Of a stretch of 64,000 nucleotides of DNA, positions 1 to 64,000 are shown one piece after another. The stretch comes from a candidate division WOR-3 bacterium (GTDB taxonomy: Bacteria > Hydrothermota > Tepidihabitantia > Tepidihabitantales > Tepidihabitantaceae). A program made the translations under genes and the position numbers. Numbering within the stretch: position 1 is the first letter of the stretch; the number at the start of each line of letters is the position of its first letter. Location: NCBI GenBank assembly GCA_013177935.1, contig JABLXZ010000001.1, forward strand, positions 512,191 through 576,190. Reading direction: 5' to 3'. The notes below the pieces were generated by a model. The model was not told where the DNA came from, made no database searches, and saw only the letters and a program-made list of their open reading frames with translations.

Positions 1-26
1 CGATTTAGCATCTCATCTTTTAAAAC

Positions 27-1208
27 CTACCGGACAAACAACTCTTTGTCAATAGAATTGATACTCTTGTCGATATAGTCAATCTGCGCCCGGGCGTAAC
101 TGGCTAAAGTTGAGTCGTTAAGTGCCTTCTGGTAATAGCCCCGTGCTTCTTCGTATAACGCTTTAGCCGCACGCAGATTGGCGGTTGATGTCTGAGCAAG
201 ATTGGTGCCTCGCTTCACATCCGCCTGTTTGCGACGATTGTCTCCCAGGTCAACATATGCCTGCAATAAATTCGGGTCCAGTGCCAGCGCCCGTCGCAGA
301 TTAGCATCGGAAGCCCCATAATTACCCTGCTCACTCAACGCCTCTCCCTTGTAGAGATAGGCAACCGCAAGCGTCGAATCACTGGCAATCACCTCATCAA
401 ACTTCTTTATCGCCTCCTTCATCTTGCCCTGACGCGCAAGAATTACCCCCTGCCGCAACTTCGCCTGATAATTCGTGGGTTCAATTGTCAAAATCGTGTC
501 AATCTGTGCCAGCGCCCCTTTATAATCCTTCAACTCAACCATCGCATCAACCAGTTTCGCGCGCAAACTTGTTACCTGAGGAAACCGCGCTGCCAGCGGT
601 TTCAAAGCCTCCACCGCCTCGCGATACCGTCCAACTTTATAGAGAAACTCGCCCCAGAGCCGTTGCACCGCCAGATCATCAGGAAAACGCTTCAATGCGA
701 TTCGATAAACTGAATCGGCTTGGGACATCATCCCTTTACGCACATAAATATCGGCAACACCATTGTACAAATCGGCAAGACTTGAATCCTGTGCCAGCCC
801 TTCTTGATAAACCCCCAGCGCATCATCGACCCTGCCCATTTCCAGATACATATCACCCAGCGCCTCATAAGCCTTTGCCTTCTTAGGGTCAATTTTCATC
901 GCCTTGCGATAGTACTCCTCTGCCTGACCCGCATCCCGTTTTTTACGCCAGATATTACCAATCGCAATGTACGGGTCGTAATAAAGCGAATCGTACGCCA
1001 GTGCCTGCTCAAAATTCTTGAGCGCCGATTCAAAATCACCCTGTTGATAATAACCAGCGCCGATACTGTAACTTTGTTGTGCCGAATCGCGCCGCGCCTG
1101 CAACTGCTCCCCGGAAAATTTTGTAACTGTCTGCGTTGGGGTACATCCAGTGCTAAATACACCGCCGATAAAAATCGCCACAATTACAAAAAACAAGACC
1201 CTTTTCAT
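27..1208 (-). CDS. TPR-repeat lipoprotein
   Basis: The 393-residue product begins with a hydrophobic signal peptide ending in a lipobox-like FSTGC at about residues 18-22, so it is probably a lipoprotein of the envelope. The rest is almost entirely tetratricopeptide repeats: recurring 34-residue units with the pattern A..ALG..Y...G....A...Y..AL..DP run from about residue 45 to 340. TPR solenoids are protein-docking scaffolds, and no catalytic motif is visible. The start is supported by an AAGGAG about 8 nt upstream. The gene lies 49 nt downstream of tRNA-Ala on the same strand and may be read from the tRNA promoter. The partner protein cannot be told from the sequence. Confidence 0.85.
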   Translation of the reverse strand: MKRVLFFVIVAIFIGGVFSTGCTPTQTVTKFSGEQLQARRDSAQQSYSIGAGYYQQGDFESALKNFEQALAYDSLYYDPYIAIGNIWRKKRDAGQAEEYYRKAMKIDPKKAKAYEALGDMYLEMGRVDDALGVYQEGLAQDSSLADLYNGVADIYVRKGMMSQADSVYRIALKRFPDDLAVQRLWGEFLYKVGRYREAVEALKPLAARFPQVTSLRAKLVDAMVELKDYKGALAQIDTILTIEPTNYQAKLRQGVILARQGKMKEAIKKFDEVIASDSTLAVAYLYKGEALSEQGNYGASDANLRRALALDPNLLQAYVDLGDNRRKQADVKRGTNLAQTSTANLRAAKALYEEARGYYQKALNDSTLASYARAQIDYIDKSINSIDKELFVR

Positions 1209-1257
1209 CTACTGCTCCTTTTCTTAAATACAGACAAAAACTTTCTCCTTCAACCTA

Positions 1258-1330
1258 TGGAGCCGACGGGATTCGAACCCGTGACCTTTTGACTGCCAGT
1301 CAAACGCGCTCCCAACTGCGCCACGGCCCC
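1258..1330 (-). tRNA. tRNA-Ala (anticodon GGC)
   Basis: Read on the minus strand this is a 73-nt cloverleaf. The acceptor stem GGGGCCG pairs with CGGCTCC and contains the G3-U70 wobble that is the alanine identity element. The anticodon arm is TTTGA-CTGGCAG-TCAAA, giving anticodon GGC. The T arm holds GGTTCGAATCC. The discriminator base is A, and CCA is not encoded. It decodes GCC/GCU. Confidence 0.96.
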
Positions 1331-1346
1331 AGAATTAAAACCGCTA

Positions 1347-1373
1347 TGTATAGACTCCAAACCGTTCAATCAA
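1347..1373 (-). promoter_or_regulatory. putative promoter of tRNA-Ala
   Basis: On the minus strand TTGATT (1373-1368) is followed after 15 nt by TATACA (1352-1347), 16 nt before the mature tRNA 5' end. The spacer is short, but similar spacers recur elsewhere in this window. Confidence 0.45.
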
Positions 1374-1500
1374 ACTTTATTAAGTTTTACTCAATTTCCA
1401 TCAAAAGTCAAGGTAATTATCAGGTGTATCCAAATCTATTAGTATACGGAGAAGTAATTAGAACCGATCAGGTAAAAAGTTCTTTGCCTAATCAGCCGAT

Positions 1501-4152
1501 TTAACGCACAATCACTACTCTGGAAGCAACCCCCTTATCAGTCCGCACAAAATAAACTCCAGGAGTCAATCCCCGTACATCATTTTCCCCGGGTACCAGT
1601 ACCATAATCTCTCTGCCCATCGCATCTATCAGCACGCTTTTGCTTTGACATCCACTCTGGAATTGTGAAAGACGCAGCACATTCTTGATTATAGTAGCAT
1701 CAAGCATTGAAGATAGATTCTCATGGGCAGCGTATTCTTCTACTCCAGGAATTGGATTCATCTTTCCCCAGATACGGTAGGTGTTGTACACCTTGCCTGC
1801 CACCGTTCCTGTCCAGCTGATATATACAAGAAAAAGCTGGCTTCCGTGTCCGTGTGCCAGCACCGGGGACAGTTGATACCCTTCCTGAATAACAACCGGC
1901 ACCGATGGAAAAACCATTCCATTAGGCGTCACCCGCGCACCGTGCAACTCTTGGAGGGTACCGGGACCCTGCCACACCACAAGGTAATTTGTACCGTCAA
2001 ATGAAACATCAGGAAACCCTTCATCAACGGTATCGGTCGAAATGGCAATACCACCGGGGTCAAGTACAACCCCTGCCGGCGTCACCCGCGCACCAAAGAT
2101 ATCATCACTTCTGGCACGGTGGCTACACCACACCACAAGATAGTTTGTGCCGTCAAACGCTACCGCAGGGGACTCTTCCTCAACCAAGGGGGCACCAATT
2201 GCGATACCTTGCGGGTCAAGCACAACCCCTTCTGGCGTCACCCGCGCACCATAAATGTCGTTACTGTAAGGGCCATTCTCAGTCCAGACCACAAGATAGT
2301 TGGTGCCGTCAAACGCTACTGCTGTTCCACCACAATAGTAGTCAGCGGTCGTTGCGATGGTGATACCATTTGGGTCAAGCACAACCCCTTCCGGCGTCAC
2401 CCGCGCACCGTAAATGTAAGAAACGCCGCTGCTACAATAAACCTGCCATACCACAAGATAGTTTGTGCCGTCAAAGGCAACTGCCGGAGTACCCACAGAA
2501 TCCGGTGAGGTTGAAATTTGGATACCATTAGGGTCCAGCACAACCCCTTCCGGCGTAACCCGCGCACCGTAGATGTCCGCCTCACCGCTACGACAATCCG
2601 TCCATACCACAAGATAGTTTTTACCGTCATAACCAGACGCCGGACTACCCTGCCAATAGGGTGCTGTGGTAATGGGCAAACCATCAGGGTCAAGTACAAC
2701 ACCATCCTCGGTCACCAGCGTACCGTAAATGTCGCCACCGCTGCTGCGGTCATCCTGCCACGCCACAAGAAAGTTTGTACCTCCGAATGAGACCGTCGGT
2801 GCCCACTGAGGATGAGCAGCGCCTGACACAACGACACCCCAGGGGTCAAGGACAACCCCTTCCGGCGTCACCCGAGCGCTATAGATGTGTGAGCGATTGT
2901 AGATGTGTGAGCCATTGCGCTCGTCCTGCCACACCACAACCCAGTTTGTGCCATCAAAGGCAACTGCCGGACTCTTCTGATTATCTGCCGCAGACGAAAT
3001 GGCAATGCCCTGCGGGTCAAGGACAAGGCCATCACGCGTTACCCGCGTACCGTAAATGTCATAGTAATAGTAGATGGGACTGAGCTGGTCTGCCCATACC
3101 ACAAGATAGTTTGTGCCGTCAAACGCTACCGCAGGATTGATTTGATGTCCTCCCCGCGTTGTGATTGGAATACTATTAGTATCAAGCACGGCGCCTTCGG
3201 GTGTCACCCGCGCGCCATAAATGTCTGCGTTAACCGAGCTCCTGCGATATTCCTGCCATACCACTAAAAAGTTTTTGCCGTCAAAGGCACAGGCAGGTTC
3301 CAGTTGGGCGTAGGGAACGGTCGAAATGGGAATACCGCTGGTATCAAGCACCGCACCTTCCGGTGTCACCCGCGTGCCGTAGATTTGAGGGAGACCGTTG
3401 CGAAAATCCGCCCACACAACAAAGTAATTCCTTCCGTCAAAGGCAATTGAAGGGGTCCCCTGCCAATTCGGTGCGGTTGAGATTGGGATACCAGCAGGGT
3501 CAAGTACAACCCCTTCTGGCGTCACCCGCGCACCATAGATATCAGATATACCGAAACGCGGGTCTGCCCACACCACAAGATAGTTTGTGCCATCAAACGC
3601 AACCGCTGGAGCCTTCTGCGAATCCGGTGCTGTACATATTGGGAAACCTGCAGAATCAAGCACAACACCATCACACGTCACCCGTGCCCCATAAATGTCA
3701 GCCCAGCCTGCATGCCGACCATCCTCCCACACCACAAGATAGTTTGTGCCATCAAACGCAACCGCAGGATAATACAACCAGTGTCTTGCAATCGACAATA
3801 TCTCAAAACTCTGCGGGTCAAGTAATGTGCCCGATGGTGATAGCCGAGCACCAAAAATGTCAGGCCAGTAAGAGTAAAACGATTTGCGCGAGTCCATCCA
3901 TACCACAAGAGAGTTTGTACCATCCGATGCAATGGCTGGGGCCAATTCATAAAACGGTAGGAGTGCACGGGTAATGCTGGTATCAAGAAGGAACTCAGGC
4001 TCATCAAATGGCGGACAATGTTTATTCGCCAATCGCTGAAGGTTATGGCAACCCCCTGGCACAACAGGACCGGGTTCAAAACAATGGCCTGTCTGGCAAA
4101 CTGCGGTACTGACAAAAATTACCGCAATAAGGACTACCTTTATCCACATCAC
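1501..4152 (-). CDS. secreted repeat protein, 13-14 copies of a ~50-residue FDGTNYLVVW unit, with C-terminal sorting domain
   Basis: The 883-residue protein has an N-terminal signal peptide (hydrophobic to about residue 19). It is followed by 13 clear copies, and a fourteenth degenerate one, of a unit of about 50 residues. Each unit reads AFDGTNYLVVW.D.R...DIYGARVTPEGVVLDP.GI.IST, which is the pattern of beta-propeller blades. The last ~70 residues match a T9SS type-A-like sorting domain: LTPGVYFVR, then a strand ending VVIVR. The repeats are very similar at DNA level too, suggesting recent duplication or gene conversion. It is probably exported to the cell surface. GAGGGGAGGAG upstream supports the start. 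No enzymatic motif is visible and the ligand is unknown. Two more surface-protein genes lie upstream on the same strand. Confidence 0.82.
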   Translation of the reverse strand: MMWIKVVLIAVIFVSTAVCQTGHCFEPGPVVPGGCHNLQRLANKHCPPFDEPEFLLDTSITRALLPFYELAPAIASDGTNSLVVWMDSRKSFYSYWPDIFGARLSPSGTLLDPQSFEILSIARHWLYYPAVAFDGTNYLVVWEDGRHAGWADIYGARVTCDGVVLDSAGFPICTAPDSQKAPAVAFDGTNYLVVWADPRFGISDIYGARVTPEGVVLDPAGIPISTAPNWQGTPSIAFDGRNYFVVWADFRNGLPQIYGTRVTPEGAVLDTSGIPISTVPYAQLEPACAFDGKNFLVVWQEYRRSSVNADIYGARVTPEGAVLDTNSIPITTRGGHQINPAVAFDGTNYLVVWADQLSPIYYYYDIYGTRVTRDGLVLDPQGIAISSAADNQKSPAVAFDGTNWVVVWQDERNGSHIYNRSHIYSARVTPEGVVLDPWGVVVSGAAHPQWAPTVSFGGTNFLVAWQDDRSSGGDIYGTLVTEDGVVLDPDGLPITTAPYWQGSPASGYDGKNYLVVWTDCRSGEADIYGARVTPEGVVLDPNGIQISTSPDSVGTPAVAFDGTNYLVVWQVYCSSGVSYIYGARVTPEGVVLDPNGITIATTADYYCGGTAVAFDGTNYLVVWTENGPYSNDIYGARVTPEGVVLDPQGIAIGAPLVEEESPAVAFDGTNYLVVWCSHRARSDDIFGARVTPAGVVLDPGGIAISTDTVDEGFPDVSFDGTNYLVVWQGPGTLQELHGARVTPNGMVFPSVPVVIQEGYQLSPVLAHGHGSQLFLVYISWTGTVAGKVYNTYRIWGKMNPIPGVEEYAAHENLSSMLDATIIKNVLRLSQFQSGCQSKSVLIDAMGREIMVLVPGENDVRGLTPGVYFVRTDKGVASRVVIVR

Positions 4153-4180
4153 TCCTCCCCTCTAATTTTCATAATCGCAT

Positions 4181-5668
4181 TCACCGAATAACCACCACCC
4201 TCTTAACGCACCTTTGCCCGATTCGCACAAAATATACCCCGGGGCTCAGACCGTGTACTTCATTCATACCTGGTTTCAAATTAAGAACCTTCCTGCCGGC
4301 AATATCAAGCAGGGAAACAGGGTCATTTTTATCAGCTATTGACAGATATAATACATTATGCACCATTGTCGGTAAAATGTCGGTTTTTTGCCAAGCGTAA
4401 TTGTCATCAACCACGCCCGGAACCCCTTCTACGAAACCGAGCGAGTCGGTTTTTATCAATAGATTGCCACAATTTTCTTCATTGCCGAATACCAAAAATC
4501 CGCCATCTCTCGTAGTTATTACCCGATGTCCAGCACCGCTCAATTCGGGCAACCCTGAATAGGAGTATCGCCGACACCAAACCGAGTCACCATTGGCATT
4601 CAATTTCAGAAGTGTAATTTTATATCTCGATATGCGTCCTGCTTCACCAACTAGTACAAAACCACCGTCAGGGGCTGCGGTTCCACTCCGAAAGTACACA
4701 AAATCGGTGGTATCAAGACCGTTCCGACGCATGGCAATTATAGTCCTCATTTTTTCTCCTGATGGGCTGAACACCTTAACATAGCCACACGAGGTGTCAA
4801 CCCAAATCCTCTCCCTACCGGCTATTGCAATATTGCCGTCCGGAGTAAGCGAAACAGCCGGAGGGCATTCAAGTTCACCAAACTCGGTATCTATCACCGC
4901 CCAGCGCAAATTACCAATTGAGTCAATCCTCATTACAAGTAAAAAGACAGAGTCGACTACGACATTTTTGATGCTTCCGGCAACAACGCAACCATTATCG
5001 GGCATTAACACCATTGTGCTGGCTTCGGTCACTAACTCCGGGTCTGGTTTCGGGTTGTAGACGCGAAGCCATTTCACATTCCCATTCCGGTCAAGTCTGA
5101 CAACACCGATATTCCGCCCGGGTAAGGTGTCCGTGGTAAAGGTGCCGACTGCCAAACATCCGCTGTCCATAGTTGGCTTGATATCAGCAAAATAGTCTAT
5201 TCCTGGACCAGCATATTGATAACTCCAGAGGGCGGCGCGGCCATTTGACTTTACCTTCATTAAAAAGGCATCAACTATTGCATTTGTATCGCACGTCCGC
5301 CCGCCAACATAAAAGTGCCCATCATACCCCTCAGCCGGAGCTGTGATAGGCTCTATATAAGGCACCGGATACACATATCGCCACTCCTCAAACCCTAAGG
5401 AGTCAACTTTTAATAAACCAATATAAGAACGATAGCCGAGACCATCCCAAATGCGCCTCCAATGATTTAACGCATAACCACCATCTTGCGTCTGGACAAC
5501 GTTATTATGCCCATCTGTCCTACGCATAAAGGTAATGACACCAAATGCAGTTCCGTTAATTAAGGACAAAATGAAAGCAATAATAATTAGCACCACCCAC
5601 TTGGGGCGGGGGATTCCCCGTCCCAATTTCACTCCCACAAGGCTACCTCGCGATGAGTAATTTACCAT
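4181..5668 (-). CDS. secreted beta-propeller-like protein with C-terminal sorting domain
   Basis: The 495-residue product has a positively charged N-terminus, a hydrophobic export segment at about residues 24-43, and then repeated units of the form TQDGGYAL....RI..D..G...W...Y, resembling delta-60/SBBP-type propeller repeats in which each blade reports a value over time. The C-terminal 60 residues (LLDIAGRKVLNLKPG...LSPGVYFVR...VVVIR) are a T9SS-like sorting domain. The start overlaps the end of the upstream gene by 26 nt, but a perfect GGAGGT sits about 7 nt before this ATG inside the upstream coding sequence. This start is therefore preferred, and translation is probably coupled to that gene. 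The ligand or role is not recognisable. Confidence 0.8.
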   Translation of the reverse strand: MVNYSSRGSLVGVKLGRGIPRPKWVVLIIIAFILSLINGTAFGVITFMRRTDGHNNVVQTQDGGYALNHWRRIWDGLGYRSYIGLLKVDSLGFEEWRYVYPVPYIEPITAPAEGYDGHFYVGGRTCDTNAIVDAFLMKVKSNGRAALWSYQYAGPGIDYFADIKPTMDSGCLAVGTFTTDTLPGRNIGVVRLDRNGNVKWLRVYNPKPDPELVTEASTMVLMPDNGCVVAGSIKNVVVDSVFLLVMRIDSIGNLRWAVIDTEFGELECPPAVSLTPDGNIAIAGRERIWVDTSCGYVKVFSPSGEKMRTIIAMRRNGLDTTDFVYFRSGTAAPDGGFVLVGEAGRISRYKITLLKLNANGDSVWCRRYSYSGLPELSGAGHRVITTRDGGFLVFGNEENCGNLLIKTDSLGFVEGVPGVVDDNYAWQKTDILPTMVHNVLYLSIADKNDPVSLLDIAGRKVLNLKPGMNEVHGLSPGVYFVRIGQRCVKRVVVIR

Positions 5669-7019
5669 CGGCTACCTCCGTTCCGGTTGATACCTGATAA
5701 AAATACAAACCGGTTCGCACCTGAGGATGGTGCCATACAAGTTCAGTTTCGCCGTTCTCGCCCATACCGGAAATTAAGGCTTGCCTTCTGCCGGTCACAT
5801 CAATAACTGAAAGTGTTACCATTTTAGACGGTGATTTTACAAAAAACCGGTGGTAGTTTCTACCCGGCTGGACTGTGACTGACAGGGATGAACTCAGGGG
5901 TGCTTTAACCCCTTGCCCGCCTTCTGAATAAGGTGGTGGCAGCCATCGGTAAAAGGCGCCGAATGCTTGTGCGGGGAAAAGGGCATAAGCAACCCCATCG
6001 CTATTGGGGATAAATGCTGATATACCACTCCCCTTGGTTATTTCATAAGGAGTTGATGTTAGTCTTCTTATGGAGGAGGGATTAAGGACTTCGTAGAAGC
6101 CATAACCGTAGTCGGTTGCCCGGCTTTTTTCAAGGAACATTACCGAGTCTTTATAATGTGAAGTTACCCTGGTGCCACATTTTAATTTAGGAAGTTCGGG
6201 GCTTCCTACATACAGCCATCTATCTGTTGCAGGGTCATAATGCCAGAAATAACCCACTGCACCTGAACCCATGGTGTTCTTCAGGACAACAACCAAACCC
6301 ATTGGATAGGGAGAAGTGGGCGCACTCATCGGCACCCAGGTAATGGACGCCTCATCCCCTACCGTACCTGGAACGTTACTAAGAGGCTCCCAGTGACCTC
6401 CTAACGAAGCATCGTCACTACCATTACCTTTATAGGGCACGACATCGAAAATGTATCTGTAGAAATGCCCCTCCGACCCGGTCTCCTGACCGGTGAGCGC
6501 ATACAGTATAGCTTTTTTTAGCCCGCCTATAGTATGTATACCACCATAACACAACGCGCCGCCATCAACTACCGCTTCGGGCACATCAGGGCCTCTTAAC
6601 CAGGTACCTTTTGACGGTAAAAAAACCCAGAACTCGTTTGTCTCATCGCCATGTAAAGCAAACACCCATCCATTTGGTGGACAGGCAAATGGGTCCGGTA
6701 CATAAGCGAGTGCGCCGCCTCCTTTATCAGGGTCGTCTTTAAGGTAAAATGGCAAAGTTCCAATGCGACGCCAGGTGTTCTCTTCAACATCGTATCTCCA
6801 AAGATTGTCATTTAGGTAATTTCCGTCTATCATCACCCAGACCGATTGCCGTGTTATTCCATCCTCTTCAGTTCCGACACCAGCACAAAGCGACGTACCA
6901 TAATAAAAATTGTACTGATTGCGTAGCGAGTCACGTTCCTGCCATACTGCTTCAACATTTGTTACAATGATGCAGAGTGTAACTACTGCTAATGCGGCTT
7001 TAAAGTTTCTCATCTTCAA
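5643..7019 (-). CDS. secreted kelch-like propeller protein with C-terminal sorting domain
   Basis: The 458-residue protein has a signal peptide (residues 1 to about 24, ending in VEA). A propeller region follows with kelch-like blades such as W.......DRWLYVG, NTWRRIGTLPFYL and GGALAYVP. A C-terminal beta-sandwich (VTLSVIDVTGRRQAL...TGLYFYQVSTG...GKLLIAR) is of the sorting-domain type seen in its neighbours. An AAGGAGG before the ATG supports the start. Its last codons contain the ribosome-binding site of the next gene, so the two are probably co-expressed. The blade sequences resemble the kelch half of the protein at 8412-11537. The function is probably at the cell surface but otherwise unknown. 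Confidence 0.82.
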   Translation of the reverse strand: MKMRNFKAALAVVTLCIIVTNVEAVWQERDSLRNQYNFYYGTSLCAGVGTEEDGITRQSVWVMIDGNYLNDNLWRYDVEENTWRRIGTLPFYLKDDPDKGGGALAYVPDPFACPPNGWVFALHGDETNEFWVFLPSKGTWLRGPDVPEAVVDGGALCYGGIHTIGGLKKAILYALTGQETGSEGHFYRYIFDVVPYKGNGSDDASLGGHWEPLSNVPGTVGDEASITWVPMSAPTSPYPMGLVVVLKNTMGSGAVGYFWHYDPATDRWLYVGSPELPKLKCGTRVTSHYKDSVMFLEKSRATDYGYGFYEVLNPSSIRRLTSTPYEITKGSGISAFIPNSDGVAYALFPAQAFGAFYRWLPPPYSEGGQGVKAPLSSSLSVTVQPGRNYHRFFVKSPSKMVTLSVIDVTGRRQALISGMGENGETELVWHHPQVRTGLYFYQVSTGTEVADGKLLIAR

Positions 7020-7281
7020 CCTCCTTTCTTTTTATTGTTCCCGAATTGCCGCATTTTTTAGTTACAGGACTCCAGCCCGTTTCTGGACTGGAGTCGCACC
7101 CTGCCACCAATCACCTCACCGGATTTGTTGTAAAACTGGAAATCACAAGATGGGACGAGTAGAGTAGAGTAGAGTAGAGTAGGTCGGTCATCATAATTCT
7201 ACGCCGGAATATTATACAACAAAAACCTGTCCTGTCAAGGTGCAGGAATTTGCTGGTGCAAGCAAAGTAGAACAATCGGAC
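7020..7281. other. intergenic gap with a pentanucleotide tandem repeat
   Basis: This is the divergent region between the minus-strand kelch gene and the plus-strand PK-domain gene. It holds five perfect copies of GAGTA at 7157-7181. No convincing gene or RNA was seen. Confidence 0.5.
7157..7181. repeat. (GAGTA)5 microsatellite
   Basis: Five contiguous copies of the 5-bp unit GAGTA followed by GG. It lies in non-coding sequence about 100 bp upstream of the promoter of the 7317 gene and 138 bp upstream of the kelch gene start on the other strand. Confidence 0.9.
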
Positions 7282-7309
7282 TTGACTCGCAAACAACAAT
7301 TACTATCAT
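7282..7309 (+). promoter_or_regulatory. promoter for 7317 gene, likely leaderless
   Basis: TTGACT (7282-7287), 16-nt spacer, TATCAT (7304-7309), then 7 nt to the ATG at 7317. There is no Shine-Dalgarno between them, so transcription should begin at or next to the start codon. Confidence 0.6.
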
Positions 7310-7316
7310 TTTGCAA

Positions 7317-7895
7317 ATGAAAGAACAGATTTCCCTCCCGGTTTATTTTCCCCGTACCGGTAGCAAAAACACCACTCAAACTATCGCGCTTGCCTTAATC
7401 CGCGCCCGGGAACTCGATATCAAACACATTGTTGTCGCCTCCACCACCGGCAAGACAGCGCTTGCGCTTCTCTGCCAGACAAAAAATCGGTTCAATGTCG
7501 TCTGCGTGACCCATCATTGCGGTTTTGCCGAACCCGGCAAGTCAGAACTTTCTTCAGCAACCGAAGCCCGCCTGAAAGCATCCGGGGTATCGGTTTTACG
7601 CACCACTCATCTCTTTGCCGGAATTGACCGTGCCCTGCGCCTCAAATTCGGCGGCGCATACCCGGCAGAAATCGTCGCCAGCACATACCGCACATTGGGC
7701 GAAGGTGTTAAAGTGGCGGTGGAAATTGCGGTTATGGCGCTTGATGCTGGTCTTGTTCCCTATGGAAAAGACCTCATCAGTATTGCCGGCACCGGTTCTG
7801 GGGCTGACACCGCCATTGTTATCCAGCCGGCTCATTCCAACCGATTCTTTGAGACCAGGGTAAAAGAAATTATCTGTAAACCAAGAAATTTTTAA
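7317..7895 (+). CDS. free-standing pyruvate kinase C-terminal (alpha/beta) domain protein
   Basis: The protein of about 192 residues matches only the C-terminal alpha/beta domain of pyruvate kinase (PF02887 type). It shows the allosteric-domain features: HIVVASTTGKTALALL near residue 40, a central VVCVTHHCGF strand-turn, and a terminal GTGSGADTAIVIQP segment. The barrel catalytic domain is absent, so it cannot be a pyruvate kinase. Stand-alone copies occur in archaea and some bacteria with unknown roles. An in-frame TTG lies 6 nt upstream, but it would fall before the predicted transcription start, so the ATG at 7317 is chosen. The HIT gene follows after 12 nt, suggesting an operon. Confidence 0.8.
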   Translation: MKEQISLPVYFPRTGSKNTTQTIALALIRARELDIKHIVVASTTGKTALALLCQTKNRFNVVCVTHHCGFAEPGKSELSSATEARLKASGVSVLRTTHLFAGIDRALRLKFGGAYPAEIVASTYRTLGEGVKVAVEIAVMALDAGLVPYGKDLISIAGTGSGADTAIVIQPAHSNRFFETRVKEIICKPRNF

Positions 7896-7907
7896 TAGGA
7901 GTTCATT

Positions 7908-8345
7908 ATGAGTGAATGCCCTTTTTGCGCGATTGTTGCCGGTAAGGCACCCTGTCGTAAAGTTTACGAGGACGAGCACACCTTGGGGTTTCTTGACCTC
8001 TATCCAATTTCCCGGGGTCACTGTCTTGTTATCACCAAAAAGCATATCCGCTGGTTTACCGACATCGAACCCCAGGACAATATCGCCGGGCCCTTTCTCC
8101 GTGCCTGCTACATTGTTGCTCGAAAGGTTAAAAACGCCTTTGATTGCGAATACATCACAATGCTCATTCGGGGTACGAGGGTACCTCATCTCCATATGTT
8201 AATTGTCCCAACTATCAAAAATGAAGAGAACATCCTTGACAAAACGCTCAACCTTCATCACTTCTGTCAGTCGCGCCTGAAACCACAGTTTTCTGAAGCC
8301 GAACTGGATGCCATCGCCGAAAAAATAAGGGTTTCCCCGATATAA
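7908..8345 (+). CDS. HIT-family (histidine triad) protein
   Basis: The 145-residue protein has the HIT fold signature. CPFC at residues 4-7 is the zinc pair common in bacterial members. There is a conserved segment around FLDLYPISRGHCLVITKKH (about 29-47) and a terminal VPHLHMLIVP at 92-101. HIT proteins hydrolyse or transfer nucleotidyl groups via the middle His of HxHxH. Here H94 and the nucleophile H96 are present, but the third triad position is Leu98 instead of His. Loss of the third His is reminiscent of the GalT branch (HPHPQ), so the exact reaction is uncertain. AGGAG upstream supports the start. It ends just before a bidirectional terminator. Confidence 0.88.
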   Translation: MSECPFCAIVAGKAPCRKVYEDEHTLGFLDLYPISRGHCLVITKKHIRWFTDIEPQDNIAGPFLRACYIVARKVKNAFDCEYITMLIRGTRVPHLHMLIVPTIKNEENILDKTLNLHHFCQSRLKPQFSEAELDAIAEKIRVSPI

Positions 8346-8358
8346 ACCTATTTAGAAA

Positions 8359-8384
8359 ATGCGGGGCGGCAATCCGCCCCGCAT
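8359..8384. terminator. bidirectional rho-independent-type terminator
   Basis: A perfect 11-bp stem, ATGCGGGGCGG / CCGCCCCGCAT, with a CAAT loop, lies between two convergent genes. T-rich sequence follows on both sides (CTTTGTT on plus, TTTTCTAAAT on minus), so it can end both the HIT operon and the 8412 gene. Confidence 0.85.
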
Positions 8385-8411
8385 CTTTGTTAGCATCAAC
8401 CGCTTTCTCTT

Positions 8412-11400
8412 TTATTCCACAACCAGTTTCCGGGTCACGCTGTATTTCCCAGCAAGTTTCACAAGATAGACACCACTGGGTAACATCCCCAAATTCACCG
8501 TCGCCTGTTCGTTCCCCAGCGGCTGACAGAAGACCATCCTGCCCGTAGCATCAAAAATCTGCAGCTGCATCCCTGCCGCCGCACCGGAAATGAACAGCAC
8601 ACCTTTACCGCGTACCGGATTGGGCGCAATGGTAAGCGAACCCACCGCTTCCTGCATCTTGCCCATTACTCCTTCCCTTTCCGGGGTATCGGCAAAGAGC
8701 GTATCCGCAGAAACATAGCACCACAACTCCGGGGTCTTATTGCCTTTCAGGGCAAAGAAAATCCCATCCTCATAAAGAACAATGTCGCCGCCGCCTTTCA
8801 CCCGCTTTTTCCGTCCGGTCGAGCCAACTGAAGGCATTGTATCCAGTTCCACCCAGGAGTCGCCCAGCGCATCATAACGCCAGAATTCGCAGGTGTTGCC
8901 GCCTTTGAGCGCATAGATTGCATCGTTGTACCAAGCACCAGAACTGCCATCCTTACACTTCTTGGTCTTCCCTAACCTTCCGACGAAAGGCATCCCGGAT
9001 AAGGGTTGGCTGAACCAGGTATCAGCAAGGACATCGTACTTCCACAACTCATGCACCTTGGATTTGTGGGCATAGATGTAAAACTGATTTTGCCCGGGTT
9101 GTGCCTGATAAACAATCCAGGATCCCCGGTCCCATCTTCTGCCGGTTGCGGTTAAAGGTGCGGGTGCGCGTGTCTCCCATACACCGGAAACGGTGTTAAA
9201 TCGGTAAAACTCATCGGTATAACCTTTCAGGAGATAAACATAACCGGTATCGGTATGAGGCCTTTTGATATAAACCATATCGGCGCCCGCCTTTACCCGT
9301 TTACCACTGGAACCGGCAGGCACATTCTCCAGCTGTAGCCAGGTGTCAAGTTCTACATTGTAAGCCCAGAACCCTAAAGTGTTGTTACCCTTGGTGGCAT
9401 AAATATAGTCACCACCCGCCACCCCTACTGAAGCCCGGCGTGGTGGTCTGCCTTCAGCACCCAAAGGCATTGACTGTAACTGATGCCAGGTGTCGGCTAA
9501 CGGGTCATAGAGATAAAAGTCACCCACCTTATTCCCTTTCAGGACAAACAGACAGCGCGTTCCACTCACCCGCTTTTGCGTCAGCCAACCGCCATCGCTG
9601 ACCCCTTTATTGGAAGGCGCGAGCGGCACCGGTCTCACCTCGTGCCAGCCATAAGGCCAATGGGGAATCAGCCGAACCACAAAACTGGCACTGCGCACAT
9701 CGTTATCCGGAAATGTGTCGTTGCTGCAGAATGTTGAACAACGGATCGTCCAGGTTCCAGGTGCGCCACTCACAAGATACGCCGGAAAATAAACAATCGT
9801 GTCCCGTTGATTGGCAAGACTGGCTATTGTTAGTGACTCATTATAAACGAGCGTGCCCGCGGCATCAAACATCTTGAAATAGGCGACAAAATTCGCTGGA
9901 TAGTCTCCCCGATTCCACCAGCGTGCCCTTGGGTTAACAACCGCACCGCTATCAATTGTACCACTGGGCGCCTGAATCTGAAACATCTCGATATCCGTGG
10001 TGTAAAGTGTAAAAGTTCCTTCCAGCACATTGTTTGTTGAGTTTTTATCCAGGATTGCGGTAGTTGAACAACGCACCGTCCATTGACCAGTACCATTCAC
10101 CACAAAACCGGGAAAAATTAGCGTACTATCCGCACCCGGGGCTAAATTGGCAACATCAAGCGACTCCGAATAAACCCGATTGCCTGAGGGATTGATAAGG
10201 AAACAGAACAACCGAAAGTCCACATTATTGTTAGCCCCGAAATTGCGAGCGACCACCCGGGGCGTCACGGTAGTTCCCGGCATAATCAATCCTGATGGTG
10301 ATAAAATCGAAGACACCCCGGCATCAACCATTTCCCCCCGGATGTAATACACATCGTTCTCGCCATCGTAATTGTCATACCAGACAATGTGCAGATCATC
10401 AAACTCGCCCGCTGTCAAAGACGGATAGTAAAGGCCGGTCTGAGCCCGATTGGTCAACTGCATCACTTCGCTCCAGCTGCCCGCCTGTTTCTGCCGGCAG
10501 AGGATTTCGAAACGGGTTGGCGAGCTTTCGGTATAGCCGCGCCAGACTACACTCACTATCCCATCAGCCTCACAAACAACCGGGTCGTACTGATTACCGT
10601 TGGTATAGGTGCTGACAATCTCGGTTGTCCCCCAGCCCGAACCGGTTTTTGCCCGATAAAACACCCGGTCGTAAGTAGAACCCGGAACATCGCCGTTCCA
10701 GACAACATAAACCGTTGACCCTTCGCTGTTCACCGCAACCGTCGGGGCAAACATATTGGCATTGGCGTTAACATCCGACACCTGTTCAATATCCCGCCAG
10801 GTTCCAGTACCGCTGCGCCAGCGGTAAAAAACCTGCCAGTAACCAGCCACTTTTTTCCGCCAGACAACATAGACACTATCTGCCCGGTCAACCGCAACCG
10901 AAGCCTCTATACTTGAATCGCTCGGGAAGTTATCAACGATAGTAACAGCACTCCACCCGGTACCAGGGGTATACTCAATATGTTTAATTCGGAAATAGGT
11001 CGGGTTCGAAGCGTCTCTGCCATACCAGACGATATGGACATTATTACCTCCGGGCCGACAGGCAATTGATGGGTAGTAGTTAAGATAATTACCACCGGGG
11101 TTGTGAAGATAAACCGAATCTCCCCAGGTGCCGGTCGCGACATTCCATCTTTTATACCATATCCCGTAGTTAGGTGATGTCGAATGATACCAGGTAATAT
11201 GGACATTGCCCGAATCGTCACAGGCAACTGCCGGCCGATAAACCGCAACCGATTGATTGGTCACCTGGGCAATTGGACCCCAAGTGCCGTTTGCTTTTGT
11301 CCATTTTCGATAAAAAACCTGATTGGTTCCGGTTCGGTTGTCATACCACACCACATGAACATTACCGAAGGTATCGGTTGCCACGGTATGTTGGTAACCA

Positions 11401-11537
11401 TAACCCATATACTGAGTTGTGGCATCGTCCGAAAGATTAACTGGCCCAGCCCAGCCATCGATTCCCGCGGCTGGAATTCCGTTGCTGCTGGCACTCATTA
11501 CCATTAACCCCAGCAGCGTGATGACTATACCACTCAT
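8412..11537 (-). CDS. large secreted protein: propeller, CARDB, kelch and sorting domains
   Basis: The 1041-residue protein starts with a signal peptide (about 1-24). Residues about 30-420 are repeats of the type VHVVWYDNR...VFYRKW...WG, typical of BNR/sialidase-like propellers. Residues about 425-640 hold two CARDB-like beta-sandwiches (DAGVSSILSPSG..., DIEMFQIQAPSG...). Residues about 650-965 are kelch-like blades with repeated YALKGN..EFWRYD..D.W. The C-terminal 75 residues (IAPNPVRG...IFDATGRMV...LPSGVYLVKL) are a sorting domain. It is predicted to be a surface protein with no visible catalytic site. An AAGGAGG upstream supports the start. Confidence 0.84.
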   Translation of the reverse strand: MSGIVITLLGLMVMSASSNGIPAAGIDGWAGPVNLSDDATTQYMGYGYQHTVATDTFGNVHVVWYDNRTGTNQVFYRKWTKANGTWGPIAQVTNQSVAVYRPAVACDDSGNVHITWYHSTSPNYGIWYKRWNVATGTWGDSVYLHNPGGNYLNYYPSIACRPGGNNVHIVWYGRDASNPTYFRIKHIEYTPGTGWSAVTIVDNFPSDSSIEASVAVDRADSVYVVWRKKVAGYWQVFYRWRSGTGTWRDIEQVSDVNANANMFAPTVAVNSEGSTVYVVWNGDVPGSTYDRVFYRAKTGSGWGTTEIVSTYTNGNQYDPVVCEADGIVSVVWRGYTESSPTRFEILCRQKQAGSWSEVMQLTNRAQTGLYYPSLTAGEFDDLHIVWYDNYDGENDVYYIRGEMVDAGVSSILSPSGLIMPGTTVTPRVVARNFGANNNVDFRLFCFLINPSGNRVYSESLDVANLAPGADSTLIFPGFVVNGTGQWTVRCSTTAILDKNSTNNVLEGTFTLYTTDIEMFQIQAPSGTIDSGAVVNPRARWWNRGDYPANFVAYFKMFDAAGTLVYNESLTIASLANQRDTIVYFPAYLVSGAPGTWTIRCSTFCSNDTFPDNDVRSASFVVRLIPHWPYGWHEVRPVPLAPSNKGVSDGGWLTQKRVSGTRCLFVLKGNKVGDFYLYDPLADTWHQLQSMPLGAEGRPPRRASVGVAGGDYIYATKGNNTLGFWAYNVELDTWLQLENVPAGSSGKRVKAGADMVYIKRPHTDTGYVYLLKGYTDEFYRFNTVSGVWETRAPAPLTATGRRWDRGSWIVYQAQPGQNQFYIYAHKSKVHELWKYDVLADTWFSQPLSGMPFVGRLGKTKKCKDGSSGAWYNDAIYALKGGNTCEFWRYDALGDSWVELDTMPSVGSTGRKKRVKGGGDIVLYEDGIFFALKGNKTPELWCYVSADTLFADTPEREGVMGKMQEAVGSLTIAPNPVRGKGVLFISGAAAGMQLQIFDATGRMVFCQPLGNEQATVNLGMLPSGVYLVKLAGKYSVTRKLVVE

Positions 11538-12015
11538 TTTAACCTCCTTACTTTATGACCTATCAACACTCTCAGTTACCGGCAAGCCGAATTTTCCTGG
11601 GATAGACAGGATGTAACCCTACATCTAAACTTTACCTGTTTCCTACCTCTTGTCAATTAAATTTTTTATAAAGACTTGTTAAAAAAATCCCGCACTCCCT
11701 GCAGAATTTACCCGCAAACCATAACAACTTTAATTTCCCTTACCATCCCCGATACTACCCCGGGGTTAGTTATGGAAAATCACGCCTCGTGTGTTTAACC
11801 CATTAAAATACATAGTATTATGTGAAAAGTCTGGTTTCTGGTAAGTATACTTATAAGTATACACGCCCTGAACATTCCCGGGAACAATTATCTATGCCTT
11901 ATTAACCTTCTAACATCCGGGTTTTGCTCTCAGATTAATAAAGACCTCTCTGCATCCAATGCGATACCCACCATCTCTATCCTGCAACACCCTGTTACCT
12001 CAGAACATCTTTTCC
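11538..12015. other. AT-rich divergent intergenic region with palindromes
   Basis: No gene is apparent. It contains ACATA-GTAT-TATGT (11810-11823) and a perfect 18-bp palindrome at 11845-11862, then the miaB promoter near its right end. No known RNA family was recognised. Confidence 0.5.
11845..11862. promoter_or_regulatory. perfect 18-bp palindrome, possible operator
   Basis: GTATACTTATAAGTATAC is identical to its reverse complement. It is too AT-rich to be a terminator and has no T-run. It lies about 155 bp upstream of the miaB promoter and about 310 bp upstream of the divergent surface-protein gene. A dimeric regulator site is possible; which gene it serves is unknown. Confidence 0.35.
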
Positions 12016-12042
12016 TTGACAATCCGTCCTATCTAATAGAAT
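12016..12042 (+). promoter_or_regulatory. promoter for miaB operon, likely leaderless
   Basis: TTGACA (12016-12021), 15-nt spacer, TAGAAT (12037-12042), then 8 nt to the GTG start at 12051 with no Shine-Dalgarno. The spacer is 2 nt shorter than the usual optimum. Confidence 0.55.
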
Positions 12043-12050
12043 ATTTATAG

Positions 12051-13373
12051 GTGTCCAAATTTTATTTGCAGGTTTACGGCTGCCAGATGAATCAGTACGA
12101 AGCCGAACTCGTACGCAACATCCTAAAACAGGCGGGATTTACCGAAACCGAGAAAGAAGAGGAAGCCGATGTCCTCTTAATGGTTACCTGTTCAGTCCGC
12201 GAGCACGCTGAACAACGCGCCCTGGGAAGACTGGCAGCATTTCAATCGTACAAAAACAGAGCGCCCGAAAAGATTGTGGGCGTTCTGGGCTGTGTTGCTC
12301 AGAATCTCAAACAAAGGTTAATCACCGAATATGGTGCGGATATTGTTGTTGGACCTGATGGGTACCGCCATCTCCCGGAAATGATAAACCGCCGGCAGAG
12401 CGGTAATCCACCTCAACTCTGGGTCCAGTTTAGCGAAGAGTGCTATTCCGACATTCACCCCCTAATCCGAAACGGGGTAACGGCAAATGTCACAATAATG
12501 CGCGGCTGCAACAACTTCTGCTCTTACTGTATTGTCCCTTATGTAAAAGGACCAGAGCGCTCCCGGCCCTTAGAAAGCATTTTAACCGAAATAAGACAGC
12601 TGGCGCGTCGCGGTGTCAAGGAGGTAACGCTTCTGGGACAGAATGTACTTGCCTATCAGGACCGGGAAATTAATTTTTCTGAACTATTAACCTATGTGTG
12701 TGCGGTTGAGGGTATCGAACGGGTCCGCTTTCTAACCTCGCATCCCCGCGACCTGTCAGAAAAAATCGTCGAGCAGATAGCCCATTTGCCCCGAGTCTGC
12801 CCGCAGTTTCACCTCCCGTTACAGTCGGGCTCAAACCGCATCCTGGAACTGATGAACCGTGGCTATACCCGCGCAGAGTACTTAGAGAAAGTGCAAATGA
12901 TAAGAGAAAAACTGCCCGGGGTATCGCTTACCACCGACATCATCGTTGGATTCCCGACTGAGGACGAAAGTGATTTTGCCGCAACAATGGAAATCGTCCG
13001 AACCGTTAGATTTGACTTTGCCTATATGTTCAAATTTTCGCCCCGGCCTGAAACGCGCGCCGCCGAAATCAAACCTTTAGTGCCCGAAGCCATTGCCCGG
13101 CGCCGCCTTACCGAACTGATTAAGTTGCAAAACCAGATTACCCTCGATTCCAATCGGGCAATGCTCGGCAGAACTTACGAATTGCTGATTGAAGGACTGA
13201 GCCCGCGCGGTCAGGGAAGTCTGGGCAGAACCCCTCAGGGCAAAGTTGTCATCCTTGACGAAGAAATTCCACCGGGTACTCTGGTCTCAACCGTGGTCAA
13301 AGAAATTCGCGGCTGGACACCAGTTGGACAGGTACTCGATGGGAAAAAAGTCCCGGTTACAGGAGGTTGTTAA
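12051..13373 (+). CDS. miaB: MiaB, tRNA-2-methylthio-N6-dimethylallyladenosine synthase
   Basis: The 440-residue methylthiotransferase adds the 2-methylthio group to isopentenyl-A37 of tRNAs reading UNN codons. The N-terminal MTTase domain carries YGCQMNQYE with Cys11, plus Cys47 and Cys81, which ligate the auxiliary [4Fe-4S] cluster. The radical-SAM motif CNNFCSYC is at about 152-159 and is followed by the MiaB-type PERSRP. The C-terminal ~65 residues form a TRAM RNA-binding domain. QMN at the first cysteine favours MiaB over RimO or MtaB. The start is GTG with a promoter directly ahead. The stop codon directly abuts the next gene's ATG, so miaB, lapA and lapB, and probably mutS, form one operon. 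Confidence 0.95.
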   Translation: MSKFYLQVYGCQMNQYEAELVRNILKQAGFTETEKEEEADVLLMVTCSVREHAEQRALGRLAAFQSYKNRAPEKIVGVLGCVAQNLKQRLITEYGADIVVGPDGYRHLPEMINRRQSGNPPQLWVQFSEECYSDIHPLIRNGVTANVTIMRGCNNFCSYCIVPYVKGPERSRPLESILTEIRQLARRGVKEVTLLGQNVLAYQDREINFSELLTYVCAVEGIERVRFLTSHPRDLSEKIVEQIAHLPRVCPQFHLPLQSGSNRILELMNRGYTRAEYLEKVQMIREKLPGVSLTTDIIVGFPTEDESDFAATMEIVRTVRFDFAYMFKFSPRPETRAAEIKPLVPEAIARRRLTELIKLQNQITLDSNRAMLGRTYELLIEGLSPRGQGSLGRTPQGKVVILDEEIPPGTLVSTVVKEIRGWTPVGQVLDGKKVPVTGGC

Positions 13374-13727
13374 ATGGTTACTTTTAGAATCATTCTTATC
13401 CTGCTTGCCTTTGTAATCCTTTTTATCCTGGGCTGGCAAAATCAAACCACCGCGACGGTCCAGGTGTTCTGGCGCACCTTTTACAATGTTCCCCTTGCCT
13501 TTGTCATGCTTTACTCTTTTGCCTTTGGTGCCCTCTGTGTTGGCATCTTTACAATTATCTCGGAAATCAGGTTACGCACCAAACTGCACCAGCAACGCAA
13601 AGAGATTGAAGCCTTAACCGAAGAACTTCGCAACCTGCGCAATGCGCCCCTGGACATAATTTCTTCTCCCAAAGAAACCACCCGGACCGAAATCCCCATC
13701 TCTGATTCAACCCAAAAAGGAGCATAG
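13374..13727 (+). CDS. lapA: LapA-domain membrane protein
   Basis: The 117-residue protein has two transmembrane helices (about 2-20 and 40-62) separated by a short loop with GWQNQTTATVQVFW. A cytoplasmic coiled-coil (about 68-95) and a polar tail follow. This is the LapA/DUF1049 layout. In E. coli LapA works with LapB in regulating lipopolysaccharide synthesis through FtsH turnover of LpxC. The start codon directly follows the miaB stop, and a LapB-like gene follows after 4 nt, which supports the assignment. The family is short and hydrophobic, so the evidence is mostly topology plus context. Confidence 0.75.
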   Translation: MVTFRIILILLAFVILFILGWQNQTTATVQVFWRTFYNVPLAFVMLYSFAFGALCVGIFTIISEIRLRTKLHQQRKEIEALTEELRNLRNAPLDIISSPKETTRTEIPISDSTQKGA

Positions 13728-13731
13728 ATAT

Positions 13732-14835
13732 ATGTACCCCCTTTTAATTGTTATTCTTGCCCTTTTAGTTGTCGCTCTTTACCCGGTCATTCGCGACTTC
13801 TTCCGCCAGCGCCGCACCACCGTGCCCGCCTATGTTGAAGGTCTTAAACTGCTACTCGATGGCAAGGTCGAAGAGGCGGCACAAAAGTTAAAACAGGCGG
13901 TGGAAGAAGATACGGGTAATGTCGATGCCTATATCCGACTCGGTACCATTTTCCTCGAAAAGGGCGACATTGAAAGGGCGCTGCGCATCCACGAAAGCCT
14001 TGCCCTGCGCCGCAATTTAAAACCGGAAGAAGAAAGAGCGGTTTTTCGGGCGCTGGTTAAAGACTACATAAAGATTGGCCGAAAGGTAAAGGCGATACCG
14101 TTACTTGAAGAGTTAATTCGCGCCGACCGTAATGATATCACAAGCCGCGCGACGCTTCTGGAACTGTACATCGAAAACAACTCCTGGGATAAGTGCGAAG
14201 AGATTCTCAAAGATTTGCAAAAAGGCGACCCCAGCCGGGCGAGCCGACTCTACGCCCTTTATGGCTACTCCTATGGCAGGGTTAATCCAAAAGCGGGCAT
14301 AAAATGGCTCAACGACGCCCTGAAACTCAATCAAAAGTCCATTATTGCCCGAATTCTACTCGGTGACCTGTTATTAAGCCAGGGCGAAGTTGACGAGGCG
14401 ATTCGGGTGTGGAAAGAGGTCGTGGAAGTAGCGCCCGAAAAAAATTACCTGGTCCGGGAACGGTTAGAACGGGCGTACTTTGAAATTGGCCATTATGAAG
14501 AAATCACCAACCTCTACCGCCGCTTGCTCGTACGGGTCCCGCAGGATACCGGACTGGTTCTGGCGTTAGCCGAAATCTACGCTAAAATGGAAAAGTTAAA
14601 AGAAGCCCGCACCATCCTCGAAAAGGCAACGAAAAATGGCGATGCGGCGACCCGCATTTTCCTCGCACAGATTCTGCTGCGTGAGGGCGAAACTTCCCGG
14701 GCGTTATCCGCGCTCAATGAGGCAATTCAAAAGTTAACCGTTAACAACCGGCACTGTGACAATTGTCGTGCTCCAATCAGTCAAACTGAGATTCGCTGCC
14801 CAAATTGTGGCACCTGGCAGAATAATGTAACATAA
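13732..14835 (+). CDS. lapB: LapB-like TPR protein with C-terminal zinc ribbon
   Basis: The 367-residue protein has one N-terminal membrane helix (about 1-18), a TPR solenoid (about 35-335), and a C-terminal rubredoxin-like metal knuckle CDNC...CPNC at about 343-361. That architecture is diagnostic for LapB (YciM), which tethers to the inner membrane and couples LpxC degradation by FtsH to lipopolysaccharide demand. The adjacent lapA supports this. It implies the organism makes lipid A, consistent with bamA at 34.7 kb. The start ATG has a GGAG 10-13 nt upstream. mutS starts 28 nt downstream. Confidence 0.82.
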   Translation: MYPLLIVILALLVVALYPVIRDFFRQRRTTVPAYVEGLKLLLDGKVEEAAQKLKQAVEEDTGNVDAYIRLGTIFLEKGDIERALRIHESLALRRNLKPEEERAVFRALVKDYIKIGRKVKAIPLLEELIRADRNDITSRATLLELYIENNSWDKCEEILKDLQKGDPSRASRLYALYGYSYGRVNPKAGIKWLNDALKLNQKSIIARILLGDLLLSQGEVDEAIRVWKEVVEVAPEKNYLVRERLERAYFEIGHYEEITNLYRRLLVRVPQDTGLVLALAEIYAKMEKLKEARTILEKATKNGDAATRIFLAQILLREGETSRALSALNEAIQKLTVNNRHCDNCRAPISQTEIRCPNCGTWQNNVT

Positions 14836-14863
14836 ATCACCTGAAACGGTAACACGCTCCTCA

Positions 14864-17446
14864 ATGGCAGAAAAACTAACCCCGCTATTGACCCAATACC
14901 ACCGAATTAAAGAACGCTACCCGGAAACCCTGCTGCTCTTTCGGGTCGGTGATTTTTATGAAATGTTTTATCAGGATGCGGAAACTGGTGCCCGGGCACT
15001 AAATCTTACCCTTACTTCCCGGTCGCACGGTCCCAACCATCGTGTTCCCCTTGCCGGCATCCCGGCAAAATCGCTCGACACCTATGTTGCCCGTCTTGTT
15101 GAACAGGGGTTCAAGGTTGCGGTGTGTGAGCAACTTGAACCACCGAACCGGGGCAAACCGGTTGTTGCCCGTGATGTTGTCGAGGTCATCACCCCTGGTA
15201 CGCTGGTGCGTGACACCCTGCTCAATGAAAGTCGCAACAACTATCTGATGGCACTTTCCCCGGGTTCAATCTGGGGAGTCGCTTTTGCCGACCTGTCAAC
15301 CGGTGAATTTTATGTTGCCGAAATTCCCCCATCGTCTCTGGGTGAAGAAATCACCCGCATTTCCCCTTCCGAAGTTCTCCTTCCCCAGAACTGGACCGGC
15401 GAACTACCTGCTTACCTTCCGGCACGAATAACCAGAATGGACGATTACTTTTTTACACCCGAGTTTGCCTTTGAAAAACTCACCTCCCATTTTGGCGTTG
15501 CCAACCTTGCCGGTTTTGGTGTTGACCACCTTACCGAAGCAATTTGTGCCGCCGGTGCCATTCTTGAGTACTTAGAGCAAACCCAGTGCACGACATTACC
15601 GCACCTCCATCGTATCACCCCCTATCACAACACCGATTTTTTGCTCATCGACCGCATCTCGCGACGCAACCTTGAACTACTGGAAAAACTCCATCCCCAA
15701 AACAAAGGCGACCGCGAAACCGGAACGCTCTTCTGGCTTCTTAACCGAACTTGCACCCCAGCGGGCACCAGACTGCTGCGGCGCTGGCTTCTCAGCCCCT
15801 TACTCTCGGTTGAAAGAATCAATGAGCGTCTTGACGCTGTTGCCGAATTACAGGCACCTGCTTCGCCGCTCGAACAACTTCAACAACTCCTCAACAAAAT
15901 CGGCGACCTCGAACGGGTCGCTTCCCGTATCGCCTTAGACCGCGCCACCCCGCGTGATTTAGCTGCACTCCGTTCCTGGTTAATCGTTATTCCAGAAATA
16001 AAACAACTACTAAATGATTGCTCCACCCCGCTTCTGAAACAGTCCCGCGATGCCATCCCGGACTTTACCCCTCTGGTAAACGAACTCGAGCGCGCCTTAT
16101 CCGATTCACCCCCAACCACCATCACCGAAGGCGGTATCTTCCGCTCCGGCTATAACCAGGAACTGGACAACCTTCGGGAACTCACCCAGCATGGCAAAGA
16201 GTTCCTTGCCCGGTTGCAGGAATCCGAACGGACCCGCACCGGTATTCCTAACCTCCGCATCGGCTACAACTCTGTTTTTGGCTACTACATAGAAGTCACC
16301 AAATCCTACCTGCGTCTTGTACCAAGTGACTACATCCGGAAACAAACCGTTACCGGCGGTGAGCGTTTTATCACCCCCCAGTTAAAAGAGTACGAAACCA
16401 GAATCACCAACGCCGAAGAGCGCATCAAAACCCTTGAGTACGAACTTTTTATCGACCTGCGCGATCGCATCAAACCGCACTGTAACAAAATCATCGAATT
16501 AGCAACCGCCCTTGCTACAATGGATGTCCTTGCCGCTTTTGCCCGACTTGCCCGCGAGAAAAACTACTGCCGCCCGGTTATTGACAGCTCAACCACCATC
16601 GAAATCAAAGCAGGCCGCCATCCGGTAGTGGAAACAATTTCCAGCGAACCCTTCATCCCCAACGACACTTACCTTGACACAACCAGCAATCAAATCTTAA
16701 TCATCACCGGTCCCAATATGGCGGGGAAATCCACTTACTTACGCCAGACCGCACTGATTGTTATTATGGCACAAATCGGCTCCTTTGTTCCTGCCCGCTC
16801 CGCCCGAATTGGCGTTGTCGATAAGATATTTACCCGTATTGGCGCGTCCGACGACCTGGCGCGCGGCGTTTCCACCTTCCTTGCCGAAATGAATGAAACC
16901 GCCAACATTTTGAATAATGCCACCTCCCGCAGTTTAGTAATCTTAGATGAAGTGGGCAGAGGAACCGCCACTGAAGACGGTGTTGCCATCGCCTGGGCAA
17001 CGGTTGAGTACCTCCACGGTGATGAAAAGTTCTGTCCCCGAACCCTCTTTGCCACCCATTACCATGAACTCACCCGGATTCCTGACCATCTCCCCCGGAC
17101 AAAAAATTTCAGTTTTCTGGTTCGGGAAAAAGGTGATGAAGTCATCTTCTTAAGGAAAATTCACCCGGGTCCGGCTGATAAGAGTTACGGCATAGCGGTT
17201 GCTAAACTCGCCGGTTTACCCGAACGCGTCATCCGTCGAGCACGAGAACTTTTGACCTTCTTCACCAGAAATGAGCAGATAAATTTTGAGCAGTTAACAA
17301 CCTCCCTTGAAAAACCTATCGTGGCTGATGCTTCCTTTTCTCATCCGGTGCTCGAACGGTTGCGCGAATTGAACATCAACGAAATTTCGCCCCTTGAAGC
17401 GCTCAACCTGCTCGCCGAACTCATCCATCTCGCAAAAAATAATTAA
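14864..17446 (+). CDS. mutS: DNA mismatch repair protein MutS
   Basis: The 860-residue protein has normal MutS length and domain order. The mismatch-sensing wedge is RVGDFYEMF, with Phe31 and Glu33. Connector, lever and clamp regions follow. The C-terminal ABC ATPase has Walker A GPNMAGKST at about 616-624, Walker B VILDEVGRGT and the signature downstream. It recognises base-base mismatches and small loops in DNA and recruits MutL. No mutL gene is in the window. It lies 28 nt after lapB with no promoter seen between, so it is probably co-transcribed with miaB-lapA-lapB. Confidence 0.97.
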   Translation: MAEKLTPLLTQYHRIKERYPETLLLFRVGDFYEMFYQDAETGARALNLTLTSRSHGPNHRVPLAGIPAKSLDTYVARLVEQGFKVAVCEQLEPPNRGKPVVARDVVEVITPGTLVRDTLLNESRNNYLMALSPGSIWGVAFADLSTGEFYVAEIPPSSLGEEITRISPSEVLLPQNWTGELPAYLPARITRMDDYFFTPEFAFEKLTSHFGVANLAGFGVDHLTEAICAAGAILEYLEQTQCTTLPHLHRITPYHNTDFLLIDRISRRNLELLEKLHPQNKGDRETGTLFWLLNRTCTPAGTRLLRRWLLSPLLSVERINERLDAVAELQAPASPLEQLQQLLNKIGDLERVASRIALDRATPRDLAALRSWLIVIPEIKQLLNDCSTPLLKQSRDAIPDFTPLVNELERALSDSPPTTITEGGIFRSGYNQELDNLRELTQHGKEFLARLQESERTRTGIPNLRIGYNSVFGYYIEVTKSYLRLVPSDYIRKQTVTGGERFITPQLKEYETRITNAEERIKTLEYELFIDLRDRIKPHCNKIIELATALATMDVLAAFARLAREKNYCRPVIDSSTTIEIKAGRHPVVETISSEPFIPNDTYLDTTSNQILIITGPNMAGKSTYLRQTALIVIMAQIGSFVPARSARIGVVDKIFTRIGASDDLARGVSTFLAEMNETANILNNATSRSLVILDEVGRGTATEDGVAIAWATVEYLHGDEKFCPRTLFATHYHELTRIPDHLPRTKNFSFLVREKGDEVIFLRKIHPGPADKSYGIAVAKLAGLPERVIRRARELLTFFTRNEQINFEQLTTSLEKPIVADASFSHPVLERLRELNINEISPLEALNLLAELIHLAKNN

Positions 17447-17689
17447 ATCACTCAATTAAACTAACCGTAATAACCATCACAACAGAAGACCCGGCAAGGA
17501 TTGTCGCACTCGTATAACTCACATAATTTCAACGCAATAATCAATAAACATCGCGAGAAATAAAACTTTTATAAAATCTTAGTTTTCGCTTATCCGATTG
17601 TTCAACTATCAGTTTTATAAAAACTTATGAAATTACGCTGTGTTTTTATTTATGGAACACATATTGCTTATCTAAAATTAGGAAAGGGT
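17447..17689. other. AT-rich intergenic region upstream of a structured leader
   Basis: No open frame of interest. It contains several short AT palindromes (for example AGTTTT-ATA-AAAACT near 17615) that may be promoter-proximal. A promoter must lie here for the downstream cluster, but none stands out. Confidence 0.4.
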
Positions 17690-17753
17690 AACGGGATGGC
17701 CCAGGTTAAGGGGTTACATCCGAAGGAGCGATAAGTTTATGGGCCATTCCGTT
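17690..17753 (+). ncRNA. structured 5' leader, possible riboswitch or cis-regulatory RNA
   Basis: AACGGGATGGCCCA (17690-17703) pairs with TGGGCCATTCCGTT (17740-17753) over 14 bp with one G-U. The 36-nt internal part includes AAGGGGTTACATCC. It is followed by GCCTGCGGGATAG, then a Shine-Dalgarno GAGGGGG and the ATG at 17796. No T-run follows, so it is not a terminator. Segments CGGGATGGCCCA, GGGGTTACATCC and ATTCCGTTGC recall parts of the ydaO (c-di-AMP) riboswitch, but the conserved CAGCTAACCTCG block is not present. The class is left open. Confidence 0.5.
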
Positions 17754-17795
17754 GCCTGCGGGATAGTTGTAAACAAACAAACGAGGGGGTGAAAA

Positions 17796-18860
17796 ATGTT
17801 TGCAGAACTACTTACCGTCGAACGCAATGACCTTATGCGTGACCTATTGGCAACTTACCCATATAAGCCTTATCTCTGGGCACTGGGTAAAGAAAGAGAA
17901 GGCGCCGTCGACAACTATATCTTATCCCAGATAAATGAAGCGGTAAAAGCCGGCGGTATCGCCCGCACCTATTATCTCGATGGCAAGGTACAAGGGCTGT
18001 GCGTAATTAAACCCGACCATCTTGCTACCCGAGAACTCAACATTCGGTCCTATCGAATAACCCATCTCCTCGCGATGGGAAAGCCAGATGTTCAGATGCT
18101 GATCAAAAATCTCCTCATCCGGGAAACACTGAGAACATTGCCGAAAAACAGTTGTGTTGTTGCCCGTTGTCCGTATTCAGACCTGACCTCAATCAATGCC
18201 CTGGAAAGTTGCGGCTTCTTCACAACTCACACCGCCTTAGTGCTCGCAAAAGATTTGACAAACAACGACTGGCTAACCACACCAGCCGAAGATTACGAGG
18301 TTACTCCTTTAGACCCAAACTACATCGACAATTTTGACGAGTCGGTTCTTGACATTCCCGAAGGGGTTCTGGGCTGGGATGTCAACCTGCCCCGGCGTGT
18401 TTTAAGTAAAGTCCATCGTGATTGGTTGCGCACCTATGCCGCACCGACTCCTGTAACTGCGGTGCAATCAAAGGCAACTGCTTCTGCCACTAAATCGAAC
18501 GGTGTAAACCAAGCGGTATTTGCTGCTGTTGACCACGGTCGCATCGTCGGTATCGTCGCGGAACGGACGAAACCTTATGCCTCTCACGCATTCGGTTTTA
18601 ATGTTGGTAGTATCGACATCCTAACCACCGCGCCTGAGTACCGGGGCAACGGTGTTGCGACCAAACTGCTCAAGGAGTCGCTGAATCAGTTTGCCCAGAA
18701 TGGCGTTCGCGTCGCTGAACTGATAGTACATTCTTCTGACGGTGTTCAGTCCCACTCTTATCAGGAAATGGGGTTCTTCACCGTTGGAACAACCCTGACG
18801 CTTGCTTATTGTGGAGGTAAACAACCGGACCGGGCAAAATTGGCACGAATCAGGGGGTAA
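17796..18860 (+). CDS. tandem GNAT-fold N-acetyltransferase
   Basis: The 354-residue protein ends in a clear GNAT domain (about 235-345). It has VGSIDILTTAPEYRGNGVATKLL, the acetyl-CoA pyrophosphate-binding Q/RxxGxG/A motif being at YRGNGVA, then HSSDGVQSHSYQEMGFF. The N-terminal half has a weaker GNAT-like layout (DLTSINALESCGFF), so a tandem arrangement like that of the sugar-amine acetyltransferase WecD is likely. The substrate is not determinable. Between the two halves is an Ala/Thr-rich linker (about 210-230). GAGGGGG lies about 8 nt before the ATG. The structured leader upstream suggests the gene is controlled at RNA level. Confidence 0.75.
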   Translation: MFAELLTVERNDLMRDLLATYPYKPYLWALGKEREGAVDNYILSQINEAVKAGGIARTYYLDGKVQGLCVIKPDHLATRELNIRSYRITHLLAMGKPDVQMLIKNLLIRETLRTLPKNSCVVARCPYSDLTSINALESCGFFTTHTALVLAKDLTNNDWLTTPAEDYEVTPLDPNYIDNFDESVLDIPEGVLGWDVNLPRRVLSKVHRDWLRTYAAPTPVTAVQSKATASATKSNGVNQAVFAAVDHGRIVGIVAERTKPYASHAFGFNVGSIDILTTAPEYRGNGVATKLLKESLNQFAQNGVRVAELIVHSSDGVQSHSYQEMGFFTVGTTLTLAYCGGKQPDRAKLARIRG

Positions 18861-18919
18861 TATTGTAGGAAATTTAAAAAGTACCGCGAGCGGTAATTCA
18901 AAAACATCAAGGAGGAAGT

Positions 18920-19366
18920 ATGCGTAAAATGACGGTAGTCGGTTTGGTCGCTTTAGCCCTACTTACACCGCTGAGTGCCCAAACTCTCAGCGGATCAGTT
19001 GAGCAGTACCAGAACACGCCCGCGCTTTCAATTCGTGCTTCAATCTGGGGTCAGGTTAACCACCCGGGACAGTACTCTTTCAACAGCTCTGCCGACCTTT
19101 TTGAACTGATTTCCGCAGCAGGTGGTCCAACAAGCAACGCCGATATCAACCGCGTCATCGTTTTAAGAGAAAAAGACGGTACCCGGCACCGGTTTAACCT
19201 CAATCGCCTCGCTCTATCCGGTCAAAGGTTTTTTATTGCTACTGGTGATGTCGTCATTATCCCGGAATCGTTCTGGAGCAAATTCAAAAATAGCCTGCCG
19301 GTAATCACCGCTGCTGCCGCCGTCGCCAATGTTGCTATAACCGCGATAATTCTATCGCAGCGATAG
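18920..19366 (+). CDS. SLBB-domain secreted/membrane protein
   Basis: The 148-residue protein has a signal peptide (about 1-20, ending SAQ). One SLBB-type beta-grasp domain (about 35-115) contains IWGQVNHPGQYSF, DLFELISAAGG and ATGDVVIIPES. A hydrophobic helix at the C-terminus (about 120-145) follows. SLBB domains occur in polysaccharide-export channel proteins (Wza-like), but the Poly_export domain that precedes SLBB there is missing. It is therefore a minimal, membrane-anchored SLBB protein. AAGGAGG precedes the ATG. It lies between an acetyltransferase and a histidine kinase in the same direction, which hints at a surface-polysaccharide link. Confidence 0.78.
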   Translation: MRKMTVVGLVALALLTPLSAQTLSGSVEQYQNTPALSIRASIWGQVNHPGQYSFNSSADLFELISAAGGPTSNADINRVIVLREKDGTRHRFNLNRLALSGQRFFIATGDVVIIPESFWSKFKNSLPVITAAAAVANVAITAIILSQR

Positions 19367-19383
19367 TAAGAGCCGTTAACGGC

Positions 19384-21375
19384 GTGATGACGACATTCAA
19401 ATCACCGGCTTCCAGCAAAAAAAGCCCCTCTATACTCATCGTTGACGACGAGTTAGATTTTGCCAATACCATCAGCGACATCCTCTTCGCAAAAGGTTAT
19501 CAAACACTTGTCGCCAGTTCCGGCTGGGAGGCAATGAGTCTACTTGAGCAAACCACTCCGGATGTGGTTCTGGTTGACCTGCAACTTCCCGACACCAATG
19601 GCATCAACCTGTTGCCCGAAATCAAAAAGTCTGCCCCGAATGCCGAAGTCGTCATATTGACGGGCCACGCTACCCTCGAAACGGCAATTCAGGCTTTGCA
19701 TCAAGGCGCCTTCGGGTACCTGCGCAAACCATGTTCAACCGACCGGTTATTTCTTACGCTGGAAAATGCCCTGCTCCGGCAACAGAACACCAACAACTCA
19801 CCCACCGCCCTGGGTGAACTCCTCTTTCACTCTGCGCTGCCGGCGTTTACCTTTGACCCGGAAGACGGCACAATTCTAAACTTCAATCCGGCATTCTTCA
19901 AATTAACAGAAAACACTACCCTTCCGGCTGCTAACCACAACCTTATTTTTCTCCTAAAAGACAGTGAACAACAGTTGAACTCCTACCTTGCCGCCTTAAA
20001 AACCACGAACAGCGCAACCCGATTCGTAAAATTTACTTCTGGTAACCTAACTCGTTATTATCGTCTGCTCGCCTTTCTAACCCCGAAAAATCCCAATCGG
20101 GCACTGGGGGTACTGTTTGACATCACCGACCAGTACGAAGCCGAACTCGCAACCCAGCGTCGCTCCGAATACTTCCAGAGCATCTGGGAAAACCTCGCCA
20201 CCGGCGTGGCAATTATCGATAGCGAATACACCATTCTACAGGTAAACCCCTGGTTTGCCCGTTTTTACGGAACCGCCCCGGATACGCTGATTGGGAAGAA
20301 ATGCCACACTGTCTTCCATGGCTTTTCCCGGCCCTGCCACCACTACGGTGAAACCTGCCCGATTGTCAATGTCCTGGCATCAGGAACAACCTTTCGAATG
20401 AATCATCGACACCAAAAACCTGATGGGACAGTGTGCTACATCGAAATAACCGTCGCCCCTTTACACGACGAAAACAACACCATCGTTGCCTTTTTGATAA
20501 TTCACAACGACTTCACACCAATAAAACTGGCTCAGGATGAACTGGAAGAAAAAACCCGTGAGTTAGCGGAATTAAACGATGAGTTGCGGACCCAAACCGA
20601 AGAACTCAAAAAGGCAAACTTCGAACTGCTCCGCCTCAGCACCGCAAAAGATGAGTTTATCTCCATCGTCTCGCACGAATTGCGCACCCCGCTTACGGTC
20701 ATCGCCGAGGTGTTAAACCTGTTGCTCGACGGTTCGGCAGGAGCACTGTCGGAAAAACAAAATCAACTAATCGCAGTGGCGAACCGGAACTGTTCCCGAC
20801 TCACCGGCTTAATCAACGACCTTCTTGATATGTCAAAACTGGAAGTTGGTAAAATAAATGTCAATCCCACAAGATTCGACATCTGCGCACTGGTTGAAGA
20901 GGTCAAAAAGTCGCTATTACCTGCCGCTGCCGAAAAAGGACTTACACTGGAAACTACGACACCAGCCGCACCGGTAATGGTCTACGCCGACGAAAAACAT
21001 ATCCACCGTGTTTTGATAAACCTTGTAGGTAACGCAATAAAGTTTACCGAACAAGGTGAAGTTACCATTACCGTTGAGCAAATGGAAAACGAGGCTCTTA
21101 TCTCGGTAATTGACACCGGAATCGGTATTCCCGAATCAGAACAATCCTGCATCTTTGACAAGTTCTACCAGGCGCGTCACTGCACCGGGTTACGGGTTCC
21201 GGGCACCGGTCTCGGACTGGCAATTACCAAAAAACTGCTCGAACTGAACCATAGCACCATCGGACTGGAAAGCAAACCCAATGCCGGCTCCAGATTTTAT
21301 TTCCTATTGCCGCTAATTAAGTCAGACCAATCAATAGAAGAAAATAAAGAGGTTAACGATGGCTCCAACAATTGA
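19384..21375 (+). CDS. hybrid sensor histidine kinase: receiver-PAS-PAS-HisKA-HATPase
   Basis: The 663-residue protein begins with a receiver domain (about 17-130). Its acidic pair is in IVDDE, the phospho-acceptor Asp is in VDLQLPD, and the Thr/Lys are in LTGH and RKPC. Two PAS-type regions follow (about 145-245 and 255-390), the second with a C...H...C...H...C pattern (KCHTVFHGFSRPCHHYGETC). A short coiled-coil leads to the HisKA domain with SHELRTPLT (His near 430) and a HATPase with NLVGNAIKFT, DTGIGIP and GTGLGLAI. It is predicted to be cytosolic, with no membrane helix. GTG at 19384 or ATG at 19387 are both possible starts. Its stop overlaps the next gene by 17 nt. Confidence 0.92.
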   Translation: MMTTFKSPASSKKSPSILIVDDELDFANTISDILFAKGYQTLVASSGWEAMSLLEQTTPDVVLVDLQLPDTNGINLLPEIKKSAPNAEVVILTGHATLETAIQALHQGAFGYLRKPCSTDRLFLTLENALLRQQNTNNSPTALGELLFHSALPAFTFDPEDGTILNFNPAFFKLTENTTLPAANHNLIFLLKDSEQQLNSYLAALKTTNSATRFVKFTSGNLTRYYRLLAFLTPKNPNRALGVLFDITDQYEAELATQRRSEYFQSIWENLATGVAIIDSEYTILQVNPWFARFYGTAPDTLIGKKCHTVFHGFSRPCHHYGETCPIVNVLASGTTFRMNHRHQKPDGTVCYIEITVAPLHDENNTIVAFLIIHNDFTPIKLAQDELEEKTRELAELNDELRTQTEELKKANFELLRLSTAKDEFISIVSHELRTPLTVIAEVLNLLLDGSAGALSEKQNQLIAVANRNCSRLTGLINDLLDMSKLEVGKINVNPTRFDICALVEEVKKSLLPAAAEKGLTLETTTPAAPVMVYADEKHIHRVLINLVGNAIKFTEQGEVTITVEQMENEALISVIDTGIGIPESEQSCIFDKFYQARHCTGLRVPGTGLGLAITKKLLELNHSTIGLESKPNAGSRFYFLLPLIKSDQSIEENKEVNDGSNN

Positions 21376-21778
21376 AAGAAACAAAACAGTACTCGTGGTT
21401 GACGACGAACCGGATATCAGACTGATTCTGCAAGCCCGTTTAGAAGCTGCTGGCTACCGAGTTGAAACCGCGAGCAACGGTCTCGAAGCGTTAAATCGCA
21501 TCCGGACCCAGCCTCCGGACTTGGTAATTCTCGACCTGATGCTACCCGGAATGGATGGCTTTGCCGTGTGCGCAATGTTGAAGCGCGACCAGCGTTTCAA
21601 CCACATTCCTATTATCATTCTCTCTGCCCGTTCGCAGACGCAGGATAAAAAAACAGGTAGTAGCCTTGGAGCTGATGCCTATATAACCAAACCGTTCCAA
21701 CCGCAGGAGTTGCTTGGCACCATTGAACAACTCATTGAGAGACGGACCACGGCAGTTCCTGAACCCGGCACTGATTAA
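21359..21778 (+). CDS. single-domain response regulator
   Basis: The 139-residue protein is a lone receiver domain (about 10-125). It has VVDDEPD, the phospho-acceptor Asp in LDLMLPGMDG, Ser in ILSARS and Lys in ITKPF. There is no output domain, so it presumably acts by binding a partner. It overlaps the histidine kinase upstream by 17 nt and is followed 2 nt later by a PilB/GspE-type ATPase. This suggests phosphosignalling from the kinase to the secretion or pilus motor, by analogy with CheY- or PilG-like receivers. That link is inference from gene order. Confidence 0.9.
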   Translation: MAPTIERNKTVLVVDDEPDIRLILQARLEAAGYRVETASNGLEALNRIRTQPPDLVILDLMLPGMDGFAVCAMLKRDQRFNHIPIIILSARSQTQDKKTGSSLGADAYITKPFQPQELLGTIEQLIERRTTAVPEPGTD

Positions 21779-21780
21779 CA

Positions 21781-23472
21781 ATGAACGAAACAAAACTGGT
21801 TAAAATTCTACACCAGCAGTTCGGACTTAATGACCGGATGGTAAACGAAATAAAAAAGGAGGCAATGCACACCGGGCAAAGCCTCGAAGAAGTTGCCCTG
21901 CGTCGCGGGGTTATTACAAACCGAACAGCACTTTACGAATCTTATGCAAACGAATTAAACATCCCTTACATCGACCTTGACCATTACACTCCGGACCCTC
22001 AGGCAATTGCCGCGGTTCCAGCAGAACTGGCGCGCAAGTTTAAAATTATGCCCCTGTTACAACTGAACAGCACCCTGATTATCGCCACTGCAAACCCAGA
22101 AGACATCGGCTTAATCGACGAACTCAATCGGCAACTCCATCTCGAAATAAACCCGGTGTTGGCGATGCCAGAAGCGATTGAACAGGCAATCGAACGGTTC
22201 TATCCGCCGGAAACACCCCAGCCCCAGATCGACACCGAACTGATTGACCTTGAAGCCGAAGAGGCGCTGAACAGTTGTCGTCTTGACCAGGAGACCGCTT
22301 GCCTTGAAGAACTGGCAAACCAGGCACCGGTGGTTCGATTTGTCAACACATTGCTTGAACAGTCTCTTGCCGAACGTGCCTCGGACATCCACATTGAACC
22401 CGAAGAAGATGCCCTGATTATCCGGGTTCGAATCGATGGCTTGCTGCAGGAAAGGGGCCGGTTTTCATTAAACCTCCATCCCCTTGTTACCTCCCGGATA
22501 AAACTGCTTGCCGGAATGGACATTTCCGAGAAGCGGAAGCCGCAGGATGGTCAGATGGAGTTCAGAACCAACTCCCGCCGCGTTGACATCCGCGTTTCAT
22601 CGTTCCCGACGATTTACGGCGAGAACCTGGTTCTCCGTTTACTCGACAAATCAAGTGGACCATTATCGCTCACCGACCTGGGAATGGAAGAAACGATGGT
22701 TCAACTGTTTCAAAAGTTGATTCATCAACCGCACGGCATCATACTTGTTACGGGACCAACCGGCTCGGGGAAAAGTACCACCCTCTACGCCGTTCTCAAC
22801 GAGTTGAACACCCCGGAAAAAAACATCATAACTCTGGAAGACCCGGTTGAATATCGGCTACCCGGTGTCAGACAGTGTCAAATCAATGTGCGTGCTGGAG
22901 TCACCTTTGCCTCGGGATTACGCGCCATCCTGCGTCAGGACCCGGATATAATTATGGTGGGTGAAATCCGCGACTTTGAAACCGCCGAAATCGCCTTTCA
23001 AGCCGCTCTTACCGGCCATCTGGTTCTTGCCACACTCCACACCAACGATGCGCCAAGCGCCCTAACCCGAATGATTGATATGAAAGTAGAACCATTTCTC
23101 ATCGCCTCGAGCGTCATTGCCATCCTTGCCCAGCGTCTGGTGCGCAAGGTTTGTGACCGGTGTGCAGAAAACTACACCCCGGAACCTGAACTCCTTAAAC
23201 GCCTGAACCTCGCACCCGGAACCATCTTCCGCCGGGGCAAAGGCTGTCCGGCTTGCGGTAACAAAGGCTATCGAGGCCGGCTGGGAATCTTTGAACTTCT
23301 GCCGGTTCTACCCGACATCCGTCATATGGTAATGGAAAACCGCTCCAGCGAAGAGATTGGGGCGGTTGCAATTCGCAACGGGATGAAAACCCTGAGACAG
23401 GACGGCATCACTAAAGCCCTCGCCGGTTTAACAACGCCGGAAGAAATACTTAGAGTCACTCAAGACATTTAA
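21781..23472 (+). CDS. type II secretion / type IV pilus assembly ATPase (PilB/GspE family)
   Basis: The 563-residue protein has an MshEN/GSPII_E_N N-terminal domain (about 1-145), a linker, and the secretion ATPase core. Walker A is GPTGSGKSTTLY at about 325, the Asp box is ITLEDPVEYRLPG, Walker B is GEIRDFETAEIA, and the His box is ATLHTNDAPSALTRMIDM. The tetracysteine zinc motif CDRC...CPAC (about 457-491) is typical of GspE/PilB and absent from PilT retraction ATPases, so this is an assembly motor. The N-terminus lacks an obvious RLG c-di-GMP motif. No other pilus or secretion genes are in the window. It is last in the operon and ends just before a hairpin. Confidence 0.92.
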   Translation: MNETKLVKILHQQFGLNDRMVNEIKKEAMHTGQSLEEVALRRGVITNRTALYESYANELNIPYIDLDHYTPDPQAIAAVPAELARKFKIMPLLQLNSTLIIATANPEDIGLIDELNRQLHLEINPVLAMPEAIEQAIERFYPPETPQPQIDTELIDLEAEEALNSCRLDQETACLEELANQAPVVRFVNTLLEQSLAERASDIHIEPEEDALIIRVRIDGLLQERGRFSLNLHPLVTSRIKLLAGMDISEKRKPQDGQMEFRTNSRRVDIRVSSFPTIYGENLVLRLLDKSSGPLSLTDLGMEETMVQLFQKLIHQPHGIILVTGPTGSGKSTTLYAVLNELNTPEKNIITLEDPVEYRLPGVRQCQINVRAGVTFASGLRAILRQDPDIIMVGEIRDFETAEIAFQAALTGHLVLATLHTNDAPSALTRMIDMKVEPFLIASSVIAILAQRLVRKVCDRCAENYTPEPELLKRLNLAPGTIFRRGKGCPACGNKGYRGRLGIFELLPVLPDIRHMVMENRSSEEIGAVAIRNGMKTLRQDGITKALAGLTTPEEILRVTQDI

Positions 23473-23499
23473 AAAATGGGGGCACAGATGTGCCCCCAT
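23471..23499 (-). terminator. rho-independent terminator for the pyrophosphatase gene
   Basis: ATGGGGGCAC (23476-23485), AGAT loop, GTGCCCCCAT (23490-23499), flanked on the left by six A's. Read on the minus strand this is a perfect 10-bp hairpin followed by TTTTTT, 20 nt past the hppA stop codon. It may also slow plus-strand readthrough. Confidence 0.88.
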
Positions 23500-23518
23500 C
23501 GTAAAGCAACCGAGATAT

Positions 23519-25645
23519 CTACTTGACCCAGGGCAAATAAGAAGAAAGTTTCAACACCAGGCCAAGCACGACAATTGAAATCATCGACTGTAATTTCAGG
23601 AGGATGTTTAATGAAGGTCCTGCCGCATCCTTCAATGGGTCACCAACCGTATCACCAACAACACCCGCCTTATGCGCATCCGAACCCTTGCCCCCGTAGT
23701 TACCCTTCTCAATAAACTTCTTCGCATTGTCCCACGCACCACCGGTATTAGCCATAAAAACTGCGAGACAGAATCCGCTTGCCAGCCCACCAATCAGAAA
23801 TCCCGCAACACCCTCCGGACCTAAAAGAAGCCCGGTTATCACCGGCGCAATAATTGCGGTCAATGCCGGTGCCACCATCTCCTTCTGCGCCGCCTTAGTG
23901 CATATCGTGACCGCCTTCGCATAATCCGGCTTCGCCTTACCTTCCATCAGTCCCGCAATCTCCCGAAACTGCCGTCGCACCTCTTCCGCAATTTTCGAAG
24001 CGGTTCTACCAACCGCCTTCAACACCATCGAAGAAACACCCATTGGAATCACCGCGCCAGCAAAAAGTCCGGCAACAAGACGCGGGTTTAACAAAGAAAG
24101 GTCAAGCGTCTGGGTATAACCAAGGAACCGCTGGCTGACGATTCGTACCTCATCCCGATACGCCGCAATCAGCGCCAGTGCGGTCAAAGCGGCCGAGCCG
24201 ATTGCAAAACCCTTACCAGTAGCCGCGGTCGTGTTTCCCAGCGCATCGAGCGCATCGGTCCGCTCGCGCACAATCGGCTCCTGATGGGTCATCTCGGCAT
24301 TACCGCCGGCATTGTCCGCAACCGGACCATAAGCATCGGTCGCCAGTGTGATGCCGAGTGTTGAAAGCATTCCTACCGCTGATATTCCGATTCCGTAAAG
24401 ACCCAACCCGGCATTACCACCGCCTGCCAGATAATAACTGAGAATAATCGCCACCACGACAACCAGCACAATCGGCAGCGTTGACCTCATACCCACCGAA
24501 AGCCCTTCAATCACCACAGTTGCCGGTGAAGTCCTTGCTTCAGCCGCAATCGCCCGGGTTGGCGCATAAGAGTCCGAAGTGAAGTACTCAGTAAAGAAGC
24601 CAATCAGCACACCGGCAACAAGACCCGAAAGTATCGACCAGTAAACCGACCAGTACTGGGGTAAAAGCCACCTGGTGATTAGAAATCCGACAATTGCAGC
24701 AAGAATGGACGCACCATAAATTCCCCGGCGCAATGCGGCGAGAAGGATACTCTGTTCTGCCTTCTCACCCGCGCGCACCAGAAAACTGCCGATGATTGAA
24801 GAAACAATCCCCACACCGGCAAGCACCATCGGCAACAACACGCCGGCAATTTCAAAACCGGTGCCATTGAACGCCACAACCGAAAGCGCCATTGAAGCGA
24901 TAATTGAGTCAACATAAGACTCATACAAATCGGCACCCATACCGGCGATATCGCCTACATTGTCGCCAACATTGTCGGCAATCACCGCCGGATTGCGCGG
25001 GTCGTCTTCTGGAATCCCTGCCTCAACCTTACCCACCAGGTCCGCGCCAACATCCGCCGCTTTGGTAAAAATTCCACCACCTACCCGGGCAAAAAGCGCC
25101 TGAGAACTGGCACCAATTCCGAAGGCAAGCATTGTTGAAGTGATTAACTCTAACTTGTGCACCAGCGGCTCATGGGCATAGACCGCATTCAAAATCAGAT
25201 ACCAGATAGAGATATCAATCAAGCCAAGACCAACAACCACCAGACCCATCACCATACCGGAAGAAAAAGCCACCCGCAAACCAGAGTTTAGACTTTGCTT
25301 TGCCGCCCAGGTCGTGCGGGCACTGCAACGCACACCGATTGACATCCCGATAAATCCGGCAAGTCCGGAAAAGAACCCACCGGTCAAAAAGGCAAAAGGC
25401 ACAAACGGCGACTGCAACTTCAAAAGTGCCAGAATACCCAGAAGGACAAACACCACCGCAAAGAAAAGACTGACACCCTTATACTGCTGCTTCAAATAGG
25501 CGGTCGCACCCTCTTTAACCGCCCGGGCAACCTCTTTCATCGGCTCGGTGCCTTCGCTTTTCCGTAGACTGCTTACCGCCAGATACAGTGCAAATCCCAG
25601 CGCCAAGAGCGCGCTTGCTGGAGCAATCCAGAATGTTGGTGCCAT
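23519..25645 (-). CDS. hppA: membrane-bound ion-translocating pyrophosphatase (K+-dependent type)
   Basis: The 708-residue, ~16-helix membrane protein couples pyrophosphate hydrolysis to H+ or Na+ pumping. The substrate-binding acidic motifs are present: DVGADLVGKVE and DDPRNPAVIADNVGDNVGD. So is the C-terminal GGAWDNAKKFIE...DTVGDPLKDAAGPSLNIL. In GNTTAATGKG the residue after GNTT is Ala, the mark of the K+-dependent subfamily (Lys in the K+-independent one). That subfamily includes Na+ pumps and H+ pumps, which cannot be separated here. The start has AAGGAG upstream. The promoter is at 25713-25741, giving a leader of about 60 nt. Confidence 0.96.
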   Translation of the reverse strand: MAPTFWIAPASALLALGFALYLAVSSLRKSEGTEPMKEVARAVKEGATAYLKQQYKGVSLFFAVVFVLLGILALLKLQSPFVPFAFLTGGFFSGLAGFIGMSIGVRCSARTTWAAKQSLNSGLRVAFSSGMVMGLVVVGLGLIDISIWYLILNAVYAHEPLVHKLELITSTMLAFGIGASSQALFARVGGGIFTKAADVGADLVGKVEAGIPEDDPRNPAVIADNVGDNVGDIAGMGADLYESYVDSIIASMALSVVAFNGTGFEIAGVLLPMVLAGVGIVSSIIGSFLVRAGEKAEQSILLAALRRGIYGASILAAIVGFLITRWLLPQYWSVYWSILSGLVAGVLIGFFTEYFTSDSYAPTRAIAAEARTSPATVVIEGLSVGMRSTLPIVLVVVVAIILSYYLAGGGNAGLGLYGIGISAVGMLSTLGITLATDAYGPVADNAGGNAEMTHQEPIVRERTDALDALGNTTAATGKGFAIGSAALTALALIAAYRDEVRIVSQRFLGYTQTLDLSLLNPRLVAGLFAGAVIPMGVSSMVLKAVGRTASKIAEEVRRQFREIAGLMEGKAKPDYAKAVTICTKAAQKEMVAPALTAIIAPVITGLLLGPEGVAGFLIGGLASGFCLAVFMANTGGAWDNAKKFIEKGNYGGKGSDAHKAGVVGDTVGDPLKDAAGPSLNILLKLQSMISIVVLGLVLKLSSYLPWVK

Positions 25646-25712
25646 AAATTAAACTCCTTTCTTTATAAAATTCACCATCCCAATATTAACTTTTCCCCGG
25701 TGCGAGAGTCTG

Positions 25713-25741
25713 AATATAATACAACCATTTTCTACTGTCAA
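25713..25741 (-). promoter_or_regulatory. promoter of hppA
   Basis: On the minus strand TTGACA (25741-25736), 17-nt spacer, TATATT (25718-25713), about 68 nt before the ATG at 25645. This gene has a Shine-Dalgarno and a normal leader. Confidence 0.7.
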
Positions 25742-25765
25742 GAAATGTATGGAACAGGAAAGCAA

Positions 25766-25792
25766 TTGACAACCAGCCATTAAATGTTAAAT
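25766..25792 (+). promoter_or_regulatory. putative promoter of 25813 gene
   Basis: TTGACA (25766-25771), 15-nt spacer, TTAAAT (25787-25792), 20 nt before the ATG. AAAGGAGG lies in between. Confidence 0.5.
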
Positions 25793-25812
25793 TAAATTGA
25801 AAAGGAGGCATA

Positions 25813-27243
25813 ATGAAAAAAGCACTGCTAATCCTGACCCTGTTTTTCGCCACAACCCCCGTGCCGATAGCGGCTCATAACATAACAATTGACAGCGATG
25901 AAATCCCGCTTGTCATTGACGCTTATGGCAGATACCGGCAGAACCAGTCCCTTTTCTACTGGACACCGTTTGACTCCACCCGGCAGGTCTGGGATTTAAC
26001 CCGCTACCCTGGGCAACTGCGCGCCCGGGTTGGCTTACGCGACTACACCGAAGGCAGATATCCGGCACCGGACACGATGGAAAACGACCCACCGGACCCT
26101 GATGTGTGTGAATTTGACACCCTCGGCAACAACGCCGAATCCGAAGCGTATTTGTACTTAGATGAGTTCGGGCTTTATGGCGACGGTATCGACTTCTCCC
26201 AGCAAGGTTTTCGCTTCATTGGTAACTATCGGCCCGATGGCGTCATCTACAACCTGCCGATGTACTTTGGTGCCAGCTGGATAACTGCCTGGTCCTGGCA
26301 GTACGAAATTTTTCCCGGCATACCTTATCAGGCAACTGAACAGCACCAGAAACGGATTGTTGCCAGAGGTAAGGTAAAAGTGCCGATGTCCGGTGAATAC
26401 TTCTGGCCCTGCCTCGTAATCAGAGATTATATGGTTTACTCCGACAATATGGGCACCAATGACCGGCGCTGGATTTACGAATGGGTTGTACCGGGCCACT
26501 TCTGCGGTGCCAACGGTGTTGCCGCGGCACTGAGCCAGAACGGTGCTTCACCCGACTTTGTAACCGTCGAAACCTTTATGCAACTGGACACCCTCTACAT
26601 TCCAGGCTGGGACCTCTATCCCCCAAGATTCGGCGCTACCACAATCTGGACCGACACATCCTTTACTGGTCCATTTGTCGTCTCCTCGGTTATCACCGAC
26701 AACGATGCGGTGGGCGAAGAGTCGCTCTTCTACCGCGTCAACCTCGCGCCCACCTGGACTTCAGTTCCTGCCGACTCCCAGCGCGGCAACACCTACTATT
26801 TCACCATCCCTCAGGTTACCGCACCCGCGCGCATCGACTACTACATCTGGGCAATGGACGAGTTCTGTGCTGACAACGACATTGAATTCTGGACCACTTT
26901 CCCGTTCTGCTCGCCCGAAAGCACAATGATTACCTTCAATGTCAGCCTCACAGGTCAGGAAGAGTTTAAACCACTGCTCCCGGGTCAAGCGCAACTGACC
27001 ATCACGCCCAATCCGGCAAAAGATATTGCCCTGTTCCGGCTTAACCATCCCTATGCCCGCACCGCCCGAATTGAAATCTACCGTGTTGACGGCACCCTGC
27101 TAAACTCCCTGACACTCCAGCCCGAATCCAAAGGAACACTCTCTGCCTCCTACTTGACCCAGCACCTTGCTGCCGGCACCTACTTCTACCGCTGCCTTGC
27201 TCCCAGCTTCACCCAGACCGGCAAATTTACCATCTCAAAATAG
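25813..27243 (+). CDS. secreted protein with C-terminal sorting domain, function unknown
   Basis: The 476-residue protein has a signal peptide (about 1-21). A central region of about 380 residues is rich in Trp, Tyr and Pro with no family I recognise; it includes GNYRPDGVIYNLPMYFGASW and a long aromatic segment at about 150-230. The C-terminal 80 residues (LTITPNPAKDIALFRL...RIEIYRVDGTLLNSL...LAAGTYFYRCLA...GKFTISK) are a T9SS-like sorting domain. AAAGGAGG upstream supports the start. It is followed 8 nt later by the adenosine-specific kinase gene, with which it may be co-transcribed. Confidence 0.78.
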   Translation: MKKALLILTLFFATTPVPIAAHNITIDSDEIPLVIDAYGRYRQNQSLFYWTPFDSTRQVWDLTRYPGQLRARVGLRDYTEGRYPAPDTMENDPPDPDVCEFDTLGNNAESEAYLYLDEFGLYGDGIDFSQQGFRFIGNYRPDGVIYNLPMYFGASWITAWSWQYEIFPGIPYQATEQHQKRIVARGKVKVPMSGEYFWPCLVIRDYMVYSDNMGTNDRRWIYEWVVPGHFCGANGVAAALSQNGASPDFVTVETFMQLDTLYIPGWDLYPPRFGATTIWTDTSFTGPFVVSSVITDNDAVGEESLFYRVNLAPTWTSVPADSQRGNTYYFTIPQVTAPARIDYYIWAMDEFCADNDIEFWTTFPFCSPESTMITFNVSLTGQEEFKPLLPGQAQLTITPNPAKDIALFRLNHPYARTARIEIYRVDGTLLNSLTLQPESKGTLSASYLTQHLAAGTYFYRCLAPSFTQTGKFTISK

Positions 27244-27251
27244 GGGGAAAA

Positions 27252-27734
27252 ATGGAAATAAAAACGGTCCCGATAGAAAAACCGGCAGAAATCAACCTCA
27301 TTCTCGGCCAATCCCACTTCATCAAAACGGTCGAAGACATCCACGAACTCCTTGTCACCGCCATCCCTGGTGTAAAATTCGGCATCGCCTTCTGCGAATC
27401 TTCCGGACCCTGCCTTATCCGCCACACCGGCACCGACCCCGAACTTGAACAACTTGCAGTCAAAAACGCCCTTGCCATCGGCGCGGGCCACTCATTTATC
27501 ATATTCCTCGGCAACGCCTACCCCATCAACATCCTCAACGGCTTAAAACAGATTCAGGAAGTGTGTACCATCTACTGTGCCACTGCCAATCCGGTCAAAG
27601 TTGTCATTGCTGAAGACGAAACCGGTCGGGGCATTCTTGGCGTCATTGACGGCGAAAAACCAAAAGGGGTTGAAACTGAAAAAGAGATTGCCGAACGCAA
27701 AAACTTCTTGCGAAAAATCGGCTACAAACAGTAG
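27252..27734 (+). CDS. adenosine-specific kinase family protein (DUF355)
   Basis: The 160-residue protein matches the small DUF355/PF04008 family along its whole length. Landmarks are LGQSHFIKTVEDIHE at about 18-32, VKFGIAFCESSGPCLIR at about 41-57, the GAGHSFIIFLGNAYPINILN block at about 77-96, and ANPVKVVIAED near 112-122. Structural work on archaeal homologues suggested adenosine-dependent kinase activity. The physiological role remains weakly defined, so the name is by homology only. It is cytosolic with no signal peptide. The family is common in archaea and thermophiles. Confidence 0.85.
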   Translation: MEIKTVPIEKPAEINLILGQSHFIKTVEDIHELLVTAIPGVKFGIAFCESSGPCLIRHTGTDPELEQLAVKNALAIGAGHSFIIFLGNAYPINILNGLKQIQEVCTIYCATANPVKVVIAEDETGRGILGVIDGEKPKGVETEKEIAERKNFLRKIGYKQ

Positions 27735-27947
27735 ATTCGGGCCTTTCGTGCTAACTGCGGGTAGATTGAATTATATCTAACTAAGTGGCTACTTCTTTTC
27801 TCAAAAAATTATAGTTTTGGCATTAACCGCCAGAAGTTAAAAGAAAGCTTTTATACCACCACAATTAAACTTGTTGTTAGATTAAGAATTATTTCGGCAT
27901 TAAGCCGGGGTAAATAATTTAAGCGGGAGCGACTCTGTTAAAATAAA
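27735..27947. other. AT-rich intergenic spacer
   Basis: This 213-nt spacer between convergent genes is noticeably more AT-rich than its surroundings on the left. No strong hairpin, gene or RNA was seen. Confidence 0.4.
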
Positions 27948-28790
27948 CTAAAGGTTTCCTGCGGTATCTTGTTCTCTTACTTCCTCATAACAACTATAAA
28001 GGTACAAAGACAGAGTTTTGACAGAATTAACTGTTAAAATAGAAACATGCCTCAGCATTTCTTGGTTATATTGAGCTAATCTACCATGACGGTCCGCCAT
28101 TCTATTGCTGATTCCGGATACGCCAGCAACGATAGCAGTTAGACCACCTAAAACTTTCTTTATATCATTTGCTGTATTTTCTGCTGTATTCAGTTTAATA
28201 ATCAGCTTTGCTACATCCTTATAAAGTCGAGGCAAATCACCCGTGAAGGTGTATTTTTCTCCTTTAATCTGAAGGTAAATATACAAAAGCAAACCTTCTA
28301 AAAAAGATCGCGCACTTGTAATCGCACCTGTGAAGTCACCATTTTTAATCCTGTTATCGCATTTTTCAATGTTTTCTCTAATAACCTCGTTATCCAGTTT
28401 AGATATTTCAGGTACCTCTATAGTTTCAACGGCGGTAGATACTAACATCGCTCTTCTATCATTGATTTCTAATTTATATCCATCGTACTTAAGATATTCA
28501 TTAATACGATCTCTAAGTTTATATAACAAATCTTCTTTTCCAATAAAATTTCGGGGATTAAAATAAGCCTCAAATACTTCATTAATCCGTTCCTGTTCAT
28601 TTAATTCCCGAAGCCTCGTTTCAGTATAATCCCTCCTAGAAGGGAAACCACGCCCATAAGTATCATTAAATCCCAATGAATTAAAAAAACTTACTAACTT
28701 AGGTCCACTATTATAAGCAGATATTTTTTTATCTCCAGTAATAACATCTCTTAAAAATTCCAAAGTTTCCTGTGAAATTTTAACTTCCAT
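27948..28790 (-). CDS. Abi_C-like (HEPN-type) abortive-infection-related protein
   Basis: The 280-residue protein has an uncharacterised N-terminal half and a C-terminal half (about 155-265). The latter resembles the abortive-infection C-terminal domain (PF14355 type): ITSARSFLEGLLLYIY, LPRLYKDVAKLI, IKKVLGGLTAIVAGVSGISNRMADRHG, then a conserved helix LTVNSVKTLSLYLY. Such domains belong to the HEPN ribonuclease superfamily and occur in phage-defence proteins. The usual R-N-x5-H-G box is S228-N229-R230...H235-G236 here, so the conserved Arg is replaced, although R230-x4-H235 still fits a loose HEPN pattern. Codons are more AT-rich than neighbouring genes, and the flanks are AT-rich, suggesting horizontal acquisition. 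AAGGAG precedes the ATG. No toxin-antitoxin partner is adjacent. Confidence 0.62.
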   Translation of the reverse strand: MEVKISQETLEFLRDVITGDKKISAYNSGPKLVSFFNSLGFNDTYGRGFPSRRDYTETRLRELNEQERINEVFEAYFNPRNFIGKEDLLYKLRDRINEYLKYDGYKLEINDRRAMLVSTAVETIEVPEISKLDNEVIRENIEKCDNRIKNGDFTGAITSARSFLEGLLLYIYLQIKGEKYTFTGDLPRLYKDVAKLIIKLNTAENTANDIKKVLGGLTAIVAGVSGISNRMADRHGRLAQYNQEMLRHVSILTVNSVKTLSLYLYSCYEEVREQDTAGNL

Positions 28791-29577
28791 AAAACTCCTT
28801 TTTTTATCTTGTCTTCTTTGCTCACTCTATAATCCTCATCGTCAATCTCGCTGTAATTGAGATTGAGGTGGTTTTTATCTTAGAACTCAAGCAAAAACCT
28901 TTTCTGGTTTTGAATTTATACTTGTTTGCCATCACTACCTCTCTTGATAGATGTACTTTTCCAAAAATAATAGTATACTCTCACCCTTCGCCTGTCAAGA
29001 CCCCGACATCATCAGAATGCCCTTTGTGAACGGGTATCGGGTATAAAATTCAGGCACTGAGTTGTAATAGGACATTGGTTTAAGCGTAGTACATATTGCC
29101 GCTCCAGCATTCCAACCCATTTAGCTTACGGGCTTTATGTCGAAAATTGCGCCTGTTATGTGAACCATAAAATTTTCCACCTTCCATAATGTTAACCATC
29201 ATTAAATCCGTCACTTAATCGTGTTAAACTTTGCCCCTGTCACCCCACGGATAAGGGTTCAATAAGTCGGTCGGGAAACCGCTCCGGGAGTCGCTCCCAG
29301 AGCCGTCCCTCAACTCAGTTGCCGAATGCTTTTCACCACCCCATCTGAGTCTGCCTCTTCATCGGTATCCACAATTATAACCCATTCAAAATCAGATGGT
29401 TATACTGCCGTGGTATCTGGCGCCATTTAAATGGCTATCACGGCACAGGTTCCGGTTTCTGTTTCGGTACCGGTGTCAGCCGCTATCGGTTATACTGTTT
29501 GGGAGAAAAATTTCCGGTCAATTTTAACCCCAATTTTGGATAAAGAAGCCTGATGAAAAATCCCCTTGTTTTCCCTC
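28791..29577. other. long intergenic region with inverted repeats
   Basis: About 790 nt without a credible gene. It holds CAATCTC/GAGATTG (28843-28849 / 28859-28865), an imperfect hairpin at 29281-29303, and a nested palindrome at 29407-29444. The 10-mer GGTTATACTG also occurs twice (29398 and 29487). Neither RNase P, SRP nor tmRNA signatures were found. Confidence 0.45.
29407..29444. repeat. nested inverted repeat
   Basis: A perfect 14-bp palindrome GCCATTTAAATGGC (29422-29435) is flanked by outer arms GCCGTGGTAT and CTATCACGGC that pair with mismatches. No T-run follows, so a terminator is unlikely. It could be a remnant of a mobile element or a regulator site. Confidence 0.4.
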
Positions 29578-29605
29578 TTGACTTTCGCTTGTCCATCTTT
29601 ATCCT
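29578..29605 (+). promoter_or_regulatory. promoter for 29609 gene
   Basis: TTGACT (29578-29583), 16-nt spacer, TATCCT (29600-29605). The first ATG is 3 nt on, GTG 6 nt and a second ATG 9 nt. TATCCT also occurs as the -10 at 56773 and 63209. Confidence 0.6.
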
Positions 29606-29608
29606 GAA

Positions 29609-32185
29609 ATGGTGATGTTTCGCAGGTTAACAGTTGTTCTTCTTGCTGTTTTCTCTCTTGCCCTTGCAACCCGCATCTGGACACCCGAAGAACTGAATCG
29701 CCATCTTTTGATGTATCAACCTGCCTGGTCCTGCCGCCCGGAAACGCTCCTTTTAGGACCACGGCGGTTTAACTATCTGCACCGGATAAAACTTTTGTGC
29801 GAATTTCTTGTCCGCTATCAGGTAAGCGACTCCACATCACCGGACTATGGTGGCATAATTGAAGCCGAGCACCTGCCAAATATCATTGAAACCGACAACA
29901 CCCAGGAGGCGCTCTGGGTCTGGACCCGCTGGTATGAACTCACCGGCAGGGACGAGTATCGGCAGAACATCAACCGCGCCTGGCATTACATCCTGAACCA
30001 TCCCGCATATCAGGAGCATCAGGGCAGTCCGGCAAACATCTGGTATGCGGTCTGGAACTGCGGTCTGGGAATGTGGGCAGAGGCGCTTTATCGCCGGGTT
30101 TATCAGGACTCATCCTACCTTTTCTACGGGGACTCGTGCCGGAACTTTTATCTCACCCATCCGCTCAATCCGGCAAACTACCTTGAGAACTTTGTTACCG
30201 CCCAGAGTTCGGGAATGGCTTACGACTATGCCCGGGAAAGAAACGACCCGGTTCTGAAGGACACCGCGCTCGTGCGGGGAATGAGAGTTAAAAACTGGAT
30301 TGAAGAGAGTGCCCGGAACCGATTGGGTTTTCAAAACTGGGCGATGTGTGGTGGCACCGCTTTCTGGGGTGTTGCAAAAACATTCGGTCAGGAGGACACG
30401 ATTGCAGGCAGGCAGTGGCTTTTGACCTATGCCGAATCTTTGCCCGGGTTTTACCCTACCGGCACCTGGAACTGCTCGCACAACATCTGGCTCGCCAATG
30501 CCTATCGGGCAGCAGCGGAGTTGACCAATAACCCCACTTATTTTATCTACCATCAGTACCTCACCGACACCCTTTTGATGAAGGACACCGACCTTGACGG
30601 TGGTATTCCGGCAACCTGGACCGACCCGAACATACAGGACCAGACCTGGGTCTCAACCTATCTTGACTTTATGGGAATGGACCGGCTTGTGAGCCCGGTT
30701 TATGACCAGGATTTGGCGCTATTGCAATTTATTGACCCGGAACTCGGGCGTCTTTATCTCGTAGGAGAAACAATAGATGTCCGATTACCGATTGCCAATG
30801 TCGGTAGAAACAACTCTACTTTAGCAACCCTGACCCTGTTTGTTGCCAATGTGCCGGTTGACTCTACAACTGTACCGGCGCTACCCTTCCTTGCCACCGA
30901 CACCTTTGCCTTCTCTCACCTGGCCCTTAACACATCTGGTCCGCTCGAACTGCGTGCGGTCTTGAGCCCGGACCAGAACCCGGCAAATGACACGATTCGT
31001 CAACCGCTTAAAGTGTATAAACATTGTACCGTTACCGGCACCTTAATCGACTCGCTTAACCGTAGCCCGGTAACAGCGAAAATAAGAGCGCAACTTTTCG
31101 GTAGAAACGAAATCTGGGACTCAACAACCACCGACTCTGCTGGCAACTTCTCTTTGACCCTGATTGACTCGATATTCGCCTTAACCATAGAACCACCGCC
31201 ACCTTATCACCACTTTACCCAGAACATCCGGTTTAATGCCGATACAAGCATCACCCTTTATGCCCAGCCCGCTGCGGTGCTGATTGTCAATAACGACACC
31301 CTGAGTAATTACACCGGCTATTACACCACAACCCTTGACACACTTGGCGTAACCTACTGCGTCTGGCTGAGAAGGAGTCAGGGACCACTTCCGGGCGCCT
31401 TACTTGACCGGTTGCAAAACCGCACCGTCATCTGGTTTACGGGCAACAGCCGATACCAGACCGTGCCGGTTTTGGACCAGGATACGCTTAGCCAGTTTCT
31501 CAGCCAAGGTGGAAATCTTTTGCTTACCGGCCAGAACATCGCTGAGGACCTTGCCGGCACCGTATTTCTGGAAAGCATTGCAGGCTGCCGGTTTGACTCT
31601 TCCGGTTATTCAGGATTTTTGGTTTTCGGCAACCGGGCAGATTCGGTCGGCAGAGAGGTGATCGGCAGCGCAACCGCAGGTGGCAATGGCGCCAACAACC
31701 AGACATCAAGGGACATCATTGAGCCGGTTAACAATAGCCGGCTGTTTCTTGTTTACGACACCACAACCAATCTTGGTGCAGGAGTGAGAAACCAGTTGAA
31801 TTCGGGTGGTCGGGTAATAGCACTTGGTTTTGGTTTTGAAGCGGTCAATAGGCCCGCATCCCGACCCAACTACTTCACCCGGGTGCAGTTGATGAACACG
31901 ATGCTCCAGTGGCTGATTTACGGCACCGGCATTGCGGAAACACCCGGGATTAAAGCCCAGCCCCGGGCATCACTTACCGCCTTCCCGACAGTTTTCCGGC
32001 AACACCTGCACTTATATTCTTCGCAACCGGTAACTGTTACAATTTTTGACCTCTCGGGCCGTACTGTTCTCTCAACCCGAATTCCTGTGGGAAAGACCCG
32101 ATTAAAACTGTCCAGTCTTGGTGCTGGTGTTTACTTCCTGCGCAGCGGTGATACGGCTCCCATCTCATTGGTGAAAATAAAATAA
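29609..32185 (+). CDS. secreted protein with six-hairpin-like N-terminal domain and sorting domain
   Basis: The 858-residue protein starts MVMFRRL. Given the promoter position, the GTG at 29612 or the ATG at 29615 may be the real start. A signal peptide (about 1-20) is followed by an alpha-helical region (about 45-350) rich in W and Y. Phrases such as ETDNTQEALWVWTRWYELTG and NPANYLENFVTAQSSGMAYDYARE are reminiscent of alpha/alpha six-hairpin glycosidase-type folds; no catalytic residue can be assigned. A CARDB-like domain (about 365-470), a carboxypeptidase-regulatory-like domain, a region with ILVNND...GGNLLLTGQNIAEDL (about 560-770), and a C-terminal sorting domain (LGAGVYFLRSG) follow. 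It is likely surface-exposed. Confidence 0.75.
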   Translation: MVMFRRLTVVLLAVFSLALATRIWTPEELNRHLLMYQPAWSCRPETLLLGPRRFNYLHRIKLLCEFLVRYQVSDSTSPDYGGIIEAEHLPNIIETDNTQEALWVWTRWYELTGRDEYRQNINRAWHYILNHPAYQEHQGSPANIWYAVWNCGLGMWAEALYRRVYQDSSYLFYGDSCRNFYLTHPLNPANYLENFVTAQSSGMAYDYARERNDPVLKDTALVRGMRVKNWIEESARNRLGFQNWAMCGGTAFWGVAKTFGQEDTIAGRQWLLTYAESLPGFYPTGTWNCSHNIWLANAYRAAAELTNNPTYFIYHQYLTDTLLMKDTDLDGGIPATWTDPNIQDQTWVSTYLDFMGMDRLVSPVYDQDLALLQFIDPELGRLYLVGETIDVRLPIANVGRNNSTLATLTLFVANVPVDSTTVPALPFLATDTFAFSHLALNTSGPLELRAVLSPDQNPANDTIRQPLKVYKHCTVTGTLIDSLNRSPVTAKIRAQLFGRNEIWDSTTTDSAGNFSLTLIDSIFALTIEPPPPYHHFTQNIRFNADTSITLYAQPAAVLIVNNDTLSNYTGYYTTTLDTLGVTYCVWLRRSQGPLPGALLDRLQNRTVIWFTGNSRYQTVPVLDQDTLSQFLSQGGNLLLTGQNIAEDLAGTVFLESIAGCRFDSSGYSGFLVFGNRADSVGREVIGSATAGGNGANNQTSRDIIEPVNNSRLFLVYDTTTNLGAGVRNQLNSGGRVIALGFGFEAVNRPASRPNYFTRVQLMNTMLQWLIYGTGIAETPGIKAQPRASLTAFPTVFRQHLHLYSSQPVTVTIFDLSGRTVLSTRIPVGKTRLKLSSLGAGVYFLRSGDTAPISLVKIK

Positions 32186-32245
32186 AAACCGCAACTTTTT
32201 CACCTTCTTTGTGGTCTAATAAATGACGATGACAGACAGTATAAT

Positions 32246-32272
32246 TTGACTTTAAGGCAAAAATAACATAAA
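32246..32272 (+). promoter_or_regulatory. putative promoter of clpC-bamA
   Basis: TTGACT (32246-32251), 15-nt spacer, CATAAA (32267-32272), 6 nt before the ATG at 32279. The -10 is a poor match, but no Shine-Dalgarno precedes the ATG. A TATAAT at 32240-32245 has no matching -35. Confidence 0.35.
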
Positions 32273-32278
32273 CTTTTT

Positions 32279-34723
32279 ATGGATATGCAGGAAAGATTTA
32301 CCGAGAGGGTTCGCAAAGTAATGTCTTATGCCCGGCAGGAGGCAATAAGGCTCCATCACGACTACATCGGCACCGAACACATCTTACTGGGCATTGTCAA
32401 AGAGGGTGAAGGCGTTGCCGCGGTTGTCCTGACCAATTTAGGTATTAACCTTGATGACCTGCGTCGGGCAGTGGAAAATGCGGTTCCTGCCGGATTTGAA
32501 ACGCTCGTTTTAGGCGAAGTGCCGCTGAACCAGGAGGCAAAATCGGCGCTCAACTTTGCGGTTGATGAAGCCCGCAAGATGAACCACACCTATGTCGGCA
32601 CCGAACACCTCCTTCTTGGACTTCTGCGCGAAGAGCGTGGTGTTGCCTGTCAGGTACTCCAATCTCTGGGCATTGATATCGAACTGGTGCGTCAGGAGAC
32701 GATTCGCCTTTTGAGCGGTGATAAAGGACCGGCCGGTGCCAAAACCCGTTCCAAGACCCCGGCGCTGGACTACTTTTCGCGTGATTTGACCCAGCTTGCC
32801 CGCGAAGAGAAACTGGACCCAATCATTGGCAGAGAAAAGGAGATTGAGCGCATTGTCCAAATTCTTGCCCGGCGCAAAAAGAACAACCCGGTTCTAATCG
32901 GCGAAGCCGGGGTGGGCAAAACCGCAATTGTTGAAGGGCTTGCCCAGCGCATCGTTGCGGGCAGGGTGCCCAATGTTTTAAAGAACAAACGGGTCCTGGC
33001 GCTGGATATGGCAGCGATTGTTGCCGGCACCAAGTACCGGGGTCAGTTTGAGGAGCGGTTGAAATCAATTTTGAATGAGATTCAGCATCATGGCGACTGC
33101 ATCATCTTCATTGATGAAATCCACACGATTGTCGGCGCCGGTGCAGCAGAAGGCGCAATTGACGCATCAAGCATCCTGAAACCGGCGCTTGCCCGCGGTG
33201 AGATTCAGGTGATTGGTGCCACAACCCCGGAAGAGTACCGCCGCTACATTGAAAAGCACTCCGCCTTAGAGCGCCGGTTCCAGAAGATTATGGTTGAACC
33301 GCCCACGGTCGCGGAAACGGTTCAGATTCTCCAGGGGCTCAAAGAGAAGTACGAACTGCACCACAATGTCACCTATGAGGATGCCGCGCTTTACGCTGCC
33401 GCCTACCTTGCTGACCGCTACATTACCGACCGCTATCTGCCGGACAAGGCGATTGATGTGATTGATGAAGCCGGCTCCCGGGTAAAACTGCTGCGGCCGG
33501 TAATCAATCCGGAACTGGACGAAATTGAAAGCAAGATTGAGAAAATCACCCGCGCCAAAGAGGAGGCGGTGCGGCGTCAGGAGTTTGAGCGCGCCGCGGA
33601 ACTGCGCGACGAGCAGAAGAAGTTGACCGAATACCTCAAGCGGAAACGCAAGGAGTGGGAAAAGAAGGGCAGTTTCCCGGTTGTTACCGAAGAGGACATC
33701 GCCTATGTCGTTTCGTCCTGGACCTCCATTCCGCTTGCCAAACTGGAAGAGAAGGAGTCTTCCCGGCTGTTGCGAATGGAAGACGAACTGAAACAGTGGA
33801 TTGTCGGACAGGATGAGGCGATTACCGCGGTTGCCAAGGCAATTCGGCGCTCCCGTGCCGGAGTCAAAGACCCGCGCCGGCCCATCGGCTCATTCATCTT
33901 TTTAGGCCCGACCGGTGTGGGCAAAACCGAACTGGCACGGGTTCTTGCCCGTTTCCTGTTCGGCGATGAGAACGCCCTGCTGCGGTTTGATATGTCCGAG
34001 TATATGGAGAAGTTCAATGTTTCGCGGCTTGTGGGCGCACCCCCGGGCTATGTCGGCTATGAAGAAGGGGGCCAGTTAACCGAAAAAGTACGGCGCAAAC
34101 AGTACTCGGTCGTGCTGTTTGATGAGATTGAAAAGGCGCATCCGGATGTGTTCAACATCCTGCTCCAGATTCTCGATGATGGCCAGATTACCGACTCCCT
34201 GGGCAGAAAGGTCAACTTCAAAAACACCGTGATTATTATGACCTCAAACATCGCCTCAACCGAAATCCGCGGTCTGTCCGGTATCGGTTTTACCCCGGCA
34301 ACACCCGAGGTGAACTACGAAAACATCCGGGACAAAGTTATGACCGAGGTAAAGAGGGTGTTCAGACCGGAGTTCCTCAATCGGGTTGATGAGGTAATTG
34401 TGTTCCGGCCCCTGGATAAGCCGCAGATGGAGGCGATTGTCGATATCCAGTTGCGGGAACTCTCCCGGCGTCTGGAAGAGAAAAAGATTACCATCGAATT
34501 GACCCCGGCGGCAAAAGAGCTTCTGGTTCAGGAAGGGTTTGACCCGCAGTACGGTGCCCGACCAATAAAACGGGCACTGCGCCGCCTTCTTGAAGACCCG
34601 CTTGCCGAAGAACTGCTCCGCGGTGGTTTAGCAGAAAACACCACGATTATCGTGGACCGGGATGGCAACCGATTAATCTTCCGGGAATCACCTAAGGGAG
34701 CCGAAGCGCCAATCAAAGAATGA
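32279..34723 (+). CDS. clpC: ClpC-type AAA+ unfoldase
   Basis: The 814-residue Hsp100 protein has a double Clp_N repeat (about 1-145) and AAA-1 with Walker [10 protein letters not shown] at about 207. A middle domain with a UVR motif ([18 protein letters not shown] at about 431) follows, then AAA-2 with Walker [10 protein letters not shown] at about 546. The ClpP-docking loop is GIGF in [12 protein letters not shown] (about 672), so it should feed unfolded proteins into ClpP. The short middle domain with UVR separates it from ClpB. The usual Firmicute partners ctsR, mcsA and mcsB are absent here. The stop overlaps the bamA start by 4 nt (ATGA), implying translational coupling of a cytosolic protease subunit to an outer-membrane factor. 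Confidence 0.96.
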
Positions 34724-36957
34724 GCTCCCTGTTTCTGGCGCTTTTGCTCGCCACCCAACCCGTTTTAGATACCAATCGCATCGTCCTGCTTGACATTACC
34801 GCCCAAACCAGCCGCACCGACCCCGGTCTGGTTATTCGTACTGCGGGATTAACTCCGAAATCGGTTTACACCGTCAACGGTTTCCGGACCGCGTTAGCCG
34901 AAGCCATCAGAAAGATTTACGAACTCGGTTTTTTCGCGCAAATCGTAGCAGAAACAACGATGATTGCTGACGGCGTCAAACTGAACTTTATCCTTGAAGA
35001 GTACCCGAAACTGAAATCGGTGCAGTTTGAAGGTTATCGCCTGGTCAAGAAAAAGGACCTGCAGTCAAAGGTAAAACTGCGCGAAGGCGAAATCCTGACC
35101 GACAAAAAGATTTTTGACCTGAAGCAGGAACTCCTTAAGATGTACAAACAGAAAGGGTTTCTCCTCGTCGAAATCAAGCCTGAAAAATCACCCCCGGATT
35201 CAACCGGTGCTGTTGTCCTGACCTATCAGATTGACGAAGGTGACCCGGTACGCATCCGCAAGATTGAAATCTACGGCAACGAAAATTTTACCGACCTGCA
35301 GATTAAAAAGAAACTGACCAACAAAGAGAAAACCTGGTATCGTAAAGGGCAATTAAAGGAAGAAGAGTTCGCCAAAGATTTGGACCGGATTGTCGAATTT
35401 TACAAACAACGCGGCTTTATTGAAGCCCGGGTCCTTGACTACGATATGAAGTACGACCAGGGCTGGGTGGACATTACCATCTATCTATCCGAAGGTAAAA
35501 AGTACTTTTTCGGCAACTTTACATTTCAGGGCGATTCGGTCATTGCCCCGGAAAGACTCAAACAACTGGTACGCTACCGACCCGGTGCGGTCTACAACAC
35601 CAAACAGGCACAGGCGACCCTGAGCGACATCTATTCACTCTATGCCGAAGAGGGCTATATTTACGCCCAGGTTTCACCGGTCGAACAGATTAGCGCCGAC
35701 ACCGTACACATCACCTATGAAATCATCGAAGGAATGCCGGCGTTTATACGACTGGTCCAGATTGAAGGCAACCACCAGACCCTGGACAAGGTTATCCGCC
35801 GGGAAATCAGCTCTTTACCCGGTTACCCGTTCAAACGGTCTGAGGTGCTGCGCAGCCAGCGCGACATATTCAATCTCGGCTTCTTCGAAGATGTTGCCCT
35901 TGACTATCGCCGCGTTGACACCCTGGGCGCCATTGACCTCATCTACAAGGTCAAGGAAAAGAGTTTCTTTGGCACCATTGGCGCTGGTGTTTCCTATTCG
36001 GCGCAAGACCAGTTTACCGGCTATGTTGAACTCCAGCAACCCAACCTGTTAGGACGAGGCTGGCGCACCAACCTCAAACTGGAAAAAGGGAGCAAGAAAA
36101 CCAACTTCCAGTTGAGTTTTACCGAACCCTGGCTGTTTGACACCCCGACCTCTGCCGGTTTTGATGCCGTTTATCTAACCCGGGACTACGACTATTACAA
36201 CAAACAGGAAATCAGTGGCGGCATCTCGTTTTCCCGCCCGTTACCCCTTGACTACACCCGTGCCTATCTCGGTTTAAGAGTAAGCGACGCCTATGTTCCC
36301 CCTACCTCTATCAGTTCCAGTTACAAACCTTCAAAACTGTTCAATGTTTATCGAGACACAGTACATAAAACATCCTTTGTTCCATCTATCACCTTAACGC
36401 GCGACTCCCGCGACTACATCTACAACCCACTAACCGGTTCCGCAATAACCTACGCACTTGACCTTTCCATTGGTGACATCCGCTTCCAGCGCCACACCAT
36501 CGACATCACCCAGCATCTACCCCTTTTCTGGAAGTTCGGCTTAAAGGGCAGAGCCCGTTTCGGCTACATAACCGGCTTTTCAGCGACTGATACCGTACCA
36601 CTTTACGAAAGGTTCTATCCCGGTGGTACCGGTCCGGATGGTATTCGCGGTTACGGCGAACGCACGGTTGGACCTTTCGACTCTGGTTATCCGGTTGGTG
36701 GCAGAATGCTCTCCATCTTTTCTCTTGAATACAAACTGCGACTCAATCCCCAGCTTTCCTTCCTTGCCTTTTTTGATGCCGGTAACACCTGGGACCGGGT
36801 AAACCAGTTTAACCTTTCCGACCTGAAACGGGGTGCGGGCATTGGTGTCCGATTAGAAATTCCGATGCTCGGACTAATCGGTTTTGATTTTGGTTACGGG
36901 TTTGATAAAGCCCGACCGGGCTGGGAACCTCATTTCCAGTTAGGAACCACCTTTTAA
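34720..36957 (+). CDS. bamA: outer-membrane protein assembly factor BamA
   Basis: The 745-residue Omp85 protein has a short signal peptide (about 1-14). About five POTRA domains (about 20-410) follow, with repeated phrases such as [41 protein letters not shown] and [17 protein letters not shown]-terminal 16-strand barrel (about 415-745) includes the lid-lock-type motif region [14 protein letters not shown] and ends in Phe, the usual outer-membrane protein terminal residue. BamA folds and inserts beta-barrel proteins into the outer membrane, so the organism is diderm. It overlaps clpC by 4 nt. The usual neighbours skp or lpxD are not seen downstream, where the strand reverses. Confidence 0.95.
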
Positions 36958-37000
36958 CCCTTTTAATCTCCCGCTGATAAAAGGCAGCCCGTCCAAACAA

Positions 37001-38629
37001 TCACTGTATCTTTACCATCCGGACTTTTCGGCTTTCCCGCGGACCAACAAGAAAGTACACACCCGGCGCAAGCCTGTGAATATCATTGCGCCCCCTGATT
37101 AACCGCATCACCTTTCTACCCATCGGGTCAACGACATCGGCAAATTCCATTCCGGTAAGAGTTACCGCATCTCTTAACATTATCGTGTTAAAATTACCGG
37201 TAAATTCGACAACCGGCACCTCCGCAACCGCCTGCGGATACTGCTCAATCGGTCCAAGCGGGTCAAGATTGCGTCCCCTCAAACCAGAGTAGTCAATCGG
37301 GTAACGCCGCGCCCTAAAAACCTGATTCGAAGCCGCGGGTAAAATTCTGCCCTGCTGCTGAGGACCGTATCGCGTCACCGGATTAACATACCTCCAAACC
37401 TCGCGGCCATCCGGCGTTACTTCGAAAATTGTTCCGTTCAACCCGCTGCAAATTAGGGTATTACCATTGGGCAGGCGCTGGCAACCGGAAATCAAACTGG
37501 AGTACAAACTCTCCGGCGGTGTTGCAACATATTGCCATATCGGTGCCGCAGGTCCATAAGCCGAATCCGCACCAAGATGGTAAAACCCCAGGGAATCCAT
37601 TGGTGGGACAAACTCGTCCACGGTGGAAAAGGTTGGAACCCGACCATAACCGTTGTTGAAAAGCAAAATGTGCCCGGCACCGGGCAATCCATCTTCAATC
37701 CAATGCGCATCGTGCTGACCAAAAAGTGTTTGACCTATTGTTTCCTGACGGCGATAAGTTCGGGGGTTTCCCCAGCGATAAAGCAAATCACCGCCTCTGC
37801 CATAGCGGCCACCCGAGTGGCTCCGGGCTTGCTCAATTGTAGTTGAGTGGTCAATCACCCACACTTCAGAAAACTGCCGGCTGCTGATTATAACCTGGTC
37901 AAGTTCTGGATTATAGGCGACGCCGTTGCAGTGATTCCAGTCGGCGACCGCCATTCCTGATACAAAGTTCAGGTCAATCAACTCAGGATGCTCACGGGGG
38001 TCACCGTAATTGGGTTTAGTTGAATCGTAGTCCTGAATCAGATGGTCCCAGACATGCCACTCCCAGACAATTGAATCTGTTGCCGGATTGACTTCAATTA
38101 GGTAGTCGGGCCAGAGTGCGTTATAAATTAGAAGATTGGGATTTCTTCCAGCCGCTATCGCCTCTTCCCGACTCTTCAACTCCCAGGCAATCATCAAGAT
38201 ATTACCGTTTGGGAGCATTATCGCATCGTGATGCTGACAGTAGGTTGAAGTTGAGTAATCAAATGCCCAGACCACTGCACCGTCCCAATCAACCAGTTCT
38301 ACCCGACCACCAGAACCACCACCCCAGAAAAATACCGGGTTGCCAACCTGGCAGGTCCGTAACAGTAGCCCATTTGGACATAGGTAAACCGACGAGCCTG
38401 GCCAATAGTTACCGGTCCAAGAGTGCACCATCATTCCATTGTTGTCGATAAGATAGGCTACATTGTAGTCCATTGGCGCAAACAGGGTGTAACCGGGAAA
38501 GTCCGCAGTTGAGTCCCGGAAAATCAGCCCCATCGTTCTGATGTCGGCTGCGTAACCCGGGCTGGCAAACAACAGGAGGCAAAGAACAAAAAGAGCAATA
38601 CGGACTCGGTTAAACCAAGTCACAAACAC
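37001..38629 (-). CDS. secreted arylsulfotransferase-like (ASST) protein with sorting domain
   Basis: The 542-residue protein has a signal peptide (about 1-28, ending GYAA). A six-bladed ASST-type propeller follows, with blade motifs DNNGMMVHSWTG, ELVDWDGAVVWAFDY, CQHHDAIMLPNGNILMI, WNHCNGVAYNPELDQVIIS and QHDAHWIEDG. These resemble the Arylsulfotran_2 family. Conserved His residues at the blade starts (HHD, NHC, QHDAH) are in the positions that line the active site. The true substrate is unknown, and many homologues are not proven sulfotransferases. The last 60 residues (VVDPMGRKVMRLIRG...LAPGVYFLVG...VRMVKIQ) are a sorting domain. AAGGAGG supports the start. Confidence 0.82.
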   Translation of the reverse strand: MFVTWFNRVRIALFVLCLLLFASPGYAADIRTMGLIFRDSTADFPGYTLFAPMDYNVAYLIDNNGMMVHSWTGNYWPGSSVYLCPNGLLLRTCQVGNPVFFWGGGSGGRVELVDWDGAVVWAFDYSTSTYCQHHDAIMLPNGNILMIAWELKSREEAIAAGRNPNLLIYNALWPDYLIEVNPATDSIVWEWHVWDHLIQDYDSTKPNYGDPREHPELIDLNFVSGMAVADWNHCNGVAYNPELDQVIISSRQFSEVWVIDHSTTIEQARSHSGGRYGRGGDLLYRWGNPRTYRRQETIGQTLFGQHDAHWIEDGLPGAGHILLFNNGYGRVPTFSTVDEFVPPMDSLGFYHLGADSAYGPAAPIWQYVATPPESLYSSLISGCQRLPNGNTLICSGLNGTIFEVTPDGREVWRYVNPVTRYGPQQQGRILPAASNQVFRARRYPIDYSGLRGRNLDPLGPIEQYPQAVAEVPVVEFTGNFNTIMLRDAVTLTGMEFADVVDPMGRKVMRLIRGRNDIHRLAPGVYFLVGPRESRKVRMVKIQ

Positions 38630-38799
38630 CTCCTTTACTTAACAGTTCCACTCAAAGTCCGGACGCTATGCGCCCCTCACCAGCATCAGACTATAACAAA
38701 AATGCAGACCGAAGTCAACAAAGCAACGCAGCATAAAAAAAATTTAACGGAGAAAAGAAATCTCTGTTACCCACTTCGCTGCTGCCTGTTGATAATAAA

Positions 38800-38827
38800 T
38801 TGACTTAGCAGTTTTGTGTGCTATAAT
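38800..38827 (+). promoter_or_regulatory. promoter of CruF-like gene
   Basis: TTGACT (38800-38805), 16-nt spacer, perfect TATAAT (38822-38827). The ATG at 38847 follows with GGGAGGG in between. An upstream in-frame ATG at 38814 lies within the promoter and is rejected as a start. Confidence 0.75.
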
Positions 38828-38846
38828 AAATTGGGAGGGATATAAA

Positions 38847-39701
38847 ATGAAAAGACATAAGAACGAATCTGCACTGCTCAACATCGGCATATGGTTTGCC
38901 TTAGCAGCAGCCGTCGTCTCAATGGCTGCCGACATCATCGTGAAACCACCTCTTCTCTGGCTGACCCTGATGCCTGCTTACTGTCTTGCCGTATTTGCCT
39001 TTCTACACAGTTTAAAGTTCTGGGAGACAAGGCAGGCGTTGTGGTTTCTGGCTCTGGGTTTGATTCTACCTTACATCGCCGAATACCTCGGAACCAACTT
39101 TGGTGCCATCTTTGGCAGTCACTGGTTTTCCCGAATCCAGGACCTGCGCCTGCAGGTTGGAGTAATGCTCCCGGGCAAAATACCATTAAACACAATCCTC
39201 CTCTGGTATAGCATGCTCTATCTGACATTCTTAACCGGAATCTACCTTGTGGATGCAACCCCCAAATATTTAAGTGCTTACAACACTACTCCTCTGGCAG
39301 CGTCGCTCCTTATAACATTGTGGCAGCTGGCTGCAGGTCCGGTAGCAATAACACGAGGTGCTATCGGCTTTGTCAACAAGGGTTTCTATCACGGCATACC
39401 GCTGTCGAACTTTGTCGGCTGGTTTGCCACGACCCTGTTTATCATCTCCTTCTTCCAGGCGATAGAACCCAATCTGGCAAATGCCGCCCGCTTTTACGAA
39501 TCCAAGAGCCCGGTCACTATTCTGCCAATACTTATGCTGGGCGTGAACATCCTGTACAACACGCTTCTTTGCTTCCGGATGGAACTCCTTGGTGCTGCCT
39601 GGTTGAGTGTTGCAGTCCTGCTTTTGTTCTCGCTCGCCATTGCCATCCGGTCAAAAAGCCACCCGGCAATTCAACTGGAGGCGTTAACCGCAGCCAAGTA
39701 A
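38847..39701 (+). CDS. carotenoid biosynthesis (CruF-like, DUF422) membrane protein
   Basis: The product of about 284 residues has some eight predicted membrane helices. It carries blocks resembling the Caroten_synth/CruF family (PF04240): IAEYLGTNFGAIFGSHWFSR, VMLPGKIPLNTILLWYSM, and a late KGFYHGIPLSNFVGWF. CruF homologues hydrate the gamma or psi end group of carotenoids (1',2'-hydratase). Other members act in archaeal bacterioruberin synthesis, so the exact reaction is uncertain. No phytoene synthase or desaturase is in the window. The ATG at 38847 is chosen because it has a Shine-Dalgarno GGGAGGG and lies downstream of the promoter. Confidence 0.68.
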   Translation: MKRHKNESALLNIGIWFALAAAVVSMAADIIVKPPLLWLTLMPAYCLAVFAFLHSLKFWETRQALWFLALGLILPYIAEYLGTNFGAIFGSHWFSRIQDLRLQVGVMLPGKIPLNTILLWYSMLYLTFLTGIYLVDATPKYLSAYNTTPLAASLLITLWQLAAGPVAITRGAIGFVNKGFYHGIPLSNFVGWFATTLFIISFFQAIEPNLANAARFYESKSPVTILPILMLGVNILYNTLLCFRMELLGAAWLSVAVLLLFSLAIAIRSKSHPAIQLEALTAAK

Positions 39702-39712
39702 CCTTTTAAAGG

Positions 39713-39739
39713 TTGACTTGTTTTATAGTTTACTATAAT
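39713..39739 (+). promoter_or_regulatory. promoter for 39747 gene, likely leaderless
   Basis: TTGACT (39713-39718), 15-nt spacer, perfect TATAAT (39734-39739), then 7 nt to the ATG at 39747. The expected transcription start coincides with the A of ATG. Confidence 0.65.
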
Positions 39740-39746
39740 AAAACTG

Positions 39747-42350
39747 ATGGTGTTGTTGCTCATTTTACTTACTACCAGTGTTTCTCTAACCAACCTTGTT
39801 CAGCAACAGGACTACCCTGCCGCAGTAGAATACTGCTACCAGCAGTTAAACAGGAAGCCCGATGACCTGCTAACAATCAAAAACCTCGCCCGGGTGTTTA
39901 GCCTCTGGCACAAGTATGACTCCAGCCTGTACTGGTGGGAAAGGGCGCTAAAGATTAATCCCGATGATGATTCGGCAATTGTCGGTCGCTGGCAGGCGCT
40001 CTATGAACTGAACAAAAACGACTCGTCTCGTATTGACTCAATCCGGCTTGTAATTAAAAATGAGGCGCTCCCCTATTTTCTCGACACCGCCTCTTATCGC
40101 AGTCAGGTCCTCGGGTATCAGGGACTGTCCCTTGCCGACACCGCTCTTGCCCAGCGTGCCGCTGGTGTTTTAACCGCGCTCTTCCCGGACTCAGCGCTCG
40201 GCTACGAGTTGATTGGTGCAATGTTCTACGACTCACTTTATCCGGTCTGGAACAACGACACCGCCAAGGTACTGGTTATCTCCCGTTTTCTTACCCGCTA
40301 TCCTGAGACCGAATGGCGCTCAACATTTTACTTCTTTCTTTTAAGTTCGCTTTACGGACTTAAAGACACCATCGGACTGGCGCACATCGCCCAGCAGATG
40401 ATTACCGACGACAGCCTTGACCCGTTCCGCTACCGCTATGTCGCTGCACTGTTTAACCGGCTACGCTTTCGACCTGAAACCGCTGAACTTTACGCCCGAA
40501 AGGCAATCCTATTGGAGCCACAGGCTAAAAAGCCAAAAAACAAACCCCAGGAACAGTGGCAACTGGAATATCCGCCACTCTACGGTCTTGCCCGGGTGGC
40601 GCTTGCCGAAGCGCTGATAATCCAGAATCGACACCTTGAAGCCCTACCCTACCTCAAAGAAGCAATCAACCGGTTCCGCTGGGATGTACAGAACGAGATG
40701 ACACCCGCACCTTTCTACTGCCTCCTGGGCGAAGTGTATGAGCATCAGGGTAAAGTTGACAGTGCGGAACTCGCCTACCTGAAAACGCTTGTTTTTGGCG
40801 ACTCCCGTAACTATTGGACGGCTCGTGCTGACACCGGGCTTCAAAGGTTGGGCATAAACGGTCCTGAGCAACTGCACCGGGCACGCAAACTTCTGAACTA
40901 CACCGGACCGGTTTTCACCGATGTAACCGACTCGGTTGGACTCACCGGCAGATATGAATCAAGGGTCGCCTGGGGTGATTACAACAACGATGGATTTGAG
41001 GACCTTTTGCTTAATGGCTGTCGTCTGTTCCGTAACGACTCAGGCATTCGATTTACCGATGTAACCGACACAATTGGCATCTCAGGAGTTAAAGGACGGG
41101 GTGGCATCTGGTTTGACTTCAATAATGACTACTGGCTCGACCTTTATGTCTGCGGTTCTGATACATTTGACTATCTTCTGAAAAACCATTTCGGTAAATT
41201 TACCAATGTTACCGAATCGCTCGGGTCGCCTTCTGACCATTATCCGACCGAAGGCGCTGGTGCCGCCGATTTCAACCAGGATGGCTGGGTTGACCTTTAC
41301 TGCGCCAACTACGAAAATTGGGAGACTCACACATACTACCCGGACCGGCTTTACAAAAACGAGCAGGGATTTTTCAAAAATGTCACCGAAAGCGCTGGTA
41401 TTATTCCACCTAACGGCGAAAACCTTGCGGGCCGTGGGGTCAACTGGGCAGATTTCGATGACGATGGCTATCCCGACTGCTATGTCTCAAATTACCGTCT
41501 CTGCCCGAACTTCCTCTGGCACAACAAGGGAGACGGTACATTTGAAAATCTTGCCCCAAAATTAGGTGTCGCCGGCAATGAGGTAAAAGGCTGGTATGGG
41601 CACTCAATCGGCTCAACCTGGGTGGATTACGACAACGACTCCGACCTTGACCTGTTTGTTGCCAACCTCGCCCATCCCCGCTACATAGAGTTTTCCAACC
41701 GCTCAATCCTGTATGAAAACCGGGGAGATAACGCATACCCCCGATTCGTTGACCGGCGGGCACAACTTGGTATCCGCTACGAAGAAACGCACTCGGACCC
41801 GGCTTGGGCGGATGTGGACAACGATGGTGACCTTGACCTGTTTATCACCTCAATCTACGAAGGCAGACGCTCCTTCCTATATCTCAACCAACTGATTCCC
41901 AATGCCCCTTCTGCCATTGACTTCGGGAACTTCCGATTTTCGGAAGCAACCTACCTATCTGGAACCCGCACTTTTAATGGCTGGGGCTGTGCCTTTGCCG
42001 ATTTCGACAACGACGGCGACCAGGATTTAGTTGTTGGTTCCGGTTCGGGTTTAAAACTGTTTCGCAATGACACCCGCAACCAGAATCACTGGCTCAAAGT
42101 AAAAGTGGTGGGGACCAAACACAACGCCGCGGGCATCGGCGCCCGGGTCACTGTTACTCAGGGGAAAAAACGGTATGTCCGGGAGGTTGAAGGCGGCAAA
42201 GGAACCACGAGCCAGAACTCACTCATTCAGCACTTCGGCTTGGGAAAATCAAGTGCGCCGGTAACAGTTGAAGTGCGCTTTGGCATAAATTCTAAGGTGA
42301 TTCTAAAAGATGTTCATCCGGACCAGCAGATAACCGTTACCGAACCCTGA
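39747..42350 (+). CDS. secreted TPR plus FG-GAP/VCBS propeller protein with ASPIC/UnbV C-terminus
   Basis: The 867-residue protein has a short hydrophobic leader, then TPR-like helices (about 20-370). An integrin-like propeller (about 385-790) has at least seven calcium-binding loops of the D-x-D/N-x-D-G type: DYNNDGFEDL, DFNNDYWLDL, DFNQDGWVDL, DFDDDGYPDC, DYDNDSDLDL, DVDNDGDLDL, DFDNDGDQDL. The C-terminus (about 790-867) is an ASPIC/UnbV domain: AAGIGARVTVTQGKKRYVREVEGGKG...QHFGLG. Such proteins are extracytoplasmic binding or adhesion modules. A TPR domain in front of the propeller is a recurring fusion. It has no sorting domain of the type in the other secreted proteins. Confidence 0.85.
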   Translation: MVLLLILLTTSVSLTNLVQQQDYPAAVEYCYQQLNRKPDDLLTIKNLARVFSLWHKYDSSLYWWERALKINPDDDSAIVGRWQALYELNKNDSSRIDSIRLVIKNEALPYFLDTASYRSQVLGYQGLSLADTALAQRAAGVLTALFPDSALGYELIGAMFYDSLYPVWNNDTAKVLVISRFLTRYPETEWRSTFYFFLLSSLYGLKDTIGLAHIAQQMITDDSLDPFRYRYVAALFNRLRFRPETAELYARKAILLEPQAKKPKNKPQEQWQLEYPPLYGLARVALAEALIIQNRHLEALPYLKEAINRFRWDVQNEMTPAPFYCLLGEVYEHQGKVDSAELAYLKTLVFGDSRNYWTARADTGLQRLGINGPEQLHRARKLLNYTGPVFTDVTDSVGLTGRYESRVAWGDYNNDGFEDLLLNGCRLFRNDSGIRFTDVTDTIGISGVKGRGGIWFDFNNDYWLDLYVCGSDTFDYLLKNHFGKFTNVTESLGSPSDHYPTEGAGAADFNQDGWVDLYCANYENWETHTYYPDRLYKNEQGFFKNVTESAGIIPPNGENLAGRGVNWADFDDDGYPDCYVSNYRLCPNFLWHNKGDGTFENLAPKLGVAGNEVKGWYGHSIGSTWVDYDNDSDLDLFVANLAHPRYIEFSNRSILYENRGDNAYPRFVDRRAQLGIRYEETHSDPAWADVDNDGDLDLFITSIYEGRRSFLYLNQLIPNAPSAIDFGNFRFSEATYLSGTRTFNGWGCAFADFDNDGDQDLVVGSGSGLKLFRNDTRNQNHWLKVKVVGTKHNAAGIGARVTVTQGKKRYVREVEGGKGTTSQNSLIQHFGLGKSSAPVTVEVRFGINSKVILKDVHPDQQITVTEP

Positions 42351-42402
42351 TTAAGTCCAGTTCACTGGTAGGGACCGATGAAAAGATGAGAAAAGGTATT
42401 AG

Positions 42403-42430
42403 TTGACATTATTCACTTTGCCTTTAAAAT
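42403..42430 (+). promoter_or_regulatory. promoter of tRNA-Phe and rpsT
   Basis: TTGACA (42403-42408), 16-nt spacer, TAAAAT (42425-42430), 10 nt before the mature tRNA 5' end. This is a near-consensus housekeeping promoter. Confidence 0.8.
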
Positions 42431-42439
42431 AAATGCGCT

Positions 42440-42512
42440 GCCGGGATAGCTCAGTTGGTAGAGCACGGGACTGAAAATCCCGGTGTCCACAGTTCGATTC
42501 TGTGTCCCGGCA
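42440..42512 (+). tRNA. tRNA-Phe (anticodon GAA)
   Basis: A 73-nt cloverleaf: acceptor GCCGGGA/TCCCGGC, D arm GCTC-AGTTGGTA-GAGC, anticodon arm GGGACTGAAAATCCC with anticodon GAA, T arm CACAG-TTCGATT-CTGTG, discriminator A. CC but not the final A of CCA follows in the genome. Confidence 0.97.
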
Positions 42513-42541
42513 CCTTTTAGCAATAAGCCAACGGAGGACGA

Positions 42542-42799
42542 TTGGCAAAACGAACTTTATCGGCAATCAAGCAGGCGAGAAAAAGTCTGCGCCAGCGCAT
42601 GCGTAATCGCGCTCGTAAGACCGCCCTGAAAAAGGCGGTCAAACTGGTCCGGGCAGCAAAAACAAAGGAAGAAGCGTTAAAAGCCTTTGTTGCCGCTCAA
42701 TCGGTAATCGACCGATGTGCCCGGCACCGTGTCATTCATCCGAACACCGCGAGCCGGCTCAAGGCACGCCTGATGAAGCAAATATCCTATCTCTCATAA
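42542..42799 (+). CDS. rpsT: 30S ribosomal protein S20
   Basis: The 85-residue, strongly basic protein matches S20 along its length: MAKRTLSAIKQARKSLRQR, then RNRARKTALKKAVK, and a C-terminal helix GVIHPN-like segment (RVIHPNTASRLKARLM). S20 is a primary 16S rRNA-binding protein of the small subunit. The start codon is TTG, preceded by GGAGGA; rpsT starting with UUG is also known in E. coli, where it limits expression. It lies 29 nt after tRNA-Phe and is probably co-transcribed with it. It is followed by the glycosyltransferase cluster. Confidence 0.94.
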   Translation: MAKRTLSAIKQARKSLRQRMRNRARKTALKKAVKLVRAAKTKEEALKAFVAAQSVIDRCARHRVIHPNTASRLKARLMKQISYLS

Positions 42800-42831
42800 A
42801 TTCAGCGCCGCTGCCGGGGTGAACAGGGTGA

Positions 42832-44034
42832 ATGAAAGTCCTTTACATCACCACCGCTTATCCAAGGTCGGAAAGTGATGTTATAACCCCCTGGCTTGTT
42901 GAAACCGTTCAGCGCCTTCAAAACAACGGTGTTCAAGTAACTGTATTCACATCTTCTTACAAAGGCTTAGGCAACCAGACAATTTTCGGAACAAGGGTAA
43001 TAAGGTTTCGCTACTTTTTCGCCCGTTGGGAGAATCTCACCCACGATGAAACCGCCATTGACCGGGTGCGCAAGGGGTTTCTGAACAAAATTCTTGCCCT
43101 CTCGTATCTGGTCTGCGGCACAATCGCTATCTGGCGCCTGTGCCGAAATGAGAAGTTTGACATCATCCATATCCACTGGCCCTTACCGCATTTTCTGTTT
43201 GGTTATGTTGCGGCAAAGCTGTACCGGGCACCAACCGTTATCAGTTTCCACGGCGCCGAACTGATGGCGGTCCGTCATAAATTCAAAATCCTGCGTCCAT
43301 TTGTCCGCTGGGCGATTGCCAGGGCAAGCCGAATAACCGCCAACTCCACCTACACCGTTCAGGCAATTCAGTCGATACTGAATCGGCCCGTGGACATCGT
43401 GCCATTTGGCGCTGGCTTACCAGAAAATCTCCGCAACCCCACAAACCAACCCCAGAGCCAGAATGAGTACAACATCCTGTTTGTTGGTCGCCTCGTCGAA
43501 CGAAAAGGAGTCCATCATCTAATTGAAGCCGCGGCGATTCTCAAACAAAAACTGCCGGTGAAAATCAACATCGTTGGCTCGGGTCCGGAAATGAACCGGC
43601 TTCAGCAACTCACCCGGCAGCTTAAACTTGAAGACACCGTGCTGTTTCATGGCCAGGTTTCTCCACAACAACTTCAGCACCATTATCAAACCTGTTCTGT
43701 ATTCGTCCTGCCCGCCGTGATTGACTCCAAAGGTGATACCGAAGGGTTAGGTGTTGTCTTGATTGAAGCGCTTACCTACCAGAAACCGGTAGTGGCTTCG
43801 GGCGTTGGCGGTATAACTGACATAATCATCAATGAGAAAACCGGCATCACCGTGCCGCCTGGTGATAGTGCCAAACTGGCTGCGGCGATTGAACGGCTAC
43901 TTACCGACCGCGAACTCGCATCCCGTCTTGCGGCTGCGGGATACCACCACATTCAGATGAACTACTCATGGACAACAATCGTCCAGCGCCTGATTGGTAT
44001 TTATCAACAATTACTCGCCGAGACACGCACCTGA
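42832..44034 (+). CDS. GT4-family glycosyltransferase
   Basis: The 400-residue protein has the GT-B fold of family 4 glycosyltransferases. The N-terminal domain contains YITTAYPRSESDVITPWL and ISFHGAEL; the C-terminal domain has NILFVGRLVERKGVHHLIEAA, IVGSGPEMNRL and the E-x7-E motif EGLGVVLIEA (about 304-313) that binds the nucleotide sugar. It is cytosolic or peripheral at the membrane. It heads a run of four genes for glycan or lipid-linked sugar handling, each starting at or overlapping the previous stop, so it is probably an operon. The sugar and acceptor are unknown. Confidence 0.92.
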   Translation: MKVLYITTAYPRSESDVITPWLVETVQRLQNNGVQVTVFTSSYKGLGNQTIFGTRVIRFRYFFARWENLTHDETAIDRVRKGFLNKILALSYLVCGTIAIWRLCRNEKFDIIHIHWPLPHFLFGYVAAKLYRAPTVISFHGAELMAVRHKFKILRPFVRWAIARASRITANSTYTVQAIQSILNRPVDIVPFGAGLPENLRNPTNQPQSQNEYNILFVGRLVERKGVHHLIEAAAILKQKLPVKINIVGSGPEMNRLQQLTRQLKLEDTVLFHGQVSPQQLQHHYQTCSVFVLPAVIDSKGDTEGLGVVLIEALTYQKPVVASGVGGITDIIINEKTGITVPPGDSAKLAAAIERLLTDRELASRLAAAGYHHIQMNYSWTTIVQRLIGIYQQLLAETRT

Positions 44035-44035
44035 G

Positions 44036-45007
44036 ATGCCTTCTCAAAACGCATCGGCAAAAGGAAAACTCAAATGGCTTCGCTACACGCTCGGTACTCT
44101 GATTGTGCTCCTTTCCTTTTATTTTCTCATCACCCGACTCGTCCGGGATTGGCGTTCTATCCCGTTTACTGAACTGCACTTCAACCCTTTACTACTCATT
44201 TTATCCTACCTCATCCTCCTCTTAATCCACTTTCCGCTCGGTGCCTTTGCCTGGACCTTAATCCTCAATGGGCTGGGTGAAAAAATTTCCCCTTTGCGTG
44301 CCCTTGCCATTCTAACGGTTACCCAGCTGGGTAAATATGCTCCAGGAAAGGTATGGTTTACAATCGGCAGAATGTCATTTGCCGCCCGGGACCGGGTGCC
44401 AGAAGCCAAGACCCTTATAAGCGTGGTTGTTGAAACCGGATTCCTGCTCCTCGCCGCGGTCTTTCTCTTCGCCATCGCCATCATCTTTTTACCCCGCGCT
44501 GTCATACCGCGCGGCGTCTATCTATCCTTTCTGCTCGCGCCGTTAACCTTAATTGTCACCTATCCACCGATTCTCAACCGGCTACTTAAACTACTACTCC
44601 CGATTTTTAAACAACCGGTGTTTTCCCTTCGGCTTTCCTATGTCCGGCTTCTTGCTATTCTCGGTGTCTATATTCTCGACTGGTTTTTTCAGGGACTGGG
44701 CTGTTTTGTTTTGATAAACTCCTTTTACCCTCTCGGTATTGACAAGTTACCGGTCCTGCTCGGTGGTTATTCAATCTCCTGGATTTTAGGATTTATTATT
44801 CTGATAGCACCCGCCGGGCTCGGAGTCCGGGAAGGAATTTATACATTTATATTAAAACTGGTAATGCCCCAGCCTGTTGCTATTATATCAGCGTTGATTA
44901 CCAGAGTCTGGATGAGCACCAGTGAAGTGGCAATGGCGCTTTTCTGCCTGCCACTACTGCACAAAGGAGGCAAAGATGGCAAAGAAACACCGCAACCGCC
45001 AAATTGA
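44036..45007 (+). CDS. flippase-like integral membrane protein (LPG_synthase_TM/UPF0104 family)
   Basis: The product of about 323 residues has eight or so membrane helices and conserved blocks of the UPF0104/AglD-like family: RALAILTVTQLGKYAPGKVWFTIGRM, GGYSISWILGFIILIAPAGLGVREG, and a final helix. Family members are often named flippase-like domain proteins and occur in lipid-linked sugar pathways. The ATG at 44036 begins 1 nt after the upstream stop and is preferred over an upstream ATG at 43994 that would overlap the glycosyltransferase by 40 nt. Its end contains the Shine-Dalgarno of the next gene. Confidence 0.82.
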   Translation: MPSQNASAKGKLKWLRYTLGTLIVLLSFYFLITRLVRDWRSIPFTELHFNPLLLILSYLILLLIHFPLGAFAWTLILNGLGEKISPLRALAILTVTQLGKYAPGKVWFTIGRMSFAARDRVPEAKTLISVVVETGFLLLAAVFLFAIAIIFLPRAVIPRGVYLSFLLAPLTLIVTYPPILNRLLKLLLPIFKQPVFSLRLSYVRLLAILGVYILDWFFQGLGCFVLINSFYPLGIDKLPVLLGGYSISWILGFIILIAPAGLGVREGIYTFILKLVMPQPVAIISALITRVWMSTSEVAMALFCLPLLHKGGKDGKETPQPPN

Positions 45008-47459
45008 AACTAAACCGGCAGCCGTTCCTGCGCGGCACCGTACCGTTGACTTTGACCAGCAACCCTATCCCCGACTTGCAATTTTCACCCTCTTTCTCCT
45101 GCCGCTTGTTTTTTATGCCCGATTCCTCACCGGTTCGGTGATGCTCTTCGGCACCGACTTCATCGGTGCCGGTGGTTATGCTGCCCACCAGTTTATGTCC
45201 GAATACATCAAGCGGCATCTGACTATCGCCCTCTGGCAACCCCAGATTCTATGCGGTCAACCAACCGTTGCTGCCTTCTTTGGCGACCTGTTCTATCCAA
45301 CAATACTGCTCCGCCTGCTCTTTCCGGTACATATTGTCTGGGCATGGACCTTCTACATCCACACCTTTCTCGCCGGCCTGGGAACCTATCTCTTCTTAAA
45401 AGAACTGAAACTTAACACCATTGCCGCATTTCTTGCCGGTGTCGCCTATATGTTCTCAGGTAGCCTCTTAACACTCGCTTATGCCGGCCATGATGGTAGA
45501 TTGATTGGCTCCGCGCTTATGCCTGTTGCCCTGTTTTTTCTCTGCCGGGGGATCAATCGGCGCCAGTTTCTTCTGTTTATCCTGACCGGTTTCATACTCG
45601 GCTTACAGCTCCTCTCCGGTCATATCCAGAAAGTCTATTACACCGTCCTGCTTCTTATCGCCTACTTCGTTTTTGTCTTCATCCGCACAATTAAACAGGA
45701 ACACAACCCAAAACTTGCCCTGCGTCTTTTATTATACTTTATCATCGGCTCGCTGTTTGCCGTCTGCCTTGCCGCCATCCAGTATCTGCCGATATACGGC
45801 AATCTACCCTATGGCGCCCGCGGCGCGGAGCGCGGCTACGAATTTGCCACCTCCTGGTCAATGCCCATCGCCGAAATCTTTGACCTGCTTACCCCTCACT
45901 TCTCTGGCAGCCTCTGGCAATACTGGAGCAAAAACCCGTTCAAACTCCACAGTGAGTATTTAGGTATCCTGCCCCTGATCTTTGCACTGGTGGCAATTTT
46001 CCAAATTCGTAAAAAAGCCGAAGTGAAATTTTTTCTTATCACCCTTATTATCACTATCCTGATGGCATGGGGCGGCAACACCCCATTTTATCGTATCCCC
46101 TACCACCTTCTACCCGGCATTGCCAAATTTCGTGGTCCGGGAATGATATTCTTCATCGCCGGTTTTTCTATTGCGGTCCTTGCTGGCTACGGCATCAACC
46201 ACCTTTTAACTTCTGACGAACAAAAAGGGCAAAAAATACGAAAGAGTATTCCCCGCGTCCTTATCTACGGCGGCGCTGTCATACTGCTATTTTTCCTCAT
46301 CGCCCTGATTGCGCGCGGTTTCCTTGCCGGTATTTTCAACCCCGGCCCACGTCTTCCCCAGTTTGAAGCCAACTACCCGTCATTCACTACCGGCTTACTA
46401 TTTACCCTCCTCATCTGGATCCTGGGCTGCCTGTTGATTTATCTCCTCAACCGTAACCGACTTGCGCCGCTTCCTTTCACAATCATCGTTGCCCTGATAA
46501 TGACCCTTGACATCGGCATCTCCCTGAAACTCTGGAACAACAATCAGGGCTACATCCGCTCTTTACCGCCGCCACAGGAGTATTTTGCCCCGGATGAAGT
46601 TGTGCGGTTTCTCAAAGCCGACACAACGTTTTATCGCGTTCTGCCCTTGAACTACGAACGCTCCGATGAAGGCGAGCTCTGGCTGCACAACATCTTCTCT
46701 ACCGGTGGCCAGATACCCAACCCGCTTCAAACCTATCAAGATTTTATCGGTGCAGGCAAAAGTGTGATGTTTCAGGCGAACAATCTCCTTAACCCCAACT
46801 TTATGAACCTGCTGAATGTGAAATACATCATCACCTACAATCTGCCCGATGATGCCTCCAGTTACGACGCCCAGACCCAGCAGTTCATCAACCAGTTAAA
46901 ACTTTACTTCAGCCAGCCCCAGTTCAAAAAGGCTTTTACCGGTGCCCGCTATGCCATCTACGAAAATTCCGACTACCTGCCCCGTGCCTTCATCGTCAAA
47001 AACTGGGAAATCGTCCAGAACAAAGACCAGCTCCTTGCCCGCCTTATGCAACCCGACTTTGACCCCGCGCACACCGCCCTGCTCTATGAGAATCCCGGAA
47101 TGGCTTTAACCCCGGACTCCTCTTACGGCACCGTCCGCATTGCCCATTACGACGCCAACCGTATAATAGTTCAGGCTTCCCTCACAACGCCCGGACTCCT
47201 AATCTTAAGCGAGAACTACCATCCGGACTGGAAGGTAATAGTTAATGGCAAACCCGCAAAACTACTCCAGGCTTACCATACCCTCCGCGCGGTTATGCTT
47301 ACAGAAGGTGAACATCAGATTGAATTCCGCCACCAACCTCGCTATTACACTCTGGGTATTATCCTGACCCTGTTTTCAACACTATTTCTAATTATAATTT
47401 TACTGGTCCAGATTTTCCAGAGTCGGCACAACCGGAAGCCAAAGGCTGATGCTCGCTAA
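44976..47459 (+). CDS. YfhO-family membrane protein
   Basis: The product of about 827 residues has a polar basic N-terminus and then roughly 12 membrane helices (to about residue 510). A large extracytoplasmic C-terminal domain (about 540-795) and a final membrane helix follow. Motifs such as DFIGAGGYAAHQF, LAGVAYMFSG and NVKYIITYNLPDD, and the terminal LILSENYHPDWKVIVNGK, match YfhO-type proteins. These are implicated in glycosylation of envelope polymers and have a GT-C-like architecture. AAAGGAGG precedes the ATG at 44976; an upstream ATG at 44922 inside the flippase gene is rejected. It overlaps the next gene by 11 nt. Confidence 0.85.
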   Translation: MAKKHRNRQIETKPAAVPARHRTVDFDQQPYPRLAIFTLFLLPLVFYARFLTGSVMLFGTDFIGAGGYAAHQFMSEYIKRHLTIALWQPQILCGQPTVAAFFGDLFYPTILLRLLFPVHIVWAWTFYIHTFLAGLGTYLFLKELKLNTIAAFLAGVAYMFSGSLLTLAYAGHDGRLIGSALMPVALFFLCRGINRRQFLLFILTGFILGLQLLSGHIQKVYYTVLLLIAYFVFVFIRTIKQEHNPKLALRLLLYFIIGSLFAVCLAAIQYLPIYGNLPYGARGAERGYEFATSWSMPIAEIFDLLTPHFSGSLWQYWSKNPFKLHSEYLGILPLIFALVAIFQIRKKAEVKFFLITLIITILMAWGGNTPFYRIPYHLLPGIAKFRGPGMIFFIAGFSIAVLAGYGINHLLTSDEQKGQKIRKSIPRVLIYGGAVILLFFLIALIARGFLAGIFNPGPRLPQFEANYPSFTTGLLFTLLIWILGCLLIYLLNRNRLAPLPFTIIVALIMTLDIGISLKLWNNNQGYIRSLPPPQEYFAPDEVVRFLKADTTFYRVLPLNYERSDEGELWLHNIFSTGGQIPNPLQTYQDFIGAGKSVMFQANNLLNPNFMNLLNVKYIITYNLPDDASSYDAQTQQFINQLKLYFSQPQFKKAFTGARYAIYENSDYLPRAFIVKNWEIVQNKDQLLARLMQPDFDPAHTALLYENPGMALTPDSSYGTVRIAHYDANRIIVQASLTTPGLLILSENYHPDWKVIVNGKPAKLLQAYHTLRAVMLTEGEHQIEFRHQPRYYTLGIILTLFSTLFLIIILLVQIFQSRHNRKPKADAR

Positions 47460-48975
47460 AGACCAGCAACTGACCCGAAAAGATTTTTTTCTTGCCCTGT
47501 CTGTTTTTGTCATTAACCTGACGGTCCACTTAATTCGCCTCAATTACTGGACCCCGTTGCCCGATGAAATCAACTACGCCCTTTCTGCCCGATACCTCAT
47601 CACCCATCAAACACTCATCGGCAACGACATTATGTTTTTCCCGCCCCTCTTTGTCTATATTGCCGCACTGCTTCAGAAATCTGGCATCGAACTGCTCCTC
47701 TCGGTTCGCTTGATTTCGGCTGTCGCCGGTGCCTTGTTACTTGCCTCTCTATATTTTGCCCTGCGTGCCCATTATCGCCAATTAACTGCACTTATTGCTA
47801 CCGGTATTGCTTTCTCGTTGTATGCCTTTCATTTATACAGCCGGCTCGGTCAGGTAGAAATTCTGATGCTAATGTTTATCTTGTTCAGTATAACATCGGT
47901 TCTCTTTAAAAAAACATTTTGGGCTGGGCTCCTTTTAGGTATGGCACTATGGGTAAAAGAAACCGCATTAGGCTTACTTCTCAGCCTCCTTATTTTTTAC
48001 CTATTGCAACCCGCAGACCGGAAACGGTCAATCGTCCTAATCTTTGGAGGCATGGCGGCTCCGGTTATATTGCTCATCAGCATCGGGTATATTTCCGGAC
48101 AGAACCTGCTTTTCGAAATAAGCGCAAGCCGGGGTTACGACATAAATATGCTAAAACTATCACCTTTTACCAACTTTATCGCTACCTCTGCCAACCTTGG
48201 CTTCAACCTTTTCCCGAGACTGTTTTACAAATGGGAATTTCTATCATTTATCCTCTTCGCTCCTGTTACCACACTTTTCCTCCTGTCATTGACAATTATC
48301 AGGGCTCTGAAACTCCGCCCATTCCCGTTGTTAGTAACCTGCTACCTTTTAGTTCACCTGACCTTCTTTTTCTTTTTCTCCCGCAAGTTCGACTACTACC
48401 TCCTGCCCGCCGCGCTCCTGATAACAGCCGCAGCCACCTGTGAACTGTTTGAAAAAGATGTGCCGACCCGATTGCGGTTTATTGGAAAAGTACTGGTTTC
48501 TGTGCTGGTAATCTTCAACATTTATGCCAACAATTTTCTCTACTTTAACCGCGGCACCCACCGCTCCTTTGAAACCGCAATCAGTAATATCTCAACCGGA
48601 ACCGCGGTCGCCACATCACACCCAACGCTCGTTGCTTATCTTTCTCAGCGCTCCGAGAAAAACCTTCAAATCCTCCCCCTTTTCGAACCACGCAGTTATC
48701 ATCTAAATCAAAAAGCATTGACCGATTCCACTATAACCGCAGTCATTGTTAAAAAGTACTATTATGACCGTTTGCGCAACACCTATCCTGTCGATTGGGA
48801 CAGTCTTCTGTACCGATTCCCTATTCAGGAAGATTATCTCGACTCAAACTGGTCGCTTTGGCTAATTACCAAAAACCAAATTATCAGGCAATTTAGTTTT
48901 CTCAAGGACCTTGCCGAATTTGCCAAGCCCACCGGCGTTGTCGTTCTTCGCCGCCTCCCGGACCATACTAATTGA
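47449..48975 (+). CDS. GT39/ArnT-like GT-C glycosyltransferase
   Basis: The 508-residue protein has about eleven membrane helices. In the first extracytoplasmic loop NYWTPLPDEINYAL carries the acidic pair typical of GT-C enzymes that use polyprenyl-phosphate sugars (PMT/ArnT superfamily). Further blocks include KKTFWAGLLLGMALWVKETALGLL and FFFFFSRKFDYYLLPAAL, the latter like the ArnT-family conserved helix. It is predicted to transfer a sugar from a lipid carrier to an envelope acceptor. The start overlaps yfhO by 11 nt, so translation is coupled. Its stop codon lies within the -35 box of the next gene's promoter. Confidence 0.87.
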   Translation: MLAKDQQLTRKDFFLALSVFVINLTVHLIRLNYWTPLPDEINYALSARYLITHQTLIGNDIMFFPPLFVYIAALLQKSGIELLLSVRLISAVAGALLLASLYFALRAHYRQLTALIATGIAFSLYAFHLYSRLGQVEILMLMFILFSITSVLFKKTFWAGLLLGMALWVKETALGLLLSLLIFYLLQPADRKRSIVLIFGGMAAPVILLISIGYISGQNLLFEISASRGYDINMLKLSPFTNFIATSANLGFNLFPRLFYKWEFLSFILFAPVTTLFLLSLTIIRALKLRPFPLLVTCYLLVHLTFFFFFSRKFDYYLLPAALLITAAATCELFEKDVPTRLRFIGKVLVSVLVIFNIYANNFLYFNRGTHRSFETAISNISTGTAVATSHPTLVAYLSQRSEKNLQILPLFEPRSYHLNQKALTDSTITAVIVKKYYYDRLRNTYPVDWDSLLYRFPIQEDYLDSNWSLWLITKNQIIRQFSFLKDLAEFAKPTGVVVLRRLPDHTN

Positions 48976-49000
48976 CACCCGGTAGTTTCCTAACTATTCT
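48972..49000 (+). promoter_or_regulatory. promoter for 49011 gene, near-leaderless
   Basis: TTGACA (48972-48977), 17-nt spacer, TATTCT (48995-49000), 10 nt to the ATG at 49011. The TGA within the -35 is the stop codon of the upstream gene. Confidence 0.55.
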
Positions 49001-49010
49001 TAGTTAACAA

Positions 49011-50156
49011 ATGTCGATAATCTTTCTCTTCTGGCTCACACTTTCCTCTAATTTCGCTCAAAACCGGTTGCAGCAGACCACGCCGCACAATCCGGTCGGT
49101 AACAAAGTTTCTCCGTACATCACTTTTAACCGAACCCAGCATATGGAAAAAGACACTGTGGACGAACACGATGTCGGTACCGATGCCATCATCGCTCCAG
49201 TAGGCACGCTCCACGCCGGCGACACAATCATCCCCCGTGCCACAATTCGTAATCTTGGTACTTCCACCGAACATTACTTTGATGTCCGGTTCCGAATCGG
49301 CATTGATTATGACGCCACCGTGATGGTTAACAGTCTGCCTCCATTTTCAGTTATTGAAATAACCTTTCCAATCTGGATTGCACGCACCGGCACTTATCCG
49401 GTCAGCTGTTCAACTCAACTGACAGGCGACATCAACCCCGAGAACGACAAAATTACCCGTACAATCACGGTTAGTGAAGTCAAAAATCTAACAATCGAAC
49501 CGGACCAGAGCGACACCATCCAGTTGGGACAGAGAAAATCCTACCGATTCTATGCCCAGCTTGATGCCGACACCGGTTATATCGTTGAACTAAAGCCACC
49601 AACTGATTTATCAGGCTGGACTGCACTCTTGCTTGACTCCAACGACCAAACCCCGCTTACCGATAGCGATGGCGATGGCAACCCGGAACTGGGATTTGTT
49701 AGTCCAGGAGAACGCCATTACTTTAATCTGGGGCTCTTAGCACCAACCGCGCTTATTGGTACCCCGGCCGTGCTCAAGGATACAGTTGTCTTCTCACTTT
49801 ATGGGTTTCTCGCAAACGATACGATAGTTGAAGATAGTGTTCGGCTCAAAATTACTATTAGACCGGAACTGGACATCCACAACTACCCCAATCCATTTAA
49901 CGGCAGGACAACTTTTGTCATCAGCCTACCTGAACCGGGTGCGGTTACCCTAACTGTTTACCTGCGTACCGGTGAGCAGGTTTGCCGAATTTTTCAGGCT
50001 GAGCCATTAGCCGCTGGGGTCCACTTCATCCCCTGGGATGGAAAAAACAATCAAGAACAACCGCTTACTCCAGGTACCTATTATTACCTGCTGGAATATC
50101 AAAACGGTAACCGGGTAAAAAAAATCCAGAAAAAACTGGTAATTCACAAAGATTAA
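49011..50156 (+). CDS. secreted CARDB-like protein with FlgD-like Ig C-terminus
   Basis: The 381-residue protein has a signal peptide (about 1-16, ending NFAQ). A CARDB-like domain (about 45-150) reads DVGTDAIIAPVGTLHAGDTIIPRATIRN. A middle beta-rich region with DSDGDGNPELGF (a calcium-loop-like element) follows. The C-terminal FlgD-like/T9SS-like domain (about 285-381) has NYPNPFNGRTTFVISLPEPG...VTLTVYLRTGEQV...GVHFIPWDGKN...GTYYYLLE. NPFN plus this layout is common to secreted proteins of several deep-branching phyla. It is followed by a PorV/PorQ-like gene whose start overlaps its stop (TAATG), so the two are coupled. Confidence 0.82.
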   Translation: MSIIFLFWLTLSSNFAQNRLQQTTPHNPVGNKVSPYITFNRTQHMEKDTVDEHDVGTDAIIAPVGTLHAGDTIIPRATIRNLGTSTEHYFDVRFRIGIDYDATVMVNSLPPFSVIEITFPIWIARTGTYPVSCSTQLTGDINPENDKITRTITVSEVKNLTIEPDQSDTIQLGQRKSYRFYAQLDADTGYIVELKPPTDLSGWTALLLDSNDQTPLTDSDGDGNPELGFVSPGERHYFNLGLLAPTALIGTPAVLKDTVVFSLYGFLANDTIVEDSVRLKITIRPELDIHNYPNPFNGRTTFVISLPEPGAVTLTVYLRTGEQVCRIFQAEPLAAGVHFIPWDGKNNQEQPLTPGTYYYLLEYQNGNRVKKIQKKLVIHKD

Positions 50157-51589
50157 TGACGCCGATAACTGTTCTTTTAACCATTTTAGCCCTTTTTAGT
50201 AACCCAGCCCGTTCCGTTTTTCCGGTTTTAAAAGTCGCTCAGGGCGTAAGGGCGGCAGGAATGGGTGAAGCTGGTATTGGTCTTGCCAACGACGGCAATG
50301 CCCTTTACTGGAACTCTGCTGGCTTAGCAAGCTTTTCTGACTACTCAATTTCGCTTTCTCATCAGGAGTGGTTTAGTGATACGAAAGACGAACTGTTCCA
50401 GGCGATCCTTCCGGCAAAAACCGGTGCCCTGGGTTTTGGTGTACTCTACTCCCAAACTGGTAGCATTGAACACTGGGACGCAGACAACAACCCAGGCAAC
50501 ACATTTAGCACCTGGAACGGGGTTCTTTCTCTCGGCTACGGAATTAATCTATTCTCTAATTATGCAATTGGTTTCGTTGCAAAAGGTTGCTATGAAAACC
50601 TATACCAGAGCCATGGTTACGGTGCTGGTATTGACCTGGGATTTCGGGGACAACCTTTAAAATCCCTAAGTGTGGGCATTGTCGGTCGGAACCTCGGATT
50701 GATGGACTACAACGGCATTTACACTTTACCAGCCGAAGTGGGCGCCGGTTTGTCTTACAGCCAGAAAAATTTAACAGCAGTTCTCGATGGCATTTTCTCT
50801 TTTGACCAGAAATTCAATTTCCGATTAGGGGTTGAATACACTCCGGTAAAAGAGCTCTCACTCCGTGTCGGATATCGCAGCGGACCCGAGGACATTTCCT
50901 CGCTTGGCTACCTCAGTGCTATCAGTGCGGGTATTGGTGTCAACCTAACCAATTTTTCTATTGATTACGCTCTCACCCCGTATGGTAAATTGGGACAGGT
51001 GCACCGGCTGGGACTACGCCTGACCCTGGAGCGCAAAGGCCAGGGCGTATTGAGGGTCCGGGTCTTCGATGAAGAGACAACCGAACCGGTCTGGGCAACT
51101 GTAACCATTTCCGGAGTAAAGCAGTTCCGGGGAGAAACCGGTCGCAAAGGCGAACTTTTAATTCAAGGGATTTTGCCCGGACAGATTGTCATTAACACAA
51201 TCGCCAACGGTTATCTGCCCCGAACCGATACAATGCTAATTCTTGGTGACCGAGAACAGTCCGCCGCCCTTACTCTCCGACCGATAAAATACGGCACAAT
51301 CACCGGCACACTTTACGATGCTACAACCAGCAAGCCAATTTCTGGGATTGTAACTTATCAAGGTGAGGTTTATGGCGAAACACAAACCGACCCGACCATC
51401 GGTACATTTGCAATTCGAAATATTCCTGCGGGCAAATACATCATCACAGCTAAGGGACTGGGAAACTACATTGCTCAAACCTGCACCCTTGAGTTACAGG
51501 GTGGAAAACTCCTGCGCCACGACTTTTACCTTCTAAAGCGCCTAAAGACGACCCAGCCCAATCCCAACAACAATCTTCAACGAGAATAA
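50156..51589 (+). CDS. PorV/PorQ-like outer-membrane barrel with two carboxypeptidase-regulatory-like domains
   Basis: The 477-residue protein has a signal peptide. A barrel (about 20-295) follows whose N-terminal block KVAQGVRAAGMGEAGIGLANDGNALYWNSAGLA is characteristic of the PorV/PorQ (UPF0164, FadL-like) family. Strands include SVGIVGRNLGL and LRVGYRSG. PorV is the shuttle protein of the type IX secretion system. Two carboxypeptidase-regulatory-like domains follow (about 300-380 LRVRVFDEETTEPVWATVTISG; about 383-470 GTITGTLYDATTSKPISGIV), an unusual addition. The start overlaps the upstream stop by 1 nt. The 3' end overlaps the convergent minus-strand gene by 13 nt. Confidence 0.8.
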   Translation: MTPITVLLTILALFSNPARSVFPVLKVAQGVRAAGMGEAGIGLANDGNALYWNSAGLASFSDYSISLSHQEWFSDTKDELFQAILPAKTGALGFGVLYSQTGSIEHWDADNNPGNTFSTWNGVLSLGYGINLFSNYAIGFVAKGCYENLYQSHGYGAGIDLGFRGQPLKSLSVGIVGRNLGLMDYNGIYTLPAEVGAGLSYSQKNLTAVLDGIFSFDQKFNFRLGVEYTPVKELSLRVGYRSGPEDISSLGYLSAISAGIGVNLTNFSIDYALTPYGKLGQVHRLGLRLTLERKGQGVLRVRVFDEETTEPVWATVTISGVKQFRGETGRKGELLIQGILPGQIVINTIANGYLPRTDTMLILGDREQSAALTLRPIKYGTITGTLYDATTSKPISGIVTYQGEVYGETQTDPTIGTFAIRNIPAGKYIITAKGLGNYIAQTCTLELQGGKLLRHDFYLLKRLKTTQPNPNNNLQRE

Positions 51590-54447
51590 CCAGCGCTGCC
51601 AATTATTGTCACCGTCCCGGAATCATAGTTGGCAACATAAACTTTGCTGTCAGCGGAGTTGGTACATAGCGCAATCGGCCGTTGCCCCACGGCGATCGTC
51701 TTCCGTACCGTATTGGTAGCGCAGTCAATCATATTGACCGTTTCTCCATCGTAATTAGCACAGTAAAGTTTATCAACCCAGCCCGCCCAGGTTAGACTAC
51801 GAGGATGATTGCCCACATTCATCGTCGTAACCAGAGAGTAATTCTGGGCGTTGATAACCGAAACATTGTTACTACCGGAGTTGGCAACATAGATGCGGTT
51901 GTCAACTGCGTTGTAAGCAAGCGCCCAGGGTTCGCTGCCAACATTTATCGTCGTAATCACAGCCTGATTGTTGCCATTGATAACGCTTAACTTACCAAAA
52001 AGTCGGTTCGCCACCGCAACATTGCCCTGAGCATCGACCACCAGCGCACAGGGCTGATAATCAACCCCAACCGTACCCAGCACCTGATTGGTCGCACCGT
52101 CAATGACCGTTACACTGTTGCGCGCAAAGTTAGCGCAGTACACCTTGTTGTACACCGGGTTGTAGACCAGCGCAATCGGACTGGAATCAACCGGTATCGT
52201 AGTAAGCACCTCATTGTTAGCGCCGTCAATCACCGTTACCTGGGCATTACGATAATTCGCAACATAGACACGATTATTTGTTGTATTAAAACAGAGCGCC
52301 TGTGGGAAACTACCCACATTGACCGTCGTGAGCACCTGATTCGTAGCGCCATCGATTACGGAAACTGTCCCCGCTCCATAATTACTTACATAAATCCGGC
52401 CATTTGTTGGGTTCAGGCACAGGTCGTACGGATTGGCACCAACCGAAATATTGGTTATCACCTGATTGCTCGCGCCATCAATCACCGAAACACTCGCGCT
52501 GTTATAATTGGCAACGAAAATTTTGTTGTGCAAACTGTCCCAGAGCAACGCCCGGGGCTTTGAGCCAACCGTTACCGTTGCCACTACTGTATCGGGTGTG
52601 CCACCGGTACCTGCTACGGTAAATGTTCCACTTGTTCCTTCGCTTGTATGATTGCCACAGTATGCCCGAACCCGCACCAGGGCGTTGTTAGTTGTTGGTG
52701 GTGGCACCTGCCAGACAAAGCTACCGGGCACTGTTGTTTTGCCCTGACGCGACCAGTCTGTACCGCCGTTACTCGAGTAGAAAATTACCGTTGACTCCAT
52801 CCCAAAGGTTCCGCCCGTCCAGGTAATAGTCTGGGTCGAACCAATGGTCCACCGCGCTCCAGGAGCAGGCGAAGTGACCGTAATTGGCGTTGGTGGCAGT
52901 GAGTCGTAAACAACATAACGCTGACTTGTTCCAACCGAAGAATCATTGCCCAGATAAGACCGGACCTGAACCCGGGCATTATCGGTCGCAGGACCAGGAA
53001 CGAGCCAGGTGTAACTACCCGGTGCTGTAGCCCGACCGTGCCGTATCCAATTTGCACCGTCATCTGTTGAATAATACACTGTTGTTGAATCCGGTGCTGA
53101 AGGACCACCAGTCCAGGTTACGGTTTGATTGGAACCTTCGCGCCATCTGGTTTGAGAAGTGGGTTCGGTGATTGTTATTGCCGGCAGCCCTTCAATCACC
53201 CGGAAGGTCGCGCTGAATCCGGTAGTTGCCGAATCAAGACAGTACGCCCGTACCCTGATTTTTGCCTGGTCTGTGACCGGTGCCGGCACCGTCCATAAAA
53301 ATCTTCCAGGCCGGGTTGTTTTTCCCTGCCGTGTCCAGACCAAGCCATTGTTGGTTGAATAATGAATCACCGCTGAATCCATCCCAAGAAAAGTACCGCC
53401 GGTCCAGAGAACCTCACGGGTTGAACCGATGGTCCATTCTGACAGTGAATCCGGGGAAATCACATTTATCGCAGAGGGCTTTCGTGTATCGTACACCTCA
53501 AACTGCGCCGAGGTACCGAGCATCGTATCCCGACTGATATAGCGTCGCACCTGAATCCGGGCACTGTTAGTTGGTGTCAGGTTAATTGGCAGAGTCCAGG
53601 TGTAACTGCCCGGAGCGGTTGTTCGGTCAATACGCGTCGGCCAGGTAACACCGTTATTACTTGAATAGTAAAGCACCGTGGAGTCCCCTAACAACCCACC
53701 CGTCCACCTTATCGTATAACTTGCTCCGCTCCGCCATCTCGAAGTATCGCTTGGCTCGAGAACTCTAAGCGCCGGACAGACGGAAAAGCGCCACAATGGA
53801 CCGACAACGGTGTCACCAACCTCATCACGGGCAACCACATACCAGTAATAAGTTGACTCGTACATCAAACCCGGGGGGCTGCAAAAAGTGTCGGGCAAAT
53901 TCCGGAACACAATTGCTAATGGCACCCTAATACCAAGATAAACATCATAAACAACCGTATCACCCGGGTCCGGGTCTCCACCCTTCCAGGAAAGTTTCAC
54001 CCTTGCCAGTTGATTAACCGCACCACTTTCGGGCTGAGGACGGCTTGGTACAAAAGGCAAAGTGTTTGCCCTTCGAGTTGTAAACTGGTAAACTGGACCC
54101 CAAGCGGTATCACCAAACCGGTCCCGGGCTAAAACCCTCCAGTAATAAGATGTAAGAATCGCAAGGTTATGGGGACGATAGAAGGTGTCGGTAATTCCGG
54201 TATCACGCAGCCCGGGTGGGTTTCCTGTCCCGAAATAGATATCAAAGTGCAACCTTTCATTGGTATCGGGATGGGAACAACGCCAGCGTAAAGTTACACC
54301 AGTGTCGACATTTACCGCCCCGCTCTCTGGAAAAACCGGCACCGGCCGATTGGGCGGTTTGTCAAACGGATTTCCCCATTTCCGGCAGTTATTGTTACCC
54401 AAGAACAGCAGCAAAATGAAAATTAAAATTAAAAGTCGCCTTTGTCC
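51577..54447 (-). CDS. exported protein with fibronectin/Ig-like domains and a YVTN-type propeller
   Basis: The product of about 956 residues has a hydrophobic N-terminus ending GNNNC, possibly a lipoprotein anchor. Two fibronectin-like domains (about 40-215: PVPVFPESGAVNVDTGVTLRW, RPQPESGAVNQLARVKLSW) are followed by four Ig-like units. Each contains WTGG...STVIYYSTNNG...W..P...ARVQVR (about 225-620). The C-terminal third (about 640-950) is a propeller of about 42-residue YVTN blades of the form VYVANYGS.TVSVIDGATNQVLTTI.VG..P. The ATG at 54447 lies 4 nt past the upstream stop and is preferred to an overlapping TTG at 54468. It is last in the five-gene minus cluster. No catalytic motif is visible. 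Confidence 0.82.
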   Translation of the reverse strand, partial: GQRRLLILIFILLLFLGNNNCRKWGNPFDKPPNRPVPVFPESGAVNVDTGVTLRWRCSHPDTNERLHFDIYFGTGNPPGLRDTGITDTFYRPHNLAILTSYYWRVLARDRFGDTAWGPVYQFTTRRANTLPFVPSRPQPESGAVNQLARVKLSWKGGDPDPGDTVVYDVYLGIRVPLAIVFRNLPDTFCSPPGLMYESTYYWYVVARDEVGDTVVGPLWRFSVCPALRVLEPSDTSRWRSGASYTIRWTGGLLGDSTVLYYSSNNGVTWPTRIDRTTAPGSYTWTLPINLTPTNSARIQVRRYISRDTMLGTSAQFEVYDTRKPSAINVISPDSLSEWTIGSTREVLWTGGTFLGMDSAVIHYSTNNGLVWTRQGKTTRPGRFLWTVPAPVTDQAKIRVRAYCLDSATTGFSATFRVIEGLPAITITEPTSQTRWREGSNQTVTWTGGPSAPDSTTVYYSTDDGANWIRHGRATAPGSYTWLVPGPATDNARVQVRSYLGNDSSVGTSQRYVVYDSLPPTPITVTSPAPGARWTIGSTQTITWTGGTFGMESTVIFYSSNGGTDWSRQGKTTVPGSFVWQVPPPTTNNALVRVRAYCGNHTSEGTSGTFTVAGTGGTPDTVVATVTVGSKPRALLWDSLHNKIFVANYNSASVSVIDGASNQVITNISVGANPYDLCLNPTNGRIYVSNYGAGTVSVIDGATNQVLTTVNVGSFPQALCFNTTNNRVYVANYRNAQVTVIDGANNEVLTTIPVDSSPIALVYNPVYNKVYCANFARNSVTVIDGATNQVLGTVGVDYQPCALVVDAQGNVAVANRLFGKLSVINGNNQAVITTINVGSEPWALAYNAVDNRIYVANSGSNNVSVINAQNYSLVTTMNVGNHPRSLTWAGWVDKLYCANYDGETVNMIDCATNTVRKTIAVGQRPIALCTNSADSKVYVANYDSGTVTIIGSAGYSR

Positions 54448-54451
54448 CATA

Positions 54452-55483
54452 TCACCACTGCACGACAAAATACATTCCTATGCCGACCGCCCCGATTCCC
54501 AGTGCAACATTGCGAATCATATCCCAGCGCTCGGTTTCCCGACGGTAACTGATGGCGTCCTCTTTACTTGTTGCCTGCTCGTAAAGTCCATAACTTTTTT
54601 CTCCCATTATACTGGCAGCTGCACCACCGGCAAGAAATGCGACGCCAGCAATTAACAAAGGTAACTGCCTTCTTGGTAAACGCTGCAAAGTCTCTCGAAC
54701 ATAAGTCGTTTCCCCGACTTTCACCTCAGCATAACCCAACCAGTCAACATACCCTGGTTTTGAACACATCAACGCATACCGGTCCGGTGCCAACCCAATC
54801 AGCAAATTACTCACACCAATCTTCCTGCCATTGGCAAGGACATCAGCACCGGTCGGCTTTGTTTCGACACTGAGAAACCCACGCCCCTTTCCCATTTTCA
54901 CCAGCACCCCAATCGGTCCTGGACTGTTGACCTCGACCAGTTTTGTTGCATCCTCATAACCGGAATAACGGGCTAAAATTGACCGGGAACCAAATGGCAC
55001 CTTGGACACAACCAGTCCGGTCTCAGTTGTTTTCCCTTTGTAAACCCCATCAATCCATATCTCAGCACCCACCGGGTCCGATGTAATCACCAGCGTTGCC
55101 AATCGGGCGGTGATGTTAAAACTCCCATAATATGCCCGGTATCCAGAATGACGCGCCTCAACCGTATGTTTGCCCGGACTCAAATTTTCCAGTTCCAATG
55201 GGGTCGTGCCGCGCTCAACATCGTCAATCCTTACTGTTGCGCCGGAAGGCTGCGAGGTTATCCGAACGCTATTACCGGTAACATCAATCTCCACCCGCAG
55301 TGCGGGCAAAGATGGTCTGTATTCAGGCTCAGGTAACTTCGCCCCGCACTTCTTACAGAACTTGGCGTCATCCCGGTTCACCGTACCGCAATTCGGACAA
55401 ACCTTTTCTGCCCAGGCGATGGTAAATATCAAAAGCAGAAGTAAAACTATTTTCATCAAGTTGTATTTTCTCTTCTCCCTCAT
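54452..55483 (-). CDS. exported zinc-ribbon and triple PEGA-domain protein
   Basis: The product of about 343 residues starts at the ATG at 55483, which has a perfect AGGAGG 4 nt upstream. A longer frame to 55561 would overlap the kinase-like gene. It has a signal peptide or anchor (MKIVLLLLLIFTIAWA), directly followed by a zinc ribbon CPNC...CKKC, then PEGA domains: ITSQPSGATVRIDDVERGTTPLEL, ITSDPVGAEIWIDGVYKG, VETKPTGADVLANGRKIG. A C-terminal hydrophobic pair of segments (about 290-343) ends it. PEGA domains are short envelope beta-modules often fused to kinases or peptidoglycan proteins. A zinc ribbon right behind a signal peptide is odd, since these motifs are usually cytosolic. Confidence 0.82.
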   Translation of the reverse strand: MREKRKYNLMKIVLLLLLIFTIAWAEKVCPNCGTVNRDDAKFCKKCGAKLPEPEYRPSLPALRVEIDVTGNSVRITSQPSGATVRIDDVERGTTPLELENLSPGKHTVEARHSGYRAYYGSFNITARLATLVITSDPVGAEIWIDGVYKGKTTETGLVVSKVPFGSRSILARYSGYEDATKLVEVNSPGPIGVLVKMGKGRGFLSVETKPTGADVLANGRKIGVSNLLIGLAPDRYALMCSKPGYVDWLGYAEVKVGETTYVRETLQRLPRRQLPLLIAGVAFLAGGAAASIMGEKSYGLYEQATSKEDAISYRRETERWDMIRNVALGIGAVGIGMYFVVQW

Positions 55484-55494
55484 CCAATCCTCCT

Positions 55495-56763
55495 TCAATC
55501 TACAAACCGGTAACCACACCGGGTACAGAACTGCGCTCCGGGTTCCCGTCTTGCCCCGCACTCCGGACAGGTTGCCCGCCCTCCTGCCACCTTCAATTTA
55601 ACCCCGTTCTTCGGCTTCAACCTTGTTCCGGCGCGCGGTTCGGTTCCAATCACCACACCACTACGATACTGGTCGCTGTACTCCCGCACCACAACCACAC
55701 TGTCCAGACCTGTACTACGGAGTAAATTCCGTGCCTCCGCTTCTGTCATACCCGCCAGTTCCGGGATTGCAACCAGGCCCGTGCTCAACCGTATCCTGAC
55801 CACGCCGCCCTTCTTCATCTTGGTCCCGGCAGAAGGAGACTGTTCCGCCACCTTACCCAGCGCAAAAGTATCGTCCTTATCTGCACCCAGCTCCACCCGA
55901 AAACCGGCTTCCTCCAGTTTCTTTCTCGCTTCTGCCTGATAAGCACCCACAACATCAGGAATTGGCTTACCCTGACCGCCGATAAGTAACCATCCCGCTG
56001 CCACCGCAAGAACCAGCCCCAACGGCACAATCCATACTGCTGATGAACGACGTGGTTTTTCCTGGGTAATTGGTCCGGTGGCAACAGCAGGTGCTGTCTT
56101 GGGTGGAGGAACGGGCCGCGCCGTTGACATCACCGGCTTTGGTACCGCAGCCGCAGGCTTTGGTTCAGTCGGTCGCGAGGGTGGTGCTGTTTTAACCGCT
56201 TCCCGAGGTGGTTGCTCAGGCGGTACTTGAACCGGCTTCTTCTCCGGCTCTTTAGGCACTACCGCTAATAGTGCTTTTCGAAACTCCTGGGCAGTTTGAA
56301 ACCGCTCCTCCGGCTTCTTGGCTAACGCCTTTAATATAACCTTTTCCAGCTCCGGGGAAATTTCGGCACGAATTGAACGGGGTGCGGGTGGCAACTGCTC
56401 GATGTGCGCCTTAATCAAATCCGCCCCTAATTCTGCCTCAAACGGCGGCTTTCCGGTTGCCGCTTCATAAAGGACCACACCCAGTGAATACAGGTCAGCC
56501 CGGGCATCAACACTCTTTCGCTGTGCCTTTTCCGGAGCGATGTAACGAGCGGTCCCAACCCGGGACACTCCATAATCAATCAAACGCCACACCCCGTCTT
56601 CAACCTGAACAACTTTTTTCGGCTTGATATCCCCATGCAATCGGCCCTGACTGTGTGCATGCGCCAGGTCATCAAGAATTGAAGCAAAAATATGCTCCAG
56701 CTCAGGGCTGGAAATCACCCGTCGTTCCGCAAGCAAATCAGCGAGTGTTTGCGCTCGCGCCAT
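55495..56763 (-). CDS. N-lobe-less serine/threonine kinase-like protein with TM, PASTA domains and zinc ribbon
   Basis: The 422-residue protein starts at the level of kinase helix D. The Gly-rich loop, VAIK lysine and helix C Glu are all absent. The C-lobe is recognisable (about 5-170): LHGDIKPKK at 42-50 replaces HRDLKPxN, with Asp45 kept but Arg to Gly and Asn to Lys. DYG (63-65) replaces DFG, only about 10 residues separate it from APE (76-78), and DLYSLGVVLYE is intact. A Pro-rich linker, one membrane helix (about 240-262), two PASTA domains (about 266-335, 336-400) and a C-terminal zinc ribbon CPEC...CTRC follow. It is probably a pseudokinase sensor. A promoter ends 9 nt before its ATG, so no missing upstream exon-like part exists. 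Confidence 0.85.
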   Translation of the reverse strand: MARAQTLADLLAERRVISSPELEHIFASILDDLAHAHSQGRLHGDIKPKKVVQVEDGVWRLIDYGVSRVGTARYIAPEKAQRKSVDARADLYSLGVVLYEAATGKPPFEAELGADLIKAHIEQLPPAPRSIRAEISPELEKVILKALAKKPEERFQTAQEFRKALLAVVPKEPEKKPVQVPPEQPPREAVKTAPPSRPTEPKPAAAVPKPVMSTARPVPPPKTAPAVATGPITQEKPRRSSAVWIVPLGLVLAVAAGWLLIGGQGKPIPDVVGAYQAEARKKLEEAGFRVELGADKDDTFALGKVAEQSPSAGTKMKKGGVVRIRLSTGLVAIPELAGMTEAEARNLLRSTGLDSVVVVREYSDQYRSGVVIGTEPRAGTRLKPKNGVKLKVAGGRATCPECGARREPGAQFCTRCGYRFVD

Positions 56764-56772
56764 TCTATTTAC

Positions 56773-56800
56773 AGGATAACAACAACTTAAGAAATGTCAA
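56773..56800 (-). promoter_or_regulatory. promoter for kinase-like gene, near-leaderless
   Basis: On the minus strand TTGACA (56800-56795), 16-nt spacer, TATCCT (56778-56773), then 9 nt to the ATG at 56763. There is no Shine-Dalgarno. It lies between the TPR gene stop and the kinase-like gene. Confidence 0.65.
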
Positions 56801-56817
56801 GGATTTATCCACCACAG

Positions 56818-58485
56818 TTATCGCACCGCACCCGGCTCAAAATCGGTGGTTGTCTTTAATAACAGATTGCGCGCCAGCGGCGCATAAGGTGAACCAGGAA
56901 ATTCAAGAACGATTCGCTCAACGGTCGCCCGAAATCGGCTTTCGTCCCGCAGATTGTCGCGATAAATCTCTGCCTGCTTAAGAAGCGCCCGCGCCGCCCG
57001 TTCACTCTTGGGAAATCGAGCAATTAATGAGTCCAGAACCGTCAACGCCTCGCGGTATTTCCCCTCCTGACAGAAAATCTGGGACAGAAGAAAAAAAGCT
57101 TCCTGTGCCACCGCATCGTTTTCCCGGGTTAACTCCTGTGCCCGTTTTCGGCTCGCCTCAACCGCACCAGCGTCAAGGTCAAACATCGCCTTTGCCAGTT
57201 CTAAACACCTATCGCCGCTCAGTGTCAGCACCCCCAGTTCCAGGGCATCATTTGCCAGCAAACTTTGCGGGAATCGGGCATTAACATCCCGAACCAACAC
57301 CCGAACCGAGTCAAACTTCCCCTGATAGAAAAGAACCTTCGCCTGCAGAAAAAGCACACTGTCATCCGGTGATTCAACTCTTGCCAGCACCTGACGGGCG
57401 CTGTCCAGTTGCCTTAAACCGAGCAGCGATGCTGCCAGCCCTACAAGCGCCCCTTTGTCTTGGGGTCTTTTCTTTAAAACATCACAATACCCTTGCGCCG
57501 CACCTTTAAAATCCCGCTTCTCCAGCCGGGCGTACTCCGCATATTCAAACCTTGCCGCAACACTGGTGTCCTTTGCCAGAAGCGCCAGCGCCTCATCAAT
57601 CCTGCCCATCTTACGCAGAACTCTTGCCGCATCCGCACTCAACCCCTGCTCCTCGTAAATTGCCAGTGCCGCGCGCCATGCCCCTTTCTTTTCACACCCC
57701 CGGGCAAAATTTACCCTTTCCAACGGGTTCAAACCTTGCTCGATTATCCGCACTGCACCCAGTTCATCACCCGCACCAATCCTAACCTCAGCCTGCGCCC
57801 TTAACCGAATCGACTCGTCCTTGATTTTACTCAAAGCATTCAATACCCCCTTAACCTCACCACTCCTGCCATAACTGTTGAGCCGCTCCAGAAACTTATT
57901 AACCCGGCGTGGGTCATAATTAACAATTTCAACCAGCTTTTCGGTCGCGGCAACAAACCTGCCTTGCATCTCATATATCTCCACTAACTTTTCGGCATAA
58001 TCAACTCGAAACCCATTGCGCCGCAATGCCTCTTCAAGATACTGTCCTGCCCAACCCTTTTCACCACCCCGCAGGACCGTTTCCACCAACTCCATAACCC
58101 GTCCGGGCCACTTTTCGAAAAATTGCTGTGCCCGCTCCCGCGCCGCACCTTTTTTCTTTAAACCAAGTAGCGCCTCGATTGTGCCCAGAACCACATCACC
58201 GTTATCCGGCAGAACACCTTCCAGCCGCTGTAAAATCGTAAGCAACGAGTCAAACCTTCCCAGTTGCCGGCTCACCCTTACTATGCCCAAAAGCGCCTGC
58301 CGGTCCAAAGGGTTTTTCTCAAGTGTTGTTTTGTAAACAGTCCATGCCTGCTCAAACTGCCCAGCCTGTTCCAGCATCTGACCTTTAAGCCCATCCTGGG
58401 CAAACAGTGGGGCAGTAAAAATTGTTAGTGCAACTATAAGCAGAAAAAACTTAACCGCCTCCCGCTCTGTCTTCTTTTGCCTCAT
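56818..58485 (-). CDS. exported TPR-repeat protein
   Basis: The 555-residue protein has a basic N-terminus and a signal peptide ending LFAQ (about residue 29). TPR-like helical repeats run through about residue 540: GQFEQAWTVYKTTLEKNPLDRQALLGIV, GKYREALTVLDSLIARFPKSERAARALLKQAEIYRD. The last part resembles the YbgF/BamD-type tetratricopeptides that work in the periplasm. It overlaps the upstream coiled-coil gene by 4 nt (start 58485, upstream stop at 58482), so translation is coupled and the two products probably act together. There is no enzymatic motif. Confidence 0.84.
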   Translation of the reverse strand: MRQKKTEREAVKFFLLIVALTIFTAPLFAQDGLKGQMLEQAGQFEQAWTVYKTTLEKNPLDRQALLGIVRVSRQLGRFDSLLTILQRLEGVLPDNGDVVLGTIEALLGLKKKGAARERAQQFFEKWPGRVMELVETVLRGGEKGWAGQYLEEALRRNGFRVDYAEKLVEIYEMQGRFVAATEKLVEIVNYDPRRVNKFLERLNSYGRSGEVKGVLNALSKIKDESIRLRAQAEVRIGAGDELGAVRIIEQGLNPLERVNFARGCEKKGAWRAALAIYEEQGLSADAARVLRKMGRIDEALALLAKDTSVAARFEYAEYARLEKRDFKGAAQGYCDVLKKRPQDKGALVGLAASLLGLRQLDSARQVLARVESPDDSVLFLQAKVLFYQGKFDSVRVLVRDVNARFPQSLLANDALELGVLTLSGDRCLELAKAMFDLDAGAVEASRKRAQELTRENDAVAQEAFFLLSQIFCQEGKYREALTVLDSLIARFPKSERAARALLKQAEIYRDNLRDESRFRATVERIVLEFPGSPYAPLARNLLLKTTTDFEPGAVR

Positions 58486-61400
58486 CGTTCCTCCAGAAGC
58501 CGCTCAAAATAGGAACGAATCAACCTCTCGTACTCCCTGGGATAACCCTGCTTTAACGCCCGCAACAACTCTTCGCGCAAAACCTTATTGCGCTCCCCGA
58601 AATCGTCAGGAAGTTCGGGCAACACCTCAATCCGATACTCCTTTCCTGTCTCAGCCTGCCGCTCCTCCTTAAAACCTTGCTGGCGCAAACTGCGCTCCGC
58701 ATCAAGCATCCGGGACAGGATACCTTCCTGACGCTCAATCAACTTTCGGTCAATCTGGAGCTCGCTTAGCGCCCGCTCCACCGCCTTCATCTCCTCAACT
58801 AACTGGTCCAGCCTGCCGGTTAAACCGGGTCTTTGTCCGCCCATTGATTGGAGCAACCTCTCCAGTTGTTCGCGTAATGCCGCCTGCTGCGCCAGCAACC
58901 TTTGCAACTGCTCCATCTGCCCGGCGCTCAAACCCGAAACCGGTATAGGAATCGGGATACCTGACATTCCGGCATTTATCGCCATCTGTTCCGCGGTCAT
59001 CTGGGAAAGCTGTTCCAACAAACTCTGTAACCCGCCCTTCATTCCGCCGCCCTGCGCCGCCTGTGCCGCAGCATCAAGCACCATCGAAACTGACCGATTC
59101 AAACTCATCCGTGCCTGGGTCATCTGCCCTTTTCCTGTACCAGCGGCACCGGCTGATAGCATCTCCGCCGCACTCTTCATATGGTTGATTACCCGGGCAA
59201 GTTGCTGCACCATCTCCGGTGACACGATAAGTGTTTGTGCCCCGAGCGCGGCCAGACTTTCCGCCACCAAACGGGTTGCCTCAAGCAACCCCATCTCCTC
59301 CGGGGCAAGGTGCGCCGGATTCGCCTTTTCTGCCAGCCTGTTTTCCAGACCCTCCTGTGCCTGCGACACCTTCAACAAGGCGTCCGACGCCGAAATAAGT
59401 TTACGCATCACCTCTTCAGAACGACGGCGCTTTAACCCCTCACTCAACCGCTCCAGATTTTCGGCAAGCTCCTTAAAACCGCGCTCCAGTTTCTCGCTCT
59501 TCTGCAGCGCCATTTGCTGCTCGCCCCTGCCCAGTTGACTTTGCAACTCCTGCGCCAATTGCTCTAATCCGTTCTGGGCAATCTTTTCGTTAAGCGCATT
59601 CAGTGAATCGGCAATTACCGCCTCCGGTAACTCGGCTGCCAGTTTATTTAACTCGGTCCGCAAACTGTCAAACGACTGATTGATTTTTGCCTGCTTCTGC
59701 GCCAGCTCCTCAGAAACACCATTTTTTAGTTCTCGGCTTACATCCTCCTGCGTCTTCTGCAACTCCTTTGCCTGCCGCGCCAGCGCCTCAAGCCGCTCCT
59801 CCTCCATTATCCTTTTCAACAGCTCCAGAGCACGCTCAATGTTCTCCTTAAATCTCTCCTGCTCCAGTTGCACCCTTTCCAGCACCTGCCGGACATCAGG
59901 CGCCCTTTCCCCTAATTTCTGTGCCAGCTCACCAAGCGCCTTCTGCAACTCCTGGGGCAAAACCCGGGAAAGCAACTCCTGCAACTGCTCCAGCCGCTCG
60001 CGGGTCTCCGGGACATAACTCATACCCTGAACCATCTCATCAATCGTTCGGGCAATCTCCTGTTTCAGCGCCTCAACCTGACCGAGCAGTTGCTTCTGCT
60101 CCTCCAGCAAACCCTCCAGCCGCTTTTTCTCCTCCCAGGACAACTCCCTTGACCTTTTCAACTCCTCGCCAATGCGCGTCAACTGGGAGTTTAACTCTTC
60201 CTGCTTCGCCTCCAGTGGTGTTAGCTCCTCCTGGGTTGTTCGGGTCTTTTCCACCGCCGCTGAATAAATCTCGGTCATTGTTGGAAACCGTATTGAGAAC
60301 ACATCGCTTTTCGTCATTTTCGGACCGGAAATCAGGTCGTTGTCTCTTACCTCAACATAGTAGCGCAGCACCTCTCCGGGCAGGAGTCCGGATGAAGAAA
60401 GGTTCCAGACATAGAGCGTCGTATCTTCCCGCTCGCCCGAAAATCTCTTCAGTCGCACCACCTCGTTGATACTGTCCTTGCCGTAATGCAGTGTCAAATC
60501 GGTCAGCCCGTAATCGTCAATACTGTTTATTCCTAAAAGCACCTGCATACTCATCGGCAGGTCAATATCCCGTCCTGGTCTAAACACCTTGACAAATGGT
60601 GCCTCATCCGGCAGGAGCCGCAACTGTATCCGCGCCACCTTCTGCACCGCTTCACCCTGAACCGGCACTAACTCTATCCCGATTTCACCCTCACCCTGCG
60701 CCACAAACTCGGCTCTAATCCGGGTCGGCGTTTTCCGGTCAACCGTCACCATTGTTGTCTCCGAAGCAAAAACCAACCTGCCATCCGCAACTGCTTGACT
60801 CGCCTCGCCCTCAAGAACCACTCGCGTCCCTTTCAGAACGATTAACTCCTCACCCCGTACTTCGCTTTCAGGCAGACGGACGTACGCGGGCGGTTGACAG
60901 CGCAAAACCATCCGGCGCAAAGTCAAAGGTGCGATTAAGCCCACCCGAAACCAGTCTGAACTCTTACCGAGAACCCGAAACCGATAACTCATCCCCTCGC
61001 GCACCGCAAAATCTACCCAATTTCCGGACAGAACGATAGAGCGCTGCGCGCCGTTGTCCTCTCTTATTTCCATCCGCACTCGTTCAAAAACCCCCTCAGG
61101 TTGCACGTGAACGGAAAAGGTCACCACATCGCCCGCCATAACCATCGTATCGCCTGGCGCAACCTGAAACTTTACTTCTAATCGGCACGGAGTGAAACCA
61201 TTTTTCAACCCGACCGCAAACCGTTCGCCCCCCACTGCAATAAACCCGAAAAGTGAACCTAACCAGCCGACCGCATACATCCCACACAAAAATATTCGCC
61301 ACTTAGAAACCAGACTCTTTTTTGGCCTATCGCGCAACAGCTCCTCAACCTGCGCCACCGCCGCATCGCGCAACTCCATTGAATAACCCTCAACGCCTCC

Positions 61401-61742
61401 CTGATATCTAAGTAACTCCAGAGCGGCAACAACCCGACCTTTTAACTCCGGAAAAACCCGTTCAAGTTTATATGCTACCGCTTTAATTCTAACTTCTTTA
61501 AACCAGTCCCAGACAAAAAAGATGGTTAAGGGCGTCAGGAACAAGAGCACCGCCCAACCCGAAAGGAAAAAAAGGGCACTGAGAACTATCCCCATAGCAG
61601 CAACACCGATTGCCAGAAAGAAGGTGGACAGTAAAACATTGACGAGCACCGCCCGCTGCGCCCGGCGTATTTCCTTAATTAAAATAGTACCCTCGCCCCT
61701 TGCGGGAGAAAGTAGGGTGAAGGGAAAAATCTTGCGCTTCAT
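58482..61742 (-). CDS. giant membrane-anchored coiled-coil protein (DUF4175-like)
   Basis: The product of about 1086 residues has two hydrophobic segments near the N-terminus (about 30-80, FFLAIGVAAMGIVLSALFFL and following) and another near 160-180. A beta-rich region (about 195-480) contains LPDEAPFVKVFRPGRDIDLP and a LRYYVEVRDND strand. A very long Gln/Glu/Leu-rich coiled-coil (about 500-1060) is interrupted by a Gly/Met-rich stretch (about 860-930). The layout resembles DUF4175 proteins of Bacteroidetes-type genomes, of unknown function. The ATG at 61742 with GAGG upstream is preferred to a TTG at 61769. The first codons encode a REP-like DNA element (61690-61724). Confidence 0.75.
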   Translation of the reverse strand: MKRKIFPFTLLSPARGEGTILIKEIRRAQRAVLVNVLLSTFFLAIGVAAMGIVLSALFFLSGWAVLLFLTPLTIFFVWDWFKEVRIKAVAYKLERVFPELKGRVVAALELLRYQGGVEGYSMELRDAAVAQVEELLRDRPKKSLVSKWRIFLCGMYAVGWLGSLFGFIAVGGERFAVGLKNGFTPCRLEVKFQVAPGDTMVMAGDVVTFSVHVQPEGVFERVRMEIREDNGAQRSIVLSGNWVDFAVREGMSYRFRVLGKSSDWFRVGLIAPLTLRRMVLRCQPPAYVRLPESEVRGEELIVLKGTRVVLEGEASQAVADGRLVFASETTMVTVDRKTPTRIRAEFVAQGEGEIGIELVPVQGEAVQKVARIQLRLLPDEAPFVKVFRPGRDIDLPMSMQVLLGINSIDDYGLTDLTLHYGKDSINEVVRLKRFSGEREDTTLYVWNLSSSGLLPGEVLRYYVEVRDNDLISGPKMTKSDVFSIRFPTMTEIYSAAVEKTRTTQEELTPLEAKQEELNSQLTRIGEELKRSRELSWEEKKRLEGLLEEQKQLLGQVEALKQEIARTIDEMVQGMSYVPETRERLEQLQELLSRVLPQELQKALGELAQKLGERAPDVRQVLERVQLEQERFKENIERALELLKRIMEEERLEALARQAKELQKTQEDVSRELKNGVSEELAQKQAKINQSFDSLRTELNKLAAELPEAVIADSLNALNEKIAQNGLEQLAQELQSQLGRGEQQMALQKSEKLERGFKELAENLERLSEGLKRRRSEEVMRKLISASDALLKVSQAQEGLENRLAEKANPAHLAPEEMGLLEATRLVAESLAALGAQTLIVSPEMVQQLARVINHMKSAAEMLSAGAAGTGKGQMTQARMSLNRSVSMVLDAAAQAAQGGGMKGGLQSLLEQLSQMTAEQMAINAGMSGIPIPIPVSGLSAGQMEQLQRLLAQQAALREQLERLLQSMGGQRPGLTGRLDQLVEEMKAVERALSELQIDRKLIERQEGILSRMLDAERSLRQQGFKEERQAETGKEYRIEVLPELPDDFGERNKVLREELLRALKQGYPREYERLIRSYFERLLEER
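61690..61724. repeat. REP-like palindromic element inside the coding start of the coiled-coil gene
   Basis: CCCTCGCCCCTTGCGGGAG followed by AAAGTAGGGTGAAGGG resembles the dispersed CCCTC(T)CCC...GGGAG...GGGTGAGGG repeats of many bacterial genomes. In frame on the minus strand it gives FTLLSPARGEGT, the typical translated-repeat peptide. Only one copy is in this window. Confidence 0.45.
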
Positions 61743-61933
61743 TTGCCTCAATTTAAATAGTACCCGCAAACCTCTAAGATTGCAACATCAACAGGGCACG
61801 ACTCTCTTTATCTCTTTACTGCTCCACTATTAAGAAACAAACCTGCAGTACCGCTCAACTTCCTCAGATTTTACCTTCTCCTTTTAACTTGACTTAACTC
61901 GGCGACACCTTAACCTTTTTATACCAGAACACA

Positions 61934-62845
61934 ATGGCAAACCCCGCTTTTCATCTCCAGCAAAAAGCCGAACGCCGAATAACTGTTATCGGGATGGTAG
62001 TTAACATTATGCTTGTCATCGGCAAACTTTTTGCCGGTCTTATAAGTAACTCCAGTGCGATAATCGCCGATGGCCTGCACTCCTTTTCCGACCTTGCCAG
62101 TGACATTGCGGTGCTCTGGGGTATCCGCGCCGCAAAACAACCTCCGGATTATGACCATCACTACGGACACCATCGTTACGAAGCAATCACCGCCCTTGGC
62201 GTCGGCATCCTCCTTATCGGTGCCGCCCTATTCATCGCCTACGAAGCGCTCATCACCATCAGCCAGCGCCACACCGCACTGCGCAACTGGCTACCATTCT
62301 ACATCGCCCTCGCCTCAATTGTTCTCAAAGAAATACTTTACTGGTTCACTCGTGCCGTTGGCAAACGCTATCACAATCAGGCGCTCATTGCCAACGCCTG
62401 GCACCACCGCTCTGATGCCTTCTCCTCTATTGCCGCAGCACTTGGTATCCTTGGTGCCCTTATCGGCGGTGAAAAATGGTCTTTCCTTGACCACCTCACC
62501 GCGGTCCTGCTTGCCGCCTTTCTCGTGTACATCGGCATTCGCATCGTCCGGGGTGCGCTCCACAAACTTTCGGACCGTGCTCCAGACCAGCAGACGCTGA
62601 CAAAAATCCACCAGGCAATTAGCGCTATCCCCGGCGTAAAAAGCTTCCACGCCTTCCGTGCCCGTTCTGCTGGTTCGGGTAACAAAATTGAAATGGATGT
62701 TCATGTTCTTGTTGACCCGAATATAACTGTTCAGGCTGGACACGAAATCGCCACCCAGGTCGAGGAGCAAATCAAAATTGCCAACCCTGATGTTACCAGC
62801 ATCGTTATCCACATTGAACCGGAACAGGAGGACGAAGCAACTTAA
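61934..62845 (+). CDS. cation diffusion facilitator (CDF) metal transporter
   Basis: The 303-residue protein has six membrane helices. The CDF metal-site motifs are present: SSAIIADGLHSFSDLASD in helix 2 (HxxxD, with Asp and His) and ANAWHHRSDAFSS in helix 5 (HxxxD). A cytoplasmic beta-alpha domain (about 205-303) has FHAFRARSAGSGNKIEMDVHVLVDPNITVQAGHEIATQVEEQI. It exports divalent metals (Zn, Fe, Mn or Co) by antiport. The HxxxD pair at both sites is compatible with zinc, but selectivity is unproven. It is divergent from the coiled-coil gene, and no other metal gene is nearby. TATACC lies 8 nt upstream, hinting at another short leader, but without a good -35. Confidence 0.92.
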   Translation: MANPAFHLQQKAERRITVIGMVVNIMLVIGKLFAGLISNSSAIIADGLHSFSDLASDIAVLWGIRAAKQPPDYDHHYGHHRYEAITALGVGILLIGAALFIAYEALITISQRHTALRNWLPFYIALASIVLKEILYWFTRAVGKRYHNQALIANAWHHRSDAFSSIAAALGILGALIGGEKWSFLDHLTAVLLAAFLVYIGIRIVRGALHKLSDRAPDQQTLTKIHQAISAIPGVKSFHAFRARSAGSGNKIEMDVHVLVDPNITVQAGHEIATQVEEQIKIANPDVTSIVIHIEPEQEDEAT

Positions 62846-63186
62846 CCAATCCCCATCACTCTTGCCGGATAAACCTGATGCGCCCGTTTCTCCTAAACTC
62901 AGTACCCCACCCGTTTCACTGCCAAAACGCGCACCAACCCGGTAACTATCCCGGGGATTACTCCTGGTCTGCCCTGTGCTTTGTAGTAATGTCTATAATA
63001 AAATCGGCTAACCTGTTCATTAATCAAATATTACAAAAATTCTACGCCGCAACCGCGTTCGTTCTCCGTTAAAATTTCGACCTTTAAGGCTCTTACATTA
63101 ATAGAACCCCTATGCATGTTTCACCATTTTCCCCGACTAATTTATCAATTTATTCTCTTTTCTCAAAACCGCCGGTGCTAAAATCC
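62846..63186. other. intergenic region, no feature recognised
   Basis: About 340 nt between two plus-strand genes. A 64-codon open frame at 62878-63072 has no recognisable motif and no Shine-Dalgarno. No terminator hairpin was found. The right end carries the rmuC promoter. Confidence 0.4.
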
Positions 63187-63214
63187 TTGACCTCTGTTCA
63201 GATTGGCTTATCCT
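63187..63214 (+). promoter_or_regulatory. promoter for rmuC, likely leaderless
   Basis: TTGACC (63187-63192), 16-nt spacer, TATCCT (63209-63214), then 6 nt to a GTG at 63221. An in-frame stop (TAG) directly precedes the GTG, and no Shine-Dalgarno is present. Confidence 0.6.
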
Positions 63215-63220
63215 AAATAG

Positions 63221-64000
63221 GTGGTCTTTGTTTACATCGCCGCTGCCCTTGCCCTGATAATAAGCATCGTGGTTCTGTTGCTGTATCTTACCCGCTCCCG
63301 GCAACCGGCAAGCGACCTGCATCTGCTCCTCCAGCAGTTTGAGTCGCTCCGCCAGCAACAGATTCAGGCGCTTGACAACAACGCCCAGCTCTTGAATCAG
63401 CGTTTAAGTGAAATCAACCGGCTCCTTGCCGAAAACACCGGTCAGATTAACACCCGGCTCGACAATGCGGCGCGTATGGTAAGTGATGTTTCCCGTGCCC
63501 TGGGCGAACTGTCTCAGGCATCACAGCAAATTTACGAAATCGGGAAAAACATCGCCTCCTTACAGGAAATTTTGCGCGCCCCTAAACCGCGCGGTGTCCT
63601 CGGCGAACTTTTCCTGGGCAACCTGCTTCAGGAGATGGTCCCGAACAACTACGAACTACAATACCGTTTTCGTTCTGGTGTCAAAGTTGATGCGGTGGTC
63701 CGGCTTGGTAACCGGCTGGTGCCGATTGATGCCAAATTCCCGCTGGAAAACTTCCAGCGCCTGCTCGCCGCTCCGGACGACACCAGCCGGCGCAGTTTAC
63801 GAAAACAGTTCCTGAACGACATTAAAAAACATATCGACACCATCGCGGACAAATACATCCTGCCCGATGAAGGGACTTTTGACTTTGCCTTGATGTACAT
63901 CCCGGCAGAAAATGTGTACTACGAAACAATCGTCGCCAATCCCACCGAAGAAAAAGAGACCATTTTGGATTACGCCTTTTCCCGTCGGGTAATTCCGGTT
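63221..64000 (+). CDS. rmuC: RmuC-family protein (partial, runs off the window)
   Basis: The frame from GTG 63221 stays open to the window end (260 codons). Residues about 3-24 form an N-terminal membrane helix. A Gln/Leu-rich coiled-coil (about 30-125) and the start of the RmuC nuclease-fold domain follow. That domain has GVLGELFLGNLLQEMVPNNYELQYRF, SGVKVDAVVRLGNRLVPIDAKFPLENF (a PD-(D/E)XK-like D...DAK core) and YIPAENVYYETIV. RmuC limits recombination between inverted repeats and is thought to cleave DNA. The start is GTG, since an in-frame stop precedes it and a promoter ends 6 nt upstream. The C-terminal part lies outside the window. Confidence 0.9.
   Translation, partial: MVFVYIAAALALIISIVVLLLYLTRSRQPASDLHLLLQQFESLRQQQIQALDNNAQLLNQRLSEINRLLAENTGQINTRLDNAARMVSDVSRALGELSQASQQIYEIGKNIASLQEILRAPKPRGVLGELFLGNLLQEMVPNNYELQYRFRSGVKVDAVVRLGNRLVPIDAKFPLENFQRLLAAPDDTSRRSLRKQFLNDIKKHIDTIADKYILPDEGTFDFALMYIPAENVYYETIVANPTEEKETILDYAFSRRVIPV

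Follow-up and report, generated by a model that had tools for sequence, protein, structure and literature searches.

The window (the whole 64-kb stretch of DNA analysed here) contains an intact open reading frame with an ATG start that encodes a protein of 280 aa (Table 1). A preliminary description, made from the letters of the window, likened its domain to PF14355, and profile searches bore this out: the Pfam PF14355 (Abi_C) profile matched with 40.6 bits (curated cut-off 24, E = 2.7e-10) and the PADLOC AbiJ model (PDLC02347) with 83.8 bits (4e-24), from aa 20 to 269 and over profile positions 20–278 of 281. There was no match above a cut-off in NCBIfam. Judged by these profile matches, the product is a genuine Abi_C/AbiJ-type protein, and its gene is the sole match to the Abi_C profile in the 1.96-Mb source genome. 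Among PDB sequences, phmmer with the window protein found no match at E ≤ 1, and the family profile (alignment A2) gave weak matches alone (best E = 0.17).

In PADLOC, aa 6–126 of the window protein correspond to the beginning of the Stk2 model (45.9 bits), and a profile search found no match to AbiJ_NTD domains at E ≤ 10. All eight relatives scanned match both the AbiJ and the Stk2 models, and two of the eight match AbiJ_NTD3 below the cut-off. At five further loci (L005, L007, L008, L009 and L042; L006 is truncated) the window-type N-terminal domain is joined to a different C-terminal domain, which bears an R-[NS]-[YMFL]-[IV]-H-P box. To judge from the sequences, the N-terminal module is common to several effectors.

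Table 1. Features of the Abi_C/AbiJ-family locus (window coordinates)
Feature	Position	Strand	Evidence
Abi_C/AbiJ-family gene	27948..28790	-	ORF, Pfam and PADLOC profile matches
N-terminal domain (about aa 1–120), helices and beta hairpin	28431..28790	-	model, PADLOC Stk2 match
C-terminal domain of predicted HEPN fold (about aa 131–271)	27978..28400	-	predicted structure
Pfam PF14355 Abi_C match, aa 188–264	27999..28229	-	profile search
Putative active-site box, S228-N-R-M-A-D-R234-H235	28086..28109	-	sequence and alignments
AT-rich block without alignment to same-genus genome G111	27735..29181	.	blastn comparison

The AT-rich block and its surroundings

The ORF has a GC content of 34.0% versus 50.2% for the whole window, and a GC3 of 24.9% versus 55–64% in the seven neighbouring genes measured, in line with the low-GC codons noted at the outset. 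In the same-genus genome G111, the sequences flanking the gene can be aligned (25000–27734 at 85.5% and 29182–33000 at 81.8%), the 1447 bp between them (35.5% GC) have no blastn match, and their place is taken by 362 bp of other sequence (40.1% GC); the island therefore corresponds to about this segment (Table 1). Of the large gene-free AT-rich flank that had been described, the part at 28791–29181 (38.9% GC) belongs to the island. The part at 29182–29608 (46.1% GC) lies outside it because it aligns with G111; the sequence past 29182 is the common upstream region of the next gene. The low GC content and the absence of the block from G111 support the proposed horizontal acquisition of the window gene, within an AT-rich block of ∼ 1.4 kb.

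The counterpart gap in the sister genome (L043:4946–5307) is also filled with unrelated sequence, and the interval that separates the flanking genes may therefore be a small site of exchange. Around the block, neither a clear target-site duplication nor a flanking terminal repeat could be recognized; the repeats there are short, among them a perfect 11-nt inverted pair (27925–27935 and 29288–29298) that could arise by chance in a stretch of this size. There was no Rfam match within 26000–31000, and the number of promoter-like sites in the region (9) was not clearly above that in shuffled sequences (5.3, sd 2.6). A sigma-70-like promoter match (TTGACA, 17, TACTAT) lies on the reverse strand at 28970–28998, about 180 bp upstream of the window gene.

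Five neighbours in the window were scanned: three belong to the PF04008 adenosine-specific kinase family, the PF03030 H+-pyrophosphatases and the Clp-type ATPases, and the remaining two have sorting-domain-like tails, below the Pfam cut-off. Neither a defence gene nor a nucleotidyltransferase antitoxin was found among these five. The PF04008 gene adjoins the island at 27252–27734, and its protein is matched (E ≤ 1e-5) in 14 of the 18 genomes of the family, the source genome among them.

Within the phylum, relatives of the window protein were found by protein search in 10 of 147 genomes, and matches to the Abi_C model in four of 147, the source genome being counted in both cases; neither method found a relative in the two other genomes of the same genus. 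Relatives (identity under 60%) are present in 49 of 72,556 plasmid records, and two of 50,697 phage records carry them. Single-sequence scans of genome contigs and viral contigs, and a viral contig scan with family alignment A1, yielded no confirmed relatives.

Position of the arginine in the Abi_C box

The box of the window protein reads S228-N229-R230-M231-A232-D233-R234-H235. Counted from the histidine (position 0), the usual arginine seat (−7) is occupied by serine (S228), and an arginine (R234) stands at −1, just before His235. The conserved arginine is thus missing from its usual place, as had been recognized at first sight. The closest relatives share this form: the box is SNELGDRH in a protein (45% identity) encoded by a second genome of the phylum, SNMMADRH in one from an Allocoleopsis plasmid and GNKMSERH in one from a Megaera plasmid; others have RNKMSDAH.

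A profile search gave 167 hits, two of them fragments that lack the motif, which left 165 domains to be counted. The histidine is kept in all 165. Arginine is found at −7 in 134 domains (the R-N form) and at −1 in 31 (the Arg(−1) form), and no domain has both arginines or neither. An earlier alignment of 88 rows showed the same division (63 with arginine at −7, 25 at −1, none with both or neither); it had been reduced from 96 rows by dropping six proteins that share the N-terminal domain and have another or missing C-terminus (L005–L009 and L042), as well as L112 (short) and L122 (partial), both of the R-N form and both back in the 165-domain count. A relaxed threshold added 12 more divergent domains, all of the R-N form. 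Duplicates were removed for identical reading frames alone, so that these counts represent sequences and not independent events.

The sample of 165 domains is enriched for the subfamily of the window protein, and the share of the Arg(−1) form varies with the origin of the sequences: it is 21 of 69 in a scan that provided 71 further loci (one of which, L049, carries a gene of the phylum that had already been found), 4/19 and 1/4 in two other batches, and 5/73 in five phylum surveys. These surveys used the Pfam model, were not aimed at the Arg(−1) form (the split was 68 to 5) and sampled genomes of the phyla to which five of the scan loci belong. The survey centred on Leptolyngbya had matches in 16 of 319 genomes, that on Acidobacteriaceae in 21 of 317, that on Brevundimonas in 21 of 319, that on Saprospiraceae in 26 of 316 and that on Desulfuromonadales in 18 of 317, the names of the centres being taken from the locus titles.

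The vacated arginine seat is filled by small residues. Position −7 in the Arg(−1) form holds Ser (24), Ala (5) or Gly (2), and position −1 in the R-N form holds Ala (78), Ser (35), Gly (18), Val (2) or Phe (1). Columns −7 and −1 separate the two forms fully (JS 1.00 each; 0.40 for the next best domain column compared). The Arg(−1) form has Asp or Glu directly before the arginine and Asn or Asp at −6 in all 31 cases, and the 46-row alignment shows no variation at Glu165, Lys143 and Asp233. Serine at −7 is encoded by AGC or AGT, one base from arginine codons, in 22 of 24 cases, and serine at −1 in the R-N form by AGY in six of 26; this bias fits descent of the serine at −7 from an arginine codon in place. 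The codon count leaves out 14 of the 165 domains, all of the R-N form, in which extra residues in the box make the profile columns non-contiguous. Together with L165, L201, L208, L231 and L232, these 14 make up a set of divergent Abi_C domains in which extra residues stand between the arginine and the histidine, every one of them R-N; by these sequences, box spacing varies outside the AbiJ-like group.

The maximum-likelihood tree relied on here has 44 rows, was computed with the motif columns left out and does not infer root or direction by its method; two long-branched rows (L098 and L103) had been removed from the 46-row set, and two others (L094 and L095) remain long-branched. It requires eight switches of the arginine (6–8 in 5–95% of bootstrap trees), at least three of them on well-supported branches. 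Since every row carries exactly one of the two arginines, a switch at either seat always comes with one at the other. A compensated-pairs test had three independent pairs on well-supported branches, too few to be decisive (sign test, p = 0.25). Forcing the 22 Arg(−1) rows into a single clade costs 99.5 log-likelihood units (p-AU 0.00017), and a single origin of this form was rejected. Two poorer trees, of the 165 domains (109 columns) and of the 88 rows, need nine and 12 switches respectively, two of which are forced by well-supported branches in either tree. In the 44-row tree the window protein groups with L049 (100/98), and these with L050 and L060 (98/96). Two R-N rows, L060 here and L096 in another, mostly Arg(−1) group, are nested among Arg(−1) rows, and therefore switches back to the R-N form are likely. 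As a whole, the trees suggest that the arginine was relocated several times within the Abi_C family.

Relatives of the Arg(−1) form are under purifying selection, with no sign of relaxed constraint. Over the full length, three pairs gave pN/pS values of 0.14, 0.18 and 0.23 with saturated pS, and a fourth gave a dN/dS of 0.046; the HEPN parts of the same four pairs gave 0.14, 0.13, 0.22 and 0.046, so that constraint on the HEPN half is no weaker than on the protein as a whole. Six R-N pairs had full-length dN/dS values of 0.03–0.13, with which the saturated ratios, being rough, are not directly comparable, and all values are far below 1. The measurements refer to relatives, the window gene having none close enough for such pairing.

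The Arg(−1) form occurs in named isolates, e.g. Brevundimonas lutea and Novosphingobium umbonatum. The Abi_C proteins of L051 and L052, from metagenome-assembled genomes titled Gemmatimonadetes and Acidobacteria, are identical over the tree columns, which reflects either recent transfer or mis-binned contigs. Ten flanking genes were read at five Arg(−1) loci chosen from the 22 listed, and defence-type domains were present at all five: genes for an Eco57I-type methylase, an SNase and a CoiA-like nuclease at L049, a DNA methylase and DUF488 at L050, an Eco57I-type protein at L063, a TIR protein at L064 and, at L057, a Schlafen-group helicase whose gene adjoins a thioredoxin-like one. These flanking genes support a defence role for the family. 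The window gene stands alone.

Predicted structure and proposed role of the arginine

The model of the window protein (pLDDT 92.1, pTM 0.76) comprises a helical N-terminal domain with a beta hairpin (residues 105–118) and a helical C-terminal domain. The latter is predicted to have a HEPN fold, which supports the HEPN identity first given to it. In Foldseek, its best matches were the HEPN proteins 1ufb (probability 1.00) and 1o3u (0.99), with E of 0.1–0.2, and no PDB match at E ≤ 0.001 was found for either the window protein or its R-N relative L079. VIA gave Z-scores of 12.9 to 1o3u (119 residues, 3.5 Å), 12.3 to 2hsb and 11.0 to AbiA, and the six best chains (Z 11.0–12.9) were all HEPN proteins or AbiA, with the proviso that helical bundles without any relationship can also reach a Z near 13. 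Helix 208–232 ends within the box, with Ser228 and Asn229 in its last turns and Arg234 and His235 in the following loop, which is modelled with less certainty (mean pLDDT 72 for block 231–240). The model of L079 (pLDDT 91.6; 73 in the loop block), whose best fold matches are likewise HEPN proteins, shows the same helix break: its helix 211–234 holds Arg231, and Ala237 and His238 are in the loop. According to the models, the same place may lie within reach of a side chain attached either to the end of the helix or to the loop.

It appears quite probable to us that the window protein is an active HEPN ribonuclease with an arginine shifted by six residues, the product of a compensatory swap that has been repeated in the family. 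It would be a stand-alone AbiJ-like abortive-infection effector, in which the N-terminal domain probably serves sensing or regulation and the C-terminal domain would be the HEPN ribonuclease. HEPN proteins generally have their catalytic site where two protomers meet, in the cleft that they enclose. This site is made up, in proteins of the R-N form, of Arg (−7) and His (0) of R-N-x5-H; in the window protein, with Ser at −7, the catalytic arginine would be supplied by R234, the guanidinium group of which would reach the same pocket from the loop and not from the last helix turn. Through this shared position in space R234 would take over the job of the lost arginine, and we infer RNase activity, dimerization and a phage-defence role for the window protein. 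The chemistry, with Arg234 as the replacement, would be that of known HEPN RNases, described as metal-independent cleavage that leaves a 2′,3′-cyclic end and needs the His and, where tested, the Arg (PMC3710099). Triggered during infection via the N-terminal domain, the enzyme would cut host or phage RNA. Catalytic residues at different sequence positions and close in space have been described in related enzymes (PMC4751976).

Alternatively, the arginine could have a part in folding or in binding RNA and none in catalysis. In particular, an arginine in either seat may make the same salt bridge, e.g. with a conserved acidic residue (Glu or Asp), and so fasten the end of the helix and the loop to each other, with RNase chemistry, if any, depending on the histidine alone. 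We consider such a structural role unlikely, but it draws support from the acidic residue that always precedes the substitute arginine and from the invariant Glu165, Lys143 and Asp233. It also accords with the account of AbiA (PMC11077055), whose HEPN domain keeps R-x6-H in the form R-N-x5-H and mediates dimerization, yet had no RNase activity in the authors' in vitro assays. The argument against it is that the arginine is needed in the HEPN RNases reported as tested, the RNase L KEN domain and PrrC (PMC3710099).

In view of the replaced arginine (S228), the preliminary description had considered that the domain may be a dead or re-purposed HEPN nuclease. On this view, catalysis ended with the loss of the arginine, and binding of RNA or of a partner is the sole function left to the domain. 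This is very improbable: all 31 domains without that arginine keep the other one along with the histidine, the HEPN half is under no less constraint than the whole protein, and the R-N rows nested among Arg(−1) rows suggest switches back. The reading as a dead gene was rejected on the 165-domain count and on purifying selection in the relatives. Finally, R230, the arginine of the SNR triplet pointed out initially, fits the Rx4-6H spacing by sequence (R230-M-A-D-R-H235) and might form R-x4-H with H235, R234 being incidental, but this can hardly be credited and was rejected on the poor conservation of position −5, where Lys or Glu is the commonest residue and Arg occurs in only four of the 31 Arg(−1) domains and 18 of the 134 R-N domains, against 31 of 31 for position −1; by the alignments, R234 and not R230 is the conserved substitute.

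For the family, we lean, with somewhat less assurance than for the window protein as a relocated-arginine ribonuclease, towards a HEPN site with two interchangeable arginine seats, between which the catalytic arginine has moved repeatedly, perhaps in both directions, and which in our sample never hold two arginines or none. If so, a HEPN nuclease could be active without Rx4-6H, the motif of catalytic members, in which a polar residue follows the arginine. A rule based on this motif would call inactive the 27 of 31 Arg(−1) proteins that have no arginine at this spacing (−5 and −6 checked), whereas the pattern described here indicates an arginine kept in another place. Abi_C would then offer a natural series in which to follow the passage of a catalytic residue across a fitness valley, and the swaps might be driven by an arms race against phage inhibitors that target the active site. 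The reciprocal and repeated swap allows the relocation of a functional residue in sequence to be put to the test within one enzyme family.

Comparison with known systems

No description of a two-seat arginine swap was found in the literature searched, which is weak evidence, as subscription papers and supplementary alignments were largely outside the search. The window protein resembles AbiJ (PADLOC PDLC02347) and PF14355 in its profile matches and in the combination of an N-terminal domain with a C-terminal HEPN domain; however, AbiJ is listed as conserving Rx4-6H (Anantharaman et al., 2013; PMC3710099) and the window protein has its arginine at −1. The fold match to the C-terminal HEPN domain of AbiA (PDB 8oz7) extends over 123 residues, and the RNSNPVSH box of AbiA (581–588) is described as straddling the end of helix 565–585 (PMC11077055), as the boxes do in the models here. 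AbiA differs in having the R-N-x5-H form, in being fused to a polymerase and in the absence of RNase activity in its authors' hands. The MNT-HEPN toxins 7ae8 and 6m6w share the predicted fold (Z 9.4 and 9.7, respectively) but represent a different family, associated with a nucleotidyltransferase antitoxin.

Precedents for replaced active-site residues in HEPN proteins are provided by Parep1/8, which lacks the arginine, and by AbiV and AF0298-type proteins, which have an alternative histidine; in the account given in PMC3710099, other conserved residues are proposed to take over in such substituted families. In those cases the altered form is described for a family as such, whereas Abi_C is a single family that has changed between its two forms repeatedly and in a reciprocal manner.

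Follow-up and report, generated by a model that had tools for sequence, protein, structure and literature searches.

The window, meaning the whole stretch of 64,000 nucleotides of WOR-3 DNA that was analysed, contains on its minus strand an ORF encoding a protein in which a kinase C-lobe without an N-lobe is joined to PASTA domains and a zinc ribbon. The features of the region are listed below with the basis of each assignment in brackets where one applies.

55495..56763, minus strand: PASTA C-lobe-only pseudokinase, entire ORF (ATG, 422 aa; alignment of 14 family members)
56266..56757, minus strand: kinase C-lobe, aa 3-166 (Pfam Pkinase, AlphaFold2, Foldseek)
56629..56637, minus strand: HGD, the HRD equivalent, aa 43-45 (family alignment)
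56569..56577, minus strand: DYG, the DFG equivalent, aa 63-65 (family alignment)
55981..56040, minus strand: transmembrane helix, approximately aa 242-261 (sequence; AlphaFold2 helix 248-261)
55573..55962, minus strand: two PASTA domains, aa 268-397 (Pfam PF03793, two stretches)
55507..55569, minus strand: zinc ribbon, CPxC ... FCxxC, aa 399-419 (PF13240)
56795..56800, minus strand: -35 element TTGACA, the TGA of which is an in-frame upstream stop (sequence)
56773..56778, minus strand: -10 element TATCCT, ending 9 nt before the ATG (sequence)
54452..55486, minus strand: PEGA partner with a signal sequence, zinc ribbon, three PEGA domains and C-terminal hydrophobic segments (Pfam)
51577..54468, minus strand: probable lipoprotein partner with Ig/Fn3-like repeats and a YVTN beta-propeller
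56818..58485, minus strand: upstream neighbour, a secreted TPR protein in a separate unit
58482..61769, minus strand: upstream neighbour, a 1095-aa membrane protein with a coiled coil

The Pkinase model (PF00069) matched the 422-aa protein with 87.4 bits against a gathering cut-off of 31.7 (E 1.4e-24). The match joined aa 3-159 to model positions 81-256 of 263. An HMM alignment had been suggested in the earlier note, which held that the frame begins at helix D with no N-lobe, and the alignment bore this out as it covers the C-lobe only. The C-lobe is made up of helices D (aa 7-14), E (aa 19-38), F (aa 87-103), G (aa 113-122), H (aa 137-146) and I (aa 158-166), with the catalytic loop and b7-b8 between helices E and F. 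The PASTA domain pair was matched in Pfam at E 5.4e-29, and Foldseek aligned this part of the protein with the PknB PASTA structure 5e10. Together with the PF13240 match, these hits confirmed the fusion to PASTA domains and a zinc ribbon read earlier from the sequence. All four cysteines of the zinc ribbon are invariant in the 14 family members. The nearest NCBIfam model, that for Stk1/PknB PASTA kinases (NF033483), aligned aa 5-397 with model positions 92-499 at 252.6 bits, which is below its equivalog cut-off of 450. The PASTA repeats follow the transmembrane helix, as in NF033483 kinases. This single helix (approximately aa 242-261) was absent from the earlier description of the protein. 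It lies between the linker and the PASTA domains, with Lys and Arg residues on its N-terminal side. The C-lobe should be cytoplasmic, with the PASTA domains and zinc ribbon outside.

Strands b1-b5 and helix C are missing from the protein in the Pfam Pkinase alignment. The Gly loop, the b3 Lys and the helix C Glu are absent here and in the other 13 family members. An in-frame stop lies 12 codons 5' of the ATG, overlapping the -35 element, and the intergenic gap to the preceding gene is 54 bp. Upstream in-frame stops were found in all 14 family members; those of G006 and G010 are just two codons ahead of the ATG.

The active-site motifs were as the earlier note had described them, namely HGD, KPKK (aa 47-50, the KPxN equivalent), DYG and a DYG-to-APE distance of about 10 residues. 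The HxD His and Asp (D45 here) are invariant in 14 of 14. The DFG Asp is present in the DYG of this protein and is kept in eight of the 14, with Gly, Glu or Arg in the other six, while the Phe is replaced by Tyr in 13. The KPxN Lys is kept in most members and the Asn in just one. Also invariant across the 14 are the GT of the P+1 loop, the PE of APE and the helix F Asp. DFG and APE are separated by 10 residues in 13 of 14 proteins including this one and by 16 in G004, and every full-length kinase measured has at least 23 there. The resulting activation segment is, by its length, too short for the usual phosphorylated Thr. Motif decay had been put forward as a sign of a dead kinase and holds for the KPxN Asn, but not for the HxD Asp, which is invariant, nor for the DFG Asp, which is present here. 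It is the missing N-lobe and not the motif changes that almost certainly rules out catalysis. Normal ATP binding and phosphate transfer would not be expected because the Gly loop, b3 Lys, helix C and hinge are missing, and a bilobal cleft presumably cannot form. In the available text of a 2025 review, a pseudokinase is defined as being without at least one of the b3 Lys, HRD Asp and DFG Asp (PMC12599244). On that definition the protein is a pseudokinase through loss of the b3 Lys.

The truncated form was sought in related genomes, as the earlier note had proposed, and an N-lobe-less protein of the same architecture was found in 14 of the 18 genomes that belong to this WOR-3 family, the present one included. 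These proteins share 40-80% identity with the 422-aa protein and occur in all seven genera (7/7) of the family. An orthologue with a full N-lobe at the same locus was also looked for and none was seen among the 14 family members. In genome G009 the C-terminal 44 residues are present at the edge of a contig, and the PEGA gene comes next. In G014 the contig ends within the TPR gene, hence no C-lobe gene is visible, and G013 and G017 (2/18) lack the gene. A profile built from the 14 proteins scored all 14 at 247 bits or more and gave no comparable match in the other 47 genomes of the class, where scores were at most 167 bits. A scan of 80 loci on genome contigs found no C-lobe-only form outside WOR-3. 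The non-WOR-3 loci in the scan were canonical PASTA kinases with an N-lobe, mostly from Coriobacteriia. In these kinases HxD comes at least 130 residues after the start of the frame, and one of the loci was cut by a contig end.

In a tree of C-lobe sequences the 14 proteins formed one clade (support 100/99), which adjoins full-length kinases of the class including the PASTA kinases L048 and L170. Because the 14 group together beside full-length PASTA kinases, the simplest history would be that a PASTA kinase lost its N-lobe on one occasion, in the WOR-3 family's ancestor. L048 has an odd PASTA topology of its own. This full-length kinase of 1490 aa (L048:5737-10209, G021 contig C4) carries a long PASTA array placed between the kinase domain and a late transmembrane helix, and has a TonB-like C-terminus.

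The gene has its own promoter, as had been claimed from the TTGACA-N16-TATCCT sequence ending 9 nt before the ATG, and the promoter is conserved in the family. When the 70 nt upstream were shuffled, an equal match occurred in 0.8% of the shuffles. All 14 family members have TTGACA-N16-TATnCT or a close variant ahead of the gene. In 11 of the 14 genomes a promoter like TTGACA-N16-TATnCT is no more than 70 nt from the start, and its score was equalled in at most 2.2% of shuffles for 10 of these 11 and in 9.4% for G011. The three genomes of genus g3 have TTGCAC-N16-TACAAT approximately 110 nt upstream. Nothing comparable was found at the starts of the TPR and PEGA genes of the same loci using simple base shuffles. 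In five genomes 6-9 nt separate the end of the -10 element from the ATG (56764-56800 of the window, minus strand), therefore the mRNA in these WOR-3 bacteria would be almost leaderless.

Loci with assembled flanks have the genes in the order coiled-coil protein, TPR, C-lobe, PEGA/zinc-ribbon and Fn3/beta-propeller lipoprotein. The PEGA gene adjoins the C-lobe gene wherever that flank is assembled, and the gene for the coiled-coil protein, which had no match in Pfam or NCBIfam, is directly 5' of the TPR gene wherever that flank is assembled. G013 and G017 lack the C-lobe, PEGA and lipoprotein genes together and keep the coiled-coil and TPR pair. In these two genomes the TPR gene is directly followed by a gene of approximately 450 aa, glutamate-dehydrogenase-like by eye, which in G004 and G016 follows the lipoprotein gene. 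The joint absence in G013 and G017 and the position of the promoter suggest that the C-lobe, PEGA and lipoprotein genes are a three-gene envelope unit. The zinc ribbon of the PEGA protein comes straight after its signal sequence and is the second apparently extracytoplasmic zinc ribbon at the locus beside that of the C-lobe protein.

Selection was compared along the protein between G000 and G001. The dN/dS of the C-lobe was 0.043 (NG86) and 0.071 (YN00); the PASTA domains with the zinc ribbon gave 0.12-0.13 and the linker gave 0.20-0.40. By NG86 the C-lobe value is about one third of the ectodomain value and by YN00 it is half, and being the lowest it marks the C-lobe as the part held tightest by selection. 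Structure prediction was also carried out as earlier proposed. In an AlphaFold2 model made from a 20-row alignment with no templates, most of the length of helices D to I had pLDDT values of 91-98, and block means were 77-83 at the N-terminus and in the short activation segment. The predicted C-lobe is PknB-like, and Foldseek superposed it on Mycobacterium tuberculosis PknB at 1.1-2.5 A over 165-177 columns. Judging by the model, the C-lobe should fold alone.

A frameshift, a misassembly, a wrong start or a decaying pseudogene was considered as the source of the short frame. Such errors do occur, as a real frameshifted kinase exists in the related genome G021 (L178). At L178, however, the N-lobe can be read in the next frame, while the 422-aa ORF is preceded by 54 bp of intergenic DNA and by a stop. 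The short form is common to fourteen genomes and purifying selection is strong. A frameshift or wrong start is excluded by the upstream stops and the contrast with L178, and a decaying pseudogene is excluded by the dN/dS values, leaving an artefact of any of these kinds a negligible chance. The earlier assertion that the truncation is no frameshift was upheld by the 14 members without an N-lobe, the stops upstream of all of them and their single clade. That it is fixed and selected is indicated by the conserved promoter and the C-lobe dN/dS of 0.04-0.07. The split kinase of G021 lies at L178:1284-1560 (contig C13), with its N-lobe in the neighbouring frame.

The only complete Ser/Thr kinase in the genome is a protein of 1749 aa (L049:6499-11748, G000 contig C2) which by eye comprises kinase, AAA ATPase, TPR, GAF and sigma-54 activator parts. 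Similarly long STPK-sigma54 kinases are found in most genomes of the WOR-3 family. The Pkinase profile, run against the genome with E values of up to 10 allowed, hit the complete kinase and the C-lobe protein only, although a very divergent N-lobe could escape it. It gave no candidate for an N-lobe supplied in trans from the same genome. No match was found in the genome to FHA (PF00498) or to the PP2C_2 phosphatase (PF13672). As there is only one other kinase and neither FHA nor PP2C_2 gave a match, a classical PASTA-kinase cascade is not apparent from the genome sequence.

The C-lobe protein is probably a dead member of the PASTA-kinase lineage, left without an N-lobe by one loss in an ancestor of the WOR-3 family and kept since as a membrane receptor-scaffold. 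The strict retention of the C-lobe after loss of the N-lobe suggests a docking platform and not an enzyme. We infer this docking-scaffold role from the PASTA domains and by analogy with other pseudokinases. The PASTA pair and zinc ribbon, outside the membrane, would bind peptidoglycan or its precursors and/or neighbouring envelope proteins, and such binding would bring the protein to places where the wall is growing or damaged. In Mycobacterium tuberculosis the localisation of PknB is set by the lipid II that its PASTA domains bind (PMC6428115). The zinc ribbons of the C-lobe and PEGA proteins may meet outside the membrane. On the cytoplasmic side, the intact face of the C-lobe formed by the P+1 loop and helices F, G and H would be the docking surface, and a client would be recruited through this substrate-side surface with no phosphorylation. 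Helix G is given as an established protein-contact element in the available text of the 2025 review (PMC12599244) and is intact in the C-lobe protein. The invariant HxD His and Asp are not obviously needed by a pure scaffold and may have a structural role.

Three further readings keep the protein functional and assign the C-lobe another part. The leading rival, which we regard as unlikely, is that the C-lobe docks on the complete kinase by helix G or the P+1 surface and relays the envelope signal to it, so that the output is phosphorylation. Pairing of a pseudokinase with a kinase is common in known systems, a long STPK-sigma54 kinase is available in most genomes of the family and the C-lobe is strongly conserved, all of which would fit such an allosteric partnership. 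Against it, the genes for the C-lobe protein and the long kinase are unlinked, and G013 has the long kinase yet no C-lobe gene. Less probable again is that the ectodomain does the work with the PEGA and propeller proteins, the C-lobe being an inert cytoplasmic anchor or dimerising plug. The three-gene unit is indeed mostly extracytoplasmic and the cysteines of the zinc ribbon are invariant, but the C-lobe is the most constrained part of the protein and such tight constraint is unexpected for a plug.

A split kinase, in which the C-lobe forms an active enzyme with an N-lobe in trans or by swapping onto the N-lobe of the complete kinase, appears very unlikely. It would account for the HxD Asp (14/14) and for the DFG Asp and KPxN Lys that are kept in most members, and the genome does hold one complete kinase (STPK-AAA-TPR-GAF-sigma54, 1749 aa). 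However, the Pkinase search at E up to 10 found that kinase and the C-lobe protein only, the KPxN Asn is lost in 13/14 and the DFG Asp in 6/14, and the activation segment is too short for the usual phosphorylated Thr.

The PASTA kinases PknB, PrkC, Stk1 and StkP (NF033483) share with the C-lobe protein the C-lobe fold, the single transmembrane helix, the extracytoplasmic PASTA domains and the domain order. The C-lobe protein differs from them in having no N-lobe, b3 Lys or helix C, in its added zinc ribbon and in an activation loop of 10 residues where theirs has 23 or more. EssB/YukC of type VIIb secretion is likewise a single-pass membrane pseudokinase scaffold with a shortened activation loop, but as presented in the available text of the review it has a degraded Gly loop and so keeps the N-lobe, has no PASTA domains and belongs to a T7SS context (PMC12599244). 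In the same text ActPs3/MviN is a pseudokinase tied to peptidoglycan control through recruitment, and its dimer interface is in the N-lobe which the C-lobe protein lacks (PMC12599244). Loss of a whole kinase-fold element is also reported there for ActPs1, approximately 60% of whose members have lost helix G, whereas the C-lobe protein keeps helix G and drops the N-lobe (PMC12599244). In human PLK5 the kinase domain is truncated at its N-terminus and the protein is functional (PMC10669931); the truncation involves a stop codon and restart in human and not in mouse. In the C-lobe protein, unlike PLK5, the loss is at the lobe boundary and is fixed across a bacterial family.

Seven bacterial pseudokinase families, ActPs1-3, GLW, CP1, DYD and DLHK, are set out in the available text of the 2025 review, each by family-specific residue patterns in a two-lobed kinase domain (PMC12599244). 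None of the seven is described there as N-lobe-less (PMC12599244). In the open-access literature nothing apt was found on a bacterial kinase without an N-lobe, and no case was found of a PASTA kinase whose N-lobe is missing across a clade.

The usual mark of pseudokinases is changed residues within a complete two-lobed fold. Here a bacterial family retains exactly one lobe, and retains it more strictly than the rest of the protein. With about even confidence, the kinase lobes would be separable in evolution, and the lone C-lobe would be a stable, selected, membrane-tethered docking receptor for cell-wall status, founding a bacterial family of pseudokinases whose defining trait is the loss of a lobe, not the decay of motifs. 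The non-catalytic roles of PASTA kinases, localisation and recruitment, are hard to separate from phosphorylation. The WOR-3 family would offer a natural experiment in which docking is split from catalysis, with the C-lobe as a small testable domain.
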